Below are positions 1-64,000 of a DNA stretch of 64,000 nt, in pieces. This DNA is from Acinetobacter portensis (lineage in GTDB: Bacteria > Pseudomonadota > Gammaproteobacteria > Pseudomonadales > Moraxellaceae). A model generated the notes under the pieces. It had not been told where the DNA came from, did no database searches, and saw only the letters and a program-made list of their open reading frames with translations. A program made the translations under genes and the position numbers. Location: positions 1,302,001-1,366,000 of the forward strand of contig NZ_CP096120.1 of assembly GCF_023158935.1 (NCBI RefSeq), in the 5' to 3' direction. How positions within the stretch are numbered: the stretch's first letter is position 1; the number at the start of each line of letters is the position of its first letter.

Positions 1-1095
<1,095 letters not shown>

Positions 1096-1136
1096 TTAAT
1101 AACAAGATGCTTTAGAAGGCATCATTATGTAGCTAA

Positions 1137-1994
<858 letters not shown>

Positions 1995-2026
1995 TTAAAC
2001 TTCCCTAGTCTGATCCTAAAATCCAA

Positions 2027-3757
<1,731 letters not shown>

Positions 3758-3854
3758 CTATTCTTCGATCACTCGACAATTGATCAATTTATAATCGTTT
3801 TTAAGATTATGTCATTCCAATCATTTATAGGATTTTCATATTTTAATTTACTGT

Positions 3855-3860
3855 TATAAT
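3855..3860 (+). promoter_or_regulatory. Candidate -10 box for the lipoprotein gene
   Basis: A perfect TATAAT lies here, with TTTTCA at 3833-3838 as a poor -35 candidate 16 bases upstream. Transcription starting 6-8 bases after this box would begin near 3867. That is downstream of the in-frame ATG at 3862, so the promoter itself argues for the ATG at 3895 as the true start. Confidence 0.5.
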
Positions 3861-3894
3861 AATGAAATCCATTCAAGCTACTATTTTTACTATT

Positions 3895-4275
3895 ATGAAT
3901 AAAAAACTTTTAATTTGTGCGGCAATTGCTACAGGCTTATTATTAACTGCGTGTGTAAAAAAAGAAGCACCGAAAGATGAAGAGCAAAATGATGTTGCAA
4001 CATCTGAGCCAGTAAATCTTCAACCGCTTGAAAAGCCTGATCAAGAAACATCTCAAGCTGTTTCAGAACCTGTTCAAATTGAACGTATTGAAACAGAAAA
4101 CACAACAACTGAAATTCGTCGTTCTGTTCAAGATGCTGAGCAAACTCTAGCTACAGAAACTGAAACGCCAAAAGTTGAAGCTCAACCAAAAGCAAACCGT
4201 AGCGCAAACTCTGAATCTGAAGATGAAGCAGTTCAAGCTGCAATTGCAGCCGCAATGCCTGCTCTAGAGAACTAA
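3895..4275 (+). CDS. Small exported lipoprotein, acidic and low-complexity
   Basis: A predicted lipoprotein of 126 residues. The N terminus has two lysines, a hydrophobic stretch and the lipobox LLTAC, so Cys19 would be lipidated by Lgt and become the mature N terminus. The rest is rich in Glu, Gln, Thr and Ala with no domain I recognise, and it is probably disordered. It ends in an alanine-rich helix-like stretch. An upstream in-frame ATG at 3862 would give 137 residues, but it puts 11 extra residues before the signal peptide and lies too close to the TATAAT box at 3855. The gene is monocistronic and ends at the strong hairpin at 4311. No function can be assigned; a periplasmic-side envelope location is inferred from the lipobox. 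Confidence 0.8.
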   Translation: MNKKLLICAAIATGLLLTACVKKEAPKDEEQNDVATSEPVNLQPLEKPDQETSQAVSEPVQIERIETENTTTEIRRSVQDAEQTLATETETPKVEAQPKANRSANSESEDEAVQAAIAAAMPALEN

Positions 4276-4310
4276 GTTGTAATTTTGTAATACATACTTA
4301 CTTCATAATA

Positions 4311-4335
4311 AAAAACCAGCATATGCTGGTTTTTT
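4311..4335. terminator. Bidirectional intrinsic terminator
   Basis: A perfect palindrome, AAAAACCAGCAT followed by ATGCTGGTTTTT, has T runs on both strands. It lies between the lipoprotein gene and the convergent NTF2-like gene, so it can serve both. Confidence 0.85.
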
Positions 4336-4394
4336 ATTATCTTAATGAAATTAAGCTATTCAATATAGATAGAAATTTCTTGCTTAAAACGAAG

Positions 4395-4796
4395 TTATTT
4401 CATGCTTTGCATACGTTTTCCCATAAGTTCAGCCAAAGCTTCCAAACCACTTTTTGGACGAATCATTACTTCAAAATCAACAATTTTTCCATGTTCATTA
4501 AACTGAATCATGTCAATGCCCTTTAATTTTTTATCGCCAATATTTGCTGAAAACTCAAGTACGATATTCGCTCCATCTTCACTTAAAAACTCTCGATGAT
4601 AAGTAAAATTTTCAAACACTTGAATCACGTTACTCAAAATAAAAAATACAACCTGTTTACCTGAATATGGACTGTAAGCTACAGGTGATCTAAACACGAC
4701 ATCGTCACCTAGTAATTCATTTAAAATAGACATATCACGTGTTTCTAGCATTTCATGCCAACGCATAATTGATGTTTTTGTCATTTGAATTGTCAT
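4395..4796 (-). CDS. SnoaL/NTF2-like small protein
   Basis: About 133 residues from the ATG at 4796. The pattern of an N-terminal helix (RWHEMLETRD), then LGDDVVFRSPV, then beta strands ending in FEVMIRP resembles the SnoaL/nuclear transport factor 2-like cone fold. Members of that fold act as isomerases, hydrolases or binding proteins, so no reaction can be named. The ATG at 4796 has AAGGA 6 bases upstream. A second in-frame ATG at 4850 has an even stronger AAGGAGGGG about 10 bases upstream and would add 18 residues. Which one is used is open. It follows fadH by about 50-100 bases on the same strand, suggesting a shared transcript and perhaps a role in fatty acid or xenobiotic handling (inference). 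Confidence 0.75.
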   Translation of the reverse strand: MTIQMTKTSIMRWHEMLETRDMSILNELLGDDVVFRSPVAYSPYSGKQVVFFILSNVIQVFENFTYHREFLSEDGANIVLEFSANIGDKKLKGIDMIQFNEHGKIVDFEVMIRPKSGLEALAELMGKRMQSMK

Positions 4797-4837
4797 ATAA
4801 ATTCCTTTTTTATTATGAACTTTAATATCGAAATTTT

Positions 4838-4867
4838 GGAGGGATTCCATTACAGATAAACCCCTCC
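4838..4867 (-). promoter_or_regulatory. Hairpin that could hide a ribosome binding site
   Basis: On the minus strand GGAGGG (the Shine-Dalgarno of the upstream ATG at 4850) is complementary to CCCTCC, which lies within the first codons after that ATG. The 18-base loop contains the AUG. If it folds in the mRNA it would block the longer start and favour the ATG at 4796. Read on the plus strand the same bases are a GC stem followed by seven Ts, so an antisense terminator is an alternative. Confidence 0.4.
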
Positions 4868-4902
4868 TTTTTTAAATAGAGATAAATGCTCTTTTCTTAC
4901 AT

Positions 4903-6990
<2,088 letters not shown>

Positions 6991-7012
6991 TTATATTCGA
7001 GATTTGATTTTT

Positions 7013-7028
7013 ATGCAACATGTTGCAT
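7013..7028. promoter_or_regulatory. Putative PadR operator 2
   Basis: ATGCAACATGTTGCAT is a perfect 16-bp palindrome, 35 bases before the padR-like start codon. With the site at 6971 it forms a pair in the divergent intergenic region, the expected arrangement for a regulator that controls itself and fadH. Assignment to PadR is inferred from position and symmetry. Confidence 0.65.
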
Positions 7029-7063
7029 AATAAAACACATGAAAAATTACGCGTTGTAAACTT

Positions 7064-7603
7064 ATGTCTTTAGCACATGTTTTACTCACTAGCTTATTAG
7101 AAAAACCAAGTACGGGCATTGAACTTGCTCGACGCTTTGACCGTTCTATGGGTTTCTTTTGGAATGCAACGCATCAACAAATATACCGTGAATTAAATGC
7201 AATGCTCAAAAAAGGTTGGATTTCTACACTTGAAGATTCTGACTATATGGGGCGCAGTAAAACCTATCAAGTAGAATTATTAGGTCGAACCGAACTTGCT
7301 GACTGGATGCTTAAACATAGCGAGCCTGCACAATTACGTGAAGAACTGATGGTTCGTTTGCGCGCAGAAGCACAATTGGGTGGAAATACTGTATTACCAG
7401 AGCTTGAACAGCACTTATTTATACATAAAGAAAAATTAAAAACCTACCAACAAATTTTTGCTAAAGATTTTGCTCATACAAACAATGAAAGTCGCACCTT
7501 ATATATACATAAAATGATTTTACAATTGGGCATAGACTTAGAGATTGGTTGGATAAAATGGCTTGAAGAAGTAATTCCTGAGCTTAAAAAATTTAATGAC
7601 TAA
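7064..7603 (+). CDS. PadR-family transcriptional regulator
   Basis: 179 residues. Residues 1-85 are the PadR winged helix (LLTSLLEKPSTGIELARRFD, then THQQIYRELNAMLKKGWI, then a wing with GRSKTYQV). Residues about 95-175 are the helical C-terminal dimerisation part seen in the Vir-type PadR proteins. PadR proteins are usually repressors that release DNA on binding a small ligand. It is divergent from fadH, with two palindromic sites in the 136-base gap, and lies 57 bases before an alpha/beta hydrolase gene on its own strand. I infer that it represses fadH and itself, perhaps in response to a fatty-acid or aromatic compound. No clear Shine-Dalgarno precedes the ATG. Confidence 0.9.
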   Translation: MSLAHVLLTSLLEKPSTGIELARRFDRSMGFFWNATHQQIYRELNAMLKKGWISTLEDSDYMGRSKTYQVELLGRTELADWMLKHSEPAQLREELMVRLRAEAQLGGNTVLPELEQHLFIHKEKLKTYQQIFAKDFAHTNNESRTLYIHKMILQLGIDLEIGWIKWLEEVIPELKKFND

Positions 7604-7660
7604 TTTTATTTAGCAGTTTTCATAATGCTCTAAAGCTGTTTCCAATAAAAGGATGATGTG

Positions 7661-8581
7661 ATGCCTTATTACACTATGCAAGATAATGAAAAATTATATG
7701 TTCGTGAATTTGGGCAAGGTCAACCTGTATTGGTTTTATCTGGTTTAGGCATGCAAAGTTGGCAATGGTTGCCCTTTTTATACAATTTAAAAAATAAATA
7801 TCACTTTATTATTCCAGATTGGCGCGGTTTTGGTCGTTCAAAAAATTGTGCTATTCCAAAGATTGATGCTATTTCAAGTCATTGGCAAGATTTAAGTACA
7901 CTTATAGAAACTAAACAGCTTAAGCAATTTAAAGTTATCGGATATTCCATGGGTGCAACAACTGCCATGCAGGGCATGAAATATGGCAACTTATCTCAAC
8001 ATTTACAAAGTTATTTACACATTGACCAAACACCCAAAATTTCTATAGATGAAACGTGGCAATATGGTTTGTACGGACAAAAGCAGCCTGAATTTAAAAG
8101 ATTATTAAAGCAAATTTCTTCTTTTTTGAATGATCATTCCAATTTACAGACCTTTGAAAGTTTAAGTTTGGAAAAACGTCAAATGTTGTTAAAACTATGG
8201 TCAGAATTTATTGCTTTTCAATCGAGTAGTAACATCAGCCCTTTTTTATTTAAACTTGCGCTTAATAAACCTAAACTTCAAAAATATGTTTTACCTATTC
8301 ATCGTTTAGATTATTTAGCTTGGTATATAAATAACTACTTGTATCACAATGAAGATTATCGTCATGAAATTGCAAGCTTGAGCTGCTCGACTACATTTTT
8401 CAGTGGTGAGCAATCGACTTTATATCCTGTAGAAGGTCAAACTTTAATTGCACAAAGTTTAGAAAATTCACAGCAAATTATCTTCAAAAAATCAGGTCAC
8501 ACACCACTTATAAGTGAACCTATAAAATTCACTCAAGAAGTCCATCAATTTTTAAAAGCAGATATTAGTCTTAAACTTTAA
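7661..8581 (+). CDS. Alpha/beta hydrolase
   Basis: A cytoplasmic alpha/beta-hydrolase-fold protein of 306 residues, without a signal peptide. It has an oxyanion-hole segment (SGLGMQSW), DWRGFGRS at residues 53-60, the nucleophile elbow GYSMG with Ser96, and a late SGHTPL histidine near the C terminus, so a Ser-His-Asp triad is plausible. Substrate is unknown; the fold includes esterases, lipases, lactonases and C-C hydrolases. The ATG at 7661 follows AAAAGGA at a 7-base spacing. A GTG codon just before it is in frame but less well placed. It lies 57 bases behind the PadR gene on the same strand, so the two may be co-transcribed. Confidence 0.85.
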   Translation: MPYYTMQDNEKLYVREFGQGQPVLVLSGLGMQSWQWLPFLYNLKNKYHFIIPDWRGFGRSKNCAIPKIDAISSHWQDLSTLIETKQLKQFKVIGYSMGATTAMQGMKYGNLSQHLQSYLHIDQTPKISIDETWQYGLYGQKQPEFKRLLKQISSFLNDHSNLQTFESLSLEKRQMLLKLWSEFIAFQSSSNISPFLFKLALNKPKLQKYVLPIHRLDYLAWYINNYLYHNEDYRHEIASLSCSTTFFSGEQSTLYPVEGQTLIAQSLENSQQIIFKKSGHTPLISEPIKFTQEVHQFLKADISLKL

Positions 8582-8739
8582 AAATAACTACTAAGATCTA
8601 CATTAATTCGCTATATTTTTAATCTAAGTACATATAAAACAACATACTTTATTAACATGTTTCCCCTATAGTGAATGGTATGAATACGCTAAAATTCACA
8701 ACAATTTCACCTTTGCACAATATAAATTAAGGAAGAACT

Positions 8740-9396
8740 ATGGCACAGTTTGCTGTCATTGGATTAGGCAGTTTTGGCGCAACAGTTGCAACAGAACTTG
8801 TTGGTTTAAAACATGATGTTATTGGCATTGATATTGAAAAAAAATATGTAGAAAGCATTTCCGATGTGCTTACACACTCCGCTATTGCCGATGCAACCGA
8901 TGAGCATGTTTTAGATGAACTCAATATTACCCAATGTGATGCTGTAGTGGTTGCAATTGGTGAAGACATTGAAGCCAGTATTTTATGTGTGTTACATCTT
9001 AAAAATTTAGGTGTAGAAAAAATTTGGGTAAAAGCAAAATCTAAAGCACATCACATGATTTTGACTCACTTAGGTATTTGTAAAATTATTCATCCTGAAG
9101 AAGATATGGGTGTTCGTGTAGCGCAAAGCCTGAGCTATCCAATGGTAAGCCGTTATATGGCGCTCAATGATGACCATTATTTGGTTAAAGTTGAAATTAC
9201 AGAAAACTTAGCAGGTACACGCTTTCATAGCGTAATGGATCATGTTCCTGAAGTTCGTGCAATTTTGCATAAACGTGAACAAGAAATTATTTATAGCATT
9301 GACCCAAATTTAATTTTACAAGATGGCGATGTATTGGTTATTGAAGGCTCTATAGAACCTTTGCGTCGTTTATCTAAACACTTTACTGCAAAATAG
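8740..9396 (+). CDS. ktrA: Potassium uptake regulatory subunit, KtrA/TrkA type
   Basis: A peripheral, nucleotide-binding gating subunit of a Ktr-type potassium channel/transporter. Its 218 residues match single-copy KtrA (about 220) rather than double-length TrkA. Residues 1-135 are the RCK_N Rossmann domain with GLGSFG (8-13) and the acidic end of strand 2 (GIDIEKK). Residues 136-218 are RCK_C. It binds ATP/ADP or NAD(H) in characterised relatives. Its stop lies 10 bases before the TrkH/KtrB-type gene, so the two form an operon. GGAAGAACT precedes the ATG. The Ktr name is chosen on length and pairing; general annotation might call it TrkA. Confidence 0.88.
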   Translation: MAQFAVIGLGSFGATVATELVGLKHDVIGIDIEKKYVESISDVLTHSAIADATDEHVLDELNITQCDAVVVAIGEDIEASILCVLHLKNLGVEKIWVKAKSKAHHMILTHLGICKIIHPEEDMGVRVAQSLSYPMVSRYMALNDDHYLVKVEITENLAGTRFHSVMDHVPEVRAILHKREQEIIYSIDPNLILQDGDVLVIEGSIEPLRRLSKHFTAK

Positions 9397-9406
9397 GAAT
9401 ATTCCT

Positions 9407-10747
9407 ATGAAGCAATTTCGTAATAAACAAAATAATACAGTTAATTTAAGCCCACCAAGTTTATTGGCGCTAGGATTTCTAAGCTTTATTATTTTGGGAA
9501 CTTTTCTATTAAAGCTTCCTTTTGCAAATCACGGTGATTTATCTTGGTTTAATGCCTTATTTACCGCAACTTCGGCAGTCACCATTACAGGACTTTCTGT
9601 AGTAAATGTAGGTGAAACTTATACCGTTTTTGGAAAAGTGATTATTATGATGCTTATTCAATGTGGCGGTTTAGGTTTTATGACCTTTGCCATATTGGCA
9701 GCGTTAAGTTTGTCTCCAAAAATTGGCTTAAAACAACAAGTTATGGCGCAAGACACTATTGGGCAAACCAGTTTATCTAAAGTGTCATTTACCATTAAAG
9801 GTGTACTGCTTTATTCATTATTTTTTGAAGCCATTGGCACGGTTATTTTAACCATCGCATGGATGGAAGATTACGACTTTGCTAAAGCTTTTTTCTACGC
9901 CGCATTTTATAGTGTTTCAGCTTTTAATAATGGTGGATTCTCTTTATTTCCCAATAGCTTAATGAGCTTCCACGACAAGTACTTTATTACCTTTACCATT
10001 AGTATGTTGTACATTATTGGCGGTATTGGCTTTGTAGTACTCATGGATATTAAACGTGCCAAACGTTGGAAAAAATTGTCTGCAAATAGCAAACTCATTA
10101 TTTCAACTATTGCAGGTTTGAACTTAGTTGCATTTATTCTTTTATGGGCAATTGAAGCAAATAATCCATTAACTTTAGCACCAATGAGTATGGGCGATCA
10201 GGCTCTAAATGCTTGGTTCCATGCCACAGTTCCCCGCTCTTCAGGTTTTAACAGTTTAGAACTAAGCAATATGAGCGGTGCTTCCACTCTTATCACCATG
10301 ATTTTAATGTTCATTGGTGGTGGCTCTTTAAGTACCGCGGGTGGTATTAAAGTTGGAACATTTATCATTGTTGTTTTAAGTGTAATTACCTTTTTAAGAC
10401 GCTCTGAAGAACTACGTATTTTTAATCACTCTGTAGCAAAAGCAACATCATTTAAAGCACTTGCTGTGGTTTCAATTACGGCAATTTTAATTTTTATGGG
10501 GCTATTTAGCTTATTGCTTTTAGAACCTAATCATCACTTTTTAGACTTACTTTTTGAAGCTGTTTCTGCTGCTTGTACGGTAGGTTTATCACGCGGGATT
10601 ACAGGTGAATTACAACCTGCAAGTTTATTTATTTTAATGTTGCTCATGTTTGCAGGCAGATTAGGGCCTTTAACCCTGGCATATTTAATTGCAACACCTA
10701 AGAAAAGTCGTATTAAGCATCCACAAACAGATATTCAAATTGGTTAA
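9407..10747 (+). CDS. ktrB: Potassium transporter membrane subunit, KtrB/TrkH type
   Basis: The membrane pore subunit for sodium- or proton-linked potassium uptake. The 446 residues carry four repeated M1-P-M2 units typical of the Trk/Ktr/HKT superfamily. The first selectivity-filter loop is seen in ATSAVTITGLSVVNVG, the second near SAFNNGGFSLFPNS, the third near PRSSGFNSLELS and the fourth near SAACTVGLSRGITG. The glycine-rich intramembrane gate segment GGGSLSTAGGIKVGTF is also present. It follows ktrA by 10 bases and ends at a bidirectional terminator. Length and pairing with a short RCK protein favour KtrB over TrkH. Confidence 0.88.
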   Translation: MKQFRNKQNNTVNLSPPSLLALGFLSFIILGTFLLKLPFANHGDLSWFNALFTATSAVTITGLSVVNVGETYTVFGKVIIMMLIQCGGLGFMTFAILAALSLSPKIGLKQQVMAQDTIGQTSLSKVSFTIKGVLLYSLFFEAIGTVILTIAWMEDYDFAKAFFYAAFYSVSAFNNGGFSLFPNSLMSFHDKYFITFTISMLYIIGGIGFVVLMDIKRAKRWKKLSANSKLIISTIAGLNLVAFILLWAIEANNPLTLAPMSMGDQALNAWFHATVPRSSGFNSLELSNMSGASTLITMILMFIGGGSLSTAGGIKVGTFIIVVLSVITFLRRSEELRIFNHSVAKATSFKALAVVSITAILIFMGLFSLLLLEPNHHFLDLLFEAVSAACTVGLSRGITGELQPASLFILMLLMFAGRLGPLTLAYLIATPKKSRIKHPQTDIQIG

Positions 10748-10778
10748 TGTTTGCTTGTTGTCCTTTTCATAAGCCAGT

Positions 10779-10807
10779 AAAAAGCCACTTCTAAAAGTGG
10801 CTTTTTT
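10779..10807. terminator. Bidirectional terminator between ktrB and pldA
   Basis: AAAAAGCCACTT and AAGTGGCTTTTT form a stem with a four-base loop, with T runs in both directions. It separates the convergent ktrB and pldA genes. Confidence 0.85.
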
Positions 10808-10823
10808 ACATCTAAATTTTTAA

Positions 10824-11948
10824 TTAATACCAATCGAGCAAAGACACACCTAAACCAACATAAGTTGCTTTGTGGTTATAGTCGATTAAGCTTTCACCAT
10901 AACCATGAAACAATTGAAATTTACCACGCAAACGCCCGCTAATTGGGAAGTTCCAATCGAACTGAGCCGCACCACGTGAATCATCACCGCCTTTTAAGCT
11001 ATGACGTAGCATCAAACTAAAATCTTGATCTTTATAACGATAAAATGCGGTTAAATCACCACGACCAATATAATTTTCAATATCTGGATTATTGTCATCT
11101 TCGGCATTTTCAGAAATTCTGAACCAAGGGCGAACAATCATTGCAAAGTTTTCTCGTTCAAAACCAACATTCACAATGACACGATTCCAACTACGTGACC
11201 AAGGATCTGAACGACCATTCGATTGATGGTTAAAAGTTAATCCCAATAAACGACCATTTAAACCAAACATTTCGTAATTTGTACGGAACATTAAACTCGC
11301 TTCAGGTTCGTAATTGGTTTCACGAAATGGACGAGATTCATCGCTGTTATACATTTGCCAACGAGATGATTGCGTATAACCCACCCATAAATCACCGTTA
11401 TTGCCAAAAATACTTTCAAATGCTTTGGTTTTTAATGAAAGTTGATATTTCATTTCCGTTGAATCTAAAGGCATAGCTTCATCGGGACTAATTACATTTT
11501 GTGAATTACCGCTTGTAGGCTGTTCATGCTTCTTAGATGTCCAAAATGCGGGAAGAACATATACAGGCTGATATGCGCGAACTTGCCATGTACCAAGTTT
11601 ACTTTCAGGTGAAAGCTCCCAACGGCTATCTAACAAAGATGTATTTGGAGTAAATGTTGCCGCTTCTACAGCAACAACATTGTTCTTAATTTTATCTGCG
11701 AAGCTATCTGTTTCAGAACTTAGTGAAAGTGCTGCTTCACGCTCTGAAACCAATGGCTGAACATCTGTAGTTGGAACTTTAAATAGCGCATCATAACAAG
11801 CGAGTCGATCTGCATTCGATTGTAATGCCACACATGCATCTGCACTTGCAGGCGAAATTTCACCTGCTGCATGAAGTTGCATCATAGAAGCAGATCCAAG
11901 TAAAACTGTACTTAAACCCAATACAACTGGCTTATTTTGAAATGGCAT
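10824..11948 (-). CDS. pldA: Outer membrane phospholipase A
   Basis: A calcium-dependent phospholipase A1/A2 of the outer membrane that removes misplaced phospholipids from the outer leaflet. The 374 residues comprise a signal peptide (cleavage near LHAAGE, residues 26-30), an N-terminal region of about 90 residues with a paired-cysteine segment (CVALQSNADRLACYDALF) and a 12-strand barrel ending in the C-terminal aromatic DWY. The active-site motif is complete: His241, Ser243 and Asn255 in NHQSNGRS and SRSWNR have exactly the spacing of His142, Ser144 and Asn156 in E. coli OMPLA. The extra N-terminal region makes it longer than E. coli PldA (289). It lies 28 bases downstream of the M16 peptidase gene and may share its transcript. 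Confidence 0.95.
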   Translation of the reverse strand: MPFQNKPVVLGLSTVLLGSASMMQLHAAGEISPASADACVALQSNADRLACYDALFKVPTTDVQPLVSEREAALSLSSETDSFADKIKNNVVAVEAATFTPNTSLLDSRWELSPESKLGTWQVRAYQPVYVLPAFWTSKKHEQPTSGNSQNVISPDEAMPLDSTEMKYQLSLKTKAFESIFGNNGDLWVGYTQSSRWQMYNSDESRPFRETNYEPEASLMFRTNYEMFGLNGRLLGLTFNHQSNGRSDPWSRSWNRVIVNVGFERENFAMIVRPWFRISENAEDDNNPDIENYIGRGDLTAFYRYKDQDFSLMLRHSLKGGDDSRGAAQFDWNFPISGRLRGKFQLFHGYGESLIDYNHKATYVGLGVSLLDWY

Positions 11949-11976
11949 TTAAAGCTCCTCTTATAATTTTATTGGC

Positions 11977-14916
11977 TTAATTAACTTGCTTAATTTCAAA
12001 ACCAAGTTCTTGCAATAATTCACGTTTTGCAATTGGCGCAACAACTGACTTAGAAGGCTTTTGCTGACGTAAATATACATCTGCAACACGTTTTAAGTCA
12101 TCTAAATTCACAGCCAATAAACGTTCACGTAATTGCGCTCTAAATGCAGGTGTACGCGCATGTAATAATGAATAACATGCTGTAATTGCTTCGCCCGCAG
12201 GAGAACCTGGTTTATCCATGCTTGCAATTAAGCCCAAAATCGCTTCTTCAAGCTGATGCGGTTGTTGTTCTGCATTAAACAACCAATCTACACTTGCTTC
12301 AAAGTCTTGGAATGTTTCAGCTAAACGTGGGTCACGGTAGCTATAGAAGCGGAATGAACATGCATTACCGTCATAGCTTGCACCACCACCATAAGCACCG
12401 CCTTTTTCACGAATAGCACTATGTAAGAAACCATTACGTAAATACGCAGCAAGCACCATCAATGGTGCAGCATCAGGATGTGACACTTCTACCGCAGCAT
12501 AAGCAGATGAACAGAATTGAACATTCGCTTGAATCAACCATGCTTCATCATTCTCGCTATTTTCAAAATTCACTTGAGTAAGTTCAGCATCAATTTGATC
12601 AATGGCTAACTTATCCCAAACATTTTGGATTTCTTCAATTAAACGATCAGATTGATGTTCTTCACAAACCAATAAGAATTGTTTTGGTGCTTTCAATAAA
12701 CGGTTATGAATCACTTTTAATTCTTGAATAAGGTGATTATAAGCAGCTTCATCATTTTCGATTTTGCTTACTAATTCGCCCAACCAATTTAATGCGCCTA
12801 AACCTGTTGTATTGTAATCACGTAGCGCTAAAGCACTGTGGTTACGCCCTGCAATTTGCATTGCATAGCTATGACCCGAACCAGATAAGCGTGAAGACCA
12901 ACGTGTTTTACGTTGCTGTAAAAGCTCAATAATGCGATCTTTTTCATCGAAACGTAATTGTTCAAAAGCAACTTTCAATAAGCGAATTGCTTCTAAGTTA
13001 TTCACTAAAGATTTCGTTGTTAGCGTCAACCAAGCTGTAATTTTACCTTTATCGTCCACTTTAGAACGTAAAGATGCACCCATACCAATGCCACCGCTTA
13101 CCGCAGTTTGCAATTGTTGTAGTTCTAAATAACCATATTCACCTGCGCCAACTTCGCCCATTAAAATAGACATTAAGTTGAAGTATGGAGATTTTACAAT
13201 TTCATCCGGAATTTGAATAAGCACTTGATTGTAATAAATACCATTTGTACCTGCATGATATAAATTCAACGGCGTATCTAAACGATTCGAAATAATTTCA
13301 CGTAATTGACCTTGAACAATATGCATTTGTGCGGGCACATCTTCTAAGCCAACTTTTGGCAATAAGTTCAAATCATCAGGTGTATCTTGACGAATTTTTA
13401 AAGCCTCAGTTTGTGCAATAATTTCAGCTTTATCTGCTTCTGTTAGTTTTGCACCAATTTCAGCTAAACGTGCTTTTTCTTCTTCGGCTTCTTTTGCAGA
13501 TTTTGTTGCATCGGGCACTAAAGTCATTTGCACACGATGTGGATTATCAATTAAATGTTCTTTAATTAAGTTAGACAACCACATTGGGTCTTTTAACTCT
13601 TCTTTTACATTGGCAATTGCTGTATCTACATCCCATACATCTACAGGATCTGAATGGTGAATTGCGCTGCTTAAGCCATTTAAAATTAGGCTTAAACCAT
13701 ACGGCATACCATCGCCATTAATTTCACGTTGATGCAATTCAATTTGATGCAAAATCGCATCAACCATTTGTGAATCTACAGGTTTAGATGCAACATCTTC
13801 TAGAACTTTAAATACACCATTTTTAAATTCTTCAGCATGTTCAGGATTTGAACCTTGTACGCCACAATAGAATGTCATTTCATAGTTAGAATCATCTACG
13901 CCCATAATTGGACCTGTAGATTGTGCGTATCCACAAGTTTCTAAGTAATGACGCAATGGTGATGCAGAATCTTCAAGTAAAATACCTTCGACAAGACGCA
14001 TGCCTAAACGAATTTTAATGTCGCTTGCCTGTGGCAATAACCAAGAAATAATGTGATAAGTCTTGTCTTTTAAGTCTTCAGCATCTACAGCATAGGTTTC
14101 TGTTACTGCAATTGGCGCTGCTAAACGTGTTTCAGGCTTAGAATGAAGCGTTTCACCTTTATCGAATTTAGACAAAGCCAAAGTTTCAAATTGCTCTTGA
14201 AGCTTATGTGCAGGTTCATTACCAAAAGTCATAAACACCGCATTACTTGGATGGTAATGCGATTTATAGAAACCTACTAACTCATCGTAAGTTAAGTCAG
14301 GAATATCTTTAGGATCACCACCTGAATTGTAGTGATACGTTGTTTCAGGGAATAAATGATGTGCCAATTGATGATACAACTGATCTGAAGGTGAACTCAT
14401 TGCACCTTTCATTTCATTAAATACTACGCCTTTATATACAGGCTCACCATTTTCTAGCTCAATACGAATACCTTCTTGCGCAAAATCTAAAGGATTTAAA
14501 TTTGCTGCAAAAGTTGCATCTAAATAAACTGAAAGTAGGTTTTGAAAGTCTTTTTTGTTTTGCGTTGCAAATGGATACGCTGTCCAGTCTGCCGATGTAA
14601 ACGCATTCATAAAGGTATTTAATGAACGACGAATCATTAAAAAGAATGGGTCACGTACAGGGAATTTTTCAGAACCGCAAAGTGCGGTATGTTCAAGAAT
14701 ATGCGCTTCGCCTTTTGAATCCATAGGTTGCGTGCGAAATGCAACTAAAAACACGTTTTCGTCATGATTCGTTGCTAAGTGATAATGCACCGCACCTGTC
14801 ACTTTATGTTTATATTCGCACACTAATATGTCTAAGGCTTCAACATGGTGTTGACGTACCAACTGAAACGCTGGATGAACAGTTTGAGTAATAGTTTCAG
14901 TGACATCTACAGTCAT
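11977..14916 (-). CDS. M16C zinc metallopeptidase (presequence-protease-like)
   Basis: A pitrilysin-superfamily peptidase of 979 residues with no signal peptide, so probably cytoplasmic. The inverted zinc motif HILEH gives His72, Glu75 and His76, and Glu168 in GVVFNEMKG is the likely third ligand. The length and the EHTALCGSEKFPVRDPFF segment match the PreP/Cym1 (M16C) group, in which two halves close over short unfolded peptides. A late EKGGAYGGGASYDG segment is the substrate-binding Arg/Tyr-type motif of the C-terminal half. Expected role: degradation of signal peptides or other oligopeptides. It lies upstream of pldA on the same strand with 28 bases between them. Confidence 0.92.
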   Translation of the reverse strand: MTVDVTETITQTVHPAFQLVRQHHVEALDILVCEYKHKVTGAVHYHLATNHDENVFLVAFRTQPMDSKGEAHILEHTALCGSEKFPVRDPFFLMIRRSLNTFMNAFTSADWTAYPFATQNKKDFQNLLSVYLDATFAANLNPLDFAQEGIRIELENGEPVYKGVVFNEMKGAMSSPSDQLYHQLAHHLFPETTYHYNSGGDPKDIPDLTYDELVGFYKSHYHPSNAVFMTFGNEPAHKLQEQFETLALSKFDKGETLHSKPETRLAAPIAVTETYAVDAEDLKDKTYHIISWLLPQASDIKIRLGMRLVEGILLEDSASPLRHYLETCGYAQSTGPIMGVDDSNYEMTFYCGVQGSNPEHAEEFKNGVFKVLEDVASKPVDSQMVDAILHQIELHQREINGDGMPYGLSLILNGLSSAIHHSDPVDVWDVDTAIANVKEELKDPMWLSNLIKEHLIDNPHRVQMTLVPDATKSAKEAEEEKARLAEIGAKLTEADKAEIIAQTEALKIRQDTPDDLNLLPKVGLEDVPAQMHIVQGQLREIISNRLDTPLNLYHAGTNGIYYNQVLIQIPDEIVKSPYFNLMSILMGEVGAGEYGYLELQQLQTAVSGGIGMGASLRSKVDDKGKITAWLTLTTKSLVNNLEAIRLLKVAFEQLRFDEKDRIIELLQQRKTRWSSRLSGSGHSYAMQIAGRNHSALALRDYNTTGLGALNWLGELVSKIENDEAAYNHLIQELKVIHNRLLKAPKQFLLVCEEHQSDRLIEEIQNVWDKLAIDQIDAELTQVNFENSENDEAWLIQANVQFCSSAYAAVEVSHPDAAPLMVLAAYLRNGFLHSAIREKGGAYGGGASYDGNACSFRFYSYRDPRLAETFQDFEASVDWLFNAEQQPHQLEEAILGLIASMDKPGSPAGEAITACYSLLHARTPAFRAQLRERLLAVNLDDLKRVADVYLRQQKPSKSVVAPIAKRELLQELGFEIKQVN

Positions 14917-15092
14917 GTGATCTCCAAATTTAATGCTTTTTTAAGTGTGGCGATTATACCTTAAAAATGCCTTTAAAATGTCACAATCTCTGTATTCCTA
15001 GTTTTTTACTGTGTATTTGAAATTTGATTTTTTAGAGAGATGAAATGAATACATTTATTGAATGAATGATTTTTTTAATAAGATAAAAAACG

Positions 15093-15131
15093 AAAACAGC
15101 ATTACGAGCACTTCACCCGCAATGCTGTTTT
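15093..15131 (-). terminator. Terminator of the GNAT gene
   Basis: AAAACAGCATT pairs with AATGCTGTTTT across a 17-base loop, just after the stop codon of the minus-strand acetyltransferase gene. Confidence 0.7.
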
Positions 15132-15137
15132 ATACAA

Positions 15138-15587
15138 CTAAATTAAATATTTGAAATAGTTATAATTTGGATGATTTTCTACAAAAACATAGTTCATTTT
15201 TTGATAAAAATTAGCAGCAGATTTTATCTCTGTGTTTAAACAAAGTGCCGAAAAATTCGCAATTGCTTTTTTCTCTAAATATTGAAGTAGCTGTTTACCT
15301 ACGCCATGCTTTCGATATTTAGGCAAAACATAAAAACGACGCACACGCCCAATACGTGTTTCAATATCTTGTTCATTCCATTGCAAATTTAAGCCGCCAC
15401 ATGCAATCAACTGACCATTATCATAAGCCATTAATAAAAACTCATTCGGTTTATCAAACCTGTTTTTACCACTTTCAAATTCTTCAATCATGCGCGTAAC
15501 AAACTCAAGCCCCTCTTTATTGGCTTGTTGCGCAAGCTTTGAAATTGCTTCTGGTAATTCTTTCACTTCTTGAATTTCTATCTTCAT
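15138..15587 (-). CDS. GNAT-family N-acetyltransferase
   Basis: 149 residues from the ATG at 15587, which has GGAAAT upstream. The ATG six codons earlier has no proper spacing to a binding site. The GNAT core is visible: a strand with ACGGLNL, then RVRRFYVLPKYRKHGVGKQ, which holds the acetyl-CoA pyrophosphate loop (RKHGVG), and AANFYQKMNYVFVE near the C terminus. The substrate cannot be read from sequence. It stands alone between two larger genes with its own terminator. No close named relative is recognised. Confidence 0.85.
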   Translation of the reverse strand: MKIEIQEVKELPEAISKLAQQANKEGLEFVTRMIEEFESGKNRFDKPNEFLLMAYDNGQLIACGGLNLQWNEQDIETRIGRVRRFYVLPKYRKHGVGKQLLQYLEKKAIANFSALCLNTEIKSAANFYQKMNYVFVENHPNYNYFKYLI

Positions 15588-15720
15588 ATTATTTCCAAAA
15601 ACCATCCTATGAATAATTAGACCAATACTTCCATTAAATGTTGAATTTTATTCATGAATCTATTGCTATCTTGAGCATTGGTGTAAACTCACCATTTTAA
15701 ATATTTACGTGATTAAAAAC

Positions 15721-16725
15721 ATGGCAACTGTTGATCTTTTTGCAATTGGTAACGCATTAATTGACCAAGAATTTAAAGTCTCGGATGACTTCCTTATTCA
15801 ACAAAACTTGCAAAAAGGCACCATGCAACTAACCGATGGTGAAACACAAGCAAATTTATACAACAACTTACTCAAAACTCAAAGCTATAAAGGTCAAGCT
15901 TCGGGTGGTTCTGCTGCAAATACGACTGTTGCTTTCAGCGCATTAGGCGGTTCAGCTTTTTATGCTTGCCGTGTAGGTAATGATGAACTCGGTTCAATTT
16001 ACTTAAATGGCTTAAACGATGCAGGTATCACAACATCTACTAAATCTATTAGTGAAGGTGTTACAGGTACTTGCATGGTATTAGTGAGCGAAGATTCCGA
16101 ACGTACAATGCACACATACTTAGGTATTACTGCTGAACTTACAGATGAACAAATCGACTTTACACCATTAAATACAGCAAAATGGTTATATATTGAAGGT
16201 TATTTATCTACAAGTGATACTGCACGTTTAGCGGTAAAACAAGCACGTGAAATTGCAAAAGCAAATGGTGTAAAAATTGCGTTAACATTATCAGATCCAG
16301 CAATGGTTCAATATGCACGTCAAGGCTTAAACGAGCTACTAGACGATGGTGTAGATTTGTTATTCTGTAATGAACAAGAAGCTTTAATGTATACAGAAAC
16401 AGACAATATTGATGCAGCTTTGGCTAAATTAAAATTACTTAGTCAGTCTGTTGTCATTACATTAAGCTCAAAAGGCGCTTTAATTTCAAATAGCCAAAAC
16501 ACATTTACAGTTGCAGGTCGTGAAGTTGTTGCCGTAGATACTAATGGTGCTGGTGATGCATTTGCAGGTTCATTCCTTTATGCTTTAAATGCAGGCTTAA
16601 ACGAAAAAGCTGCTGCTGAAATTGCTGTTTTAATTTCAAGCCAAGTGGTTGCACAATTTGGTCCACGCCTTGCTGTTCATCAATATGCCGAACTTCTTAA
16701 TACTTTTAATCAGGAAGCTGTTTAA
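15721..16725 (+). CDS. PfkB-family carbohydrate/nucleoside kinase (adenosine-kinase-like)
   Basis: Phosphorylates a sugar or nucleoside with ATP. 334 residues from the ATG at 15721; an upstream GTG at 15709 would add only four. The ribokinase fold is clear: GGSAANTTVAFSALGG near the N terminus (PfkB signature 1) and DTNGAGDAFAG near residue 273, with Asp279 as the catalytic base. Length and similarity pattern fit the group annotated as adenosine kinase, but the true substrate (adenosine, inosine/guanosine or a sugar) is unproved. The stop codon touches the ATG of the Rieske gene, so at least these two are translationally linked. Confidence 0.88.
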   Translation: MATVDLFAIGNALIDQEFKVSDDFLIQQNLQKGTMQLTDGETQANLYNNLLKTQSYKGQASGGSAANTTVAFSALGGSAFYACRVGNDELGSIYLNGLNDAGITTSTKSISEGVTGTCMVLVSEDSERTMHTYLGITAELTDEQIDFTPLNTAKWLYIEGYLSTSDTARLAVKQAREIAKANGVKIALTLSDPAMVQYARQGLNELLDDGVDLLFCNEQEALMYTETDNIDAALAKLKLLSQSVVITLSSKGALISNSQNTFTVAGREVVAVDTNGAGDAFAGSFLYALNAGLNEKAAAEIAVLISSQVVAQFGPRLAVHQYAELLNTFNQEAV

Positions 16726-17052
16726 ATGAATCGAATTTGCATGATGGAGGATGTTCCAGAACGTGAAGCACGTTCATTTGAAACATCCGACGGAGATAAT
16801 ATTTTTGTGACGCAACGTGATGGTGCATTTTATGCTTATCAAAACTTGTGCCCACATTTACAAGTTGAACTTGAATATCTTGAAAATCAGTTTTTAGACC
16901 GTGAACAAGAATATATTGAGTGTTCTACACATGGTGCTTTATTTCTTGTAGAAACAGGTGAATGTATTTCTGGCCCATGCCAAGGACAATCACTTGAAAA
17001 AGTAGATATAACAGTACATTCTGATGGTGGAATTTACTTAACCGAAGAATAA
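16726..17052 (+). CDS. Small Rieske [2Fe-2S] protein
   Basis: A stand-alone Rieske domain of 108 residues without signal or membrane segment. The cluster ligands are CPH (Cys42, His44) and CSTH (Cys66, His69), the standard C-x-H and C-x2-H pairs. This class includes ferredoxin subunits of ring-hydroxylating dioxygenases and the NirD small subunit, but none of their partner genes are nearby. Its ATG directly follows the stop of the PfkB kinase gene and the membrane-protein gene follows 17 bases later. An electron-transfer or redox-sensing role is inferred; the partner is unknown. Confidence 0.9.
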   Translation: MNRICMMEDVPEREARSFETSDGDNIFVTQRDGAFYAYQNLCPHLQVELEYLENQFLDREQEYIECSTHGALFLVETGECISGPCQGQSLEKVDITVHSDGGIYLTEE

Positions 17053-17069
17053 TTTTAAAGGTTTTCGCC

Positions 17070-17672
17070 ATGTATAATTTTTTAACAGATGTAAACTTAC
17101 TTCCTTTCCATTTAAGTTTATTGATTTTAATAATTCTAAGCATGGCGGAAACTGTTGGTTATTACATTAATCTAAAGCCAAGTAATGTATTTTCCCAAAT
17201 TTTCCCAAAACAACTGACTGAATCCCCCCTCGTCAATGTAAAATTTTCAAAACTACTCATTTTTATATTTTTACTGCTCAACTTTAGTGTTGCAGGCTAT
17301 TTCATCCAATTTGCAATCTTTGCAAAGCAACATGCTTTTGTTGCTTCATATTACATTATTATTCCTGCACTAATCATTGCTGTTTTCTTTACCGTTTTTA
17401 TGATTCATTGCTTAGACCAAGTCATTAAACCTAAAACAGCCAAACAAAATATCAGCCTTATTGGTCGTTTAGCAACAATTTCAAGCGGTCATGCACGACC
17501 AGGTTTTTCTGCTCAAGCACGTATAAGAGATCAGTTTGGGCGACTTCATTACATACAAGTAGAGCCTGAATTTGGCGAACTCGAATTTCAAACTCAAATC
17601 ATTATTGTTCGAAAAAAGAAATCTCACTACATTGCCAAGAAAATTGCTAAATCAACAGATCTATTTATTTAG
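17070..17672 (+). CDS. YqiJ-like membrane protein with C-terminal OB-fold-like domain
   Basis: 200 residues. Three hydrophobic segments (about 12-30, 65-85 and 92-116) are followed by a soluble C-terminal part from about residue 125, with SLIGRLATISSGHARPGFSAQARIRD and a basic tail. This architecture resembles the YqiJ/DUF1449 family, an NfeD-like OB-fold membrane protein usually encoded beside a flotillin (YqiK). No flotillin gene follows here; a 443-base gap and then the cyd operon come next. It is third in a run with the PfkB kinase and the Rieske gene. The family call is moderate and the function is unknown beyond a likely membrane-microdomain link. Confidence 0.65.
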   Translation: MYNFLTDVNLLPFHLSLLILIILSMAETVGYYINLKPSNVFSQIFPKQLTESPLVNVKFSKLLIFIFLLLNFSVAGYFIQFAIFAKQHAFVASYYIIIPALIIAVFFTVFMIHCLDQVIKPKTAKQNISLIGRLATISSGHARPGFSAQARIRDQFGRLHYIQVEPEFGELEFQTQIIIVRKKKSHYIAKKIAKSTDLFI

Positions 17673-18115
17673 CATATCGCTCTTATTGCGCACCTAATAC
17701 AGCTAAAACTCTCTAAATTATACCCACACTATTCCTTAATAGCGTGTAACTACGTACATCTTCCATAAAAAACTACACTTTTCACTTAAGAAAAAAATTA
17801 ATTATTTTAAATCTAATACAACATAACCCACCAAAACACTTGGTTTATTTTGCAAACAAAAACACGATTAAAATAAATAAGAATCATTTTAATAAAAATA
17901 TCAGACCATATTAGTTGGTTTAAGTAATATTATATAAGCTTTTTAGTCGGATTTATTTAATAAAATAATCTAGTTTAATAAAAAAACAGTTGGATCATAA
18001 GCCACTGTTTTAACTAAATTAATTAAAATATTTATATTTATACTGATCGGTCTATTTATTTTATATAACAAATGTTTAATAATATAAATATTGTTTATTT
18101 TTAAGACTTAGTAAT
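17673..18115. other. Long AT-rich intergenic region before the cyd operon
   Basis: 443 bases with no coding sequence I can support. It holds an inverted repeat, AAAACAGT at 17983-17990 against ACTGTTTT at 18004-18011, and several AT-only palindromic stretches. I found no clear TTGAT-N4-ATCAA (FNR/ANR) site by eye. The cyd promoter must lie here. Confidence 0.6.
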
Positions 18116-18307
18116 ATGAGCTTAGTCCCTAAGAATCTGAATAAAAGAGTCACCCGAGAAATAGCGATCATTTTAATTATTAAGGTTGCTATTTTACTCG
18201 TCATAAAAAATATTTGGTTTGACGCCCCAACTATTCCCAAAAATTTTGACAATCAAGTTGCCGAGCGTATTGCTGGCAGCACATCCCAAACTAAGGAGAC
18301 ACGTTGA
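18116..18307 (+). CDS. cydP: CydP, small putative subunit of cytochrome bd oxidase
   Basis: 63 residues: a basic N terminus, one transmembrane segment (about 15-33, [19 protein letters not shown]) and a polar C-terminal tail. Size, single-span topology and position immediately before cydA match the small protein CydP. Its TGA overlaps the cydA ATG by one base (TGATG), so the two are translationally coupled. It probably packs against the CydAB core in the inner membrane. The assignment rests mainly on context and general features. Confidence 0.75.
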
Positions 18308-19893
18308 TGATTACTGAAAGCGTGGTCGATTTATCGCGGTTCCAGTTTGCAATGACTGCGATGTATCACTTTATTTTTGTACCGCTGACTTTAGGTCTTG
18401 CATTTATTCTTGCCATTATGGAAACCACTTATGTGATTTCTGGTAAAGAAATTTATAAGGACATGACCAAATTCTGGGGCAAATTATTCGGTATTAACTT
18501 CGCGCTTGGGGTAACTACTGGTTTAACAATGGAGTTCCAGTTCGGTACTAACTGGGCATATTACTCACATTATGTAGGTGATATTTTCGGTGCTCCATTG
18601 GCTATTGAAGGCTTAATGGCCTTCTTCTTGGAATCTACATTCATTGGCTTGTTCTTCTTTGGATGGGATCGTCTATCTAAAGTGCAACATTTGGCAGTAA
18701 CTTGGTTAGTCGCTTTCGGCTCTAACATGTCTGCTTTATGGATTTTGGTTGCCAATGGTTGGATGCAAAACCCAGTCGGCTCAGCATTCAACTATGAAAC
18801 CATGCGTATGGAGTTAGTGGACTTCGGTGCCTTAATATTTAACCCCGTTGCTCAGGTTAAATTTGTACATACTGTATCTGCAGGTTATGTAACAGGCGCA
18901 ATTTTCGTACTGGCTATTTCTAGTTACTACTTATTGAAAAAACGCGACTTACCATTTGCTCGTCGTTCTTTCGCTATTGCTGCAATCTTTGGTTTAGCAT
19001 CTACACTTTCAGTTATTTTACTGGGTGATGAATCTGGTTATGAACTAGGTGATGTGCAAAAAACTAAGTTAGCTGCAATTGAGGCAGAATGGGATACTCA
19101 CCCTGCACCTGCTGCATTTACTTTATTTGGTATTCCAAATGAAGAAACGCAAACAACAGATTACGCAGTTAAAATCCCTTATGTGATGGGTTTAATTGCA
19201 ACTCGCTCTACGACTGAAGAAGTAACAGGGATTAAAGACCTAATTGCGAATCATGAACTTCGTATTCGTAACGGTATGGTTGCTTATTCTCAACTTGAGC
19301 AATTACGTGCTGGTGATGAATCTGAAACACTTAAAGCAGCGTTCGCAGACTCTCAAAAAGACTTAGGCTACGGTTTACTTCTTAAGAAATACACACCAAA
19401 TGTTGTAGATGCATCTGATGAGCAAATTAAAGCGGCTGCTCAAGACACTATTCCACATGTACCAAGCTTATTCTGGTCATTCCGTGCAATGGTTGCTTCA
19501 GGCTTCTTAATGCTTGTATTGTTTGCTTTCGCTACATTTGCTGTTGCAAAACGCAATGCTGAAAACAAACCTTGGTTATTAAAGTTCGCCCTATTCTCTC
19601 TACCACTTCCTTGGATTGCTGCGCAAACTGGTTGGTACGTTGCAGAAGTTGGTCGTCAACCTTGGACAATTGGTGAAGTACTTCCTACACACTTATCTGC
19701 ATCTTCATTGAGCACTGGTGATGTATGGGGTTCAATCATCGCATTAGCATCGTTCTACACAGTATTACTTATCATTGAAATGTACTTAATGATTAAATTC
19801 TCTCGCCTAGGTCCAAGTTCTCTTCACACTGGTAAATACCATTTTGAAAAACTTGAAGCTGCACAAAAGGCAAATGAGGAGTCTCAAGCATGA
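18307..19893 (+). CDS. cydA: Cytochrome bd ubiquinol oxidase subunit I
   Basis: Catalytic subunit of the bd terminal oxidase of the inner membrane, which reduces oxygen with electrons from ubiquinol and carries hemes b558, b595 and d. 528 residues (E. coli 522). His21 corresponds to the high-spin heme ligand near the N terminus. The GRQPW signature ([16 protein letters not shown]) is present. A long Q-loop of over 100 residues between the membrane segments after [12 protein letters not shown] and before [10 protein letters not shown] makes it the long-loop, E. coli-like type. The ATG at 18307 overlaps the cydP stop; a TTG one codon earlier is the only other choice. It is the second gene of cydP-cydA-cydB-cydX-ybgE. 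Confidence 0.98.
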
Positions 19894-21035
19894 TCGAATA
19901 TGAACTACTCAAAATAATCTGGTGGGTACTTGTAGGTGTTCTACTTATTGGTTTCGCATTAACAGATGGTTTCGATATGGGCTCAATGGCAATTATGCCA
20001 TTCGTAGGTAAAACAGATGACGAACGTCGTGCGGCAATCAATACGATTGCCCCACACTGGGACGGTAACCAAGTTTGGTTCATTACTGCAGGTGGTGCAT
20101 TATTTGCTGCATGGCCAATGGTTTATGCAACAGCATTCTCTGGTATGTACTGGGCGCTGTTACTCGTACTCTTTGCCCTGTTCTTACGGCCTGTAGGTTT
20201 CGACTACCGATCTAAACTTGAAAACACTCAATGGCGCACGTCTTGGGATTGGGGTTTAGCTGTAGGCGGTGCAGTTCCAGCATTAGTATTTGGTGTTGCT
20301 TTTGGTAATATGTTCTTAGGCGTACCGTTCACATTAGATGAAACTGTACGTTCTACATATACTGGTAGCTTCTTTGCTTTACTTAATCCATTTGCACTTG
20401 TGTGTGGTATTGTAAGCTTATCAATGCTTTGCGCTCATGGTGGTGCTTGGTTAATGCTTCGTACAGATGGTGACTTACGTGCTCGTTCTGCTAAAGCAAC
20501 TCAAATTATGGGTATTGTATTCCTAGTTTGTTTCTTAGGCGCTGGTGCATGGTTATACTTCGGTAATATCCAAGGTTACACACTTGTTCAACCTTTCGAT
20601 ACAAATGGTGTTGCTAACCCTCTTGCGAAAGAAGTACTTACAAATGCCAACCCAGGTTGGATGAATAACTACAGCACCTATCCAATTACAATCATTGCTC
20701 CTGTACTTGCTATTTTAGGTGCATTAATTGTGATTCCTGCTGCTGGTAAAGCAAAAGCTGGTTTAAGCTTCTTAGGTACAAGTCTTGCTGTTATTGGTGC
20801 AATCTTAACTGCTGGTTTTGCCTTGTTCCCATTCTTAATGCCATCAAGCCTTAACCCAACAGTAAGCTTAACCATGTGGGATGCAGTTTCAAGTAAAAAT
20901 ACACTTGTAGTAATGACTGTTGCAGCATGTATTTTCGTACCATTGATTCTGATTTACACAACTTGGTGCTACTACAAAATGTGGGGCGTTATTACTAACA
21001 AACATGTTCAGGACAATACGCATAGCCTTTACTAA
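19890..21035 (+). CDS. cydB: Cytochrome bd ubiquinol oxidase subunit II
   Basis: Heme-free partner of CydA. 381 residues (E. coli 379) with about eight transmembrane segments. The N-terminal [10 protein letters not shown] and the [21 protein letters not shown] stretch are typical of the family. The ATG overlaps the cydA stop by four bases (ATGA), a classic translational coupling. The oxidase gives high-affinity oxygen respiration and tolerance to cyanide, sulfide and nitric oxide in characterised bacteria. Confidence 0.98.
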
Positions 21036-21059
21036 GGTCTATGCTTAGGAGAATAAATT

Positions 21060-21161
21060 ATGTGGTATTTTGCTTGGATTCTCGGTGTATTGATGGCATG
21101 TTTCGCTGGTGTGTTAAGTGCCCTTTACATTGAACACAATCACGATTTAGACGAGGAATAA
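21060..21161 (+). CDS. cydX: CydX, 33-residue subunit of cytochrome bd oxidase
   Basis: A very short gene that automatic calling often misses. The protein begins MWYFAWILG, has one transmembrane helix and ends HNHDLDEE, a close match to CydX/CbdX (37 residues in E. coli). CydX stabilises the heme active site of CydAB. It starts 24 bases after cydB and ends 3 bases before the ybgE start. AGGAG lies 8 bases before the ATG. Confidence 0.93.
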   Translation: MWYFAWILGVLMACFAGVLSALYIEHNHDLDEE

Positions 21162-21164
21162 GTC

Positions 21165-21467
21165 ATGAGCGATGTTGTAATGGAAAATCAAAATGTAGAT
21201 CCAAAACCTAATAAGTTTGCAATGATCATTTCTTGCCTTTTGGCTTTCCCACTTGCAGCCGTCTTATTACTTCATCCTGCAGCTATGTTGGATGCAAACG
21301 GTGAATACAGCCATCGTGCCATGATGCTTATTATGATTGGTATTTCTGGTGGCTTTGTTCACGGTGTTGGTTTTACACCAAGATTTTGGTTCTGGAAATG
21401 GATTTTTAGCCCTTTCCTTTCATGGCCTTTAATGCTGTGGGGCTATTACACTTGGTTCTTAACCTAA
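21165..21467 (+). CDS. ybgE: Cyd operon protein YbgE
   Basis: 100 residues with about three hydrophobic helices, similar in size to E. coli YbgE (97). The stretch FVHGVGFTPRFWFWKWIFSP is typical. The function is unproved; it is conserved at the end of cyd operons and is presumed to help assembly of the oxidase. It starts 3 bases after cydX and is followed by a strong terminator, so it closes the operon. Confidence 0.9.
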   Translation: MSDVVMENQNVDPKPNKFAMIISCLLAFPLAAVLLLHPAAMLDANGEYSHRAMMLIMIGISGGFVHGVGFTPRFWFWKWIFSPFLSWPLMLWGYYTWFLT

Positions 21468-21482
21468 CCAATCCTTATCTAT

Positions 21483-21510
21483 AAAAAGAGCGCTATATGC
21501 GCTCTTTTTA
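21483..21510 (+). terminator. Terminator of the cyd operon
   Basis: AAAAAGAGCGC and GCGCTCTTTTT form an 11-base stem around TATAT, just after ybgE. Confidence 0.9.
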
Positions 21511-21593
21511 TTTATCTAAATAAGTCAGATTTTTACGCTATAAAAATATATTTCATCTCATTCTTTTAGATCGATTATTCATTATCTAAAGCC

Positions 21594-21624
21594 AATAAAA
21601 AAACCAGACATAAAGTCTGGTTTT
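21594..21624 (-). terminator. Terminator of aroC
   Basis: AAAACCAGAC and GTCTGGTTTT form a 10-base stem around ATAAA. Read on the minus strand it ends in seven Ts and lies just after the aroC stop. Confidence 0.88.
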
Positions 21625-21637
21625 AATTTACAACAAT

Positions 21638-22723
21638 TTAAATCGGTTCAAATGGTGCAACCACATCAGCATTTTGTGCACGATGACGCATGAAATGATC
21701 CATCAACACAATTGCAAGCATTGCTTCTGCAATTGGCGTTGCACGAACACCTACGCAAGGATCATGACGACCTTTAGTCAACACATCGGCATTTTCACGT
21801 TCAATAGTAATTGTTTTACCTGGTGTTGTAATAGATGCTGTTGGTTTCAAGGCAATCGCAACACGAATGTCTTGCCCACTTGAAATACCACCTAAAATAC
21901 CACCTGCATGATTTGCCAAGAAACCATCTGTGGTTAATTCATCACGTGTTTCATGACCGAATTGTTCTGCCACACCAAAACCATCGCCAATTTCAACACC
22001 TTTCACAGCATTAATTGACATCATGGCATGTGCGATATCTGCATCTAAACGATCAAATACAGGCTCGCCCCAACCTACAGGGACTTGAGTCGCAATAATC
22101 TCTAGTTTCGCACCACAGCTTGTACCTTGTTCACGCAATGACGTTACAAGTGCTTCAAAACGTGGAACTGCATCAACATCGCCACAAAAAAATGGATTAT
22201 TTGGAACTTCATTCCAATCTAATTTTTCAGCTTTTTCTGTGCCAATTTGAGTGACATGACCACGGATTTCAATACCAAATTTTTCGAATAAGAATTTCTT
22301 GGCAATTGCACCTGCGGCTACACGCATTGCTGTTTCGCGCGCGCTTGAGCGACCACCACCACGGTAATCACGGAAACCATACTTTTGTGTATAAGTATAA
22401 TCTGCATGACCTGGCCGGAAAGTTTGTGCAATGTTGCCATAATCTTTCGATTTTTGGTCTGTATTGCGAATAAGTAAACCAATTGATGTACCTGTGGTTT
22501 TACCTTCAAATACACCTGAAATAATTTCTACTTCATCTGGCTCTTTACGCTGAGTTGCAAATTTAGATGTACCTGGTTTACGGCGATCTAAATCTTTTTG
22601 CAAATCTGCTTCAGACAGTTCAATTCCTGGTGGAACGCCATCGACAATAGCCATAAGACCAGCGCCATGAGATTCACCACAAGTCGTTACACGAAACAGT
22701 TGTCCAATACTATTACCTGCCAT
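21638..22723 (-). CDS. aroC: Chorismate synthase
   Basis: Converts 5-enolpyruvylshikimate 3-phosphate to chorismate, the last step of the shikimate pathway, using reduced FMN. The 361 residues match the usual length. Family motifs seen are GESHG near the N terminus, [28 protein letters not shown] (with the FMN and phosphate contacts) and the late [11 protein letters not shown]. It lies 12 bases downstream of prmB on the same strand, an arrangement common in gammaproteobacteria, so the two are co-transcribed. Confidence 0.98.
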
Positions 22724-22735
22724 GTTTACGACTCC

Positions 22736-23746
22736 TTATGAATTGATAGATTGAATAAATAATTCACGGTACTCACGGCATTGCGCTGCTGTTAATGCAA
22801 AAATGCCCGAACCGCCTTTTTGGAACTGTAACCAGTAGAAATCTACTGTGTTAAAGTTTTGCTTCATTGCCCATTCAGAGTTACCTACTTCAATCACAAT
22901 TAAGCCATCTTCAGTTAAGTAATCTGCTGCTTGCGCTAACATTTTACGTACCAAATCTAAACCATCTTGACCTGCGGCAAGTGCCATTTCAGGTTCATGA
23001 TGGAACTCATCAGGAAGATCAGCCATATCTTCCGCATCGACATATGGCGGATTCGATACGATTAAATCATATTGATTTTCAGCAGGAATTTTTTCGAACA
23101 AATCAGATTCAAGCAATGCAACATTGAACTGTTGATTGTGATGTTCACAGTTAATTTGTGCTACTTCTAAGGCATCTTTAGACAGATCAGTCGCATCCAC
23201 TTCTGCTTCTGGGAATGCATAAGCCAATGCAATGGCAATACAACCTGAACCTGTGCACATATCTAAAATACGGCGTGGCATTTTAGGATTTGGGTTTTCA
23301 GGTAGATTGTTCACACCTTCACGTGCTTCGTGATTTTCATCTAAACAGTATGGTGCAAAACGGTTTTGAATCAGTTCTGCAATTGGAGAACGTGGAATCA
23401 GTACACGTTCATCCACATAATAAGGTTTGCCGTCAAAGTAGGCTAAATTCAATAAATATGAGGTTGGCATACGCTCATTAATACGGCGTTCCAATAAGCC
23501 TAAAAATTCAGCTTTTTCACTTGGGAGTAATTTTGCATCAAGAATTTCAGCATCTGCTTTCCATTCAAGTGACATGCTTTGTAATACAAGTGCTGAGCTT
23601 TCAGCAAAATAGTCTTCTGTACCTTGACCTAAATGCGCATCGTATTGACGTAATGCTGTCACACCAAAGCGGATAAAATCACGAATTGTACTGAGGTTGT
23701 CAGCAGCTTCCTGAATATGTTCAGGGCTAATAGTCGGGCGATCCAC
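22736..23746 (-). CDS. prmB: Ribosomal protein uL3 glutamine methyltransferase
   Basis: Methylates the side-chain amide of a glutamine in ribosomal protein uL3 using S-adenosylmethionine. 336 residues: a helical N-terminal substrate-binding domain (about 1-115) and a Rossmann methyltransferase domain with LDMCTGSGCIAIALA at 161-175 (SAM motif I) and NPPY at 232-235, the glutamine-binding signature. The long N-terminal domain and the position beside aroC favour PrmB over PrmC (release-factor methylase). The start at 23746 is preceded by GGAGACGCC. Confidence 0.92.
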   Translation of the reverse strand: MDRPTISPEHIQEAADNLSTIRDFIRFGVTALRQYDAHLGQGTEDYFAESSALVLQSMSLEWKADAEILDAKLLPSEKAEFLGLLERRINERMPTSYLLNLAYFDGKPYYVDERVLIPRSPIAELIQNRFAPYCLDENHEAREGVNNLPENPNPKMPRRILDMCTGSGCIAIALAYAFPEAEVDATDLSKDALEVAQINCEHHNQQFNVALLESDLFEKIPAENQYDLIVSNPPYVDAEDMADLPDEFHHEPEMALAAGQDGLDLVRKMLAQAADYLTEDGLIVIEVGNSEWAMKQNFNTVDFYWLQFQKGGSGIFALTAAQCREYRELFIQSINS

Positions 23747-23837
23747 TTTAAGGCGTCTCCAAAGTCATATGTCTTAAGCGCCTTATAATACCTTGTTTTA
23801 AACAATTTTTAATATTTTGATTGTTTAATTTCCACAA

Positions 23838-24233
23838 TTATCTACTTAATGTTTTATTCTTTACTTGTACTTCAAGCATATCTGCACGTGAACTTGTGAA
23901 TCGTAATGAACATCCAATATTTGCTGAATTAAGTTGCTTTGGTTTTTTATTGATTAAGCCACACGATACATCACGTTGCTTTTCCCAGTTTATTTGAATG
24001 ATATTTAAGTTACTTTTTTCTTGTTCATTTGAAAGTGCCATATTCTTTTTAAAGAGTTTTTTCACTCTTTTATTTTGAGCTTTCAGTTCTTTAGATTGGC
24101 AAAAATTAATTATCTTAATTTGATTGTTTGATGATTTCATGCATTTAACATATTTCTTAGAAAACCCCATTGAATAGGAATTTACAGCAAATAAACTGCA
24201 TGCAACAAACAACATACCCTTAAAAAACTTCAT
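23838..24233 (-). CDS. Secreted LprI-like (DUF1311) protein
   Basis: 131 residues with a signal peptide (hydrophobic 4-20, cleavage likely after VNSYS). The mature part has four cysteines, a highly basic helical centre (KRVKKLFKKN) and the W-x3-RD-x2-C motif (WEKQRDVSC) that marks the DUF1311/LprI-like domain. LprI proteins inhibit lysozyme in some species, and many relatives are uncharacterised. The location is periplasmic or secreted. The gene is monocistronic and AT-rich. The family call rests on this motif and cysteine pattern only. Confidence 0.7.
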   Translation of the reverse strand: MKFFKGMLFVACSLFAVNSYSMGFSKKYVKCMKSSNNQIKIINFCQSKELKAQNKRVKKLFKKNMALSNEQEKSNLNIIQINWEKQRDVSCGLINKKPKQLNSANIGCSLRFTSSRADMLEVQVKNKTLSR

Positions 24234-24389
24234 ATAAATTTCCCCAAATTTAAATTTGAACTTTCAATTTATTATTAAAAACTTAATTGCCACTGTATAT
24301 ACCATTTTTTCAGCTGGCTTTCAAAATTAACATTGATTCTTCAACAATAAACCCTATATATATAATTGTCTTAATCGGTATTTAATTTT

Positions 24390-24695
24390 ATGAGCTACAA
24401 ACATAATAACTTAATGGCAATACGTACAAACTACTGGAATGATACCCAAAATCCTGATGTATTAATTGAAAAAGAGTTTTTACAAATTACTTTAAGCGAA
24501 CAAAATATTTATGCTGAACCTTCTTTAGATGATGCTAAATACCTATTTTTTAATTTACCGAGCATTATTATTGTTAAAGGCTATGCCCTTGGTTTTATGA
24601 ACAATAGTGTTAAAAGTATGATTCATGAGTTTATTGAAACACATAAAGTCGAGCTACAAAATAAAGCCGAAATTAAAATGAAATATCGAATGTAA
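24390..24695 (+). CDS. Uncharacterised 101-residue protein
   Basis: No family recognised. The sequence is soluble, with mixed alpha/beta character: a short N terminus with possible alternative start at the second methionine (residue 9), a strand-rich middle (YLFFNLPSIIIVKGYALGF) and a helical, charged C terminus. No signal peptide. It stands alone between the LprI-like gene and the ABC1 kinase gene. Upstream sequence is AT-rich without a strong Shine-Dalgarno. The open frame and good codon continuity support a real gene; function unknown. Confidence 0.55.
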   Translation: MSYKHNNLMAIRTNYWNDTQNPDVLIEKEFLQITLSEQNIYAEPSLDDAKYLFFNLPSIIIVKGYALGFMNNSVKSMIHEFIETHKVELQNKAEIKMKYRM

Positions 24696-24847
24696 AAGAA
24701 ATGTTTGGCACACTTAGGCTATTAAATGTTCAAATCTAAAACAAACTATGCTTTTTAAGCACTTAAACTTTTTTAATACGTGAAGTCTTTGTAAAATTTA
24801 GTACAATCTAACCAAACTGCAATTTGCTTATTAAAGGTTTTATTTAA

Positions 24848-26221
24848 ATGTCGGATCAGCACGATAAGCTCAAAAACTTAAAAACCTCCTCTATGGATCG
24901 ACGCTTATCCATTGCTAAAGCATCTTTATTGGCTGGTACACGTTGGGCTGCGTCAAATGCGACATCTATTTTTTCAAGTGAAGAAGAAAAAGAAAAGAAA
25001 CGTAAAAAAGCAACCAAAGAACAAGCAGATTACCTTGTTGCAGAAATAGGTAAATTAAAAGGTTCAATTGTTAAAATTGGACAAATGATGGCTTTATATG
25101 GTGAACATTTTTTACCCGAAGAAGTTACTCAAGCTCTCAATACACTCAATAATCAAACTGTAGCACTTGCTTGGCCTGCAATTCAGGCACAACTTCAGGC
25201 GCAACTTGGTTCAAAACTAAATGAACTTACGATAGATCCTGAACCAATTGGCACCGCTTCTCTTGCTCAAGTTCATCGTGCAATTCGCAATGTAGATGGT
25301 TTAGAACTTGTACTTAAAGTTCAATATCCGGGTGTTGCAGATGCCATAGATTCAGACATGAATCTATTTAAAAATATGCTAAAACTCACACGAATTGTGC
25401 CGCAAACACGTGAATTCGACCAATGGTTCGAAGAAGTTCGTGAAATGATGCATCGTGAAGTAAATTATAAAATTGAAGCTGAAACTACACGCAGATTTGG
25501 CGAACGTTTAAAAGACGATTCACGCTATGTTGTGCCTGAAATTATTGATGAGCTTTGCACGAATGAAGTCTTATGTATGACTTTTGAGCGTGGCGTACCT
25601 ATTAATAGCCCTGTTATGCTTTCATTACCTCAGGAACGTCGCAATAAATTAGGTGAAGCATCACTTGAAATTGCTGTTCGTGAAATTTTTGAATGGGGCG
25701 AAATGCAAACCGATCCGAACTTTGGTAATTACCTTGTTCGCTTAGGTAATGGCGCAGATGTTGAAGATAAAATTATTCTTTTAGATTTTGGCGCAATCCG
25801 TCAATTCGACACACATTTACTTACTGTTGCGAAAAATCTAATTCAAGCTGGTTATGATCACGATCCTTTAGCGATGGTGAATGCAATGACTGGCTATGAA
25901 TTTTTCGATTCAATTCCGCAAAGCATTAAACCAGATATGGCAAAAGTGTTTTTATTGGCAACTGAAGCATTTAGTAGTCCTGAAAATAATGACAACTTAC
26001 CAGAAGGTGTAATGGATGAAAATTACCGTTACGACTGGAAAAAAAGCATGCTACATAGTCGTGTAATGCAACGTGCATCTAAGTCTATGGCTTCACGTTA
26101 TTTTAGTGTTCCACCTAAAGAATTTATGTTTATTAGCCGTAAATTTATTGGTGCATATACGTTTATGACTGTAATTGAAGCAAAAACCAATGTACGTGCG
26201 ATGGTTGCTAAATATATTTAA
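24848..26221 (+). CDS. ABC1/UbiB-family atypical kinase-like protein
   Basis: 457 residues. The family hallmark KIGQ is at 76-79 (KGSIVKIGQMMALYG), followed by the alanine-rich nucleotide loop (PEPIGTASLAQVH), the ion-pair lysine region (ELVLKVQYPG), the catalytic-loop-like stretch TDPNFGNYLV and LLDFGAIRQF with the metal-binding Asp. UbiB/COQ8 proteins support ubiquinone synthesis as ATPases rather than protein kinases. This one lacks the C-terminal transmembrane pair of true UbiB and has no ubi genes beside it, so it is probably a paralogue of unknown substrate. It starts at 24848 and stands alone. Confidence 0.85.
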   Translation: MSDQHDKLKNLKTSSMDRRLSIAKASLLAGTRWAASNATSIFSSEEEKEKKRKKATKEQADYLVAEIGKLKGSIVKIGQMMALYGEHFLPEEVTQALNTLNNQTVALAWPAIQAQLQAQLGSKLNELTIDPEPIGTASLAQVHRAIRNVDGLELVLKVQYPGVADAIDSDMNLFKNMLKLTRIVPQTREFDQWFEEVREMMHREVNYKIEAETTRRFGERLKDDSRYVVPEIIDELCTNEVLCMTFERGVPINSPVMLSLPQERRNKLGEASLEIAVREIFEWGEMQTDPNFGNYLVRLGNGADVEDKIILLDFGAIRQFDTHLLTVAKNLIQAGYDHDPLAMVNAMTGYEFFDSIPQSIKPDMAKVFLLATEAFSSPENNDNLPEGVMDENYRYDWKKSMLHSRVMQRASKSMASRYFSVPPKEFMFISRKFIGAYTFMTVIEAKTNVRAMVAKYI

Positions 26222-26336
26222 TATCAGCCAAATAGATTTTCTTATTTAAGCTATAAATTCATTCATTTATGTGGGCTTTTTATATTATAAAATGATATAA
26301 AAGTCCCCTATCTACACACATTTAAGTCCGTTTTTT

Positions 26337-26822
26337 ATGTACTCTCTACGCACTATTCAAATTCAAGACAACGCACAACTTGCTCAAATTATTCGCGAAG
26401 TTTCCAAAGAGTTTGGCCTGGCACCTGAAGCAGGCTTTGCCGTTGCAGATCCAATTCTAGATGACTTATATACCATATATTCACAAGAAAATGCGCAATA
26501 TTGGGTAGTTGAAAATGAACAAGGTCAAATTTTAGGTGGCGGTGGAATTTCTCCACTTCAAGGTGATAGCAGTACTTTAGAAATTCAAAAAATGTATTTT
26601 TTAGCTGAAATTCGCGGTTTGGGCTTTGCTAAAAAAATATTGGAAAATGCTTTTGAATTTACAGAAAAACAAGGTTTCAAATCTTGCTATTTAGAAACGA
26701 CTAAAGAACTTTGGCAAGCTGTAAAACTCTATGAAAAATTAGGCTTTAAACATTTAACAGCACCTAAAGGTAATACTGGTCATAGCCATGCCTGCGAAAT
26801 TTGGATGGAAAAACAAATCTAA
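26337..26822 (+). CDS. GNAT-family N-acetyltransferase
   Basis: 161 residues with a complete GNAT fold: an N-terminal helix pair (QDNAQLAQIIREVSKEFGL), a GGGGISPL strand turn, then EIQKMYFLAEIRGLGFAKK, which holds the acetyl-CoA loop (RGLGFA), and VKLYEKLGFKHL. The substrate is unknown. The pattern resembles small-molecule or amino-acid acetyltransferases of the MarR-fused/PhnO-like kind, but that is weak. It has its own terminator at 26832. Confidence 0.85.
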   Translation: MYSLRTIQIQDNAQLAQIIREVSKEFGLAPEAGFAVADPILDDLYTIYSQENAQYWVVENEQGQILGGGGISPLQGDSSTLEIQKMYFLAEIRGLGFAKKILENAFEFTEKQGFKSCYLETTKELWQAVKLYEKLGFKHLTAPKGNTGHSHACEIWMEKQI

Positions 26823-26831
26823 ATTGCACAG

Positions 26832-26876
26832 CATCAATATATTTGAATTTTAGTTTAAATATATTGATGATTTTTT
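26832..26876 (+). terminator. Terminator of the GNAT gene
   Basis: CATCAATATATTT and AAATATATTGATG form a perfect 13-base stem around a 12-base loop, followed by ATTTTTT. Confidence 0.75.
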
Positions 26877-27056
26877 AAACAAAAACAATAAACCAATGAA
26901 CAAAATCTGCTTGCCTTGATCAAAAAATAATTCATTAAATTCCAATTAAATCATTTGCTTAATTATCAAACTTTATATTTTTTAATTTCAATTAAACTTC
27001 AATTCCTTTTCTTTATGACCGTACTTATTACATAAATAAGTCGGATTCTTGCGTTT

Positions 27057-27614
27057 ATGCTTTCAAGTTTATCTGTAGAGTGGCTTCTTGCAATTGGCAT
27101 TTGCCTTGGTATTTTATTGATATTTATTTTAAGGAAAATTCATTCATTTCTGAGTGATTTTTTTAGACCTTTTAAGAAAGGAAAAACGTATTGGTGCCGT
27201 GTAACTGCTGTGAGTGATGGAGATACTCTCACCTGCTATCGACTCAATTTAAGACGCTCACAAACTAAAATCCGCTTTGCTTATATTGATGCGCCTGAAT
27301 CGAATCAAGAATATGGTGATGAAAGCCAAAGATTGGTGAAAAAATTAGTGTATCGCAGATTTGTTCGTATCAATATTACCGATGTAGACCGTTATGGTCG
27401 CTGTGTTGGTATTGTTTATCGTAGAACACGCAATGTAAATGAAGAGTTGGTTAAACGTGGTGCGGCTTGGGTATATGAAGAATATATTAAAAATGCCAAT
27501 AAACGTCAGCATTGGATGGCTTTACAAAATCAGGCAAAAAAGCAGAAGAAAGGTTTATGGAAACAAGCTAGACCTATCCGTCCTAGCATATATAGAAAAC
27601 AGGCTAAATCTTAA
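27057..27614 (+). CDS. Membrane-tethered thermonuclease (SNase-fold) protein
   Basis: 185 residues: an N-terminal hydrophobic segment (about 8-26), then a staphylococcal-nuclease OB-fold domain. The catalytic set is intact by alignment to S. aureus nuclease: Asp54 and Asp78 for calcium, Arg73, Glu81 (in YIDAPES, eight residues after the Arg as expected) and Arg115 in DRYGR. The C-terminal tail is very basic. The uncleaved N-terminal segment would place the nuclease at the membrane with the domain probably in the periplasm. A role in degrading extracellular DNA for nutrition is inferred. It ends at the terminator at 27639. Confidence 0.88.
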   Translation: MLSSLSVEWLLAIGICLGILLIFILRKIHSFLSDFFRPFKKGKTYWCRVTAVSDGDTLTCYRLNLRRSQTKIRFAYIDAPESNQEYGDESQRLVKKLVYRRFVRINITDVDRYGRCVGIVYRRTRNVNEELVKRGAAWVYEEYIKNANKRQHWMALQNQAKKQKKGLWKQARPIRPSIYRKQAKS

Positions 27615-27638
27615 ATTTAAAAGCTGGCATTTTCATAT

Positions 27639-27666
27639 AAAAAATCCTCCTTATTGGAGGATTTTT
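27639..27666. terminator. Terminator between the thermonuclease and the next gene
   Basis: AAAATCCTCC and GGAGGATTTT form a 10-base stem around a five-base loop. T runs on both sides let it serve the two convergent genes. Confidence 0.85.
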
Positions 27667-27692
27667 CAATTCTATAAAACAAATACTTAATT

Positions 27693-28184
27693 TTAGAATT
27701 TTGCGTTTAATACATTTTCTGAAACTTTGTTTTTCCAAAGATCGCGAAGTGTTGGTAAATAGAATTTTTCACCTAATTCAACAAGTTCTGCATCAATAAG
27801 TGCATTCACTTCATGCATAAATAAATAGTCAAAATCTACAGAAGATAGTTTTGTTTGCGACTTTTTGTATTCTTTTACTTTTTGCTGAGCTTTTTTCACT
27901 AAAGTATCTGCAAAAGATTTGTCTTTATATTGAGAAATTGCATTTAGACGCAATTCGATAATGCCCCAACCACTAAGTAGCAATTGAAATTTCTCAAAAT
28001 CAGCAGTGGTTGATTCCCAAGTCATTTCATCTAAATTTTCATTTTCAGGCAAAACTGGAAGTAAGAGTTCCATAACACTTGGGAAAATCTTTTTTAAACT
28101 TAAAATAAATTTAACTGGATGCTCACCTGGATAATCCTTAAATTGAACCTGTTTTTGAACATCTGTTAAATAAATATCGAGCAT
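27693..28184 (-). CDS. Uncharacterised helical protein
   Basis: 163 residues from the ATG at 28184, chosen because AGGA lies 8 bases upstream; an ATG at 28247 would add 21 residues without a binding site. No family recognised. The protein is soluble, with a central acidic stretch, helical segments and a lysine-rich middle (KKAQQKVKEYKKSQ). No signal peptide or membrane segment. It is convergent with the thermonuclease gene and shares its terminator. Confidence 0.7.
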   Translation of the reverse strand: MLDIYLTDVQKQVQFKDYPGEHPVKFILSLKKIFPSVMELLLPVLPENENLDEMTWESTTADFEKFQLLLSGWGIIELRLNAISQYKDKSFADTLVKKAQQKVKEYKKSQTKLSSVDFDYLFMHEVNALIDAELVELGEKFYLPTLRDLWKNKVSENVLNAKF

Positions 28185-28404
28185 TGAAAATTTTCCTAGA
28201 TTGATTACTGCTTGTAGTAGATCGCAGTAATTTAAAACGAAGTGCATTTTAACAATTATGGCAGGTTATTCAAAGTTAAATCATTAATAGCGATTAGAAG
28301 AAACTTTTTCGCTTTTTAATTCGTCAATTCATAAAGGGTTGTAAGGTTTGGTGATTAGCTGACATACAGTGCAATATGTATTTTTCAATCTCTGGAGATC
28401 ATCC

Positions 28405-28551
28405 ATGATCGCTATTATTGTTAAATCCATAAACACCTTAACAGCTTTACACGAATCCGATGGTAAAGTTGGTGACACAATATCAATCTATTCAGCTATT
28501 GATGGTTCTCTTATTGAAGAATGCGTAATATTTGAATGTGAAAGCTATTAA
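28405..28551 (+). CDS. 48-residue uncharacterised small protein
   Basis: Begins MIAIIVKSINTLTALHE and ends ECVIFECESY, with strand-rich character. The ATG at 28405 has TGGAGA 8 bases upstream, and a strong bidirectional terminator follows six bases after the stop, so the gene is a compact transcription unit. A longer frame from 28369 lacks a binding site. No family recognised. The alternation of hydrophobic and acidic residues suggests a small beta-rich domain, perhaps a dimer, but this is a guess. Confidence 0.6.
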   Translation: MIAIIVKSINTLTALHESDGKVGDTISIYSAIDGSLIEECVIFECESY

Positions 28552-28556
28552 TAAGT

Positions 28557-28583
28557 AAAAGCCCTCTATCGAGGGCTTTTTTA
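28557..28583. terminator. Bidirectional terminator between the small gene and fumC
   Basis: AAAAGCCCTC and GAGGGCTTTT form a 10-base stem around TATC, with T runs both ways. Confidence 0.88.
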
Positions 28584-28595
28584 TTTAGAATTCCA

Positions 28596-29990
28596 TCACT
28601 TCACATTCGGTGAAATCATTTGTTCAGGTCTTACAACTTCATCAAATTGCTCTGCGGTCACCAAATTCAGCTCAATAGCAACTTGCTTTAAAGTCTTTCC
28701 TTCTTTATATGCAGTTTTCGCAACTTTTGCTGCATTTTCATAACCAATTACGGGGTTTAAAGCGGTTACAAGCATTAAAGAATTATGTAAATATTCATCA
28801 ATTTTTTCACGGTTTGGTTCAATACCTACCGCGCAATGCTCATTAAAACTATTACATGCATCACCCAATAATTGAATAGACTGTAAAAGGTTAAAAGCAA
28901 TTACAGGCATAAACACATTTAATTCAAAATTACCTGATGCACCTGCTACGTTAATGGTTGTGTCATTACCCAAAACTTGAGCAACCACCATTGTCATTGC
29001 TTCACTTTGAGTTGGGTTTACTTTCCCCGGCATAATGCTTGAACCAGGTTCATTTTCAGGAATACGAATTTCCCCAAAACCGCAACGTGGTCCACTTGCT
29101 AACCAGCGAATATCATTGGCAATTTTATTTAAGCTTGCAGCCAAAGTTTTTAAAGCACCAGAAGCAAATACCGCAGCATCTCTACCTGCTAAAGCTTCAA
29201 ACTTATTCGGTGCAGTTATAAAAGGTAAGCCTGTTAAAGCACCCAATTGATCCGCCGCTTTCACCGCATAGTCAGGATGTGCATTTAAACCTGTACCTAC
29301 AGCAGTACCACCTAAAGGCAACTCATACAAACCTGTTAAAGCTTGTTGTAAACGTTTTAAGCCATGATCTAACTGAGATACATATCCACTAAATTCCTGA
29401 CCTAACGTTAAAGGTGTAGCATCTTGCAAATGCGTACGACCAATTTTCACAATATCCGAAAATTCTTTTGATTTTTTATCTAATGTGTCACGTAAATTGG
29501 TCACAGCAGGAATGAGTAATTCATTGATTTGTAAACTTGCAGCCACATGAATTGCAGTTGGAAATGAGTCATTTGTAGATTGTGCACGGTTCACATGATC
29601 ATTTGGATGCACAGGTTTTTGCGAACCTAATGGATTTCCTAATTTTTGATTGGCAATGTTAGCAATCACTTCATTACAGTTCATATTACTTTGCGTACCA
29701 GAACCTGTTTGCCATACCACCAAAGGAAATTGTGCATCCCACTTTCCTTCAATCACTTCATCTGCTGCACCTACAATATATTGTGCCAATTCTGTAGGAA
29801 TTTGATTTAGCTCTGCATTGGTGATTGCCGCGGCTTTTTTAACTAAACCCATTGCGCAAATCATAGGACGTGGTAAACGCTCACCACCAATTTTGAAATT
29901 CTGTAAGCTACGTTGAGTTTGCGCACCCCACATTGCTTCACTTGGAACTTCAACTTCACCCATTGTGTCGTGTTCAATACGTGTTTGCAT
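28596..29990 (-). CDS. fumC: Class II fumarate hydratase
   Basis: Converts fumarate and water to L-malate in the TCA cycle. The enzyme is iron-free, heat-stable and oxidant-resistant, and works as a tetramer. The 464 residues match the family. Seen motifs are [36 protein letters not shown] and the superfamily signature [13 protein letters not shown] with the catalytic serine loop. A Fur-box-like sequence lies about 100 bases upstream, as expected for a fumarase used when iron is scarce. The GalE-like gene lies upstream on the same strand. Confidence 0.98.
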
Positions 29991-30090
29991 TTACTACCCC
30001 TAAGGTCTGTTCGCTATTGCCAAGCTATAGCAAATTTAGTGTCTTAAATATTGTTGCTTGTAAATTATCATATTTAAAATAAAAACAATT

Positions 30091-30109
30091 GTAAATGATA
30101 ATTATTTAC
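30091..30109 (-). promoter_or_regulatory. Fur-box-like site upstream of fumC
   Basis: GTAAATGATAATTATTTAC is a near-palindromic 19-mer that agrees with the classical Fur consensus at 14 of 19 positions by my count. It lies between the stop of the GalE-like gene and the fumC start. Iron-Fur repression of the iron-independent fumarase is known in Pseudomonas and E. coli; here it is inferred. Confidence 0.55.
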
Positions 30110-30122
30110 AATAACTCATTAA

Positions 30123-31127
30123 TTATGCGTTTAACTGCTTTTGATAAAACAGCCATTCATCTTCTATCATTTGTTTAATTGTTTTTTGCGCTTTCCAATT
30201 AAACATACGTTGTACTTTTTCTGACGATGCACCAACTTGAGATAACTCTTCACCTTCAAAATAATTTGCATCAATTGTTGGAATTACTACATTTGTAACT
30301 TTAGAAACTACATCTAATAATTGTTGAATAGAGCAATTTTCACCTGAAATATTAAATATTTCATAAGCTTGATTTTGATAATACAACCATTGCAAAGATA
30401 AGCTCACCGCAGAACAAACATCCATTACATGTACAAAACTTCTATATGCTGTTTTATCTTCAGTATTATCATGTTTACGTAATTCTATAAATTCACGCTG
30501 CCCCGCAGCCACTTGCATTGCCAATGGCACAATATTTTTAGGAAATGGACGTATCAACTCGCCTAAATTCGTGTATTCAAAAGCCCCTGCAATATTGGCT
30601 AATCTTAAATTTACAATTTTCCACTCGGGGTCGGTCATGTAGGTATCTTTTAAAATATCTTCCGCCATTTGTAGAGATTTAATATATGGATTATTAAAGT
30701 GATAATTAAATAAATCTTCTTCTTTTAAATCTAAACTCGATTTTCCATAAACAGCTAAACTTGAAAGATAAACTAAACTTCGTACACCTGTACGCTGCAT
30801 AGCACGCAGTAAACTCATCATACAGCTAACATTTGCATTGTAATATTCAAGTGGTTTAAGCACAGATTCTGTTAAAGATTTAAACCCTGCCGCATGAACC
30901 ACACTATCTACTGCATATTGTTGAATAATATTCATTAAAGCGGGTGTATTTCGAATATCTACTTTTGCAAATGGAATGTTCATTCCTGTAATAGATTCTA
31001 GGCGTGCAAGGTTGCTCATGTCAGTATTGGATAAATTATCGACCAAAAGCACCTCTTGCCCTTGAGCCAAAAGGCTTAAAGCAATGTGAGATCCTATAAA
31101 GCCTAATCCACCTGTGACCAAAATCAT
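30123..31127 (-). CDS. GalE-like NAD-dependent epimerase family protein, catalytic lysine absent
   Basis: 334 residues with the extended short-chain dehydrogenase fold. The N-terminal nucleotide loop is TGGLGFIGSH (5-14), and GFKSLTESVLKPLEYYNANV matches the UDP-galactose 4-epimerase pattern. Ser122/Ser123 and Tyr148 of the catalytic triad are present, but the YxxxK lysine is replaced: the sequence is Tyr148-Ile-Lys-Ser-Leu152, against Y-G-K-S-K in GalE. The length fits GalE (338). The lost lysine normally holds NAD and lowers the tyrosine pKa, so activity may be reduced or changed. No sugar genes are adjacent. It precedes fumC on the same strand. Confidence 0.8.
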   Translation of the reverse strand: MILVTGGLGFIGSHIALSLLAQGQEVLLVDNLSNTDMSNLARLESITGMNIPFAKVDIRNTPALMNIIQQYAVDSVVHAAGFKSLTESVLKPLEYYNANVSCMMSLLRAMQRTGVRSLVYLSSLAVYGKSSLDLKEEDLFNYHFNNPYIKSLQMAEDILKDTYMTDPEWKIVNLRLANIAGAFEYTNLGELIRPFPKNIVPLAMQVAAGQREFIELRKHDNTEDKTAYRSFVHVMDVCSAVSLSLQWLYYQNQAYEIFNISGENCSIQQLLDVVSKVTNVVIPTIDANYFEGEELSQVGASSEKVQRMFNWKAQKTIKQMIEDEWLFYQKQLNA

Positions 31128-31195
31128 TGTATACTACCTTTTTCTTATCAAATCAGAATGTCTCCTATTGGGAAACTGTTGATGTGTGAATTTCG

Positions 31196-31564
31196 ATGAG
31201 TACTTTATTACTAATAACATCTGCACCTACTTCTATTCATGCTTGGCATGCGTTGGGTTTAGCCCAAGCCTTGCACAGTAAAAATGAAGATTTTCGTGTT
31301 TTCTTCTATCAAGACGGTGTATCTGTTGCCAATGAATTGCAATGGGTTCCAGATGATCAAAGAAACCTAAAAGCCGAATGGCAAAAACTCGCAATTCGGT
31401 TGCCTGTTTGCGTAAGCGCAGCACTTGCGCGCGGTATTTGTGATGAAGAAAATGCAAAAAGGCATCATCTTAAGCAACACAATTTAGCACAAGGCTTTGA
31501 ATTGGTTGGCTTAGGTGAACTTGCAGATGCAGTTCAATCTACAGATCGTCTACTTCAATTCTAA
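31196..31564 (+). CDS. tusD: Sulfur-transfer protein TusD
   Basis: Part of the TusBCD relay that passes persulfide sulfur from TusA to TusE and MnmA for 2-thiolation of tRNA wobble uridine. 122 residues with the DsrE fold: an N-terminal strand (LLLITSAPTS), FFYQDGV, and the active Cys72 in LPVCVSAALARG, which corresponds to E. coli TusD Cys78. It is first in a tusD-tusC-tusB-tusE run and divergent from the GalE-like gene. Confidence 0.92.
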   Translation: MSTLLLITSAPTSIHAWHALGLAQALHSKNEDFRVFFYQDGVSVANELQWVPDDQRNLKAEWQKLAIRLPVCVSAALARGICDEENAKRHHLKQHNLAQGFELVGLGELADAVQSTDRLLQF

Positions 31565-31608
31565 TCTTGTTTTCCAATAAAACCAGTTGCATTCAAAAGG
31601 TAAATTGT

Positions 31609-31959
31609 GTGAAAAATGTACTCATAATTTTAACTCAAGCGAATTTAACAAGCTTGCAAGCACATGAAAGTTTGTCTGCAACAATGGTACTCGCGACCTT
31701 TGGCTGTGAAGTGAAAGTCGTTCTGCAAGATGCCGCACTCAGCCTATTACAATCAGATTTACAGTTCGACCAGCTTAAACATGTGTTTAAAGTGGCTTCA
31801 AATATGGTCGATAGTTTTGAGTTCTACGACTTATCTCCAATTTTTGTAGAAAGCCAAAATAAAGATTCAATTTTTGTTAAAAACAGCACACAAGAAATTG
31901 AATTTATTGAATTAAATTCAAAATACATTCAAAATTTTGATCATGTTTTGTATTGGTAA
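31609..31959 (+). CDS. tusC: Sulfur-transfer protein TusC
   Basis: 116 residues from a GTG at 31609, which has AAAAGG 8 bases upstream. A TTG-initiated extension back to 31567 has no binding site and adds 14 atypical residues. DsrF-like fold: VKNVLIILTQANLTSLQAHES, LATFGCEVKVVLQDAAL and the C-terminal VLYW. TusC sits in the TusBCD hexamer and is not the sulfur-carrying subunit. It lies 44 bases after tusD. Confidence 0.88.
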   Translation: MKNVLIILTQANLTSLQAHESLSATMVLATFGCEVKVVLQDAALSLLQSDLQFDQLKHVFKVASNMVDSFEFYDLSPIFVESQNKDSIFVKNSTQEIEFIELNSKYIQNFDHVLYW

Positions 31960-31975
31960 ATAAATGGACAACGTA

Positions 31976-32260
31976 ATGACAAATAATACACTTTATTTAG
32001 TCCAATCTAGTTTTAATGAAAGCCCTGCTATGCTAGAAAAACTAAAACAGCTTTATATTACAAATGATGCTGTGGTTTTAATGGGTGAAGCTATTCTATA
32101 TGCAAGTGCAGTACTGGCTAATGGTATAAACCAAGTTTATGTATTAGAAAATGAAGCGGAAAATTTAGCACAATTAGAATCTGCACAAATTGAAGTGATT
32201 TCATACAACCAATTTGCAGATTTAGCATTAAAGTTTAAACGTAGCATTCGTTTAAAATAA
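31976..32260 (+). CDS. tusB: Sulfur-transfer protein TusB
   Basis: 94 residues from the ATG at 31976; an ATG at 31964 would add four. The DsrH-like pattern TLYLVQSS, VLMGEAILYA and a C-terminal strand-helix fits TusB (95 residues in E. coli). It completes the TusBCD complex. It starts 16 bases after tusC. Start choice is uncertain since neither ATG has a strong binding site. Confidence 0.85.
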   Translation: MTNNTLYLVQSSFNESPAMLEKLKQLYITNDAVVLMGEAILYASAVLANGINQVYVLENEAENLAQLESAQIEVISYNQFADLALKFKRSIRLK

Positions 32261-32302
32261 TCGATCAATCACATTATTGTTTTACAAGTTTAAAGGCACT
32301 TT

Positions 32303-32614
32303 ATGAGTTTAGAATTGGATCAAGATGGTCACTTAGTTGATTACACCATTTGGAATGAAGATGTTGCTCAGGAACTTGCAAATAGTTTAGATCTTGAACT
32401 AAGTGAATGGCATTTCCAAATTTTAAATGCTGTACGCCAGTTTTATGCACAATTTGGACATTCTCCTGCAACGCGCCCGCTCATTAAATTTTTAATGAAA
32501 ACTGTTGGACCTGAAGTTGATAATGCAATGCTTCAGGATAAATTTAAAACAGGTTTGGTTGCACGTCATTTAAGCCGTTTGGCGGGTATTCCAAAGCCTG
32601 CAAACTGTTTATAA
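32303..32614 (+). CDS. tusE: Sulfur-acceptor protein TusE (DsrC family)
   Basis: 103 residues. It accepts persulfide from TusD and hands it to MnmA. The DsrC signature is present: DGHLVDYTIWNEDVAQELA, FYAQFGHSPATRPL and a C-terminal arm IPKPANCL with the single conserved penultimate cysteine (Cys102, corresponding to E. coli Cys108). Only one C-terminal cysteine is present, which is expected for TusE and not for sulfite-reducing DsrC. It follows tusB by 42 bases and ends the operon at a strong terminator. Confidence 0.93.
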   Translation: MSLELDQDGHLVDYTIWNEDVAQELANSLDLELSEWHFQILNAVRQFYAQFGHSPATRPLIKFLMKTVGPEVDNAMLQDKFKTGLVARHLSRLAGIPKPANCL

Positions 32615-32632
32615 ATTAAAAGTTTTGCATTT

Positions 32633-32660
32633 AAAAAGCACCCAATTGGGTGCTTTTTTT
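32633..32660. terminator. Bidirectional terminator between tusE and gltS
   Basis: A perfect palindrome of AAAAAGCACCCAA and its complement, with T runs on both strands, between two convergent genes. Confidence 0.9.
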
Positions 32661-32672
32661 AAAGATTTATAT

Positions 32673-33896
32673 TTATCCAAAGAAACCTATAGAAAGCTGA
32701 ATAACGACTGCATTCACAATATCTACAAAGAAAGCACCTGTAAGCGGAATAACCAAAAAGGCTCTATGCGATGGTCCATAAGTATTGGTTACTGCTTGAA
32801 TATTAGCAATTGCAGTTGGCGTTGCGCCAAGGTTAACACCACATTGACCTGCACAAAGTACCGCAGCATCATAATTACTTCCCATAATCCTAAAGGTAAC
32901 AAAGTAAAGGTATAGCGCCAACAATATCGTTTGAGCAATAAGAATAATGACCAGTGGCCCCGCCAAATCTGCAAGCATCCAAAGTTGTAAAGACATAAGT
33001 GCCATAGCTAAAAATAGCGCCAATGAACCATTACCAAATACATCAATACAACGGTCAAACATCTCAATTCTAAAAATATGCTCTAAGATGTTACGTAAAA
33101 TAACACCGCACATTAAAGCCCAAACAAAAGTTGGAAGCTCGAACCACTGACCTTTTGCAAAATCTGCCATAAAAAATGCAAAGCTAATACATACTGCGAA
33201 CATCCCCATCGTTTTTACAGCGTCATCTGCTGTAATTAAACGTGTTTTTTTAGGATATTCAAAAGGCGCAATTTCAGATGCTGGAGGTGCTTCATTTCGA
33301 CCATTTTCAGTCACAATTTCTTCTGCAAGTTGGTAACGACGTATTAGAAATTTAGCAACTGGTCCGCCCATCATACCGCCAATGACTAAACCAAATGTTG
33401 CACTTGCCATTCCTAAAACAATTGCACCTTGTATGCCATGATCTTGCTCAAATACTGTGCCCCAGGCACCTGCCGTACCATGTCCACCTGTTAAAGTTAC
33501 AGAACCTGTAATTAAGCCAATTAAAGGATCTAAACCTAAAAGTTTAGCTAAACTAATACCCAATGCATTTTGCAGTAATACAAAAATAATCACACAAATA
33601 AGAAAGACAACTAAGGTTTTACCACCCTCTTTTAACTTGCCTAAACTTGCGCTTAAACCCACAGAAGTAAAAAACATGAGCATAAAGATTTGCTGTATGT
33701 GTGCATCAAAATTCACAGTAATATTAAACTGTTTAAATAAAATATAAGTAACAACAGCTGCAACTAAACCACCGGCGACAGGTTCAGGAATATTGTATTT
33801 TTTTAAAATACTCATTTTGTGAACACAAAAATACCCAATTAAGAGAACTAACACCGCAATGACAATGGTCATAAATGCATTTAATTGATAATCCAT
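32673..33896 (-). CDS. gltS: Sodium/glutamate symporter
   Basis: Imports L-glutamate (and D-glutamate) with sodium across the inner membrane. 407 residues (E. coli 401) in two inverted halves of five transmembrane segments each. The re-entrant loop motifs are seen as TLTGGHGTAGAWG in the first half and GQCGVNLGATPTAIAN in the second. A hydrophilic loop of about 60 residues (with EEIVTENGRNEAPP) joins the halves. A perfect 16-bp palindrome lies 36 bases before the start. It is flanked by terminators at both ends, so it is a single-gene unit. Confidence 0.96.
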   Translation of the reverse strand: MDYQLNAFMTIVIAVLVLLIGYFCVHKMSILKKYNIPEPVAGGLVAAVVTYILFKQFNITVNFDAHIQQIFMLMFFTSVGLSASLGKLKEGGKTLVVFLICVIIFVLLQNALGISLAKLLGLDPLIGLITGSVTLTGGHGTAGAWGTVFEQDHGIQGAIVLGMASATFGLVIGGMMGGPVAKFLIRRYQLAEEIVTENGRNEAPPASEIAPFEYPKKTRLITADDAVKTMGMFAVCISFAFFMADFAKGQWFELPTFVWALMCGVILRNILEHIFRIEMFDRCIDVFGNGSLALFLAMALMSLQLWMLADLAGPLVIILIAQTILLALYLYFVTFRIMGSNYDAAVLCAGQCGVNLGATPTAIANIQAVTNTYGPSHRAFLVIPLTGAFFVDIVNAVVIQLSIGFFG

Positions 33897-33931
33897 ATTA
33901 TATCCTTGTTATATTCCAGACACTTATATAC

Positions 33932-33947
33932 AAATAATGCATTATTT
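33932..33947. promoter_or_regulatory. Perfect 16-bp palindrome before gltS
   Basis: AAATAATGCATTATTT is perfectly symmetric and sits 36 bases upstream of the gltS ATG, where an operator would overlap the promoter. The binding protein is unknown. AT-rich symmetry can also arise by chance in this genome. Confidence 0.4.
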
Positions 33948-34005
33948 TCAGCTTTAAATATGTAATTTTCATTATAAATATAAAGTTATATTTATTTTTA
34001 GGTAT

Positions 34006-34032
34006 AAAAAAGCACCCTATTGGGTGCTTTTT
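34006..34032 (-). terminator. Terminator of yceI
   Basis: AAAAAGCACCC and GGGTGCTTTTT form an 11-base stem around TATT just after the yceI stop. Confidence 0.88.
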
Positions 34033-34045
34033 ATTTCAAAACAAC

Positions 34046-34630
34046 TTACTTTTTAGCAGGAACAGATGCTTCAGTTGTAATATTTACAGTAATTTTGTCG
34101 CCCACATTCGGCACATACGCACCTACACCAAATGCAGAACGGTCAAATGTAGTTGTTGCATTAAAACCAATAGTTTCTAATTTAGTCATTGGGTGTACAG
34201 CTTGTTGATTTAATACAGCATCTAAAACAACAGGTTTAGTCACATCTTTAATGGTTAAGTTACCTGTAATTTTGAAATTCTTTTTGTCTGTAGTTTCAAC
34301 TTTAGTACTTTTGAATGTGATGTTTGGATATTTTTCAGCATCAAAGAAGTCAGCTTTTTTCAAATGCTCATCTAAAGCTTTAACGTTTGTATTTAAGCTC
34401 GCAAGTGGAATAGTCACATTTACAGATGACTTTTCTGGCTTCGCATTATCTACGTTAATTGTACCTTGAATGTCGCTAAAGTTTGCAGATGGTGTAGAAA
34501 AACCAAAGTGATTCCAGTTAAATACTGTTGCTGTATGTGTTGGGTCAATTTGATAAGCAACAGGCTTTGCCATAGAAAGTGTTGCAGCTGAAGCGAATGC
34601 CAAACCTAATGCGAGTGATTTAAATTTCAT
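34046..34630 (-). CDS. YceI-family periplasmic lipocalin-like protein
   Basis: 194 residues. A signal peptide (hydrophobic 6-19, cleavage after LSMA, residue 21) is followed by a YceI beta-barrel that binds long polyisoprenoid chains in the structurally known relatives. Family motifs are the mature N-terminal YQIDPTHTATVFNWNHFGFS, then KADFFDAEKYPNITFKST, then GNLTIKDVTKPVVLD. E. coli YceI is induced at high pH and osmotic stress; the exact role is unknown. It is a single-gene unit ended by the terminator at 34006. Confidence 0.93.
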   Translation of the reverse strand: MKFKSLALGLAFASAATLSMAKPVAYQIDPTHTATVFNWNHFGFSTPSANFSDIQGTINVDNAKPEKSSVNVTIPLASLNTNVKALDEHLKKADFFDAEKYPNITFKSTKVETTDKKNFKITGNLTIKDVTKPVVLDAVLNQQAVHPMTKLETIGFNATTTFDRSAFGVGAYVPNVGDKITVNITTEASVPAKK

Positions 34631-34950
34631 GTTTATATCCTTTTTTGAATATGAATAAGTCTATATTTTTCATTGAAAATTACACTGTTATGTATAAAAC
34701 GATATGTTGCAAATATGGAACGATTGATTGTTATTAATTTGTAACTAAACAATTGAATCACATAATAAAAATATGTGATTACTACAAAGCTTTATTTATC
34801 AAATGGTCAAGTATCACAGCTACTAGAATTTGCGGTTAAACATAGCACCTTATTGTTAATGTTTCGTATTAAGGTTTACATAACTTCACCATAGCTTCTT
34901 TTTTTCTTATTTATCATTTGTATATAAGTCAAATAAATAATAGGCATATT
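34631..34950. other. Divergent intergenic region between yceI and mqo
   Basis: 320 bases carrying both promoters and no gene I can support. It contains an inverted repeat of AATCACATA (34756-34764) and TATGTGATT (34772-34780) with a 7-base spacer, about 170 bases before mqo. Nothing else stands out beyond high AT content. Confidence 0.6.
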
Positions 34951-36594
34951 ATGAAGAAGTTTCTCAAATATCTACTTATTCTAGTCATTATATTATTCAT
35001 TATTGGGCTCATTTTCTTATTTAGACCAATTGCATCTAAACCTGTTAAATCTGCTTCAGATGAAAAAGTATTAGATGTTGTACTCATTGGTGGCGGCATT
35101 ATGAGTGCCACATTAGGGACCTATTTAAATGAACTTGAACCTAATTGGAATATCCGAATGTATGAACGTTTGGATGCTGTGGCAGAAGAAAGTTCGAAAG
35201 GTTTAAACAATGCGGGTACAGGTCACTCTGGTTTTATGGAGATGAACTATACCCCTGAAAAAGATGGCAAAATTGATATTAAAAAGGCGATAGATACCGC
35301 ATCTCAATTTGAAGTGAGTAAGGAATTTTGGTCTTATCAGGTTAAAAATGGCGTACTTGGGCAACCAAAGAGCTTTATTAACCCTGTTCCTCATATTGCT
35401 TTTGTTTGGGGTGATAGCGTTCCGTATATGAAAAAACGCCATGAAGCCATGACTCAAAATCCAATGTTTGAAGGGATGAAATATTCAGAGAATCCTGAAG
35501 AAATTAAGCAATGGGCACCTTTAGTTATGCAAGGTCGTGATGCTTCGCAAAAAGTTGCAGCAACACGTATGGATGTTGGTTCAGACGTTAACTATGGTTC
35601 TATTACCACTCAGTTAATTAACAACTTAACAAAACAAGATCAATTTAAACTTGAAACATCAACTGAAGTTACAGGCATTAGCCGTAACGATGACAATACG
35701 TGGACTGTTTCTGTTAAAAACTTGAAAACAAACACAACAAGTCATGTGAAATCTAAATTTGTATTCATTGGTGCAGGTGGCGCAGCAATTCGTTTACTAC
35801 AAATGACAGGTTTAGAAGAAACTAAACAATATGCGGGCTTCCCTATTGGCGGTATTTTCTTAATGACCGACAATCCTAAAGTGACGGCTATGCATACCGC
35901 TAAAGTATACGGAAAGCCTGAATTGGGTGCGCCTCCTATGTCTGTTCCGCACATTGATACGCGTTATATTGATGGTAAAAAATATGCTTTGTTTGGTCCT
36001 TTTGCGACATATTCAAATAAATTCTTAAAACATGGTTCTCAGTTCGATTTAATGGATTCGACCAACAAGAACAATGTTATTCCAATGGCAACAATTGGTT
36101 TAGAGAATTTAGATTTGGTGAAATACTTAATTAGCCAAGTTGCAATGACGAAAGAAGATCAATTTAACGAGCTTAAAAAGTATTATCCTGAAGCGAAAAT
36201 TGAAGATTGGACATTAAACCAAGGTGGTCAACGTGTTCAAATTATTAAGAAAGTGCCAGGTAAAGATGCAACTTTGCAATTTGGTACTGAAATTTTTGCC
36301 TCTAAAGATGGTTCTGTAACTGCGTTGTTGGGTGCTTCTCCGGGTGCTTCGACTTCTCCATACATCATGTTAAGTTTGATGGAAAAAGCCTTCCCTGAAC
36401 AAGTAAAAGGTAAATGGAATGGCAAGTTGCATGAAATTGTTCGTTCTTATGGGCAAGATTTAAGTGCTAACCCTGCTCTTTTAGATCAAATTCGTACTTA
36501 TACTAGTTCAACTTTAGGTTTGAATTATACGCCTACGCGCCATGCAGCTAATGATTCTACTGCGGTTGTTCCCGCTGTTGCGAATGCAAAATAA
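34951..36594 (+). CDS. mqo: Malate:quinone oxidoreductase with N-terminal membrane anchor
   Basis: Oxidises malate to oxaloacetate and passes electrons to the quinone pool, using FAD. 547 residues from the ATG at 34951; an earlier in-frame start at 34918 has no better binding site. Residues about 7-27 are a hydrophobic anchor not found in E. coli Mqo, which is peripheral. The FAD loop [17 protein letters not shown] follows, then [11 protein letters not shown], and near the C terminus [13 protein letters not shown]. It faces the yceI gene divergently and ends at a strong terminator. It could be the main malate oxidation route beside fumC and acnB. Confidence 0.95.
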
Positions 36595-36611
36595 TTTATT
36601 TCTAGTTCCAT

Positions 36612-36645
36612 AAAAAAAAGATGAGCTTCGACTCATCTTTTTTTT
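36612..36645. terminator. Bidirectional terminator after mqo
   Basis: A run of eight A then GATGAG, a CTTCGA loop and CTCATC then eight T. It ends mqo on the plus strand and the 71-residue gene on the minus strand. Confidence 0.92.
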
Positions 36646-36660
36646 ATTTAAATTAAGCGA

Positions 36661-36876
36661 TTATTCGATGTCATACACCCAGTTTCGGGCTTGTTTATCG
36701 GTGATGGTTTCACAAACGTAATAGTCGTGATCCCATGCGTCAGGATGAAAAATGTCTTTTTTTGTGTAGGTGACATTCTTGCCTTTTTCGACACAGACAA
36801 AGCTGTCGCCTTGGTCTTTGACTTGGGTTCCATTTAGGAAACCACCAATACAGAGGAAGCGGGATTGTTTTGCCAT
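36661..36876 (-). CDS. Uncharacterised 71-residue protein
   Basis: Begins MAKQSRFLCIGGFLNG and ends KQARNWVYDIE. It is soluble, with three cysteines and several aromatic residues in the second half (DAWDHDYYVCE). No family recognised. It starts 35 bases after the stop of the nuclease-like gene on the same strand, so the two may be co-transcribed, and it ends at the terminator shared with mqo. No strong ribosome binding site is visible. A competing frame at 36648-36833 on the same strand looks less protein-like. Confidence 0.55.
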   Translation of the reverse strand: MAKQSRFLCIGGFLNGTQVKDQGDSFVCVEKGKNVTYTKKDIFHPDAWDHDYYVCETITDKQARNWVYDIE

Positions 36877-36910
36877 TAATAAATAATCTTAATCAATTTC
36901 GATAATTATA

Positions 36911-39025
36911 CTATGAAGCTAATTTATCTAAAATCTTTTGAATATTATGTTCGTAATTGCCAATCTGTTTCATCCAAAATGTATTACTTTCAATCAAATT
37001 AATAAACTGTATTTGATCAATTTTCATGTTTTCTTGTTCCTCAAAAAAAGAACTTTGAACCAATGAATTTATAAAATCCATATTACTACTCAGCATAATA
37101 ATGGCTTCATCCATAGATATCTTTAAATGTTCTCCAAAATATTCATGATCAAATTCTAATGTAGTATCTATAATCCAAGAGTGAATTTTTACATCATTTA
37201 AATTTTCAAAATATTGATTTAAAAAATTATCTCTTACGTGAGATACTTTTTTCGAAAGTTGATAAGCTGCCTTATTTAAAGTGAAGTTTCGATATTCATA
37301 AATCTCTTGAATACTACTTTTAATATAAGTTGATTTAACCTCAGCTACGATCACATGGTTTTCGCATATAGCTATAAGATCAATTTCACCAACTTCTCTA
37401 TCTAAAGGCTGATATTGGCAAAACACTCGAAATCCAGCATTCTGAAATTTTTCAGCCAAATTTAACTCAATATTATCTGTTTCACTTCTTAGCTCTAAAC
37501 GATTTTTATGTAATTTACGAACATAATTAATCATAGCTGTATTCAAATTTTGATATGCTGTAAGCCATGCAAATTGAAAAATAAAATCATCAATTTTATA
37601 AAATGGTTTTTGTTGAAATGTAGAATGATCATCTTCACGATACAGATCACAAGTCCAAAAATTCAAAATTTGTTCCATTTTATTTTTTTTGACAGTATTT
37701 GAACTTCCTTTTACCCACGAGGACATTCTTTTAATCTTTTCTTCTTGTCTAGCAAATGTGAATGGCATTCTATTTTCACCTATCACAAAACCATGCATAG
37801 TAAGTTGCGTTAAGGCATGTAAATTAGTTTCTGAATGAGATAAGAAACTCATAAATTTTTCAATATGATCTTTTAAAAAATGTGCTTGTGACAAAGTAAT
37901 AGTAATCATTGTTTCATAAACATCAAGCTTTTGATTACTAATACTGAACTGAGTAATACCATACACTTGAGCCAGCTGCTCTTGAATACCAAATGCTTTT
38001 GATAATGCAACGGCATTAGCTTCTAAATTATCACCTGTATTTATAATGCTGTGTATAGCATCAGAATTTAGTAATTTTTCAGTACCAACACCCAGCCAAT
38101 AGCTTATTAGTAATGAATTTTTCTCTGACCAGTGATCTTTTTCTTGTGTATTAGCGTAAATTAATTCTGAATTTTTCAGCTCATAATTTACCTGCTTATT
38201 AAAACTAAACGACTCAAGTACATTTCTTTTATAATTAATAATCTCAATTTCTATAGCTACAAGCTTTTTATACAATTCATACTGTTTTTGAAGTTGTAAA
38301 GTCATGCCATTACCAATTAAGAAAGGCATTAATTTACTTTTCAGTGCCAAAGCTATCGATTGATCAGTTAATTTTTTAGTATTTCTTCGAGAGGTTTTAA
38401 CAATTTCATCAAAAGCCTTCCAAACCGTTTCTGCTGAATTCTTTTCATTTTTATCAAATTGATATGGCAAATATTCAAAATAATCCTGATTTGGAATCAA
38501 ATATTCATAAGCATAGAGACTACCAAAAGACATAGCAGTGATTTGCCCCATATTTAGCTCATTTTTTATCTCTTCATAAATTTCTAATCGATGATTATAT
38601 TGTGCATGTAAATAATCCACAGTCTGAAAAAATATAGATAGTGTTTCATTGTTAACTTCTTGTTCAATTTCCTTAAGTACAGACCATGAATGATGTTCAA
38701 TATTAAGAATTATCCCAGAATAACGTACCGCTAAAATAAAACTTTGAACATCAAGTTTTAAAAAATTTAGACAGATGTTCTTATCAATCAAATTAAAACG
38801 AATATATTGGCTTAATCCGAGAATATAATTTTCACTTTTGACATCATCAATAGTTAATAATTTAATAAAACTTGATTGCCAGAACATATCAAATTTACTT
38901 TTAAAACTTCTACTTTGAGGTTGTGAACTTTTATATAAGAGGTCTTCTACAATTTTTTCTTTTGCAATCTCAGCCCCATATTCCAATAACAGAGACTCAA
39001 ATTTATTTTCGTAATAATTTTGCAT
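36911..39025 (-). CDS. 704-residue protein with C-terminal PD-(D/E)XK nuclease-like domain
   Basis: No named family recognised. Residues 1 to about 510 are helical, with no motif I can assign, no membrane segment and no signal peptide. Residues about 515-620 form a restriction-endonuclease-like core: Glu525 in a helix (NLAEKFQNAGF), then GEIDLI with Asp549, then VIVAEVKS with Glu562 and Lys564, then a helix with Gln589. This is the D-x12-E-x-K pattern of PD-(D/E)XK enzymes. The gene is visibly more AT-rich than acnB beside it. Its ATG directly abuts the T tract of the acnB terminator and has no Shine-Dalgarno, so expression is probably by readthrough or from a later start. A defence or DNA-processing role is a guess. 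Confidence 0.75.
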   Translation of the reverse strand: MQNYYENKFESLLLEYGAEIAKEKIVEDLLYKSSQPQSRSFKSKFDMFWQSSFIKLLTIDDVKSENYILGLSQYIRFNLIDKNICLNFLKLDVQSFILAVRYSGIILNIEHHSWSVLKEIEQEVNNETLSIFFQTVDYLHAQYNHRLEIYEEIKNELNMGQITAMSFGSLYAYEYLIPNQDYFEYLPYQFDKNEKNSAETVWKAFDEIVKTSRRNTKKLTDQSIALALKSKLMPFLIGNGMTLQLQKQYELYKKLVAIEIEIINYKRNVLESFSFNKQVNYELKNSELIYANTQEKDHWSEKNSLLISYWLGVGTEKLLNSDAIHSIINTGDNLEANAVALSKAFGIQEQLAQVYGITQFSISNQKLDVYETMITITLSQAHFLKDHIEKFMSFLSHSETNLHALTQLTMHGFVIGENRMPFTFARQEEKIKRMSSWVKGSSNTVKKNKMEQILNFWTCDLYREDDHSTFQQKPFYKIDDFIFQFAWLTAYQNLNTAMINYVRKLHKNRLELRSETDNIELNLAEKFQNAGFRVFCQYQPLDREVGEIDLIAICENHVIVAEVKSTYIKSSIQEIYEYRNFTLNKAAYQLSKKVSHVRDNFLNQYFENLNDVKIHSWIIDTTLEFDHEYFGEHLKISMDEAIIMLSSNMDFINSLVQSSFFEEQENMKIDQIQFINLIESNTFWMKQIGNYEHNIQKILDKLAS

Positions 39026-39026
39026 A

Positions 39027-39060
39027 AAAAATAAGGGCTGATTAATCAGCCCTTATTTTT
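39027..39060 (-). terminator. Terminator of acnB, abutting the next start codon
   Basis: A perfect 34-bp palindrome built on AAGGGCTGATT, with long A and T runs at its ends. It lies 28 bases after the acnB stop, and its far end is one base from the ATG at 39025 of the nuclease-like gene. Confidence 0.92.
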
Positions 39061-39088
39061 AACTCATATTACTTTAATTTTCAACAAA

Positions 39089-41728
39089 TTAAGTTAACTG
39101 AGCAGCAGCAATTTTCTTAGTATCAACATCTTTAGCAGCGTTTGTATAGTCGCTCATTTTGTCGAAGCTTAAGTATTGGTAAATATCAGCAGACATGCTG
39201 TCAATTTGAGCAGCATATTCTTGATATTCCGCAGGAGTTGGTAATTTACCAAGTACCGCAGCAACAGAAGCAAGTTCAGCAGAAGCTAAGTAAACGTTAG
39301 CACCTTGACCTAAACGGTTCGGGAAGTTACGAGTAGAAGTCGAAACACAAGTTGTGTTCGGAGCTACACGTGCTTGGTTACCCATACATAATGAACAACC
39401 TGGCATTTCAGTACGCGCGCCAGCTTTACCATAAGTATTGTAAAAACCTTCTTCCATCAATTGACGCTCATCCATACGAGTTGGTGGAGCAATCCACAAA
39501 CGAGTATTTAATACGCCACCAGGAACTTTCTCTAACAACTTACCAGTTGCACGGAAGTGACCAATGTTAGTCATACATGAACCAACAAACACTTCGTCAA
39601 TTTTCACGCCTTGAACGTCAGATAACAATTTCGCATCATCTGGATCGTTTGGACAACAAAGAACTGGCTCAGTAATTGTAGCTAGGTCAATTTCATACAC
39701 TTTCGTGTATTCAGCGTCAGCATCAGCTTTAAGAAGTGATGGGTTCGCTAACCATTTTTCCATGTTCTCAACACGACGAGCCATAGTACGCGCATCGCCA
39801 TAACCTTCAGAAATCATCCATTTCAACATAGTAATGTTTGATTTAAGGTATTCAGCAACTTTTTCTTCAGAAAGCGTGATAGAACAACCAGCAGCTGAAC
39901 GTTCAGCAGAAGCATCAGAAAGTTCGAATGCTTGCTCAACAGTTAAGTCAGTTTCCATTTCTGTTAAGTCGATTTCTAAAATACGACCAGAGAAGATGTT
40001 TTTCTTACCTTTCTTCTCTACAGTTAAGTCACCTTGCTGAATCGCAACGTAAGGAATTGCATGTACTAGGTCACGTAGAGTGATACCAGGTTGCATTTTA
40101 CCTTTGAACTTAACAAGAACAGATTCAGGCATGTCTAGTGGCATAACACCAGTTGCAGCAGCAAACGCTACAAGACCAGAACCCGCTGGGAAAGAAATAC
40201 CAATTGGGAAACGAGTATGCGAGTCACCACCAGTACCAACTGTATCTGGAAGAAGCATACGGTTTAACCAAGAGTGGATAATACCGTCACCTGGACGTAA
40301 AGACACACCACCACGGTTCATGATGAAATCAGGAAGCGAGTGTTGCATTTGAACGTCAACTGGCTTTGGATAAGCAGCTGTATGACAGAAAGATTGCATA
40401 ACAAGGTCAGCAGAGAAACCTAGGCAAGCTAAGTCTTTCAATTCGTCACGAGTCATTGGACCTGTTGTATCTTGAGAACCAACAGTTGTCATCTTAGGTT
40501 CGCAGTAAGTACCCGGAAGTACACCTTGACCTTCAGGAAGACCACAAGCGCGACCAACCATTTTTTGAGCTTGAGTGAAGCCTTTACCAGTAGCAGCAGG
40601 CTGAACTGGTACACGGAATAAAGTAGAAGGTGCAAGACCTAATTCTTCACGTGCTTTAGTTGTTAAGCCACGACCAACGATTAAGTTGATACGACCACCC
40701 GCACGAACTTCGTCAAGAAGAACTGGAGTTTTAAGTTCAGCTTCAGCAATAACAGCGCCATCTTTAGATGCAGTTACTTTTGCAGCAGCGTGATCGATGT
40801 TTAGAACGATTTCATCGCCCATGTTCATGTTAGCAACATCAATCTCGATTGGTAACGCACCAGCATCTTCCATTGTGTTGAAGAAAATTGGAGCGATTTT
40901 AGAACCTAGGCAGTAACCACCGTCTTTTTTGTTCGGGATGTGAGCAATGTCATCACCAAAGAACCAAAGAACAGAGTTAGTTGCAGATTTACGAGATGAA
41001 CCTGTACCAACAACGTCACCAACGTAAGCAACTTGGTTGCCTTTAGCAACTAGCGCTTTAATTTGGCTTAATGGACCAACTTCACCTGGTTTTTCAGGGT
41101 TGATACCATCACGTTCGTTTTTAAGCATTGCGTTAGCGTGTAACGGAATGTCTGGACGGCTCCAAGCGTCTTGTGCAGGTGACAAGTCGTCTGTGTTTGT
41201 TTCGCCAGTTACTTTGAAAACTGTAAGTTTGATTTCTGATGGTACGTCTTTACGGCTTGTGAACCATTCAGCATCAGCCCAAGATTGCATAACCGCTTTT
41301 GCATTTGCATTGCCCGCTTTTGCTTTATCAGCAACGTCATGGAACGCATCAAATACAAGAAGAGTTTTCTTAAGTGCTTCAGCAGCTAATTCAGCAAGTT
41401 CAGCGTTATCAAGAAGAGCAACTAAAGGTGCTACATTATAACCACCAAGCATAGTACCTAGTAAGTAAACTGCACGTTCTTTAGAAACTAATGGAGAAGT
41501 ACATTCGCCATTTGCCAAAGCAGCCAAGAAAGCAGCTTTTACATAAGCAGCTTGGTCAACACCCGCTGGAACACGGTTTTCTAGTAAATCAACTAGAAAC
41601 GCTTCTTCGCCAGCTGGTGGATTTTTTAATAATTCAACTAATGCAGCTGTTTGAGCATCATCAAGTGGCTTCGGTGGGACTCCGAGTGCGGCACGTTCTT
41701 CAACGTGTTGGCGGTAAGCTTCTAGCAC
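39089..41728 (-). CDS. acnB: Aconitate hydratase B
   Basis: Isomerises citrate to isocitrate in the TCA cycle with a [4Fe-4S] cluster. In some bacteria it also hydrates 2-methylaconitate in the methylcitrate cycle. 879 residues (E. coli 865). The AcnB order of domains is present: an N-terminal HEAT-like domain (1 to about 160), the swivel domain with VGTGSSRKSATNSVLWFF, and the catalytic domains with the cluster ligands in FVGSCMTNIGHFR and CSLCMGNQARV. The start is a GTG at 41728 with AGAGGAA 8 bases upstream; it gives MLEAYRQHVEERA, as in E. coli. A structured leader precedes it (41747-41793). Confidence 0.97.
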   Translation of the reverse strand: MLEAYRQHVEERAALGVPPKPLDDAQTAALVELLKNPPAGEEAFLVDLLENRVPAGVDQAAYVKAAFLAALANGECTSPLVSKERAVYLLGTMLGGYNVAPLVALLDNAELAELAAEALKKTLLVFDAFHDVADKAKAGNANAKAVMQSWADAEWFTSRKDVPSEIKLTVFKVTGETNTDDLSPAQDAWSRPDIPLHANAMLKNERDGINPEKPGEVGPLSQIKALVAKGNQVAYVGDVVGTGSSRKSATNSVLWFFGDDIAHIPNKKDGGYCLGSKIAPIFFNTMEDAGALPIEIDVANMNMGDEIVLNIDHAAAKVTASKDGAVIAEAELKTPVLLDEVRAGGRINLIVGRGLTTKAREELGLAPSTLFRVPVQPAATGKGFTQAQKMVGRACGLPEGQGVLPGTYCEPKMTTVGSQDTTGPMTRDELKDLACLGFSADLVMQSFCHTAAYPKPVDVQMQHSLPDFIMNRGGVSLRPGDGIIHSWLNRMLLPDTVGTGGDSHTRFPIGISFPAGSGLVAFAAATGVMPLDMPESVLVKFKGKMQPGITLRDLVHAIPYVAIQQGDLTVEKKGKKNIFSGRILEIDLTEMETDLTVEQAFELSDASAERSAAGCSITLSEEKVAEYLKSNITMLKWMISEGYGDARTMARRVENMEKWLANPSLLKADADAEYTKVYEIDLATITEPVLCCPNDPDDAKLLSDVQGVKIDEVFVGSCMTNIGHFRATGKLLEKVPGGVLNTRLWIAPPTRMDERQLMEEGFYNTYGKAGARTEMPGCSLCMGNQARVAPNTTCVSTSTRNFPNRLGQGANVYLASAELASVAAVLGKLPTPAEYQEYAAQIDSMSADIYQYLSFDKMSDYTNAAKDVDTKKIAAAQLT

Positions 41729-41746
41729 GGTGTAATTCCTCTTTTT

Positions 41747-41793
41747 AAAAAATTATTTACAAATTCCAGCCATTCACAGGCTTCGTAAATAAT
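41747..41793 (-). promoter_or_regulatory. Hairpin and T tract in the acnB leader
   Basis: On the minus strand ATTATTTAC and GTAAATAAT form a 9-base AT stem, with an inner AGCC/GGCT stem in the 24-base loop, followed by six Ts and then the acnB ribosome binding site. The shape is that of a weak attenuator or a structured 5' leader. The stem is AT-only, so stability is doubtful. Confidence 0.35.
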
Positions 41794-41973
41794 ATGGACT
41801 ACTTAATTTTACTAAAATTCCAGTTAAAAGTTAATGCGCTACAAGTGTTTCTTCGTGATGCTCATTATTTATTAACTAAATGATGCCAATCTTGATTATT
41901 CGGTAATCGAATTGCTAAAAATATGTACATCTAACTTGTATGTTTAACACTTTTTAAGCAGAAAAGAATCATT

Positions 41974-42000
41974 TAAAAGGCAACATGATGTTGCCTTTTA
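41974..42000 (-). terminator. Terminator of the 89-residue gene
   Basis: TAAAAGGCAACAT and its complement ATGTTGCCTTTTA flank a single base, so the upper pairs must open to form the loop. It lies just after the stop of the minus-strand gene at 42024. The T tract is short. Confidence 0.65.
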
Positions 42001-42023
42001 AATAAAAAAAATCATATTCAACC

Positions 42024-42293
42024 TTAGTGGACTGTAGTGCCTTGTATATATTGCTCTAAAGTTGATCGGCAGCCTGTAAATTTCATTTGAATTTGATCTT
42101 CATGCAACATTTGATGCGCTGCACTTGCAAAGGATATTTTAACTAAAAATAGTTTGGCTTGTTCATCTATAACTTGATCGATATACACTTTATCGCCCAA
42201 ACTTAATACATAACTGCTACCACCAATAATGGCAACGCCTTGCTCGTCTTCCAAGAGCAAATCTGAATTGTGAAGATATCTAACGACTTCCAT
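42024..42293 (-). CDS. Uncharacterised 89-residue protein
   Basis: Soluble and strand-rich in its first half (GVAIIGGSSYVLSLGDKVYID), with a short helical part and a polar C terminus. It resembles small Acinetobacter hypothetical proteins, but no domain is assigned. There is no signal peptide. AAGGAGAGTC before the ATG is a strong ribosome binding site. It is the first of five consecutive small minus-strand genes that lie between acnB and tamB. Confidence 0.7.
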   Translation of the reverse strand: MEVVRYLHNSDLLLEDEQGVAIIGGSSYVLSLGDKVYIDQVIDEQAKLFLVKISFASAAHQMLHEDQIQMKFTGCRSTLEQYIQGTTVH

Positions 42294-42413
42294 ATGACTC
42301 TCCTTTTGTACTTGTTATAAATCTTAATATGACAAAAAAAGATAAGCTTTTCTATTAATTTGATAATATTTTATACAATGAATATTGCTTAGGCTATTTT
42401 TATTTTGTGTTAA

Positions 42414-42439
42414 AAAAACCGTTCCTTAGAACGGTTTGT
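42414..42439 (-). terminator. Terminator overlapping the lipoprotein stop codon
   Basis: On the minus strand ACCGTTC (the last codons of the lipoprotein gene) pairs with GAACGGT, followed by seven Ts, and the TAA stop lies in the short loop. The terminator therefore begins inside the coding sequence. Confidence 0.75.
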
Positions 42440-42785
42440 AATCTGGCATTTGATCATGCGGTGTTGCAATACATCTTTCTGTTACTTTTACTTTAAGGTT
42501 ATTGCGTGCACCTTCAACATCATCATTAAGTTCTGCTACTGGCAATTCGTAAGCTTCATCAATAATTTTTAAGATAAAACCTTTAGTTGTTTCATCATCA
42601 ATTTTTTCTGCATGCTCAATTGCTTTGTCTTTTTCAATACCATTTTGACGATCTAACACAATTGAACGTGCTGCATTTCCTACGCTTGTACAGTAACCAT
42701 GCCACTGCTCTTGCGGAGTTAAAGGTTTCTTTTCAGCACAGCCTGTTAATGCAACAAGAATGCCTAAAGCAAGTAACTTTTTCAT
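42426..42785 (-). CDS. Small lipoprotein of unknown function
   Basis: 119 residues with a lipoprotein signal peptide: KK then a hydrophobic stretch and the lipobox LTGC, so Cys16 is the lipidated residue. The mature part is helical and charged, with two further cysteines (GYCTSVG and TERCIATP) that may form a disulfide. No family recognised. GAGGAGATTTTGA precedes the ATG. Envelope location is inferred from the lipobox; residue +2 is alanine, which does not suggest inner-membrane retention. Confidence 0.8.
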   Translation of the reverse strand: MKKLLALGILVALTGCAEKKPLTPQEQWHGYCTSVGNAARSIVLDRQNGIEKDKAIEHAEKIDDETTKGFILKIIDEAYELPVAELNDDVEGARNNLKVKVTERCIATPHDQMPDYKPF

Positions 42786-42855
42786 TCAAAATCTCCTCTT
42801 GTGCCTATGATAATCAAATTTGTGCAAAATAAGAAATTTCAAATGTTCTAAATAC

Positions 42856-42881
42856 AAAAAAGCCCTTTATAGCGCTTTTTT
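42856..42881 (-). terminator. Imperfect terminator before the lipoprotein gene
   Basis: AAAAAAGC and GCTTTTTT form a stem around a 10-base loop, 30 bases after the stop of the minus-strand gene at 42911. Confidence 0.6.
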
Positions 42882-42910
42882 AATACTTAATTTCAACAAA
42901 TTTTATGTAT

Positions 42911-43213
42911 TCACAAAATTTCTTCTGTTTTAAATTCTGGATGTAATACTCGATATTCCTTTAAAAGCCTTTTTTCTGTCGCTAAAAAAGGTTTATTTTC
43001 TTCAAGCCAAGTTGACTTTCGTGTATCAAAGTCTGAATTCACTAAAAACCAATCTGAAACAACACCATAAATAAACGTATTATCTGAAAATACAAATTTC
43101 GCTTGATTGCGAATTTTGCTGTTAAGAAAAATTTTATGAGTGGGTAAAGCGCCAAATATGCCTAATTTTGTATACCGATACTCATATACATCGACCATAA
43201 AAAAAGAATCCAA
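42911..43213 (-). CDS. Uncharacterised 100-residue protein, probable TTG start
   Basis: No family recognised. The sequence is basic and strand-rich, with many aromatics (VDVYEYRYTKLG, FVFSDNTFIYGVVSDWFLV), and ends in a charged helix. No signal peptide. A TTG at 43213 has GAGGA at a 7-base spacing, while the first ATG (43198) has no binding site, so the TTG start is preferred. If the ATG is used the protein loses five residues. It lies between two lipoprotein genes. Confidence 0.6.
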   Translation of the reverse strand: MDSFFMVDVYEYRYTKLGIFGALPTHKIFLNSKIRNQAKFVFSDNTFIYGVVSDWFLVNSDFDTRKSTWLEENKPFLATEKRLLKEYRVLHPEFKTEEIL

Positions 43214-43297
43214 TATCTAATCCTCTATAATATCTTAATTAGAGAAATTAAACCGATTGGACTCTTTTTTAATACTTAAGCAAATATGTCTAAAATT

Positions 43298-43732
43298 TTA
43301 ACCGCAAGTTGCCGTTAAAATCTTTTTAGTGACAGGATCAATTGTTACAGTAACGCGCTCTATACGGTAATCCATAGTTACAGGTTGACCTGGTTTTACA
43401 GTACGCACAATTGAAGACTGTGTTTTTTCTTTAATTTGCTCTTCTGTTAAATCTTTAAGTCCAACCAGTTTTTTTGCTTCTTCAGACACACATTCCGCAT
43501 TATCTTTTCTAAAAAGCTCCCACTCTTCAATCACCTGCCCATTTGGTAAGTGGCAATAGCCAACTTGTCCATTAGTTTCATTTTTAATAGATAACTTTCC
43601 GCCCAAATCTACACAGTGTTTGCTTGCAGGGTTAGGCATACCTAGTTTTGGAGTAATGTCTTTTTGAGTTTGTGCGGTTGAACATGCAGTAATTGAAGCA
43701 AAAATTACACCCATAAATAAGATTTTTTTCAT
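43298..43732 (-). CDS. Lipoprotein with DUF333 and I78-inhibitor-like regions
   Basis: 144 residues. The N terminus carries a lipobox ITAC (Cys17). Residues about 30-75 match the DUF333 pattern with MPNPASKHCVDLGGKL and GYCHLPNGQVIEEWELFR. The C-terminal 40 residues (GQPVTMDYRIERVTVTIDP and ATCG at the end) resemble the I78 peptidase-inhibitor fold, in which the loop blocks elastase-like proteases. Such a fusion would be an envelope lipoprotein that may protect against host or rival proteases (inference). Two cysteine pairs fit disulfides. Confidence 0.75.
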   Translation of the reverse strand: MKKILFMGVIFASITACSTAQTQKDITPKLGMPNPASKHCVDLGGKLSIKNETNGQVGYCHLPNGQVIEEWELFRKDNAECVSEEAKKLVGLKDLTEEQIKEKTQSSIVRTVKPGQPVTMDYRIERVTVTIDPVTKKILTATCG

Positions 43733-43847
43733 TGCATTATTATCTTCTTGAGAAAATTAAAATTTATCAGATTCATACATTTTGTGTGTTTATTATTTGC
43801 AATTTTTATTGAATAAGCACGTTAATTTTATCTAAATTAATTAAATC

Positions 43848-44168
43848 TTATTTTCTTTGAAACTTTTTCACTTCACACCAAGTTTGCACATCTAACTTAT
43901 TAAAATTTTCACAGTGATGATTCAAAGCAATCTGATAATAAGTATTTACGTCTTTTTCAGAGAAATAATAATAATTTTTGTGATCTTGAGCATATCTCCA
44001 ATAACCACCTGAGCCTTCATCAACTTGTGTAATTTTTAAAGTGAATATATTTGAATATTCAGGAATGTAATTTGATGAATCTGTCATCAACATCCATAAA
44101 TTTGAAAAAAATTGATTAAAAAAAAGTAATATAAAAATAGATACGAATAACATAAGTATTTTTTTCAT
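43848..44168 (-). CDS. Small membrane-anchored protein of unknown function
   Basis: 106 residues from the ATG at 44168. An in-frame ATG at 44231 would add 21 residues before the hydrophobic segment, which is atypical. The N terminus MKKILMLFVSIFILLFF is a signal anchor, followed by a soluble part rich in aromatics (GGYWRYAQDHKNYYYF) and two cysteines near the C terminus (HHCENF and TWCEVKK). It would lie in the periplasm, tethered or released. No family recognised. It is the last small gene before the tamAB operon, in the same direction. Confidence 0.65.
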   Translation of the reverse strand: MKKILMLFVSIFILLFFNQFFSNLWMLMTDSSNYIPEYSNIFTLKITQVDEGSGGYWRYAQDHKNYYYFSEKDVNTYYQIALNHHCENFNKLDVQTWCEVKKFQRK

Positions 44169-44256
44169 TATTAAAAATGAACCTATAGATTTTTTTAAAT
44201 AACTAGAATATCTATGAATAGAACCTAGCATGTTTTAGTGTATTTATTTATATAAA

Positions 44257-44303
44257 AAAATGCCTGTAATTTATGAAATTCATACTTTTACAGGCATATC
44301 TTT
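44257..44303 (-). terminator. Terminator of tamB
   Basis: ATGCCTGTAA and TTACAGGCAT form a 10-base stem around an 18-base loop. On the minus strand it ends in seven Ts and lies just after the tamB stop. Confidence 0.8.
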
Positions 44304-44315
44304 TTTACTTATTCA

Positions 44316-47300
44316 CTAGAATCTCCAGTTATAGAAAAAGTCGATTGCTCGTTCTAAAGACTGACTCGCTTCCATATATAAACGCTGATTCATTTGATAA
44401 CGCAGCGTTAATTTATTTACAGGCGTAAATACACCAACACCATATCGAATAAACAAATCTGGTGTGATATAGCCCGTTAAGCTGACTTGCGTATCATCAC
44501 CCGTACCTTGTGCATCTAAAGCCAAACCGCTTAATCCGAAAGTACGTCCAATTTGGTTTGTTAAAGCACGTGTCCCCCCAAGTCCCATACTAATACCTGC
44601 GGCTGCAATGGTATTGTTTACATCTGACTTAAAGCCTTCTGTTTGACTTAAACCACTTGAGCCTTCATTAATACGACCTGTAATAATTGCATTTAAAGCT
44701 TCTTGCTCAGACAACCCTGCATCGTTATACACTTGAATACTTGGGCTTGATGCTGTACCTGTAATTCGAATACCGACCAAACTGCTTTGGATGTTTTTAT
44801 TGGTATCAATATCTAATGTTGGATTAGATAATGCACCATTAAAACGAGCAATCGCACGATTTAAATCTAGGCTTTGTCCATAAGCTTCAATTTTCACACG
44901 CTTACTTACACCAATTGCGCCATTAGCACGCATGGCAGTTTCAGAACCGCGTTGCGTTAAATACAAACGACCCGTTAATGGAATACGACTATCAAAGCCT
45001 TGGAAGATGACCTGATTACCCAAGCTTACATCTAGGTCAGCATGAATAGACCAAGGTTTTGCCGCTTTTAAAATTGCAAGTTGGTCTTGTCCTTCATGTA
45101 CCACACGCACATCTGAAGATACATTCACTACACTTGCTGTTGCTTCAGGCATAGAAATAAGTGCACGTGGTACATTTACTTCACCTTTCACAGATAATTT
45201 ACTTTGGAATGGATAAGCCTGTAATGCAATATCTGTATTTACAATGGCTGTAATTAACGGCGCTTGGCGCACCAATAAATTATCACCTTTCAAATTCAGA
45301 TTAAGTTTCGGTTCGCCTTTCCAGTCAAAGTCTCCTGTAATTTTCCCAACGCCACGACCACTATTAAATGCACCATTAATGGCAGCATTGTCTTGTCGAA
45401 TAGAAGAATACAATTGAATATTGGTTAAATTAACAGGTAAAGAAATCATGCTAATTGCACCATTTTTCAAACGCATTTCACCTGTCACTAATGGCTTAGA
45501 TAATGAACCATTCACTTTACCCGCAAAAGATAAACTACCGTCTAAACGGCGTACATCTGCAATAAATGGTTTAAGTACTTTTAACTGTAATTCATTAAAT
45601 GCAACTTCACCACGCATGGCTTTATTTGCAGAATATGGGTCAATCACAACATTGGCATAGCCTGTACCAATTGCAGGCGTTTTCACATCTAAACGTAGTT
45701 GCAAGCCTTCAGAAATACTTTTCGCAATCACAGAAATTTGGTCATATTTTAAATTTGAACCAATTTCTTGAGGATCATCTCCTGTAATACCAATAATGCC
45801 ATTTTGAGTTAGAAGTTTGACGTCAATTTTTGGCTTTTGCCCCTGCGCCCAAGATGCTTTTGCATAACCATTTACCTTACCTGTAATGGCTAAACCATCT
45901 GGCATAAATGCAGAGAAATCACTTAAATCTACGTTCTGCGTTACAAAAGAAACATTACCCTTTGTTTTACTTGTGCGAATAGGCTGATCGAAACACAATT
46001 GACTTTGCTGACTCATCCAACAATGTGCACCAATAAATAACTCACTATTATTCGTGTGATAAATAACTGATGCATTTTGTTTTTGAACTAGGCGAGTTCT
46101 GAGTGAGTCAAAGTCACCTTTTTGAATTTGACCATACCAATCGTTATTGGCATTAAAACCACCTGCCAATTGAACATAAAATTCACTCAGTTTGTTTTCT
46201 GCTTTTACTTTAAGTACATGCGCCTTTCGTGTTCCTGCTACAGAAATTTCACCTTGTTGAATTTCACGTTCACCACTACGTAGCGAATTTAGTCGTGCAG
46301 TTAAAATAGTTGGTGTTGTATCTGAAGTTGGCAATTCACCTTCAATTTTCAACTGTTTTACACTAAACAAGTTATTAAAACTAAAACCATCTACAACCAA
46401 GTTTGCTGTTGCTTTTAAACGTGGTTTCGCCTGAACATTTAAATAGCCATATGCTTTTCCGCGCAAACCACTGTAAACCTCATATAAAGCAGGTGCATTA
46501 ATTTTAATTTTTAAGTTTTGTGCATTACCTGTCGCTTGAATTTGGTTTTGTGCATAAGACAAAAATAAATTATTGGCTTCAAACTGCTTCGGAACCAAAC
46601 CATTTTCATGTGAACTTAGTAACATTGTTAAGTTACCCGTACCACGAATAGGCTTATTGTTAATTCTTCCTGCCACGTTTAAACGCGATATATTTACACG
46701 CTTAACTTTATCTGCCCAAAGTCCTTGGGTTTTTACAACACCCGAAACTTCACCACGAACGCTTGATACAAAATATTGTGGTTTAAAGCGAATAAGAGAT
46801 GCGTTTACATCCCAACCAATTCCATGCGTTAAATTCACAATACCATCAGCAGCAATACGTCCTGCAACACCATTATGACTAAATTGATTAATCTTAATAT
46901 ATTGTGAAGTACCTGAAATTTTAGCTTTTAAATGACCTTCACTACCTTCAATTGCACTTGCATTCAACGCACCATCATAATCAACGGCGAAGCTTTTAAA
47001 AGCTCCACCATGTTTTTCATCATGGAATAAAATTGCTGCTGTCGTTTTGCCTGTTAAGCGCACAGATTCATTTTGATCTGCTAAACGACCCGTTAATGAA
47101 ATTGGATTTAAATGAATAATCTGCTGATTTGTTCTAGCATAACCATTGGCTTTTACGTGACCATTTAATAAATTAATTGGCGCGGCACTTGTGACCGTTT
47201 GCGGATTAAAATTATTGGCATTAAGTAATGCATTCCACTTTAATTGACGCTTATCTGTTGGTAATTCTACAAATGCGCTGCCTTTTAAACCGCCTTGACC

Positions 47301-48827
47301 TGCGCTAAAACTAAAGTTAGGTACATTAAGGTTATTATCTTTTATATTTAACTGCGCTAAATATTGTCCAGCGGGTAACGTAGATTTTTCATGTGGTTTG
47401 ATAAATGTTTCCACATGAATATTCTGTTGATCATCTACTAAATTCAGTTTTACATCACCCGAATCACTTTTTAACCAACCAATATACGGCATTTCACGGT
47501 CTAAACCTTTCCATGCAACATTCATAAGCATTGGTTCAGGTTTTTTTGTTTTAGCTTCTTTTTGATCTAATTTTAAATCCCAAGCTTCATATTTATCGAA
47601 GGCAACATTAGCTGTTAAATGTAAACCATCTTCCAATAAACCTGTAGATGCTAAATTTGCATCTAATGATGGTGGTAAGAAATCACGTACAACTTCAGGA
47701 ATAATCTTATCTGTTGGTTTTATATTGTCTAAACGACCTTTCATATCCCAAGTCACATGATCTTTCCAACTTACAACACCTGCAACATTCACAGCCCCAT
47801 CTAAAAGCTGTCCATTCACATTTTCAATGTTGAGCTGATTCACTAAATCTGTGTGCATTGAAGCTGTATAACGACCTTCAGGAATATCTTGACCGCTTAA
47901 ATCTGTATTTAAATCAATATTAAGACGTTCAATATCTCCATAATATTTTGCAGTTCCTTTTTTCGCAAAAAGCTTTTGATCTGTTAATAATGGAAGATGA
48001 TAGTTTCTAAATTTTACTTCACCTTTCATTGGAACATGTTCACGAAGCGGATGAACAATTCCCCAACCCGTTAAAAGATCTGGAGTATTAGTAGCAAAGC
48101 CAGCTTCAATGGTGTCTAAAGTACCGTTCGCAACAACATGAATACCATGAATATTCAAACTGTCATTTAACGATGGAATATTTACATCGGCAGTTGCTTT
48201 TATTGGGTATTTGCCCTGATCAAAAGTCATTCCACCATTGGCATTTTTAACATTTAAATACCCCATATCTAAATGGGTGTTTTTAAAGGTAAGTTCTGTA
48301 CCTTTCCATAATGCTTTTTCCAAATGAATATCGTTAAAATCAACTTGTGTGGAACCTGTAATAATCGCCAAATGGTCGACATCGGCTTTATCTACACGTA
48401 AAACAAATGGTAGTCGAATTTCATTGTATTTAAATGGCTCATTTGAAGATGGACCTTTGGTTATAATTTGAAGATTTTCTACATTAGCATGTGTTAAATG
48501 AATTTCTTTTTTAACTATTGCACGCCAACCTAAAGACACATCTGCCCGATCAATTTTTACATCTACAGATTCTAGCGTTACCAGTACTTTTTTTAGAATA
48601 ATGCCATTCAGTAAATTTCCACTTTCATATTCATAGTGAATAATTTGCTGACGTTCAAGCACGCTATCGAGTAAAAACTTACTTCCTCGGTCGGTTGAAA
48701 ACATAACTGCTAAAGCAGCAACAATAAAGAGAACTACAAAAAGAAGTGACATAAGTACACTTCTTAGTATTCTTCGCTTTTTAGGCAAAGCTGTTGGTAA
48801 TTCTGGTTGCTGTTCCACTTCAGCCAT
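44316..48827 (-). CDS. tamB: TamB, inner-membrane component of the translocation and assembly module
   Basis: 1503 residues (E. coli 1259). An N-terminal transmembrane anchor (about 22-43) is followed by a very long stretch of short repeating beta strands, typical of the TamB/AsmA-like groove that spans the periplasm and moves phospholipids to the outer membrane. It ends in the conserved DUF490 region (GNQVIFQGFDSRIPLTGRL, SGLALDAQGTGDDTQVSLTG, TPDLFIRYGVG) and the C-terminal aromatic FYNWRF that contacts TamA. It lies 20 bases downstream of tamA and is co-transcribed with it. Confidence 0.95.
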   Translation of the reverse strand: MAEVEQQPELPTALPKKRRILRSVLMSLLFVVLFIVAALAVMFSTDRGSKFLLDSVLERQQIIHYEYESGNLLNGIILKKVLVTLESVDVKIDRADVSLGWRAIVKKEIHLTHANVENLQIITKGPSSNEPFKYNEIRLPFVLRVDKADVDHLAIITGSTQVDFNDIHLEKALWKGTELTFKNTHLDMGYLNVKNANGGMTFDQGKYPIKATADVNIPSLNDSLNIHGIHVVANGTLDTIEAGFATNTPDLLTGWGIVHPLREHVPMKGEVKFRNYHLPLLTDQKLFAKKGTAKYYGDIERLNIDLNTDLSGQDIPEGRYTASMHTDLVNQLNIENVNGQLLDGAVNVAGVVSWKDHVTWDMKGRLDNIKPTDKIIPEVVRDFLPPSLDANLASTGLLEDGLHLTANVAFDKYEAWDLKLDQKEAKTKKPEPMLMNVAWKGLDREMPYIGWLKSDSGDVKLNLVDDQQNIHVETFIKPHEKSTLPAGQYLAQLNIKDNNLNVPNFSFSAGQGGLKGSAFVELPTDKRQLKWNALLNANNFNPQTVTSAAPINLLNGHVKANGYARTNQQIIHLNPISLTGRLADQNESVRLTGKTTAAILFHDEKHGGAFKSFAVDYDGALNASAIEGSEGHLKAKISGTSQYIKINQFSHNGVAGRIAADGIVNLTHGIGWDVNASLIRFKPQYFVSSVRGEVSGVVKTQGLWADKVKRVNISRLNVAGRINNKPIRGTGNLTMLLSSHENGLVPKQFEANNLFLSYAQNQIQATGNAQNLKIKINAPALYEVYSGLRGKAYGYLNVQAKPRLKATANLVVDGFSFNNLFSVKQLKIEGELPTSDTTPTILTARLNSLRSGEREIQQGEISVAGTRKAHVLKVKAENKLSEFYVQLAGGFNANNDWYGQIQKGDFDSLRTRLVQKQNASVIYHTNNSELFIGAHCWMSQQSQLCFDQPIRTSKTKGNVSFVTQNVDLSDFSAFMPDGLAITGKVNGYAKASWAQGQKPKIDVKLLTQNGIIGITGDDPQEIGSNLKYDQISVIAKSISEGLQLRLDVKTPAIGTGYANVVIDPYSANKAMRGEVAFNELQLKVLKPFIADVRRLDGSLSFAGKVNGSLSKPLVTGEMRLKNGAISMISLPVNLTNIQLYSSIRQDNAAINGAFNSGRGVGKITGDFDWKGEPKLNLNLKGDNLLVRQAPLITAIVNTDIALQAYPFQSKLSVKGEVNVPRALISMPEATASVVNVSSDVRVVHEGQDQLAILKAAKPWSIHADLDVSLGNQVIFQGFDSRIPLTGRLYLTQRGSETAMRANGAIGVSKRVKIEAYGQSLDLNRAIARFNGALSNPTLDIDTNKNIQSSLVGIRITGTASSPSIQVYNDAGLSEQEALNAIITGRINEGSSGLSQTEGFKSDVNNTIAAAGISMGLGGTRALTNQIGRTFGLSGLALDAQGTGDDTQVSLTGYITPDLFIRYGVGVFTPVNKLTLRYQMNQRLYMEASQSLERAIDFFYNWRF

Positions 48828-48847
48828 AAATCTTCTCTAAACGTAAA

Positions 48848-51583
48848 TTATAATTGTGAGCCAATAAAGAAATGTAAACGAATTGGTTTACTGTCATCCG
48901 ACAAACCACTTGCCACATCTAAACGGATTGGACCAATTGGTGATGCCCAACGAATACCGACACCCGCACTATAAGCAGCAGGTGTTTTAAAATCTGCATC
49001 ATACGCATTACCAAAATCTGTAAATACCGCAGCGCGCCATCCTTCAGAAAATTGATAATTATATTCAAGTGAACCCACAGCAAGTGCTTGACCACCTACT
49101 TTAAAGCCATCTTCTACAGGAGATAAACTCTTATAGTCAAAACCACGCATGGTTTGGTCGCCACCCGTTACATAACGTAAGTTATAAGGTACACGGCTAA
49201 AATCATCGGTAAAGATATAGCCCAAATCTGCACGACCTACAAATTGATGATCATAGCTTTCACCTACAGAATAAATGAAACGCCATCCTGCATTGGCAAT
49301 TGCCATATTGACATCGGTTAATAGATTTTCACTACCAACTTCAACTTTATAAGTTTGCTTAAAGCCACGTGTTGGATTTACTCGTTTATCTGAATCTACA
49401 CGCGAAATTTCATAACCAAATAGTAACGATTCTTGCTCAGGATTTCCTGTACCCAAAAAAGTATCAGGAATATCATCTACGTTAAATATGCCTTGCCCTG
49501 TAAGTCGATCCAGTCGGTAACGAACCCCCATTACATGTTGCCAACTACCACGCGGGTTTTTAATGACACGGTCTGCACCTAATACAGCAGATTCAATGAG
49601 CAAGTTTCCTGTATCAGAAATGTCTTTACGCTCTTCACGCTCATAACCGCCCACTAAAGAAATATAGTCATTTAATGGATGGTTATATGGAATGTTGTAT
49701 CGACCATCAATAGATTGACGCTTTTCAGACAACTCAAAGTTTGCATCGAAAGAGTGACCACGCTTATTCACAATTGCACGGCGATATTGGCTACGTAAAC
49801 GCACGCCTGTATCTGTGCCATAACCTAAACCGACTTCAGCATTATTTAACTTATCGGCATTTAAAGTCACAACAACTGGTATTTTTTTATTTTCACGTGC
49901 TTGAGCTTTTAAACGCTCTGTTTCATCTTCTTTTGTTTCTTGCTGAACCTGAAGAGTTCTAAACTCTTTACTGTCTTCATCTTTACCCAAACCTGCAAAC
50001 TGATCTTCATTCACCACATTTTGTTTTACTTCAGTTGAAGATGCTTCTGCGACAGGTCTTGGAATTGGATCTGTTGAAGTACCATTTGCCAATTTTTCCA
50101 AATCAATTAAAGCTTGAAGATCCGGTGCATATTCTAATTTGTTCTCAATAGGATCAGGTCGAACTGCATCAACTAAGGTGTAATTAAAATAACGTGAGTT
50201 CGTTAAGTTATTTGCTAATGTATTTACACGCCAAAATGCATAATCTTGACCATCTTCCCAAGGCACTAATTGTTCAAGAATATCTCGATCTAAAGGAAAT
50301 TCCTTATTTGGATCACTCATACGAAATTCAACCGCACCAATTTTATATCGGTCGCCTGTTTCGTATTTTAAATTAATATCTGCTGTATCTTGTGGTTGTG
50401 AAACTTTTACATCGTGCATACGCCAATATGAATCGAAATAACCATTATTGGTTGCAGCATCTGCAATTCGTTCTTTGGTTTTTTCGTATAAACCATGATT
50501 AAAAACATCGCCTTCAGATAAATCTGGTAATACGCCAATTACTAAGAATTGTGATTGAGTTTGTCCTGCACCGCTAAACTCAACATTATTGGTTTTTACA
50601 ACAACAGGTTTATTTGGAACAACTAAAACCTTAACTTTACCATCACCAATTTTTTCAAATTTAAACTCTGCATTATAAAAACCAACCGCTTGCGCTGCTT
50701 GATTTGACATCGTTCTTAATTGAGAAATAGATGAAATAAAATCATCAAATGCTTCTACCGTATAACTTGATAATTTAGCTTCTATATTGGTCTTTAATAA
50801 TTCGACTGATGCCTTTTCACTTGCAGTAAATGTATCTAAATTATCTGTAACAACGACTTCTGCACTAATACGAGGAATAGCTTGCGCATTGCCAATCTGT
50901 GGAGGACGAACTTTATTATAAATCTTTCTAAAGAAGCCTACTTTCTCAGGCTCTTTCGGTTCATCGTTACTTAAACTTAAAACATTTAACGTACGACCTG
51001 TTTCATTGGCTTCTACAATAATTCTGCTATCTGCATGAATGCTATTCATTAATGCATCAACATTTACAGGCGCTTGATTGATTTCTGCTAAATCTTGTTT
51101 TGTAGCATCATTTACAACAATGTCTTTAGATTGTTCTGCACGGTTTTTTTCCGCATCTTGTTTGGCTTGTTCTGCAACTTTAAAAATATCTTGCACCATC
51201 TGATCATCAACAGACAATTCGGGTAAGCTCTCTAATTCATCTATACCTATCGGTGCAAATTCTTCAATAGGATTAGGAGCGTTCATTTGATCTTGAAGCA
51301 TTTGGTAGCTGTCAAAATCTTCATCAATTGCATAAAGCTGTTTATTGCTATGCAGTTTAAATTCTGAATTTATGTTATTCGCATTGGCTTTTATTTCTTC
51401 TTGATATTCAGCAGGCAACTCTATAGGACTCATTTCAGCTTGAGTTTGATTTTCTGCAAAACCATGCTGCGCCATTAAGCCTAAAAAAACACTCATACAT
51501 AATTGTTTATGACCTACTCGTTCCAATAAAGAATGAATACTTAAACTTAATGTTGATTTTTTGAACTTCAAATTTTCAGGCAT
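48848..51583 (-). CDS. tamA: TamA, Omp85-family outer-membrane component, unusually long
   Basis: An outer-membrane barrel partner of TamB. 911 residues, far above E. coli TamA (577). Order: a basic N terminus and signal segment (about 25-43), an acidic low-complexity region of about 190 residues, three POTRA domains (about 238-575), then a 16-strand barrel ending in FFIGSQL. Omp85 landmarks include VTGGDQTMRGFDYKSL and GVGIRWASPIGPIRLDVA. A charged insert at about 475-566 interrupts POTRA3 just before its last strand (KIPVVVTLNADKLN). The start at 51583 is tentative because no strong ribosome binding site precedes it. Confidence 0.93.
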   Translation of the reverse strand: MPENLKFKKSTLSLSIHSLLERVGHKQLCMSVFLGLMAQHGFAENQTQAEMSPIELPAEYQEEIKANANNINSEFKLHSNKQLYAIDEDFDSYQMLQDQMNAPNPIEEFAPIGIDELESLPELSVDDQMVQDIFKVAEQAKQDAEKNRAEQSKDIVVNDATKQDLAEINQAPVNVDALMNSIHADSRIIVEANETGRTLNVLSLSNDEPKEPEKVGFFRKIYNKVRPPQIGNAQAIPRISAEVVVTDNLDTFTASEKASVELLKTNIEAKLSSYTVEAFDDFISSISQLRTMSNQAAQAVGFYNAEFKFEKIGDGKVKVLVVPNKPVVVKTNNVEFSGAGQTQSQFLVIGVLPDLSEGDVFNHGLYEKTKERIADAATNNGYFDSYWRMHDVKVSQPQDTADINLKYETGDRYKIGAVEFRMSDPNKEFPLDRDILEQLVPWEDGQDYAFWRVNTLANNLTNSRYFNYTLVDAVRPDPIENKLEYAPDLQALIDLEKLANGTSTDPIPRPVAEASSTEVKQNVVNEDQFAGLGKDEDSKEFRTLQVQQETKEDETERLKAQARENKKIPVVVTLNADKLNNAEVGLGYGTDTGVRLRSQYRRAIVNKRGHSFDANFELSEKRQSIDGRYNIPYNHPLNDYISLVGGYEREERKDISDTGNLLIESAVLGADRVIKNPRGSWQHVMGVRYRLDRLTGQGIFNVDDIPDTFLGTGNPEQESLLFGYEISRVDSDKRVNPTRGFKQTYKVEVGSENLLTDVNMAIANAGWRFIYSVGESYDHQFVGRADLGYIFTDDFSRVPYNLRYVTGGDQTMRGFDYKSLSPVEDGFKVGGQALAVGSLEYNYQFSEGWRAAVFTDFGNAYDADFKTPAAYSAGVGIRWASPIGPIRLDVASGLSDDSKPIRLHFFIGSQL

Positions 51584-51761
51584 AAAACGTTAAACCAATC
51601 TAATATTTTTTAATATGAAATCCGTATCAATACTATTGCACGAGTAAAAATACTATATGACATTCATGATTGAATAGCCTTAAAATATCATACAGGAATT
51701 TTATAGTATTATAGAAGTTGCTCACATTTTTTAATAAAACTTTTAAAACAGTGCCAAAGCT

Positions 51762-53081
51762 ATGGATAACAAAGAACATCTATTAGGTACACGTCGTTTT
51801 TTACCGATGTTTATCACACAATTTTTTGGTGCTTTAAACGATAATGTTTATAAACAAGCCCTGTTATTGGTCATTACTTATGGTTGGATTCAACAACAAA
51901 CAGCAGATGTAAGTACGCTCAATAATTTGGCTGCACTGTTATTCATATTGCCTTATTTTATTTTTTCAGCAACCGCAGGACAAATTGCCGATAAATATGA
52001 AAGATCTAGGCTTGTTCGCTACCTAAAAATATCTGAAATTATCATTATGATTTTAGCCACTGTTGGCTTTTTAATTGGTAATTTGTGGTTACTTTTACTT
52101 GCACTGTTTTTATTGGGAACACATTCGACATTTTTTGGTCCCATTAAATATGCAATTTTGCCTGAAATTTTAAAACCAAATGAGTTGATGTCTGGAAATG
52201 CCTTATTCCAATCTGGCACATCTATGGCAATTTTAATTGGTATGATTTTAGGCGGTGCTGTTATTTCCTTATCTCAAGGAAATTTAGTTTGGATTAGCTC
52301 AACCGTCTTAATCATTGCTATTTTAGGTTATATTTCTAGTACATTTATTCTTAAACAAAAAGTAAACCCTAATAATATTCAGGTCGATTGGAACTTTTTT
52401 AGAACAAGCTTCCAAACCATAAAATATGCAAAAAGCCTTCCGCTTATTTTTACAATTTTACTTGGAAACTCTTGGTATTGGTTTTACGGTGCAACTTACC
52501 TCACCCAAATTCCACAACTTACCCAACAGTATCTTTATGGAAATGAAAATGTCGTTAGCCTTTTACTAACTTTCTTTTCTGTTGGTATTGGCGTTGGCTC
52601 ACTTTTATGCAGAAAAATTGGTGGTACAGAAGTTAATATTAAAATGGTTCCTATTGGTGCTATTGGTTTAACTGTTTTTGCACTTTATTTGGCTGCAAGC
52701 ATCTCTTTTGTACCTGCTCATACAGGTGAATTACTTTCACTTACTGAAGTTTTTCATCAACATGCAAGTTATTACCATGTCATGATTGCCATTACATTAT
52801 TAGGCATTAGCGGTGGTTTTTATATCGTACCGCTTTACGCCATGATGCAAGCCTATTCACCTTGTTCTCATCGTGCACGTGTAGTGGCTGCAAACAATAT
52901 TTTAAACGCAATTTTCATGGTAACTTCTGCTATATTCTCTATCATTGTATTAAGTATCTTAAACATAGATATGAAAATACTGTTTTGTATTACCGCAATT
53001 TTAAGTGCAATATTTTCAATTTGGTTACTCATTCGAATTAAACCATTATTAAAAACTGCACAGCTCTCGTTGGAGGATTAA
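51762..53081 (+). CDS. MFS transporter, LplT-like
   Basis: 439 residues with 12 predicted membrane segments. The N-terminal FLPMFITQFFGALNDNVYKQ and FGPIKYAILPEIL segments are typical of the LplT/Aas-type major facilitator family, which flips lysophospholipids across the inner membrane for re-acylation. This makes a lysophospholipid importer the likeliest role, and it would complement the phospholipase PldA encoded in this window. No acyltransferase domain is fused here. The coq7 gene follows 3 bases later, so the two are probably co-transcribed. Confidence 0.82.
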   Translation: MDNKEHLLGTRRFLPMFITQFFGALNDNVYKQALLLVITYGWIQQQTADVSTLNNLAALLFILPYFIFSATAGQIADKYERSRLVRYLKISEIIIMILATVGFLIGNLWLLLLALFLLGTHSTFFGPIKYAILPEILKPNELMSGNALFQSGTSMAILIGMILGGAVISLSQGNLVWISSTVLIIAILGYISSTFILKQKVNPNNIQVDWNFFRTSFQTIKYAKSLPLIFTILLGNSWYWFYGATYLTQIPQLTQQYLYGNENVVSLLLTFFSVGIGVGSLLCRKIGGTEVNIKMVPIGAIGLTVFALYLAASISFVPAHTGELLSLTEVFHQHASYYHVMIAITLLGISGGFYIVPLYAMMQAYSPCSHRARVVAANNILNAIFMVTSAIFSIIVLSILNIDMKILFCITAILSAIFSIWLLIRIKPLLKTAQLSLED

Positions 53082-53084
53082 CTC

Positions 53085-53720
53085 ATGCGTCAATTTACGG
53101 GTATCGACAAGCTTATCAATTCATTCGATCAGGCTTTACGTAGCTTAGTACCAGGTGCAACATCTGCTCATCGAGAAAATCCTGCAAATGAAGTAGATAC
53201 ACAACTTGCAGTAAGTGAAGCTCGTCATGTGGCTGGCTTAATGCGTGTAAACCATAGCGGTGAAGTGTGCGCTCAAGCTTTATATCACGGGCAAGCTCTT
53301 ACGGCGAAATTACCCAATGTACGTCGTGAAATGGAATTTGCAGCAATTGAAGAGCAAGATCATTTAGCGTGGTGTGAAGACCGCTTAAAAGAACTCGATA
53401 GCCACACAAGTTTATTTAATCCTGTTTGGTATAGCTTGTCTTTTGGGATGGGCGCATTAGCGGGTATTGCTGGCGATAAATATAGTCTTGGTTTTGTTGC
53501 AGAAACAGAACGCCAAGTAAGTTTGCACTTAATTGATCATATTAATCAACTTCCTTCACAAGATGATCGTTCACGTAAAATTTTAACGCAAATGAATGAA
53601 GATGAATTACATCACAGAGATACAGCATTAAAAGCAGGCGGTGTAGATTTACCACTTCCTGTACGTATTGCAATGACAGGTATTTCTAAGTTAATGACTA
53701 AAACGAGTTATTACATTTAA
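53085..53720 (+). CDS. coq7: Demethoxyubiquinone hydroxylase, Coq7 type
   Basis: Hydroxylates 2-polyprenyl-3-methyl-6-methoxy-1,4-benzoquinol in the penultimate step of ubiquinone synthesis, using a diiron centre. 211 residues with ferritin-like helices. Iron ligands are visible in NHSGEVCAQ (first Glu), FAAIEEQDHLAW (Glu and His of EExxH type), the middle Glu in FVAETERQV and MNEDELHHRD. It replaces UbiF in many gammaproteobacteria. It lies 3 bases after the LplT-like gene and ends at a strong terminator. Confidence 0.95.
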   Translation: MRQFTGIDKLINSFDQALRSLVPGATSAHRENPANEVDTQLAVSEARHVAGLMRVNHSGEVCAQALYHGQALTAKLPNVRREMEFAAIEEQDHLAWCEDRLKELDSHTSLFNPVWYSLSFGMGALAGIAGDKYSLGFVAETERQVSLHLIDHINQLPSQDDRSRKILTQMNEDELHHRDTALKAGGVDLPLPVRIAMTGISKLMTKTSYYI

Positions 53721-53740
53721 AGATTTATTCTCACATAAAT

Positions 53741-53766
53741 AAAAAAGCCCCTTTCGGGGCTTTTTT
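53741..53766. terminator. Bidirectional terminator between coq7 and the AAA ATPase gene
   Basis: AAAAAAGCCCC and GGGGCTTTTTT form an 11-base stem around TTTC, with T runs both ways between convergent genes. Confidence 0.92.
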
Positions 53767-53775
53767 ATTGTGACT

Positions 53776-56133
53776 TTAAGCTTCTTGCTTAGACTCTGCT
53801 GCATCTATCAAATCTTCTTCTAAAATTTGAAGTGATTCAATTTCTTCACCAGATTCAATAGTACGATGTACTGCTTTACGCGTTGCACGAGTAATTAAAG
53901 AGTTTAAGTCTCGTCCAGACATACCATCTGTAAGTTTTGCAAGTTCTTGCACTTTTTCACTCACATCAAATGCAACAGGTTTCGAGCTTAAAAGTAAGCT
54001 TAAAATTTTCGCACGTGCCTCTACATCTGGTAAGCCAATTTCAATTTTACGTTCTAAGCGTGACAATAATGCAGAGTCGATATTTTCAGGGTGGTTCGAT
54101 GCCGCAAGCAAGAATACTTGTCCTGCTTTGGTTGCCACACCGTCAATCTCTTGCAGTAATTGCCCCACAATTTCTTGCACAAAACCGTCAGAGTTTCCAC
54201 CACGAGAGCCCGCAATAATGTCAATTTCATCAATAAACACAATACACGGCGCTTGTGAACGCGCTTGTTCAAATAATTGTTTAACTTTCGAACCAGACTG
54301 ACCAATAAAGTTCGCTTTTAAATCTGATGTTGCAGCAGCAATAAATGATAAACCTGATTGACCTGCTAAAACTCGTGCAATTTGGGTTTTACCTGTACCC
54401 GGTGGACCATACAACAAAATACCTTTTGGTGTAGATATTCCAAGCTTATTTAAGCGTTCAGAATTACGTAATTCTTTACCTAAATTTTGGAACTCATTTA
54501 AAGTTTTTTCTGGTAAAACAATATCATCCCAAGACAATGTCTTCACTTGTGTAGACGATTTACCACGCACTTTACGTACTTGTGCAACCAACGTTTCAAT
54601 ATTTAAATCTGAGTTAATATTCTCAGCAACCAATGTTGCAACAAGTGTATGAATATCACGACCTGACATACCTGAAGTTTCAGTCACTAACTCATCTGTT
54701 ACTTCAATATTAAGCTCCGCCATCTTAAATTCATTTTTCAAGATGTTTGCACGCGCCTTATCATTTGGTAAACCAATTTCTACCGTTGTGGTGAATCGTG
54801 AAAGAATTGCATTATCTAAAATATCGTGACGGTTCGTTGCACCAATCACAAATACTTGACCTGCTGCCTGATTAAAACCATCCCACTCAGAAATGAAGGT
54901 TTGCACCAATTCATTACCAAAACTGTCATTATCTATACCACCACGTTTTGCAAATGCGCTTTCACATTCATCAATAAACAAAATTGTTGGTGCTTTATCA
55001 CGACAACGTTGCCAAAGCTCTTTTACTTTTGGCGCAGTTTGTCCAATATGTCCCGCTTTTAAATCTGCAATATTTACAGCTTCAAAATGGCAGTCGGCTT
55101 GTTTTGCAAGCTTTCGTGCAATTAAAGTTTTACCCGTACCCGGTGGGCCATAGAGTAAAATACCTTTTGGAGATGGCTTACGACCTGAAACGAATAGATC
55201 AACCAGTTTTAAAATACGGTCTAATGTTTCTTCTTCAAGCGCAACATCTGACCAATTTACCATGACATCTTTTAAGGTCGAAATACGTTTTTTTAAAGAA
55301 GATAAAATTTGTTTATGACGCTCAGCTTCTTGTGAATGTTCAGCAAACTCTTGAATTGGCTTAATGTCATCTTGTACTTGATTGGCAAATTCTTTTAAAA
55401 ACTTCTCACGAACAGTCCATTCTTGTTGAGACAAGTTTGCAGTAATATCAATGATCTGTGGCTCACCATTTTGTTGTACATGAAGCAATGCATAAATTTT
55501 CTTAGTTTCAAGGTCTTCAAATACAACAAATGACTCACCAAACATATTGCCAAATCTTTTATCAATTCGCCAATTAGAAGTAGAACCATTGCCCTCATTA
55601 GATGGCGCAACGGTTGCAATATATGGATGATTAGAATCTCCACTTTCCTTTTCGCTAAACTGCATAAACGATACTTTAAATGTACCTAATTTAAGTAGTG
55701 CTTGGCAGGCGCCTTCAGTTTTTTTAGTTGCGGCTTTGGTCATTGCTCTTCTGACAAGCCACACATAAATACCAAAAACAACCAAGTAGGTTAAAAAACG
55801 ACCAAGAATATATTTTAAGAAATATGGTGCAACGAAAATGAGTAGAACCCAAATTACAATAGTTGCAAAACCACTCTTGGTTAAAGTACGTAAAGATAGT
55901 GATGAAAATAACTCTTTCTTACGTGCATCATCACGAATTTTCTGTACTGCATGCTTTACCGAATTGGCTAATTTGAGCTCTATATTTCGAGCTGCTCGCT
56001 CAACTGCAGGATAATACTGTTCCGCTTCTTTAAATGCTTCTTCACTTTGTGCTTTAATTCCATCTAGCTCAGCAATTGCCTTATTATATTGCTGTGCTAA
56101 ATACCCCTCATTTTGTAAATTATCATTTGCCAT
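53776..56133 (-). CDS. Membrane-anchored double AAA+ ATPase (CDC48-like architecture)
   Basis: 785 residues from the ATG at 56133; an ATG four codons upstream is the alternative. A helical, coiled-coil-like N terminus (about 10-75) is followed by two hydrophobic segments (about 89-107 and 109-127), a soluble strand-rich domain (about 150-230) and two AAA modules. Module 1 has GPPGTGKT at 329-336 and a DEC(E) Walker B. Module 2 has GPPGTGKT at 576-583 and FIDEID. Each has the SGMSGRD/DGMSGRD sensor segment. Tandem AAA unfoldases are typical of archaea and eukaryotes (CDC48/p97) and uncommon in bacteria. The substrate is unknown. The gene is a single unit between coq7 and prpC. Confidence 0.88.
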   Translation of the reverse strand: MANDNLQNEGYLAQQYNKAIAELDGIKAQSEEAFKEAEQYYPAVERAARNIELKLANSVKHAVQKIRDDARKKELFSSLSLRTLTKSGFATIVIWVLLIFVAPYFLKYILGRFLTYLVVFGIYVWLVRRAMTKAATKKTEGACQALLKLGTFKVSFMQFSEKESGDSNHPYIATVAPSNEGNGSTSNWRIDKRFGNMFGESFVVFEDLETKKIYALLHVQQNGEPQIIDITANLSQQEWTVREKFLKEFANQVQDDIKPIQEFAEHSQEAERHKQILSSLKKRISTLKDVMVNWSDVALEEETLDRILKLVDLFVSGRKPSPKGILLYGPPGTGKTLIARKLAKQADCHFEAVNIADLKAGHIGQTAPKVKELWQRCRDKAPTILFIDECESAFAKRGGIDNDSFGNELVQTFISEWDGFNQAAGQVFVIGATNRHDILDNAILSRFTTTVEIGLPNDKARANILKNEFKMAELNIEVTDELVTETSGMSGRDIHTLVATLVAENINSDLNIETLVAQVRKVRGKSSTQVKTLSWDDIVLPEKTLNEFQNLGKELRNSERLNKLGISTPKGILLYGPPGTGKTQIARVLAGQSGLSFIAAATSDLKANFIGQSGSKVKQLFEQARSQAPCIVFIDEIDIIAGSRGGNSDGFVQEIVGQLLQEIDGVATKAGQVFLLAASNHPENIDSALLSRLERKIEIGLPDVEARAKILSLLLSSKPVAFDVSEKVQELAKLTDGMSGRDLNSLITRATRKAVHRTIESGEEIESLQILEEDLIDAAESKQEA

Positions 56134-56255
56134 GCAATAAACCATTTATCATTTTCATTATATTTATTATGCAAATAATCCTGTAAATTGCTAGGCAAAA
56201 TATTTATATTTTCGAACAAAATCGAACATTTAAATTAACCATATATTCCAATAAT

Positions 56256-56286
56256 AAAAAAAAGCCTCAAAAGAGGCTTTTTTTTT
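56256..56286 (-). terminator. Terminator of prpC
   Basis: A run of A then GCCTC, an AAAA loop and GAGGC then T. It lies just after the prpC stop, so the prp operon ends here. Confidence 0.9.
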
Positions 56287-56294
56287 ATGAATAA

Positions 56295-57422
56295 TTATCG
56301 TGCATCAATTGATGGAACTTTACGCAGTTCAGGCCCTGTATAATCCGCACTTGGGCGAATAATACGGTTATCAGAACGTTGCTCCATCACATGCGCAGCC
56401 CAACCTGTTACACGCGACATTACGAAAATTGGTGTGAATAATTTCGTTGGAATATCCATAAAGTGATACGCCGAAGCATGGAAAAAATCTGCATTACAGA
56501 ATAGTTTCTTCTCGCGCCACATCACTTCTTCACAGCGCACAGATACAGGATATAAAACGGTATCACCCACATCTTTTGCTAAACGCTCAGACCAAATTTT
56601 AATAATGCCATTTCGTGGATCATTATCTTTATAAATGGCATGACCAAAGCCCATAATTTTTTCTTTACGCTCAAGCTTACCTAGCATTTCACGTTCAGCT
56701 TCTTCTGGCGATGTCCAATTTTCAATCATCTCCATAGCAGCTTCGTTTGCACCACCATGTAAATGACCACGCAATGAACCAATCGCACCTGTAATACATG
56801 AATGCATGTCTGACAATGTTGATGCACAAACACGTGCAGTAAATGTAGAAGCGTTAAACTCATGCTCTGCATACAAAATTAAAGAAACATTCATTACTTG
56901 TTCATGCAATTCGTTTGGCTTTTCACCACGTAATAAATGTAAGAATTGCGCGCCAATTGAATCATCATCTGTATTTTCATTAACACGAACACCATCGTGG
57001 CTGAAACGATACCAATAACAAATAATGGCAGGTAAAGTCGCCAAAATACGGTCTGCAACATCTTGTTGATCTGCAAAAGAATATTCTGTTTCTAAATTAC
57101 CTAACATTGAAACGCCTGTACGCATTACATCCATTGGATGCGAATTTGCAGGAATTCGCTCCAAAACTTCTTTTAACGCTTGTGGCAATGATCGTAAAGA
57201 TTTTAATTTTGCTTTATACGCTTCAAGCTCTTTTTTATTTGGCAATTCACCAAAGAAAATTAAATAGGCTACTTCTTCAAATTGACAGTTTTCAGCAAGA
57301 TCTTGCACATCATAACCACGATAAGTTAAGCCTGCTCCGCTTTTACCTACTGTAGATAATGCAGTTTTTCCTGCAACTTGACCACGCAACCCTGCGCCTG
57401 TAAGTACTTTTCCTTCAGCCAT
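56295..57422 (-). CDS. prpC: 2-methylcitrate synthase
   Basis: Condenses propionyl-CoA with oxaloacetate to 2-methylcitrate in propionate degradation. 375 residues of the citrate-synthase fold. The length and the short N terminus fit methylcitrate synthases rather than the larger, NADH-sensitive citrate synthase. The catalytic segments are LRGHLHGGANEAAMEMI (His region), GFGHAIYKDNDPRN, and a late Asp in the SADYTGP tail region. The start is at 57422, four bases after the prpB stop, so the two are translationally close. No acnD or prpF follows; the terminator is reached at once. Confidence 0.93.
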   Translation of the reverse strand: MAEGKVLTGAGLRGQVAGKTALSTVGKSGAGLTYRGYDVQDLAENCQFEEVAYLIFFGELPNKKELEAYKAKLKSLRSLPQALKEVLERIPANSHPMDVMRTGVSMLGNLETEYSFADQQDVADRILATLPAIICYWYRFSHDGVRVNENTDDDSIGAQFLHLLRGEKPNELHEQVMNVSLILYAEHEFNASTFTARVCASTLSDMHSCITGAIGSLRGHLHGGANEAAMEMIENWTSPEEAEREMLGKLERKEKIMGFGHAIYKDNDPRNGIIKIWSERLAKDVGDTVLYPVSVRCEEVMWREKKLFCNADFFHASAYHFMDIPTKLFTPIFVMSRVTGWAAHVMEQRSDNRIIRPSADYTGPELRKVPSIDAR

Positions 57423-57426
57423 TTTT

Positions 57427-58311
57427 TTAATTCTCCTGTTTAAACAGTTTATCTAATGTATTTTCAAAGGTGTGATAATCTAAAAATTCGTAAAGTTCTT
57501 TTCGTTGTTGCATTTTATCAAGTACGTTAACCTGAGTTCCTTGGTCACGAATAGCATGCATAACTTCTAATGCTGCTTTTTGCATTGCACGTGTTGCAGA
57601 AAGTGGATACAACACCATCGAAATACCTTGTTCACCAAGCTCATCGACTGTGTAATACGGCGTATCACCAAATTCTGTAATATTTGCCAAAACAGGTACA
57701 CCCACTGCATCACAAACTGTTCTGTACATTGTAATGTCTGTCATTGCTTCGGCAAAAATTGCATCTGCACCAGCTTCTACACATGCACAAGCACGGTCAA
57801 TCACGGCATTTAAGCCTTCTTTTTGCAAAGCATCAGTACGTGCCATAATCACAAAATTAGAATCAGTTTTTGCATCTACCGCAGCTTTAACACGATCAAC
57901 CATTTCTTGTTGCGTTACAATTTCTTTATTTGGACGATGTCCACAGCGTTTTTGAGCAACTTGATCTTCAATATGAACAGCCGCAGCACCTGCGGCAATC
58001 ATTTGTTTGACTGTACGTGCAATGTTAAATGCACCTCCCCAGCCCGTATCAATATCTACCAATAATGGTGTATCTACACGTTCTGTAATACGTCGAACAT
58101 CTTCTAAAACATTGTCTAGGCTAGTCATTCCCAAATCTGGAAGACCATAAGAGTAATTTGCAACTCCTGCACCCGATAAATAGATTGCTTTGTATCCGAC
58201 TTGCTTTGCCATCATGGCAGAATAAGCATTTACAGTGCCCATAATTTGTAATGGTTTTTCAGCATCCAATGCTTGTCTAAATGCTAAACCTGCAGACTGT
58301 TGTTGTGTCAT
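57427..58311 (-). CDS. prpB: 2-methylisocitrate lyase
   Basis: Splits 2-methylisocitrate into succinate and pyruvate, the last step of the methylcitrate cycle. 294 residues from the ATG at 58311, which has AAAGGA just upstream; a frame open to 58392 adds 27 unrelated residues. The isocitrate-lyase superfamily signature KRCGH (in [16 protein letters not shown]) and the metal-binding DIDTGWGG are present. It is the first gene of prpBC and divergent from a TetR regulator. Confidence 0.95.
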
Positions 58312-58340
58312 TGTCCTTTCCACAGTATCAATATTATTTA

Positions 58341-58351
58341 TCGAACTTCGA
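58341..58351. promoter_or_regulatory. Short palindrome between prpB and the TetR gene
   Basis: TCGAACTTCGA has TCGAA arms around one central base, 30 bases before the prpB start. It is a possible TetR-family operator by position, but short enough to arise by chance. Confidence 0.3.
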
Positions 58352-58478
58352 GTATATCCATAATTTTTGATCAACCTACGCCCAAATTGCACGAAAATTA
58401 TAGAACTTTAGTCATAAGTTAGATGAATATTCACACGATTCTAAAAAATATTTGAAGCACCACGGCACCTATAATATT

Positions 58479-58487
58479 TGGTATAAT
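58479..58487 (+). promoter_or_regulatory. Extended -10 element for the TetR gene
   Basis: TGGTATAAT is an extended -10 (TG, one base, TATAAT), 23 bases before the TetR-family start codon. No good -35 is visible, as is usual for extended -10 promoters. Confidence 0.5.
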
Positions 58488-58510
58488 CTATATTAGCTCT
58501 ATTCATAAAT

Positions 58511-59164
58511 ATGCCAATGCTCAATACTTTTCAGTTTCAAACATCTCATGATATTCCAGCCACTAAACGTGGTCATGAGCGCTGTGTAGCACTTCTTGAA
58601 AGTGCGACTGAATTGTTTCTAAGCCGTGGCTACGATGCTGTTTCATTAGATGATATTGTGAATCATGCAGGTGGATCGAAAGCATCTATTTATAAGTATT
58701 TTGGTAATAAAGACGGTTTATTTAAGGCTATTTGTGATTATCGACGTATTCAGTTTTTTGAAGATATCAGTGTTACCTGTGATCAAAAATCTATAGATTT
58801 ACGAACAAACTTAGTCACCACCTTATTAAACTTCTATTCGCATATTCAAAAGCCAAAAAATGCATCTTTCATGAAGTTAATTATGGAGCAAGGTCAGCGT
58901 AATCCTGATATTGCTCGCCATATACATGAAAATGGTCCACTCAAAATTCAACAAGTTGTTGCAGATAGCCTAAAAAAGGCACATGAAAGTGGTTTGTTAT
59001 ATTGTGAAAATCCGCTTTATTCTGCACAACTTTACTTTGGAATTTTACGTAATTTAGAATGGCGAATTATTATTGGTGTTCCATTAGAACAAGATGATCA
59101 AGAAGTGTTCAAATATATAAGCTACGCGGTAGATCGCTTCTTAGACGGTCACCAAAAAGGCTAG
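58511..59164 (+). CDS. TetR/AcrR-family transcriptional regulator
   Basis: 217 residues. The N-terminal helix-turn-helix (about 23-70) has ATELFLSRGYDAVSLDDIVN and GGSKASIYKYFGNKDGLFKA, the classic TetR DNA-binding signature. The helical C-terminal part holds the ligand pocket and dimer face and gives no ligand. It is divergent from prpB with a 199-base gap. A GntR-type regulator is the usual neighbour of prp genes in this group, so control of prpBC by this TetR protein is inferred only from position. Confidence 0.9.
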   Translation: MPMLNTFQFQTSHDIPATKRGHERCVALLESATELFLSRGYDAVSLDDIVNHAGGSKASIYKYFGNKDGLFKAICDYRRIQFFEDISVTCDQKSIDLRTNLVTTLLNFYSHIQKPKNASFMKLIMEQGQRNPDIARHIHENGPLKIQQVVADSLKKAHESGLLYCENPLYSAQLYFGILRNLEWRIIIGVPLEQDDQEVFKYISYAVDRFLDGHQKG

Positions 59165-59227
59165 TTTTTTTGCTTTTTTGTATAATTATAGTATAGAGTG
59201 TTCGATTCTCCTTTTTTCATCAACCAA

Positions 59228-59250
59228 CCAACAACTAATTGTTGTTTTTA
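59228..59250 (+). terminator. Weak hairpin between the TetR gene and argF
   Basis: AACAA and TTGTT arms around CTAA are followed by a short T tract. It could be a weak terminator of the TetR gene or part of the argF leader. Confidence 0.35.
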
Positions 59251-59274
59251 TTCAGCAATTATTGTGGAGTAACC

Positions 59275-60195
59275 ATGGCTCTACGTCACTTTCTTACTTT
59301 ACGCGATTTATCTACTCTCGAACTGAACCAGATCATCCAACGCGGTATTGAGCTGAAGCGAAAGCAGCACAATAACGAAGTTTTCCAACCTTTTGTTGGT
59401 AAAGTGATGGGCATGATTTTTGAAAAATCGAGCACCCGTACACGCGTTTCGTTTGAAGCAGGTATGAGCCAGTTTGGTGGTAGTGCAATTTTCCTTTCTT
59501 CTCGCGACACGCAATTAGGTCGTGGCGAGCCAATTGAAGATTCTGCACGTGTAATTTCAAGCATGCTTGATATTGTGATGATCCGTACTTTTGGTCATGA
59601 CATTGTAGAACGCTTTGCTTCTTACTCTAAAGTTCCTGTGATTAATGCATTAACTGATGATCACCACCCTTGCCAATTACTTGCGGACGTTCAAACTTAT
59701 GTTGAACACCGTGGTTCTATTGAAGGTAAAACTGTGGCTTGGATTGGCGATGGCAACAATATGTGTAATTCATATATTGAAGCTGCGCACATGTGGGGCT
59801 TTAAGTTAAAAATTGCTGCGCCTAAAGGTTATGAACCTCAAGAGAAATTCTTGTCTGAATTTGCGCATTGTGTAGAGCTTGTTGATTCTGCTGAAGATGC
59901 GGCTGTAAATGCTGACTTAATCGTGACTGACGTTTGGGCAAGTATGGGACAGGAAGAAGAGCAAAAAATTCGTGAAAAAGCATTTGCTGATTTCCAAGTA
60001 AATGAAAAATTAATGGATTTGGCTCACCCAGATTGTTTATTCATGCATTGCCTACCTGCGCACCGCGGTGAAGAAATTTCTGAAAATATGTTAGAGCATA
60101 AAAATGCTGTAGTTTGGGATGAAGCAGAAAACCGCTTACATGCTCAAAAAGCTTTAGTTGAATTTTTATTAAATGAAAATTTAAAGAAAGATTAA
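59275..60195 (+). CDS. argF: Ornithine carbamoyltransferase
   Basis: Makes citrulline from ornithine and carbamoyl phosphate in arginine synthesis. 306 residues from the ATG at 59275, which follows GTGGAG at a 6-base spacing; an in-frame start at 59239 is unlikely. Motifs: carbamoyl-phosphate loop [14 protein letters not shown] in [11 protein letters not shown], ornithine-binding [11 protein letters not shown] (the SMG loop) and the catalytic HCLPAHRG. It stands alone with a strong terminator, so it is an anabolic, separately regulated arginine gene. Confidence 0.96.
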
Positions 60196-60204
60196 TAGTT
60201 TGAT

Positions 60205-60236
60205 ATAAGAAAGCCCCGAATTCGGGGCTTTCTTAT
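60205..60236. terminator. Terminator of argF
   Basis: A perfect 32-bp palindrome centred on GAATTC, built on AAGCCCCG and CGGGGCTT with AT-rich ends, just after the argF stop. Confidence 0.88.
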
Positions 60237-60314
60237 TTATATCACAAAATTCACCTTTTATTCATACCTTACTCAGTATATTAAAAAATATTATTAAGAA
60301 ATAATGAGTAAAAT

Positions 60315-61109
60315 ATGCTTAGAAACATCGGATTAACTATAATTTTATGCATTCCATTCACTACTTTTGCTAATGACGATAAACCACCCAAAGGACAAAT
60401 CTATAAAGCTCAAGGTTTAAGTCTAGGAATTGGTGCAGTTGGTAGTAGCGGTATATATGTTGGAGAAAAAACTGAAATCACTCCTATACCCGTGATTTCA
60501 TATGAAACTGAGCATTTTTTTATTCGTGGTTTATATGCAGGTGTAGAACTTTACAAAAATAACCTACTTACCGTAAATGCCATCACTAACATCAATATGA
60601 TGAATTTAGATATCGATAACTTAAGTAAAGAAAAATTAGCCGCTAATAATATTAGTACATCACAATTAGAAGATCGTGAGCGTAGTGTAGATTTAGGTAT
60701 AGAAAGTATTCTACGACTACCTTATGGCTTATTTTCACTACAAGCTGTCAATGATATCGGTGGTGCTAGTGACGGAGCAGAGCTTCGCTTCAATTATCAA
60801 TACTTCTGGAGAATAAACCCTAAAGTCACTCTGATGCCAAATGTTGGTATAGATTGGCTATCGGACAAACGAGCAAATTATTATTATGGTATTTTAGACA
60901 GTGAAGTCTCTCGTGGTGTAGTCGCATACAAACCAAATCATGTCTTTATTCCACATTTATCTTTAGGTGCAAGTTATGCACTAACAGATAAAGTCAAATT
61001 AAGTGGTGCGGCAATGCAAAAGTTTTTACCAAACAAAGTGCAAGATGGACCGTTAGTTGATAAGAGTAAACTCACTAATTTTTACATGGCACTAACATAT
61101 AAGTTTTAA
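60315..61109 (+). CDS. MipA/OmpV-family outer-membrane protein
   Basis: 264 residues. A signal peptide (hydrophobic 6-19, cleavage after TTFA) precedes a beta-barrel that ends in the aromatic YKF, as expected for insertion by BAM. The pattern SLGIGAVGSSGIYVG, then TPIPVISYETEHFFIRG and the late LGASYALTDKVKLSGAA match the MipA/OmpV family. MipA is a scaffold for murein synthesis in E. coli, and OmpV is a porin-like antigen in Vibrio; which role applies here is unknown. It is a single-gene unit. Confidence 0.9.
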   Translation: MLRNIGLTIILCIPFTTFANDDKPPKGQIYKAQGLSLGIGAVGSSGIYVGEKTEITPIPVISYETEHFFIRGLYAGVELYKNNLLTVNAITNINMMNLDIDNLSKEKLAANNISTSQLEDRERSVDLGIESILRLPYGLFSLQAVNDIGGASDGAELRFNYQYFWRINPKVTLMPNVGIDWLSDKRANYYYGILDSEVSRGVVAYKPNHVFIPHLSLGASYALTDKVKLSGAAMQKFLPNKVQDGPLVDKSKLTNFYMALTYKF

Positions 61110-61153
61110 GTATTCATTTTATTTTTTAGAAAACAATTTCACTCATCAATTTG

Positions 61154-61178
61154 AAGCCTAGACTCATTCTAGGCTTTT
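61154..61178 (+). terminator. Terminator of the MipA/OmpV gene
   Basis: AAGCCTAGA and TCTAGGCTT form a 9-base stem around CTCAT, with a short T tract. Confidence 0.75.
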
Positions 61179-61233
61179 GAATAATCTGTCAAATTCAATA
61201 CAGTCGTTTCATTTTTCTAATGAAAAATTAGAA

Positions 61234-62949
61234 CTACTCTACAAACAACAACGCTAAACGAACTTGATCATATCCCAATTTAGGACTTGTTAAATCTACA
61301 ATCGGGCGAAGTTTTAAAGAACCATCATCATTAAAATGATTAGAGTCTTTACGTTTTAACAAACGCTTATAAATTTTACGCACTTGTTCAACGACTTCTT
61401 CACCTGGGCTTGCAACAGAAATATCTAACCCCTGTTCTTTATGTAAACGCCCTAAATGATTAATAATGGTAGCAGGTGTTAAACCACGCTCTACCGCAAT
61501 ATCTTGAATTTCATAACCATCCACAAATAATGCTTTCGTTTCATCCAAAGTTGCAGCAGCGTAATTCGTTTTACCGCCACTTTTGGCAATTTTCTTCTCA
61601 TTACGCTCAATTTCAACTTCATTTAGCGTACCGCCACAATGACGAATAAATGCTTTGTGCTGAGGTGTTAAGTCAATTGCATCGTAATGTTTTTCAGCTT
61701 CATCAGAAAGCTCTTGAAAACGTCTGTCCGCCTTAATGGCTAAACTATCTAGCTCTAAAGCTTGCTCATTAAAACCAAGTAACCGCAAGCCATCTAAGCT
61801 TTTTAATCGAGACAGCGCAACATAACCCTGCCCATTTTCAAAAGTATGACTTAAATTAATTTCAGCCGCTTCTAAAGTCATCCCTTGAGATTTATGAATG
61901 GTAATTGCCCAAGCTAAACGTAAAGGAATTTGCGAAAAACTCGCAATGGTTTTACCTGCATCGTTGTCCACAGACCATGTTTCAGGTTCAACAATTAAAG
62001 TCGTTCCATCTGTAAGTTTTACTTTCGGCAAGCAACCATATTCATCATCTTCTTCAAAGCCAATCACTTCGCCTAAGCTACCGTTAATGTAGCCCATATC
62101 GAAATTGTTCTTTACGAACATGACTTTGGCATTTTTCTTTAACGTTAAGTTTTCTGGCGCACGTACAGAAGACTTTAATGTTTCTATTAGCTTGTCATTA
62201 CCATCACATTGCGCATCGAACTGACGACCATCATTTTCAATTTCATTCAAATGCTTAAAGTTAATGGTGTCTACGTCCATATTATGCGTATATAGACGTG
62301 TAAAGGTATCGCCAATATCTTGATTTCGTGTATTAATTAAAGCTTGTTTATGTGCTTCACTAATGCTTTGGCTACGAATGGCATTTAAAATATCGTTTAA
62401 ATAATCGTTCCCTTGACGATGCTGTTCCGTCAAATAACATACGCGGAATTTTGCTTCCACCCACGCTTCAGACATAAAACAAAACTTATCACGGTTACGT
62501 TCATCATTACGACCTACAGGTGGTAACTGGAAAAAATCCCCTGCAACAATCACTTGAATTCCACCAAAAGCGTCTTCGCTTTCTTTGAAGAATTTTAAAA
62601 CCTTATTCACTAAATTTAGTTGCTTAGCATGCAACATCGAAATTTCATCAATAATTAAAACTTGGGCATTTTCTAAATGCTCTTTTAAATATTTACGTTC
62701 TTTCATGCGCTTCAGTTCATCTTCTGAAATCGCATCTTTAATCCCAATACCAGCCCAAGTATGAATAGTCATACCATTCATATGCGTTGCAGCAATGCCC
62801 GTAGAAGCTGTAATAGCCACAGTAACTTTACGTGCTTTTAAATAATTGATGTATTGATTAAGCGTATAGGTTTTACCTGCACCAGCCGACCCTGTTAAAA
62901 ATACATTTTCACCGGCTTTCAATAACTTCAGTGCAGTTTCTTGTTTCAT
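61234..62949 (-). CDS. Pif1-like DNA helicase with C-terminal helix-turn-helix region
   Basis: 571 residues from the ATG at 62949, with AGGT 4 bases upstream. Starts further up (to 63000) add residues before the helicase domain and have no better site. Superfamily 1B helicase motifs: Walker A GSAGAGKT at 20-27, TASTGIAATHMNG, Walker B VLIIDEISMLHA, AGDFFQLPPVG, LTEQHRQ, and late AWAITIHKSQGMT and GQGYVALSRLKSLDGL. This is the Pif1/RecD2-like set. The C-terminal 130 residues contain a helix-turn-helix-like stretch (DGYEIQDIAVERGLTPATIINHL) resembling the HTH_40 helicase tail. A 5'-3' helicase role in replication or repair is inferred. Confidence 0.9.
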   Translation of the reverse strand: MKQETALKLLKAGENVFLTGSAGAGKTYTLNQYINYLKARKVTVAITASTGIAATHMNGMTIHTWAGIGIKDAISEDELKRMKERKYLKEHLENAQVLIIDEISMLHAKQLNLVNKVLKFFKESEDAFGGIQVIVAGDFFQLPPVGRNDERNRDKFCFMSEAWVEAKFRVCYLTEQHRQGNDYLNDILNAIRSQSISEAHKQALINTRNQDIGDTFTRLYTHNMDVDTINFKHLNEIENDGRQFDAQCDGNDKLIETLKSSVRAPENLTLKKNAKVMFVKNNFDMGYINGSLGEVIGFEEDDEYGCLPKVKLTDGTTLIVEPETWSVDNDAGKTIASFSQIPLRLAWAITIHKSQGMTLEAAEINLSHTFENGQGYVALSRLKSLDGLRLLGFNEQALELDSLAIKADRRFQELSDEAEKHYDAIDLTPQHKAFIRHCGGTLNEVEIERNEKKIAKSGGKTNYAAATLDETKALFVDGYEIQDIAVERGLTPATIINHLGRLHKEQGLDISVASPGEEVVEQVRKIYKRLLKRKDSNHFNDDGSLKLRPIVDLTSPKLGYDQVRLALLFVE

Positions 62950-63236
62950 AAGACCTATAACCATAAACGAACCGCTATAGCCTACAGATTTTTGACTCAA
63001 AAGTTAAGGTTAAAAGTCAGATTAGCGACAAAGCATGTCTTTCAATTTCATTTAATTGTTTTATTTTCAGTTTAATTCATCAATAAATTGGCGATGACAT
63101 GTGAAATACCACCTTTCCCTTTAATAATTTGTACTTTAGAACGAGAGGAAATAACAAACTCTATTTGACAAGCATTCACACATCTTCGATATTCAATAAA
63201 TATTACTGTAATAATCAAACTTGATTAGGTTCAAAC

Positions 63237-64000
63237 ATGGAAGTTAAATTAAAAGAAATACAATATCGACAAGATGTTTTAGGTGCTGGTTATGAATCTG
63301 CAGATCTTGAATTTCCAGCAGATTATGAAGGTAACGTAATTGCAACTTTAGTGAGAAAAAAAGCACAGAAATCTACACATAAAGCTGTTCTATATATTCA
63401 TGGATTTATCGACTATTTCTTTCAAACAGAAATGGCGGAAAAGTTTAATGAGCAAGGTTTCGATTTTTATGCGCTTGATTTAAGAAAATATGGTCGCTCT
63501 CACCTTGCTCATCAGCAATTTTATAATGTGCATAATTTGTCTGAATATGATGCAGAAATTAGCCAAGCGTTAGATATTATTGACTTAGAAAACCATAATT
63601 CCGTTTTACTTTGTGGTCATTCAACAGGTGGCTTAATCACAACGCTTTATGCAGCACATCATCCCTATCATCCTTTAATTAAAGCCTTATGGGTAAATAG
63701 CCCATTTTATGATTTTAATAAAACTGCTTTTGAACAAAAGTTTGGGATTCCGTGTATTAGCCAATTTGGGAAATATACGCCAGATTTAGAATTCCCAAGT
63801 GGCTTAAACCGCTGGTATACACCAAGTTTGCACCGAAGTATGTATGGAGAGTGGAATTTCAACTTAGAATGGAAAAAGGAAAAGTTTCCAAAAGTTCGTT
63901 TAAGTTTTATTCGTGCTATTTATGAAGCCCAAAAGGAAATTCATAAAGGTGTTTACCTTAGTGTTCCAACTTTAGTCATGTATTCAAACCGCACAACAAA
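63237..64000 (+). CDS. Alpha/beta hydrolase (serine aminopeptidase S33 / lysophospholipase type), cut by the window edge
   Basis: Open from the ATG at 63237 to the end of the window (254 codons seen). Typical hydrolase-fold features are YIHGFIDYF (oxyanion region), LDLRKYGRSHLAHQ, the nucleophile elbow GHSTG in LLCGHSTGGLITTLYAAHHP, and VPTLVMYSN near the visible end. Absence of a signal peptide suggests a cytoplasmic enzyme. The pattern fits the S33/monoacylglycerol-lipase-like group acting on esters or lysophospholipids; the substrate is not shown. Confidence 0.88.
   Translation, partial: MEVKLKEIQYRQDVLGAGYESADLEFPADYEGNVIATLVRKKAQKSTHKAVLYIHGFIDYFFQTEMAEKFNEQGFDFYALDLRKYGRSHLAHQQFYNVHNLSEYDAEISQALDIIDLENHNSVLLCGHSTGGLITTLYAAHHPYHPLIKALWVNSPFYDFNKTAFEQKFGIPCISQFGKYTPDLEFPSGLNRWYTPSLHRSMYGEWNFNLEWKKEKFPKVRLSFIRAIYEAQKEIHKGVYLSVPTLVMYSNRTT

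Follow-up and report, generated by a model that had tools for sequence, protein, structure and literature searches.

A gene directly behind acnB in the Acinetobacter portensis genome, here called X, rather probably encodes a stand-alone nuclease that acts against phages or invading DNA; its predicted structure, and a profile comparison over its linker and nuclease, suggest a compact protein related to the C-terminal half of the defence protein Upx. We analyzed a 64,000-nucleotide stretch of this genome (hereafter, the window), in which X is a 704-aa minus-strand open reading frame (ORF; 36911-39025) that lies between acnB (39089-41728, minus strand) and mqo (34918-36594, plus strand), just where an earlier sequence-only reading of the same DNA had placed it. 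X is a single gene, with a predicted helical N-terminal part and a C-terminal PD-(D/E)XK nuclease. Both the ORF list and a genus search make acnB the conserved left neighbour of the slot that holds X, and a slot comparison showed the mqo-like gene to be a right flank common to some relatives with other slot genes.

The GC content of X is 27.9%, the lowest among the 34 window ORFs that reach 200 aa (median 37.3%) and well below the 43.0% of acnB, in line with the greater AT-richness relative to acnB that had been noticed before. X has one copy in its own genome. The dN/dS values lay between 0.10 and 0.22 (15 pairs from six Acinetobacter copies, with dS saturated in many pairs), so that X looks maintained by purifying selection. 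X is a real gene, apparently kept by selection, and patchily spread.

Predicted fold and active site of X

The AlphaFold2 model of X, built with 44 sequences, has a mean pLDDT of 87.4 and a pTM of 0.86; in it, the N-terminal ~510 residues are mostly helical and a PD-(D/E)XK fold lies at the C-terminus. Pfam, structure, profile comparison and alignment all point to a nuclease core in residues 508-640 (37106-37504, minus strand), with E515/E520, D549, E562-x-K564 and Q589. We aligned 50 relatives, which were open frames hand-selected from plasmid, genus and collection matches; the set excludes copies that are disrupted, short or duplicate, among them the disrupted or multi-frame matches seen at seven of 59 collection loci. 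E520, D549, E562, K564 and Q589 are invariant in all 50 aligned relatives, and G546 and E547 are kept in 49. The D549...E562-x-K564 signature recognised in the sequence-only reading is therefore borne out among these selected relatives, with the residues as placed, but Glu525, which had been singled out as the helix residue, is a glutamate in just 19 of the 50; it is E515 and E520 that are invariant in this helix.

The Pfam NERD model (PF08378) matched X with an E-value of 3.5e-4 and 21.5 bits, against a cut-off of 22.1, in hmmscan, and with 26.6 bits, above the cut-off, in a six-frame genome search. NCBIfam gave weak YraN matches only, no PADLOC family matched X at E <= 10, PHROGs gave none for X, and Pfam placed no ATPase or helicase domain in it. 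Three more NERD matches above the cut-off were found in the same genome (C6:33898-34140, C6:109239-109574 and C1:825940-826158), one of which sits within a 1753-codon frame. The modelled fold and the invariant D549, E562 and K564 make X a member of the PD-(D/E)XK superfamily; the restriction-endonuclease-like fold proposed from the letters alone is thus supported by the AlphaFold2 model and by the borderline NERD match.

A Foldseek search of the PDB with the whole model of X returned a single match at E <= 0.001, 9wuf (E 3.3e-5), which is the cryo-EM structure of Upx. The same kind of search among viral models gave no match at E <= 0.001. The structure prediction and search proposed in the sequence-only reading thus ended on Upx as the top match and on no housekeeping family. 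VIA-align also aligned the whole of X with 9wuf, placing residues 107-638 on Upx 769-1266 (Z 10.7, 348 residues, rmsd 7.1). Matches to the nuclease alone followed close behind, such as AF1548 with Z 10.3 over 113 residues. Because the nuclease might by itself carry the Upx match, we modelled residues 1-506 alone (pLDDT 88.0). Foldseek found no match for this part at E <= 0.001 (best E 0.94), which does not show that the predicted fold is new. In a second look with VIA-align, Upx again came first, with residues 126-506 of X aligned on Upx 752-1106 (247 residues, 8% identity, rmsd 4.9). The Z of this alignment is 8.5, with the following row at 6.1, and a value of 8.5 between helical models may reflect a mere common arrangement. 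The Upx ranges in the whole-model match and in the match of residues 1-506 overlap and have the same order.

According to these models, X may be divided into three parts. Residues 1-125 (38651-39025, minus strand) are predicted to be helical and weakly resemble HEAT/ARM-type repeats in structure, with non-Upx rows at Z 6.1 or less, inside the common-arrangement range of the tool. Residues 126-506 (37508-38650, minus strand) would form a helical module like Upx residues 752-1106, and the nuclease core follows. The agreement between the two models gives good but not conclusive support for the fold of the Upx C-terminal half. Thus, the description of some 510 helical residues belonging to no assignable family stands as far as the helices of the model are concerned, but not for residues 126-506, which resemble part of Upx.

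The place behind acnB

X lies behind acnB in all eight Acinetobacter genomes that carry it, although the contig of one (G156) has just a short part of acnB and in another (G164) X itself is split over two contigs. A match to acnB was found in all 173 genomes searched. We read the place behind acnB in 104 slots, namely 100 fetched slots, the window and three relatives; the fetched slots were chosen by acnB similarity, room on the contig and, in two cases, presence of X, and are not a random sample. X is present in six of the 104. The slot is occupied in 90 and empty in 14, when the first occupant is taken as the first ORF of at least 90 aa outside the 18 commonest clusters. These first occupants fall into 48 sequence clusters, not all of them unrelated, since a few are fragments or distant relatives and some are transposases, and 79 of the 90 have the same direction as acnB. 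The stretch at 36890-39088 of the window, like its counterparts in L115-L214, is in other words a site just past the acnB terminator whose content varies greatly within Acinetobacter.

Several of the occupants have defence-type domains. With one representative per cluster, the 25 of 34 Pfam families listed include PDDEXK_4, putAbiC, AAA_15/AAA_21 with an OLD-like TOPRIM, GmrSD_N, Mrr_cat, DUF4365, SLFN_AlbA_2, HEPN_RiboL-PSP and Abi_C, together with four transposase families and ordinary enzymes. Ten representatives were chosen for a closer look: seven contain a nuclease, Abi or OLD domain of this kind, a further two match AAA or SMC models only weakly, and the tenth is without any such match. 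The 48 slot occupants matched 161 PADLOC families, compared with 33 matched by 45 window genes, which leans to defence; these counts are not rates, given that one GajA/Old-like protein can match dozens of models.

The acnB terminator hairpin AAGGGCTGATTAATCAGCCCTT (39033-39054, minus strand) is followed by an A/T-run at 39026-39032, and the ATG of X comes directly after it, at 39025. The terminator pattern occurs at one place in the genome even with up to three mismatches allowed. We compared the window with ten slots, mostly chosen for a common mqo, using the approximate ends of local alignments. Homology on the left stops exactly at the base before the X ATG in four of the ten (L115, L117, L123 and L134), 49 or 1 bases before that base in L161 and L194, and 1, 2, 12 or 27 bases past it in L192, L162, L195 and L127, respectively. 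The right-hand homology begins again 14 to 41 bases past the X stop in six slots (L115, L127, L161, L123, L117 and L134) and 91 to 269 bases past it in the other four. The homology comparison with these ten slots puts the right edge at a 71-aa ORF (36661-36876, minus strand), and in six of the ten the resumption falls between the X stop and a few bases past the start of this ORF.

The closeness of gene and terminator is common in these slots. A terminator was recognised for 78 first occupants on the acnB strand, of which 53 start within 25 nt of the hairpin (in three of these, the ORF start was called upstream of the hairpin end) and 56, from 25 clusters, within 40 nt. With a single hairpin detector, a start within 25 nt behind a terminator-like hairpin was seen for 51 of the 71 first occupants that reach 150 aa, compared with eight of 375 other ORFs of these regions; within the window, hairpin proximity flagged two of 54 ORFs, X and one spurious-looking case. 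Given that the ATG of X directly follows the T-run of the acnB terminator, there is no space for a promoter between the two. Therefore, judging from the sequence, X should be transcribed either from a promoter in the acnB 3' region or as an extension of acnB transcripts that read through the terminator. A weak promoter-like element, TTGAAA-17-TAAAAA (39056-39084, minus strand), may lie just upstream of the hairpin; its score of 9.0 is reached by 10% of 50 shuffles. In 64 of 103 slots, the top-scoring site was a sigma-70-like element with its -10 box ending within 2 nt of the hairpin; the mean score was 8.50 compared with 7.49 in shuffles, and only 47 of the 103 reached p <= 0.1 singly, in slot sequences that are related and AT-rich.

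We also noted variation around the terminator. OLD-like occupants (cluster C22, in L120, L144, L160 and L161) lie behind a different terminator, AAAGC.CCACTT.GGTGGGGCTTT, and in L202 a C22 gene follows the common terminator; on occasion, terminator and slot gene may move together. A short element, TGAGCTAGGA..AAGAAAAGCCGAAAGGCTTTTCCCTAGCGCAAGAGC.., with variants, was seen between the acnB stop and the terminator in L117, L126, L141, L142, L152 and L153, and also in L156, L168, L171, L197 and L032. A general array of stacked cassettes with repeated acnB terminators was rejected, with a clear second copy in one of 94 slots; L134 has a 41-base partial repeat of the acnB terminator.

Comparison of the flanking gene with its occupant gave a further hint. 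Nucleotide identity of acnB between the window and L023 or L032 is 91%, and 87.6% for L022, while the window copy of X is 69.0%, 70.7% and 72.4% identical to the copies in L023, L032 and L022, respectively. This small discordance fits an exchange of X without proving it. Based on these features, we put forward, tentatively and as an idea that could well be wrong, that the acnB 3' end in Acinetobacter may be a resident capture-and-expression site, in which a promoter-like element is merged with the terminator and promoterless single genes, many of them for defence, are swapped ORF for ORF in a start-codon-precise slot that would serve the whole genus as an exchangeable immunity site. X would then be one such cassette, and the defence catalogue that we searched would so far lack this compact Upx-like nuclease. 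If the slot works as it looks, it would offer a genus-wide address for finding new single-gene defences and a testable case of the exchange and expression of promoter-less single genes.

Distribution and possible role of X

X was found in eight of 175 Acinetobacter genomes, that of A. portensis included; the genus search gave nine matches at E <= 0.001, one of which (G147, E 1.3e-4 over 68 residues) was judged spurious. Six of the eight copies are full length, that of G164 is split as described above and that of G138 is interrupted, being broken after about codon 515 by an insertion of ~1 kb (L136). The insertion holds a 341-aa ORF on the opposite strand, which is transposase-like by sequence inspection. 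Presence or absence at the acnB locus had been suggested as a check, and these counts show that not all relatives have conserved the gene. A housekeeping role was set aside on this distribution.

In a family-wide sample, X was present in five of 149 genomes, two of them Acinetobacter. A pattern-based scan of a species-level collection gave at least 59 loci, which is a lower bound, nearly all of them in gamma- and betaproteobacteria. Eight plasmid records, from Arcobacter, Vibrio, Aeromonas, Pseudomonas and Rhodoferax, also have a match. X is thus no orphan, as it had first been called. Phage records contained no relative, and a scan of IMG/VR with the single X sequence, which finds close relatives only, gave none that was confirmed; a phage origin was rejected on these results. 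The patchy presence, the other genes at the same spot, the low GC content and the plasmid-borne relatives all support the earlier suggestion that X is a laterally gained accessory gene.

Outside Acinetobacter, relatives of X occupy many different places. When the ORFs of 80 aa or longer at the 59 loci, 922 in all, were clustered, no cluster other than X turned up in more than six loci. A conserved partner gene was therefore rejected, and X appears to be a single-gene unit without an obligatory neighbour. Eight neighbour proteins from six of the 59 loci, picked for their defence-like look and hence giving no rate, were all PADLOC-positive: Avs3a (L067), DruE3 (L049), a DrmD-like helicase (L060), GajA and GajB (L059), a cytosine methyltransferase with a REase (L050) and DpdD (L064). 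Gabija, Druantia, DISARM, Dpd and Avs are the systems represented among them. Near and far neighbours were not separated by Pfam, with defence and mobile-element domains in both lists, in a comparison of the top 25 families listed. This comparison drew on 39 of the 59 loci and set 125 near ORFs, which remained of 136 once 11 large ones had been removed, against 103 far ORFs; many ORFs of high-GC loci are probably spurious frames. We also observed that two Rhodoferax loci (L067 and L070) have a shortened relative of X (412 open codons) after a 2139-aa gene and a 250-aa ORF; the 2139-aa gene is Avs3a by PADLOC in L067, and that of L070 is equal in size and start. On an Arcobacter plasmid (L014), the relative of X belongs to a gene run that also includes the annotations SbcCD-like, DUF2779 and dGTPase.

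Upx as the best structural match points to defence, and the candidacy for a defence or DNA-processing factor, raised in the sequence-only reading, is supported by this match and by the defence-gene neighbours, the function itself being inferred. We propose that the helical part (residues 1-506) may restrain a metal-dependent nuclease and may recognise something that is made or injected by the invader; the engaged nuclease would then cut the DNA of the invader, or all DNA in the cell. Given that Pfam placed no ATPase or helicase domain in X, the gating should be by binding rather than by ATP-driven movement.

The alternative that fares best is that X is an altruistic effector, which upon infection destroys the DNA or RNA of its own cell and does not attack the phage directly. 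This overlaps with our preferred reading, in which the target is left open. The related folds include the cOA-activated nucleases of the Can2/Card1 type, and the helical part could be a sensor. However, the 59 loci have no conserved neighbour and hence no conserved signalling or antitoxin partner, and we regard this alternative as unlikely, though deserving of attention. It seems still less likely that X is a barrier to incoming plasmid or transforming DNA instead of phage, cutting foreign DNA at entry. Acinetobacter is widely transformable, and the PD-(D/E)XK fold and the NERD-type domain would suit such a role, but relatives of X are themselves carried on plasmids and the evidence is equally compatible with phage defence.

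We also considered a host nuclease for DNA repair or recombination that has been retained in some lineages. Structural neighbours of X include Hjc resolvases, EndoMS and AddAB nuclease domains. In addition, five Psychrobacter loci (L026, L027, L029, L030 and L033) share one chromosomal place with the same two flanking genes, MoxR-type ATPase-like and VWA-like, in all five. Such a common place would also fit a cellular role and is a counterpoint to the defence reading. However, 166 of the 175 Acinetobacter genomes have no match to X at E <= 0.001 and other genes occupy the place behind acnB in X-less genomes, so that we consider this role improbable. In Psychrobacter, X lies within 50 bp between the two genes (~9092-13362; names by sequence inspection), and perhaps splits a usual MoxR-like/VWA-like pair. 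Finally, a selfish homing-type nuclease that cuts X-less acnB 3' ends and copies itself in would agree with the constant place of X in Acinetobacter and with the homology that ends exactly before its start codon in four of ten comparisons, but 47 other clusters, several without a nuclease domain in the Pfam list, occupy the same place and relatives in other genera lie at many different places, which makes it very improbable.

X, Upx and other known systems

Several known families resemble X in the nuclease part. The annotations of some relatives on plasmids name them NERD or nuclease-related-domain proteins, and the PADLOC model for Viperin-associated NERD, PDLC02906, matched two of four family members scanned (L026 and L043, E 2.6e-16 and 1.4e-14), but not X or L014. 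What NERD and PDLC02906 have in common with the X family is the nuclease core, the match in L026 and L043 spanning the nuclease and its flanks; the long helical part of X lies outside the NERD model. Likewise, AF1548, the R.BspD6I small subunit, McrC, FokI, Hjc and Can2 match by the nuclease fold, with Z of about 7 to 10 over ~90 to 156 residues, and for other PD-(D/E)XK nucleases the match is essentially the nuclease core. In contrast to type II restriction-modification, X has no conserved DNA methyltransferase partner at the 59 loci, and no ATPase is conserved beside it there either. The open-licence literature matches listed contained no description of the X family or of the acnB slot, which is weak evidence of absence.

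Upx was reportedly first described by Gao et al. in 2020, as a single-gene defence protein. The PADLOC model for Upx, PDLC02221, has a match in one of 390 Pseudomonadales genomes, and the ORF at this locus (L228) matches 9wuf with an E-value of 1.3e-130. We aligned this ORF with five plasmid-borne relatives, all six rows matching PDLC02221. In a single profile-profile comparison with X, residues 469-637 of X, comprising a beta-hairpin linker and the nuclease, matched Upx (probability 85, E 5.9e-6), and in a second comparison the N-terminal part of X gave no match (probability 0.1). The PDLC02221 HMM matched neither X nor any other part of its genome, and a search with the 50-row X profile did not list 9wuf at E <= 10, though 9wuf was within the searched set.

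Like X as modelled, Upx has a helical module, then a beta-hairpin linker, then a PD-(D/E)XK nuclease, and it too is one large gene with plasmid-borne copies. The differences are in length and in sequence. X has 704 aa compared with 1,271 positions in the Upx model; no part of X matches the ~750 N-terminal residues of Upx, the two structural alignments beginning at Upx 769 and 752, and sequence homology is detectable over residues 469-637 of X only. We thus do not class X as an Upx; judging by model and sequence, it seems to be a compact protein akin to the C-terminal half of Upx. As such, a 704-aa protein would show the minimal working unit of Upx and would be a tractable protein for studying its mechanism.
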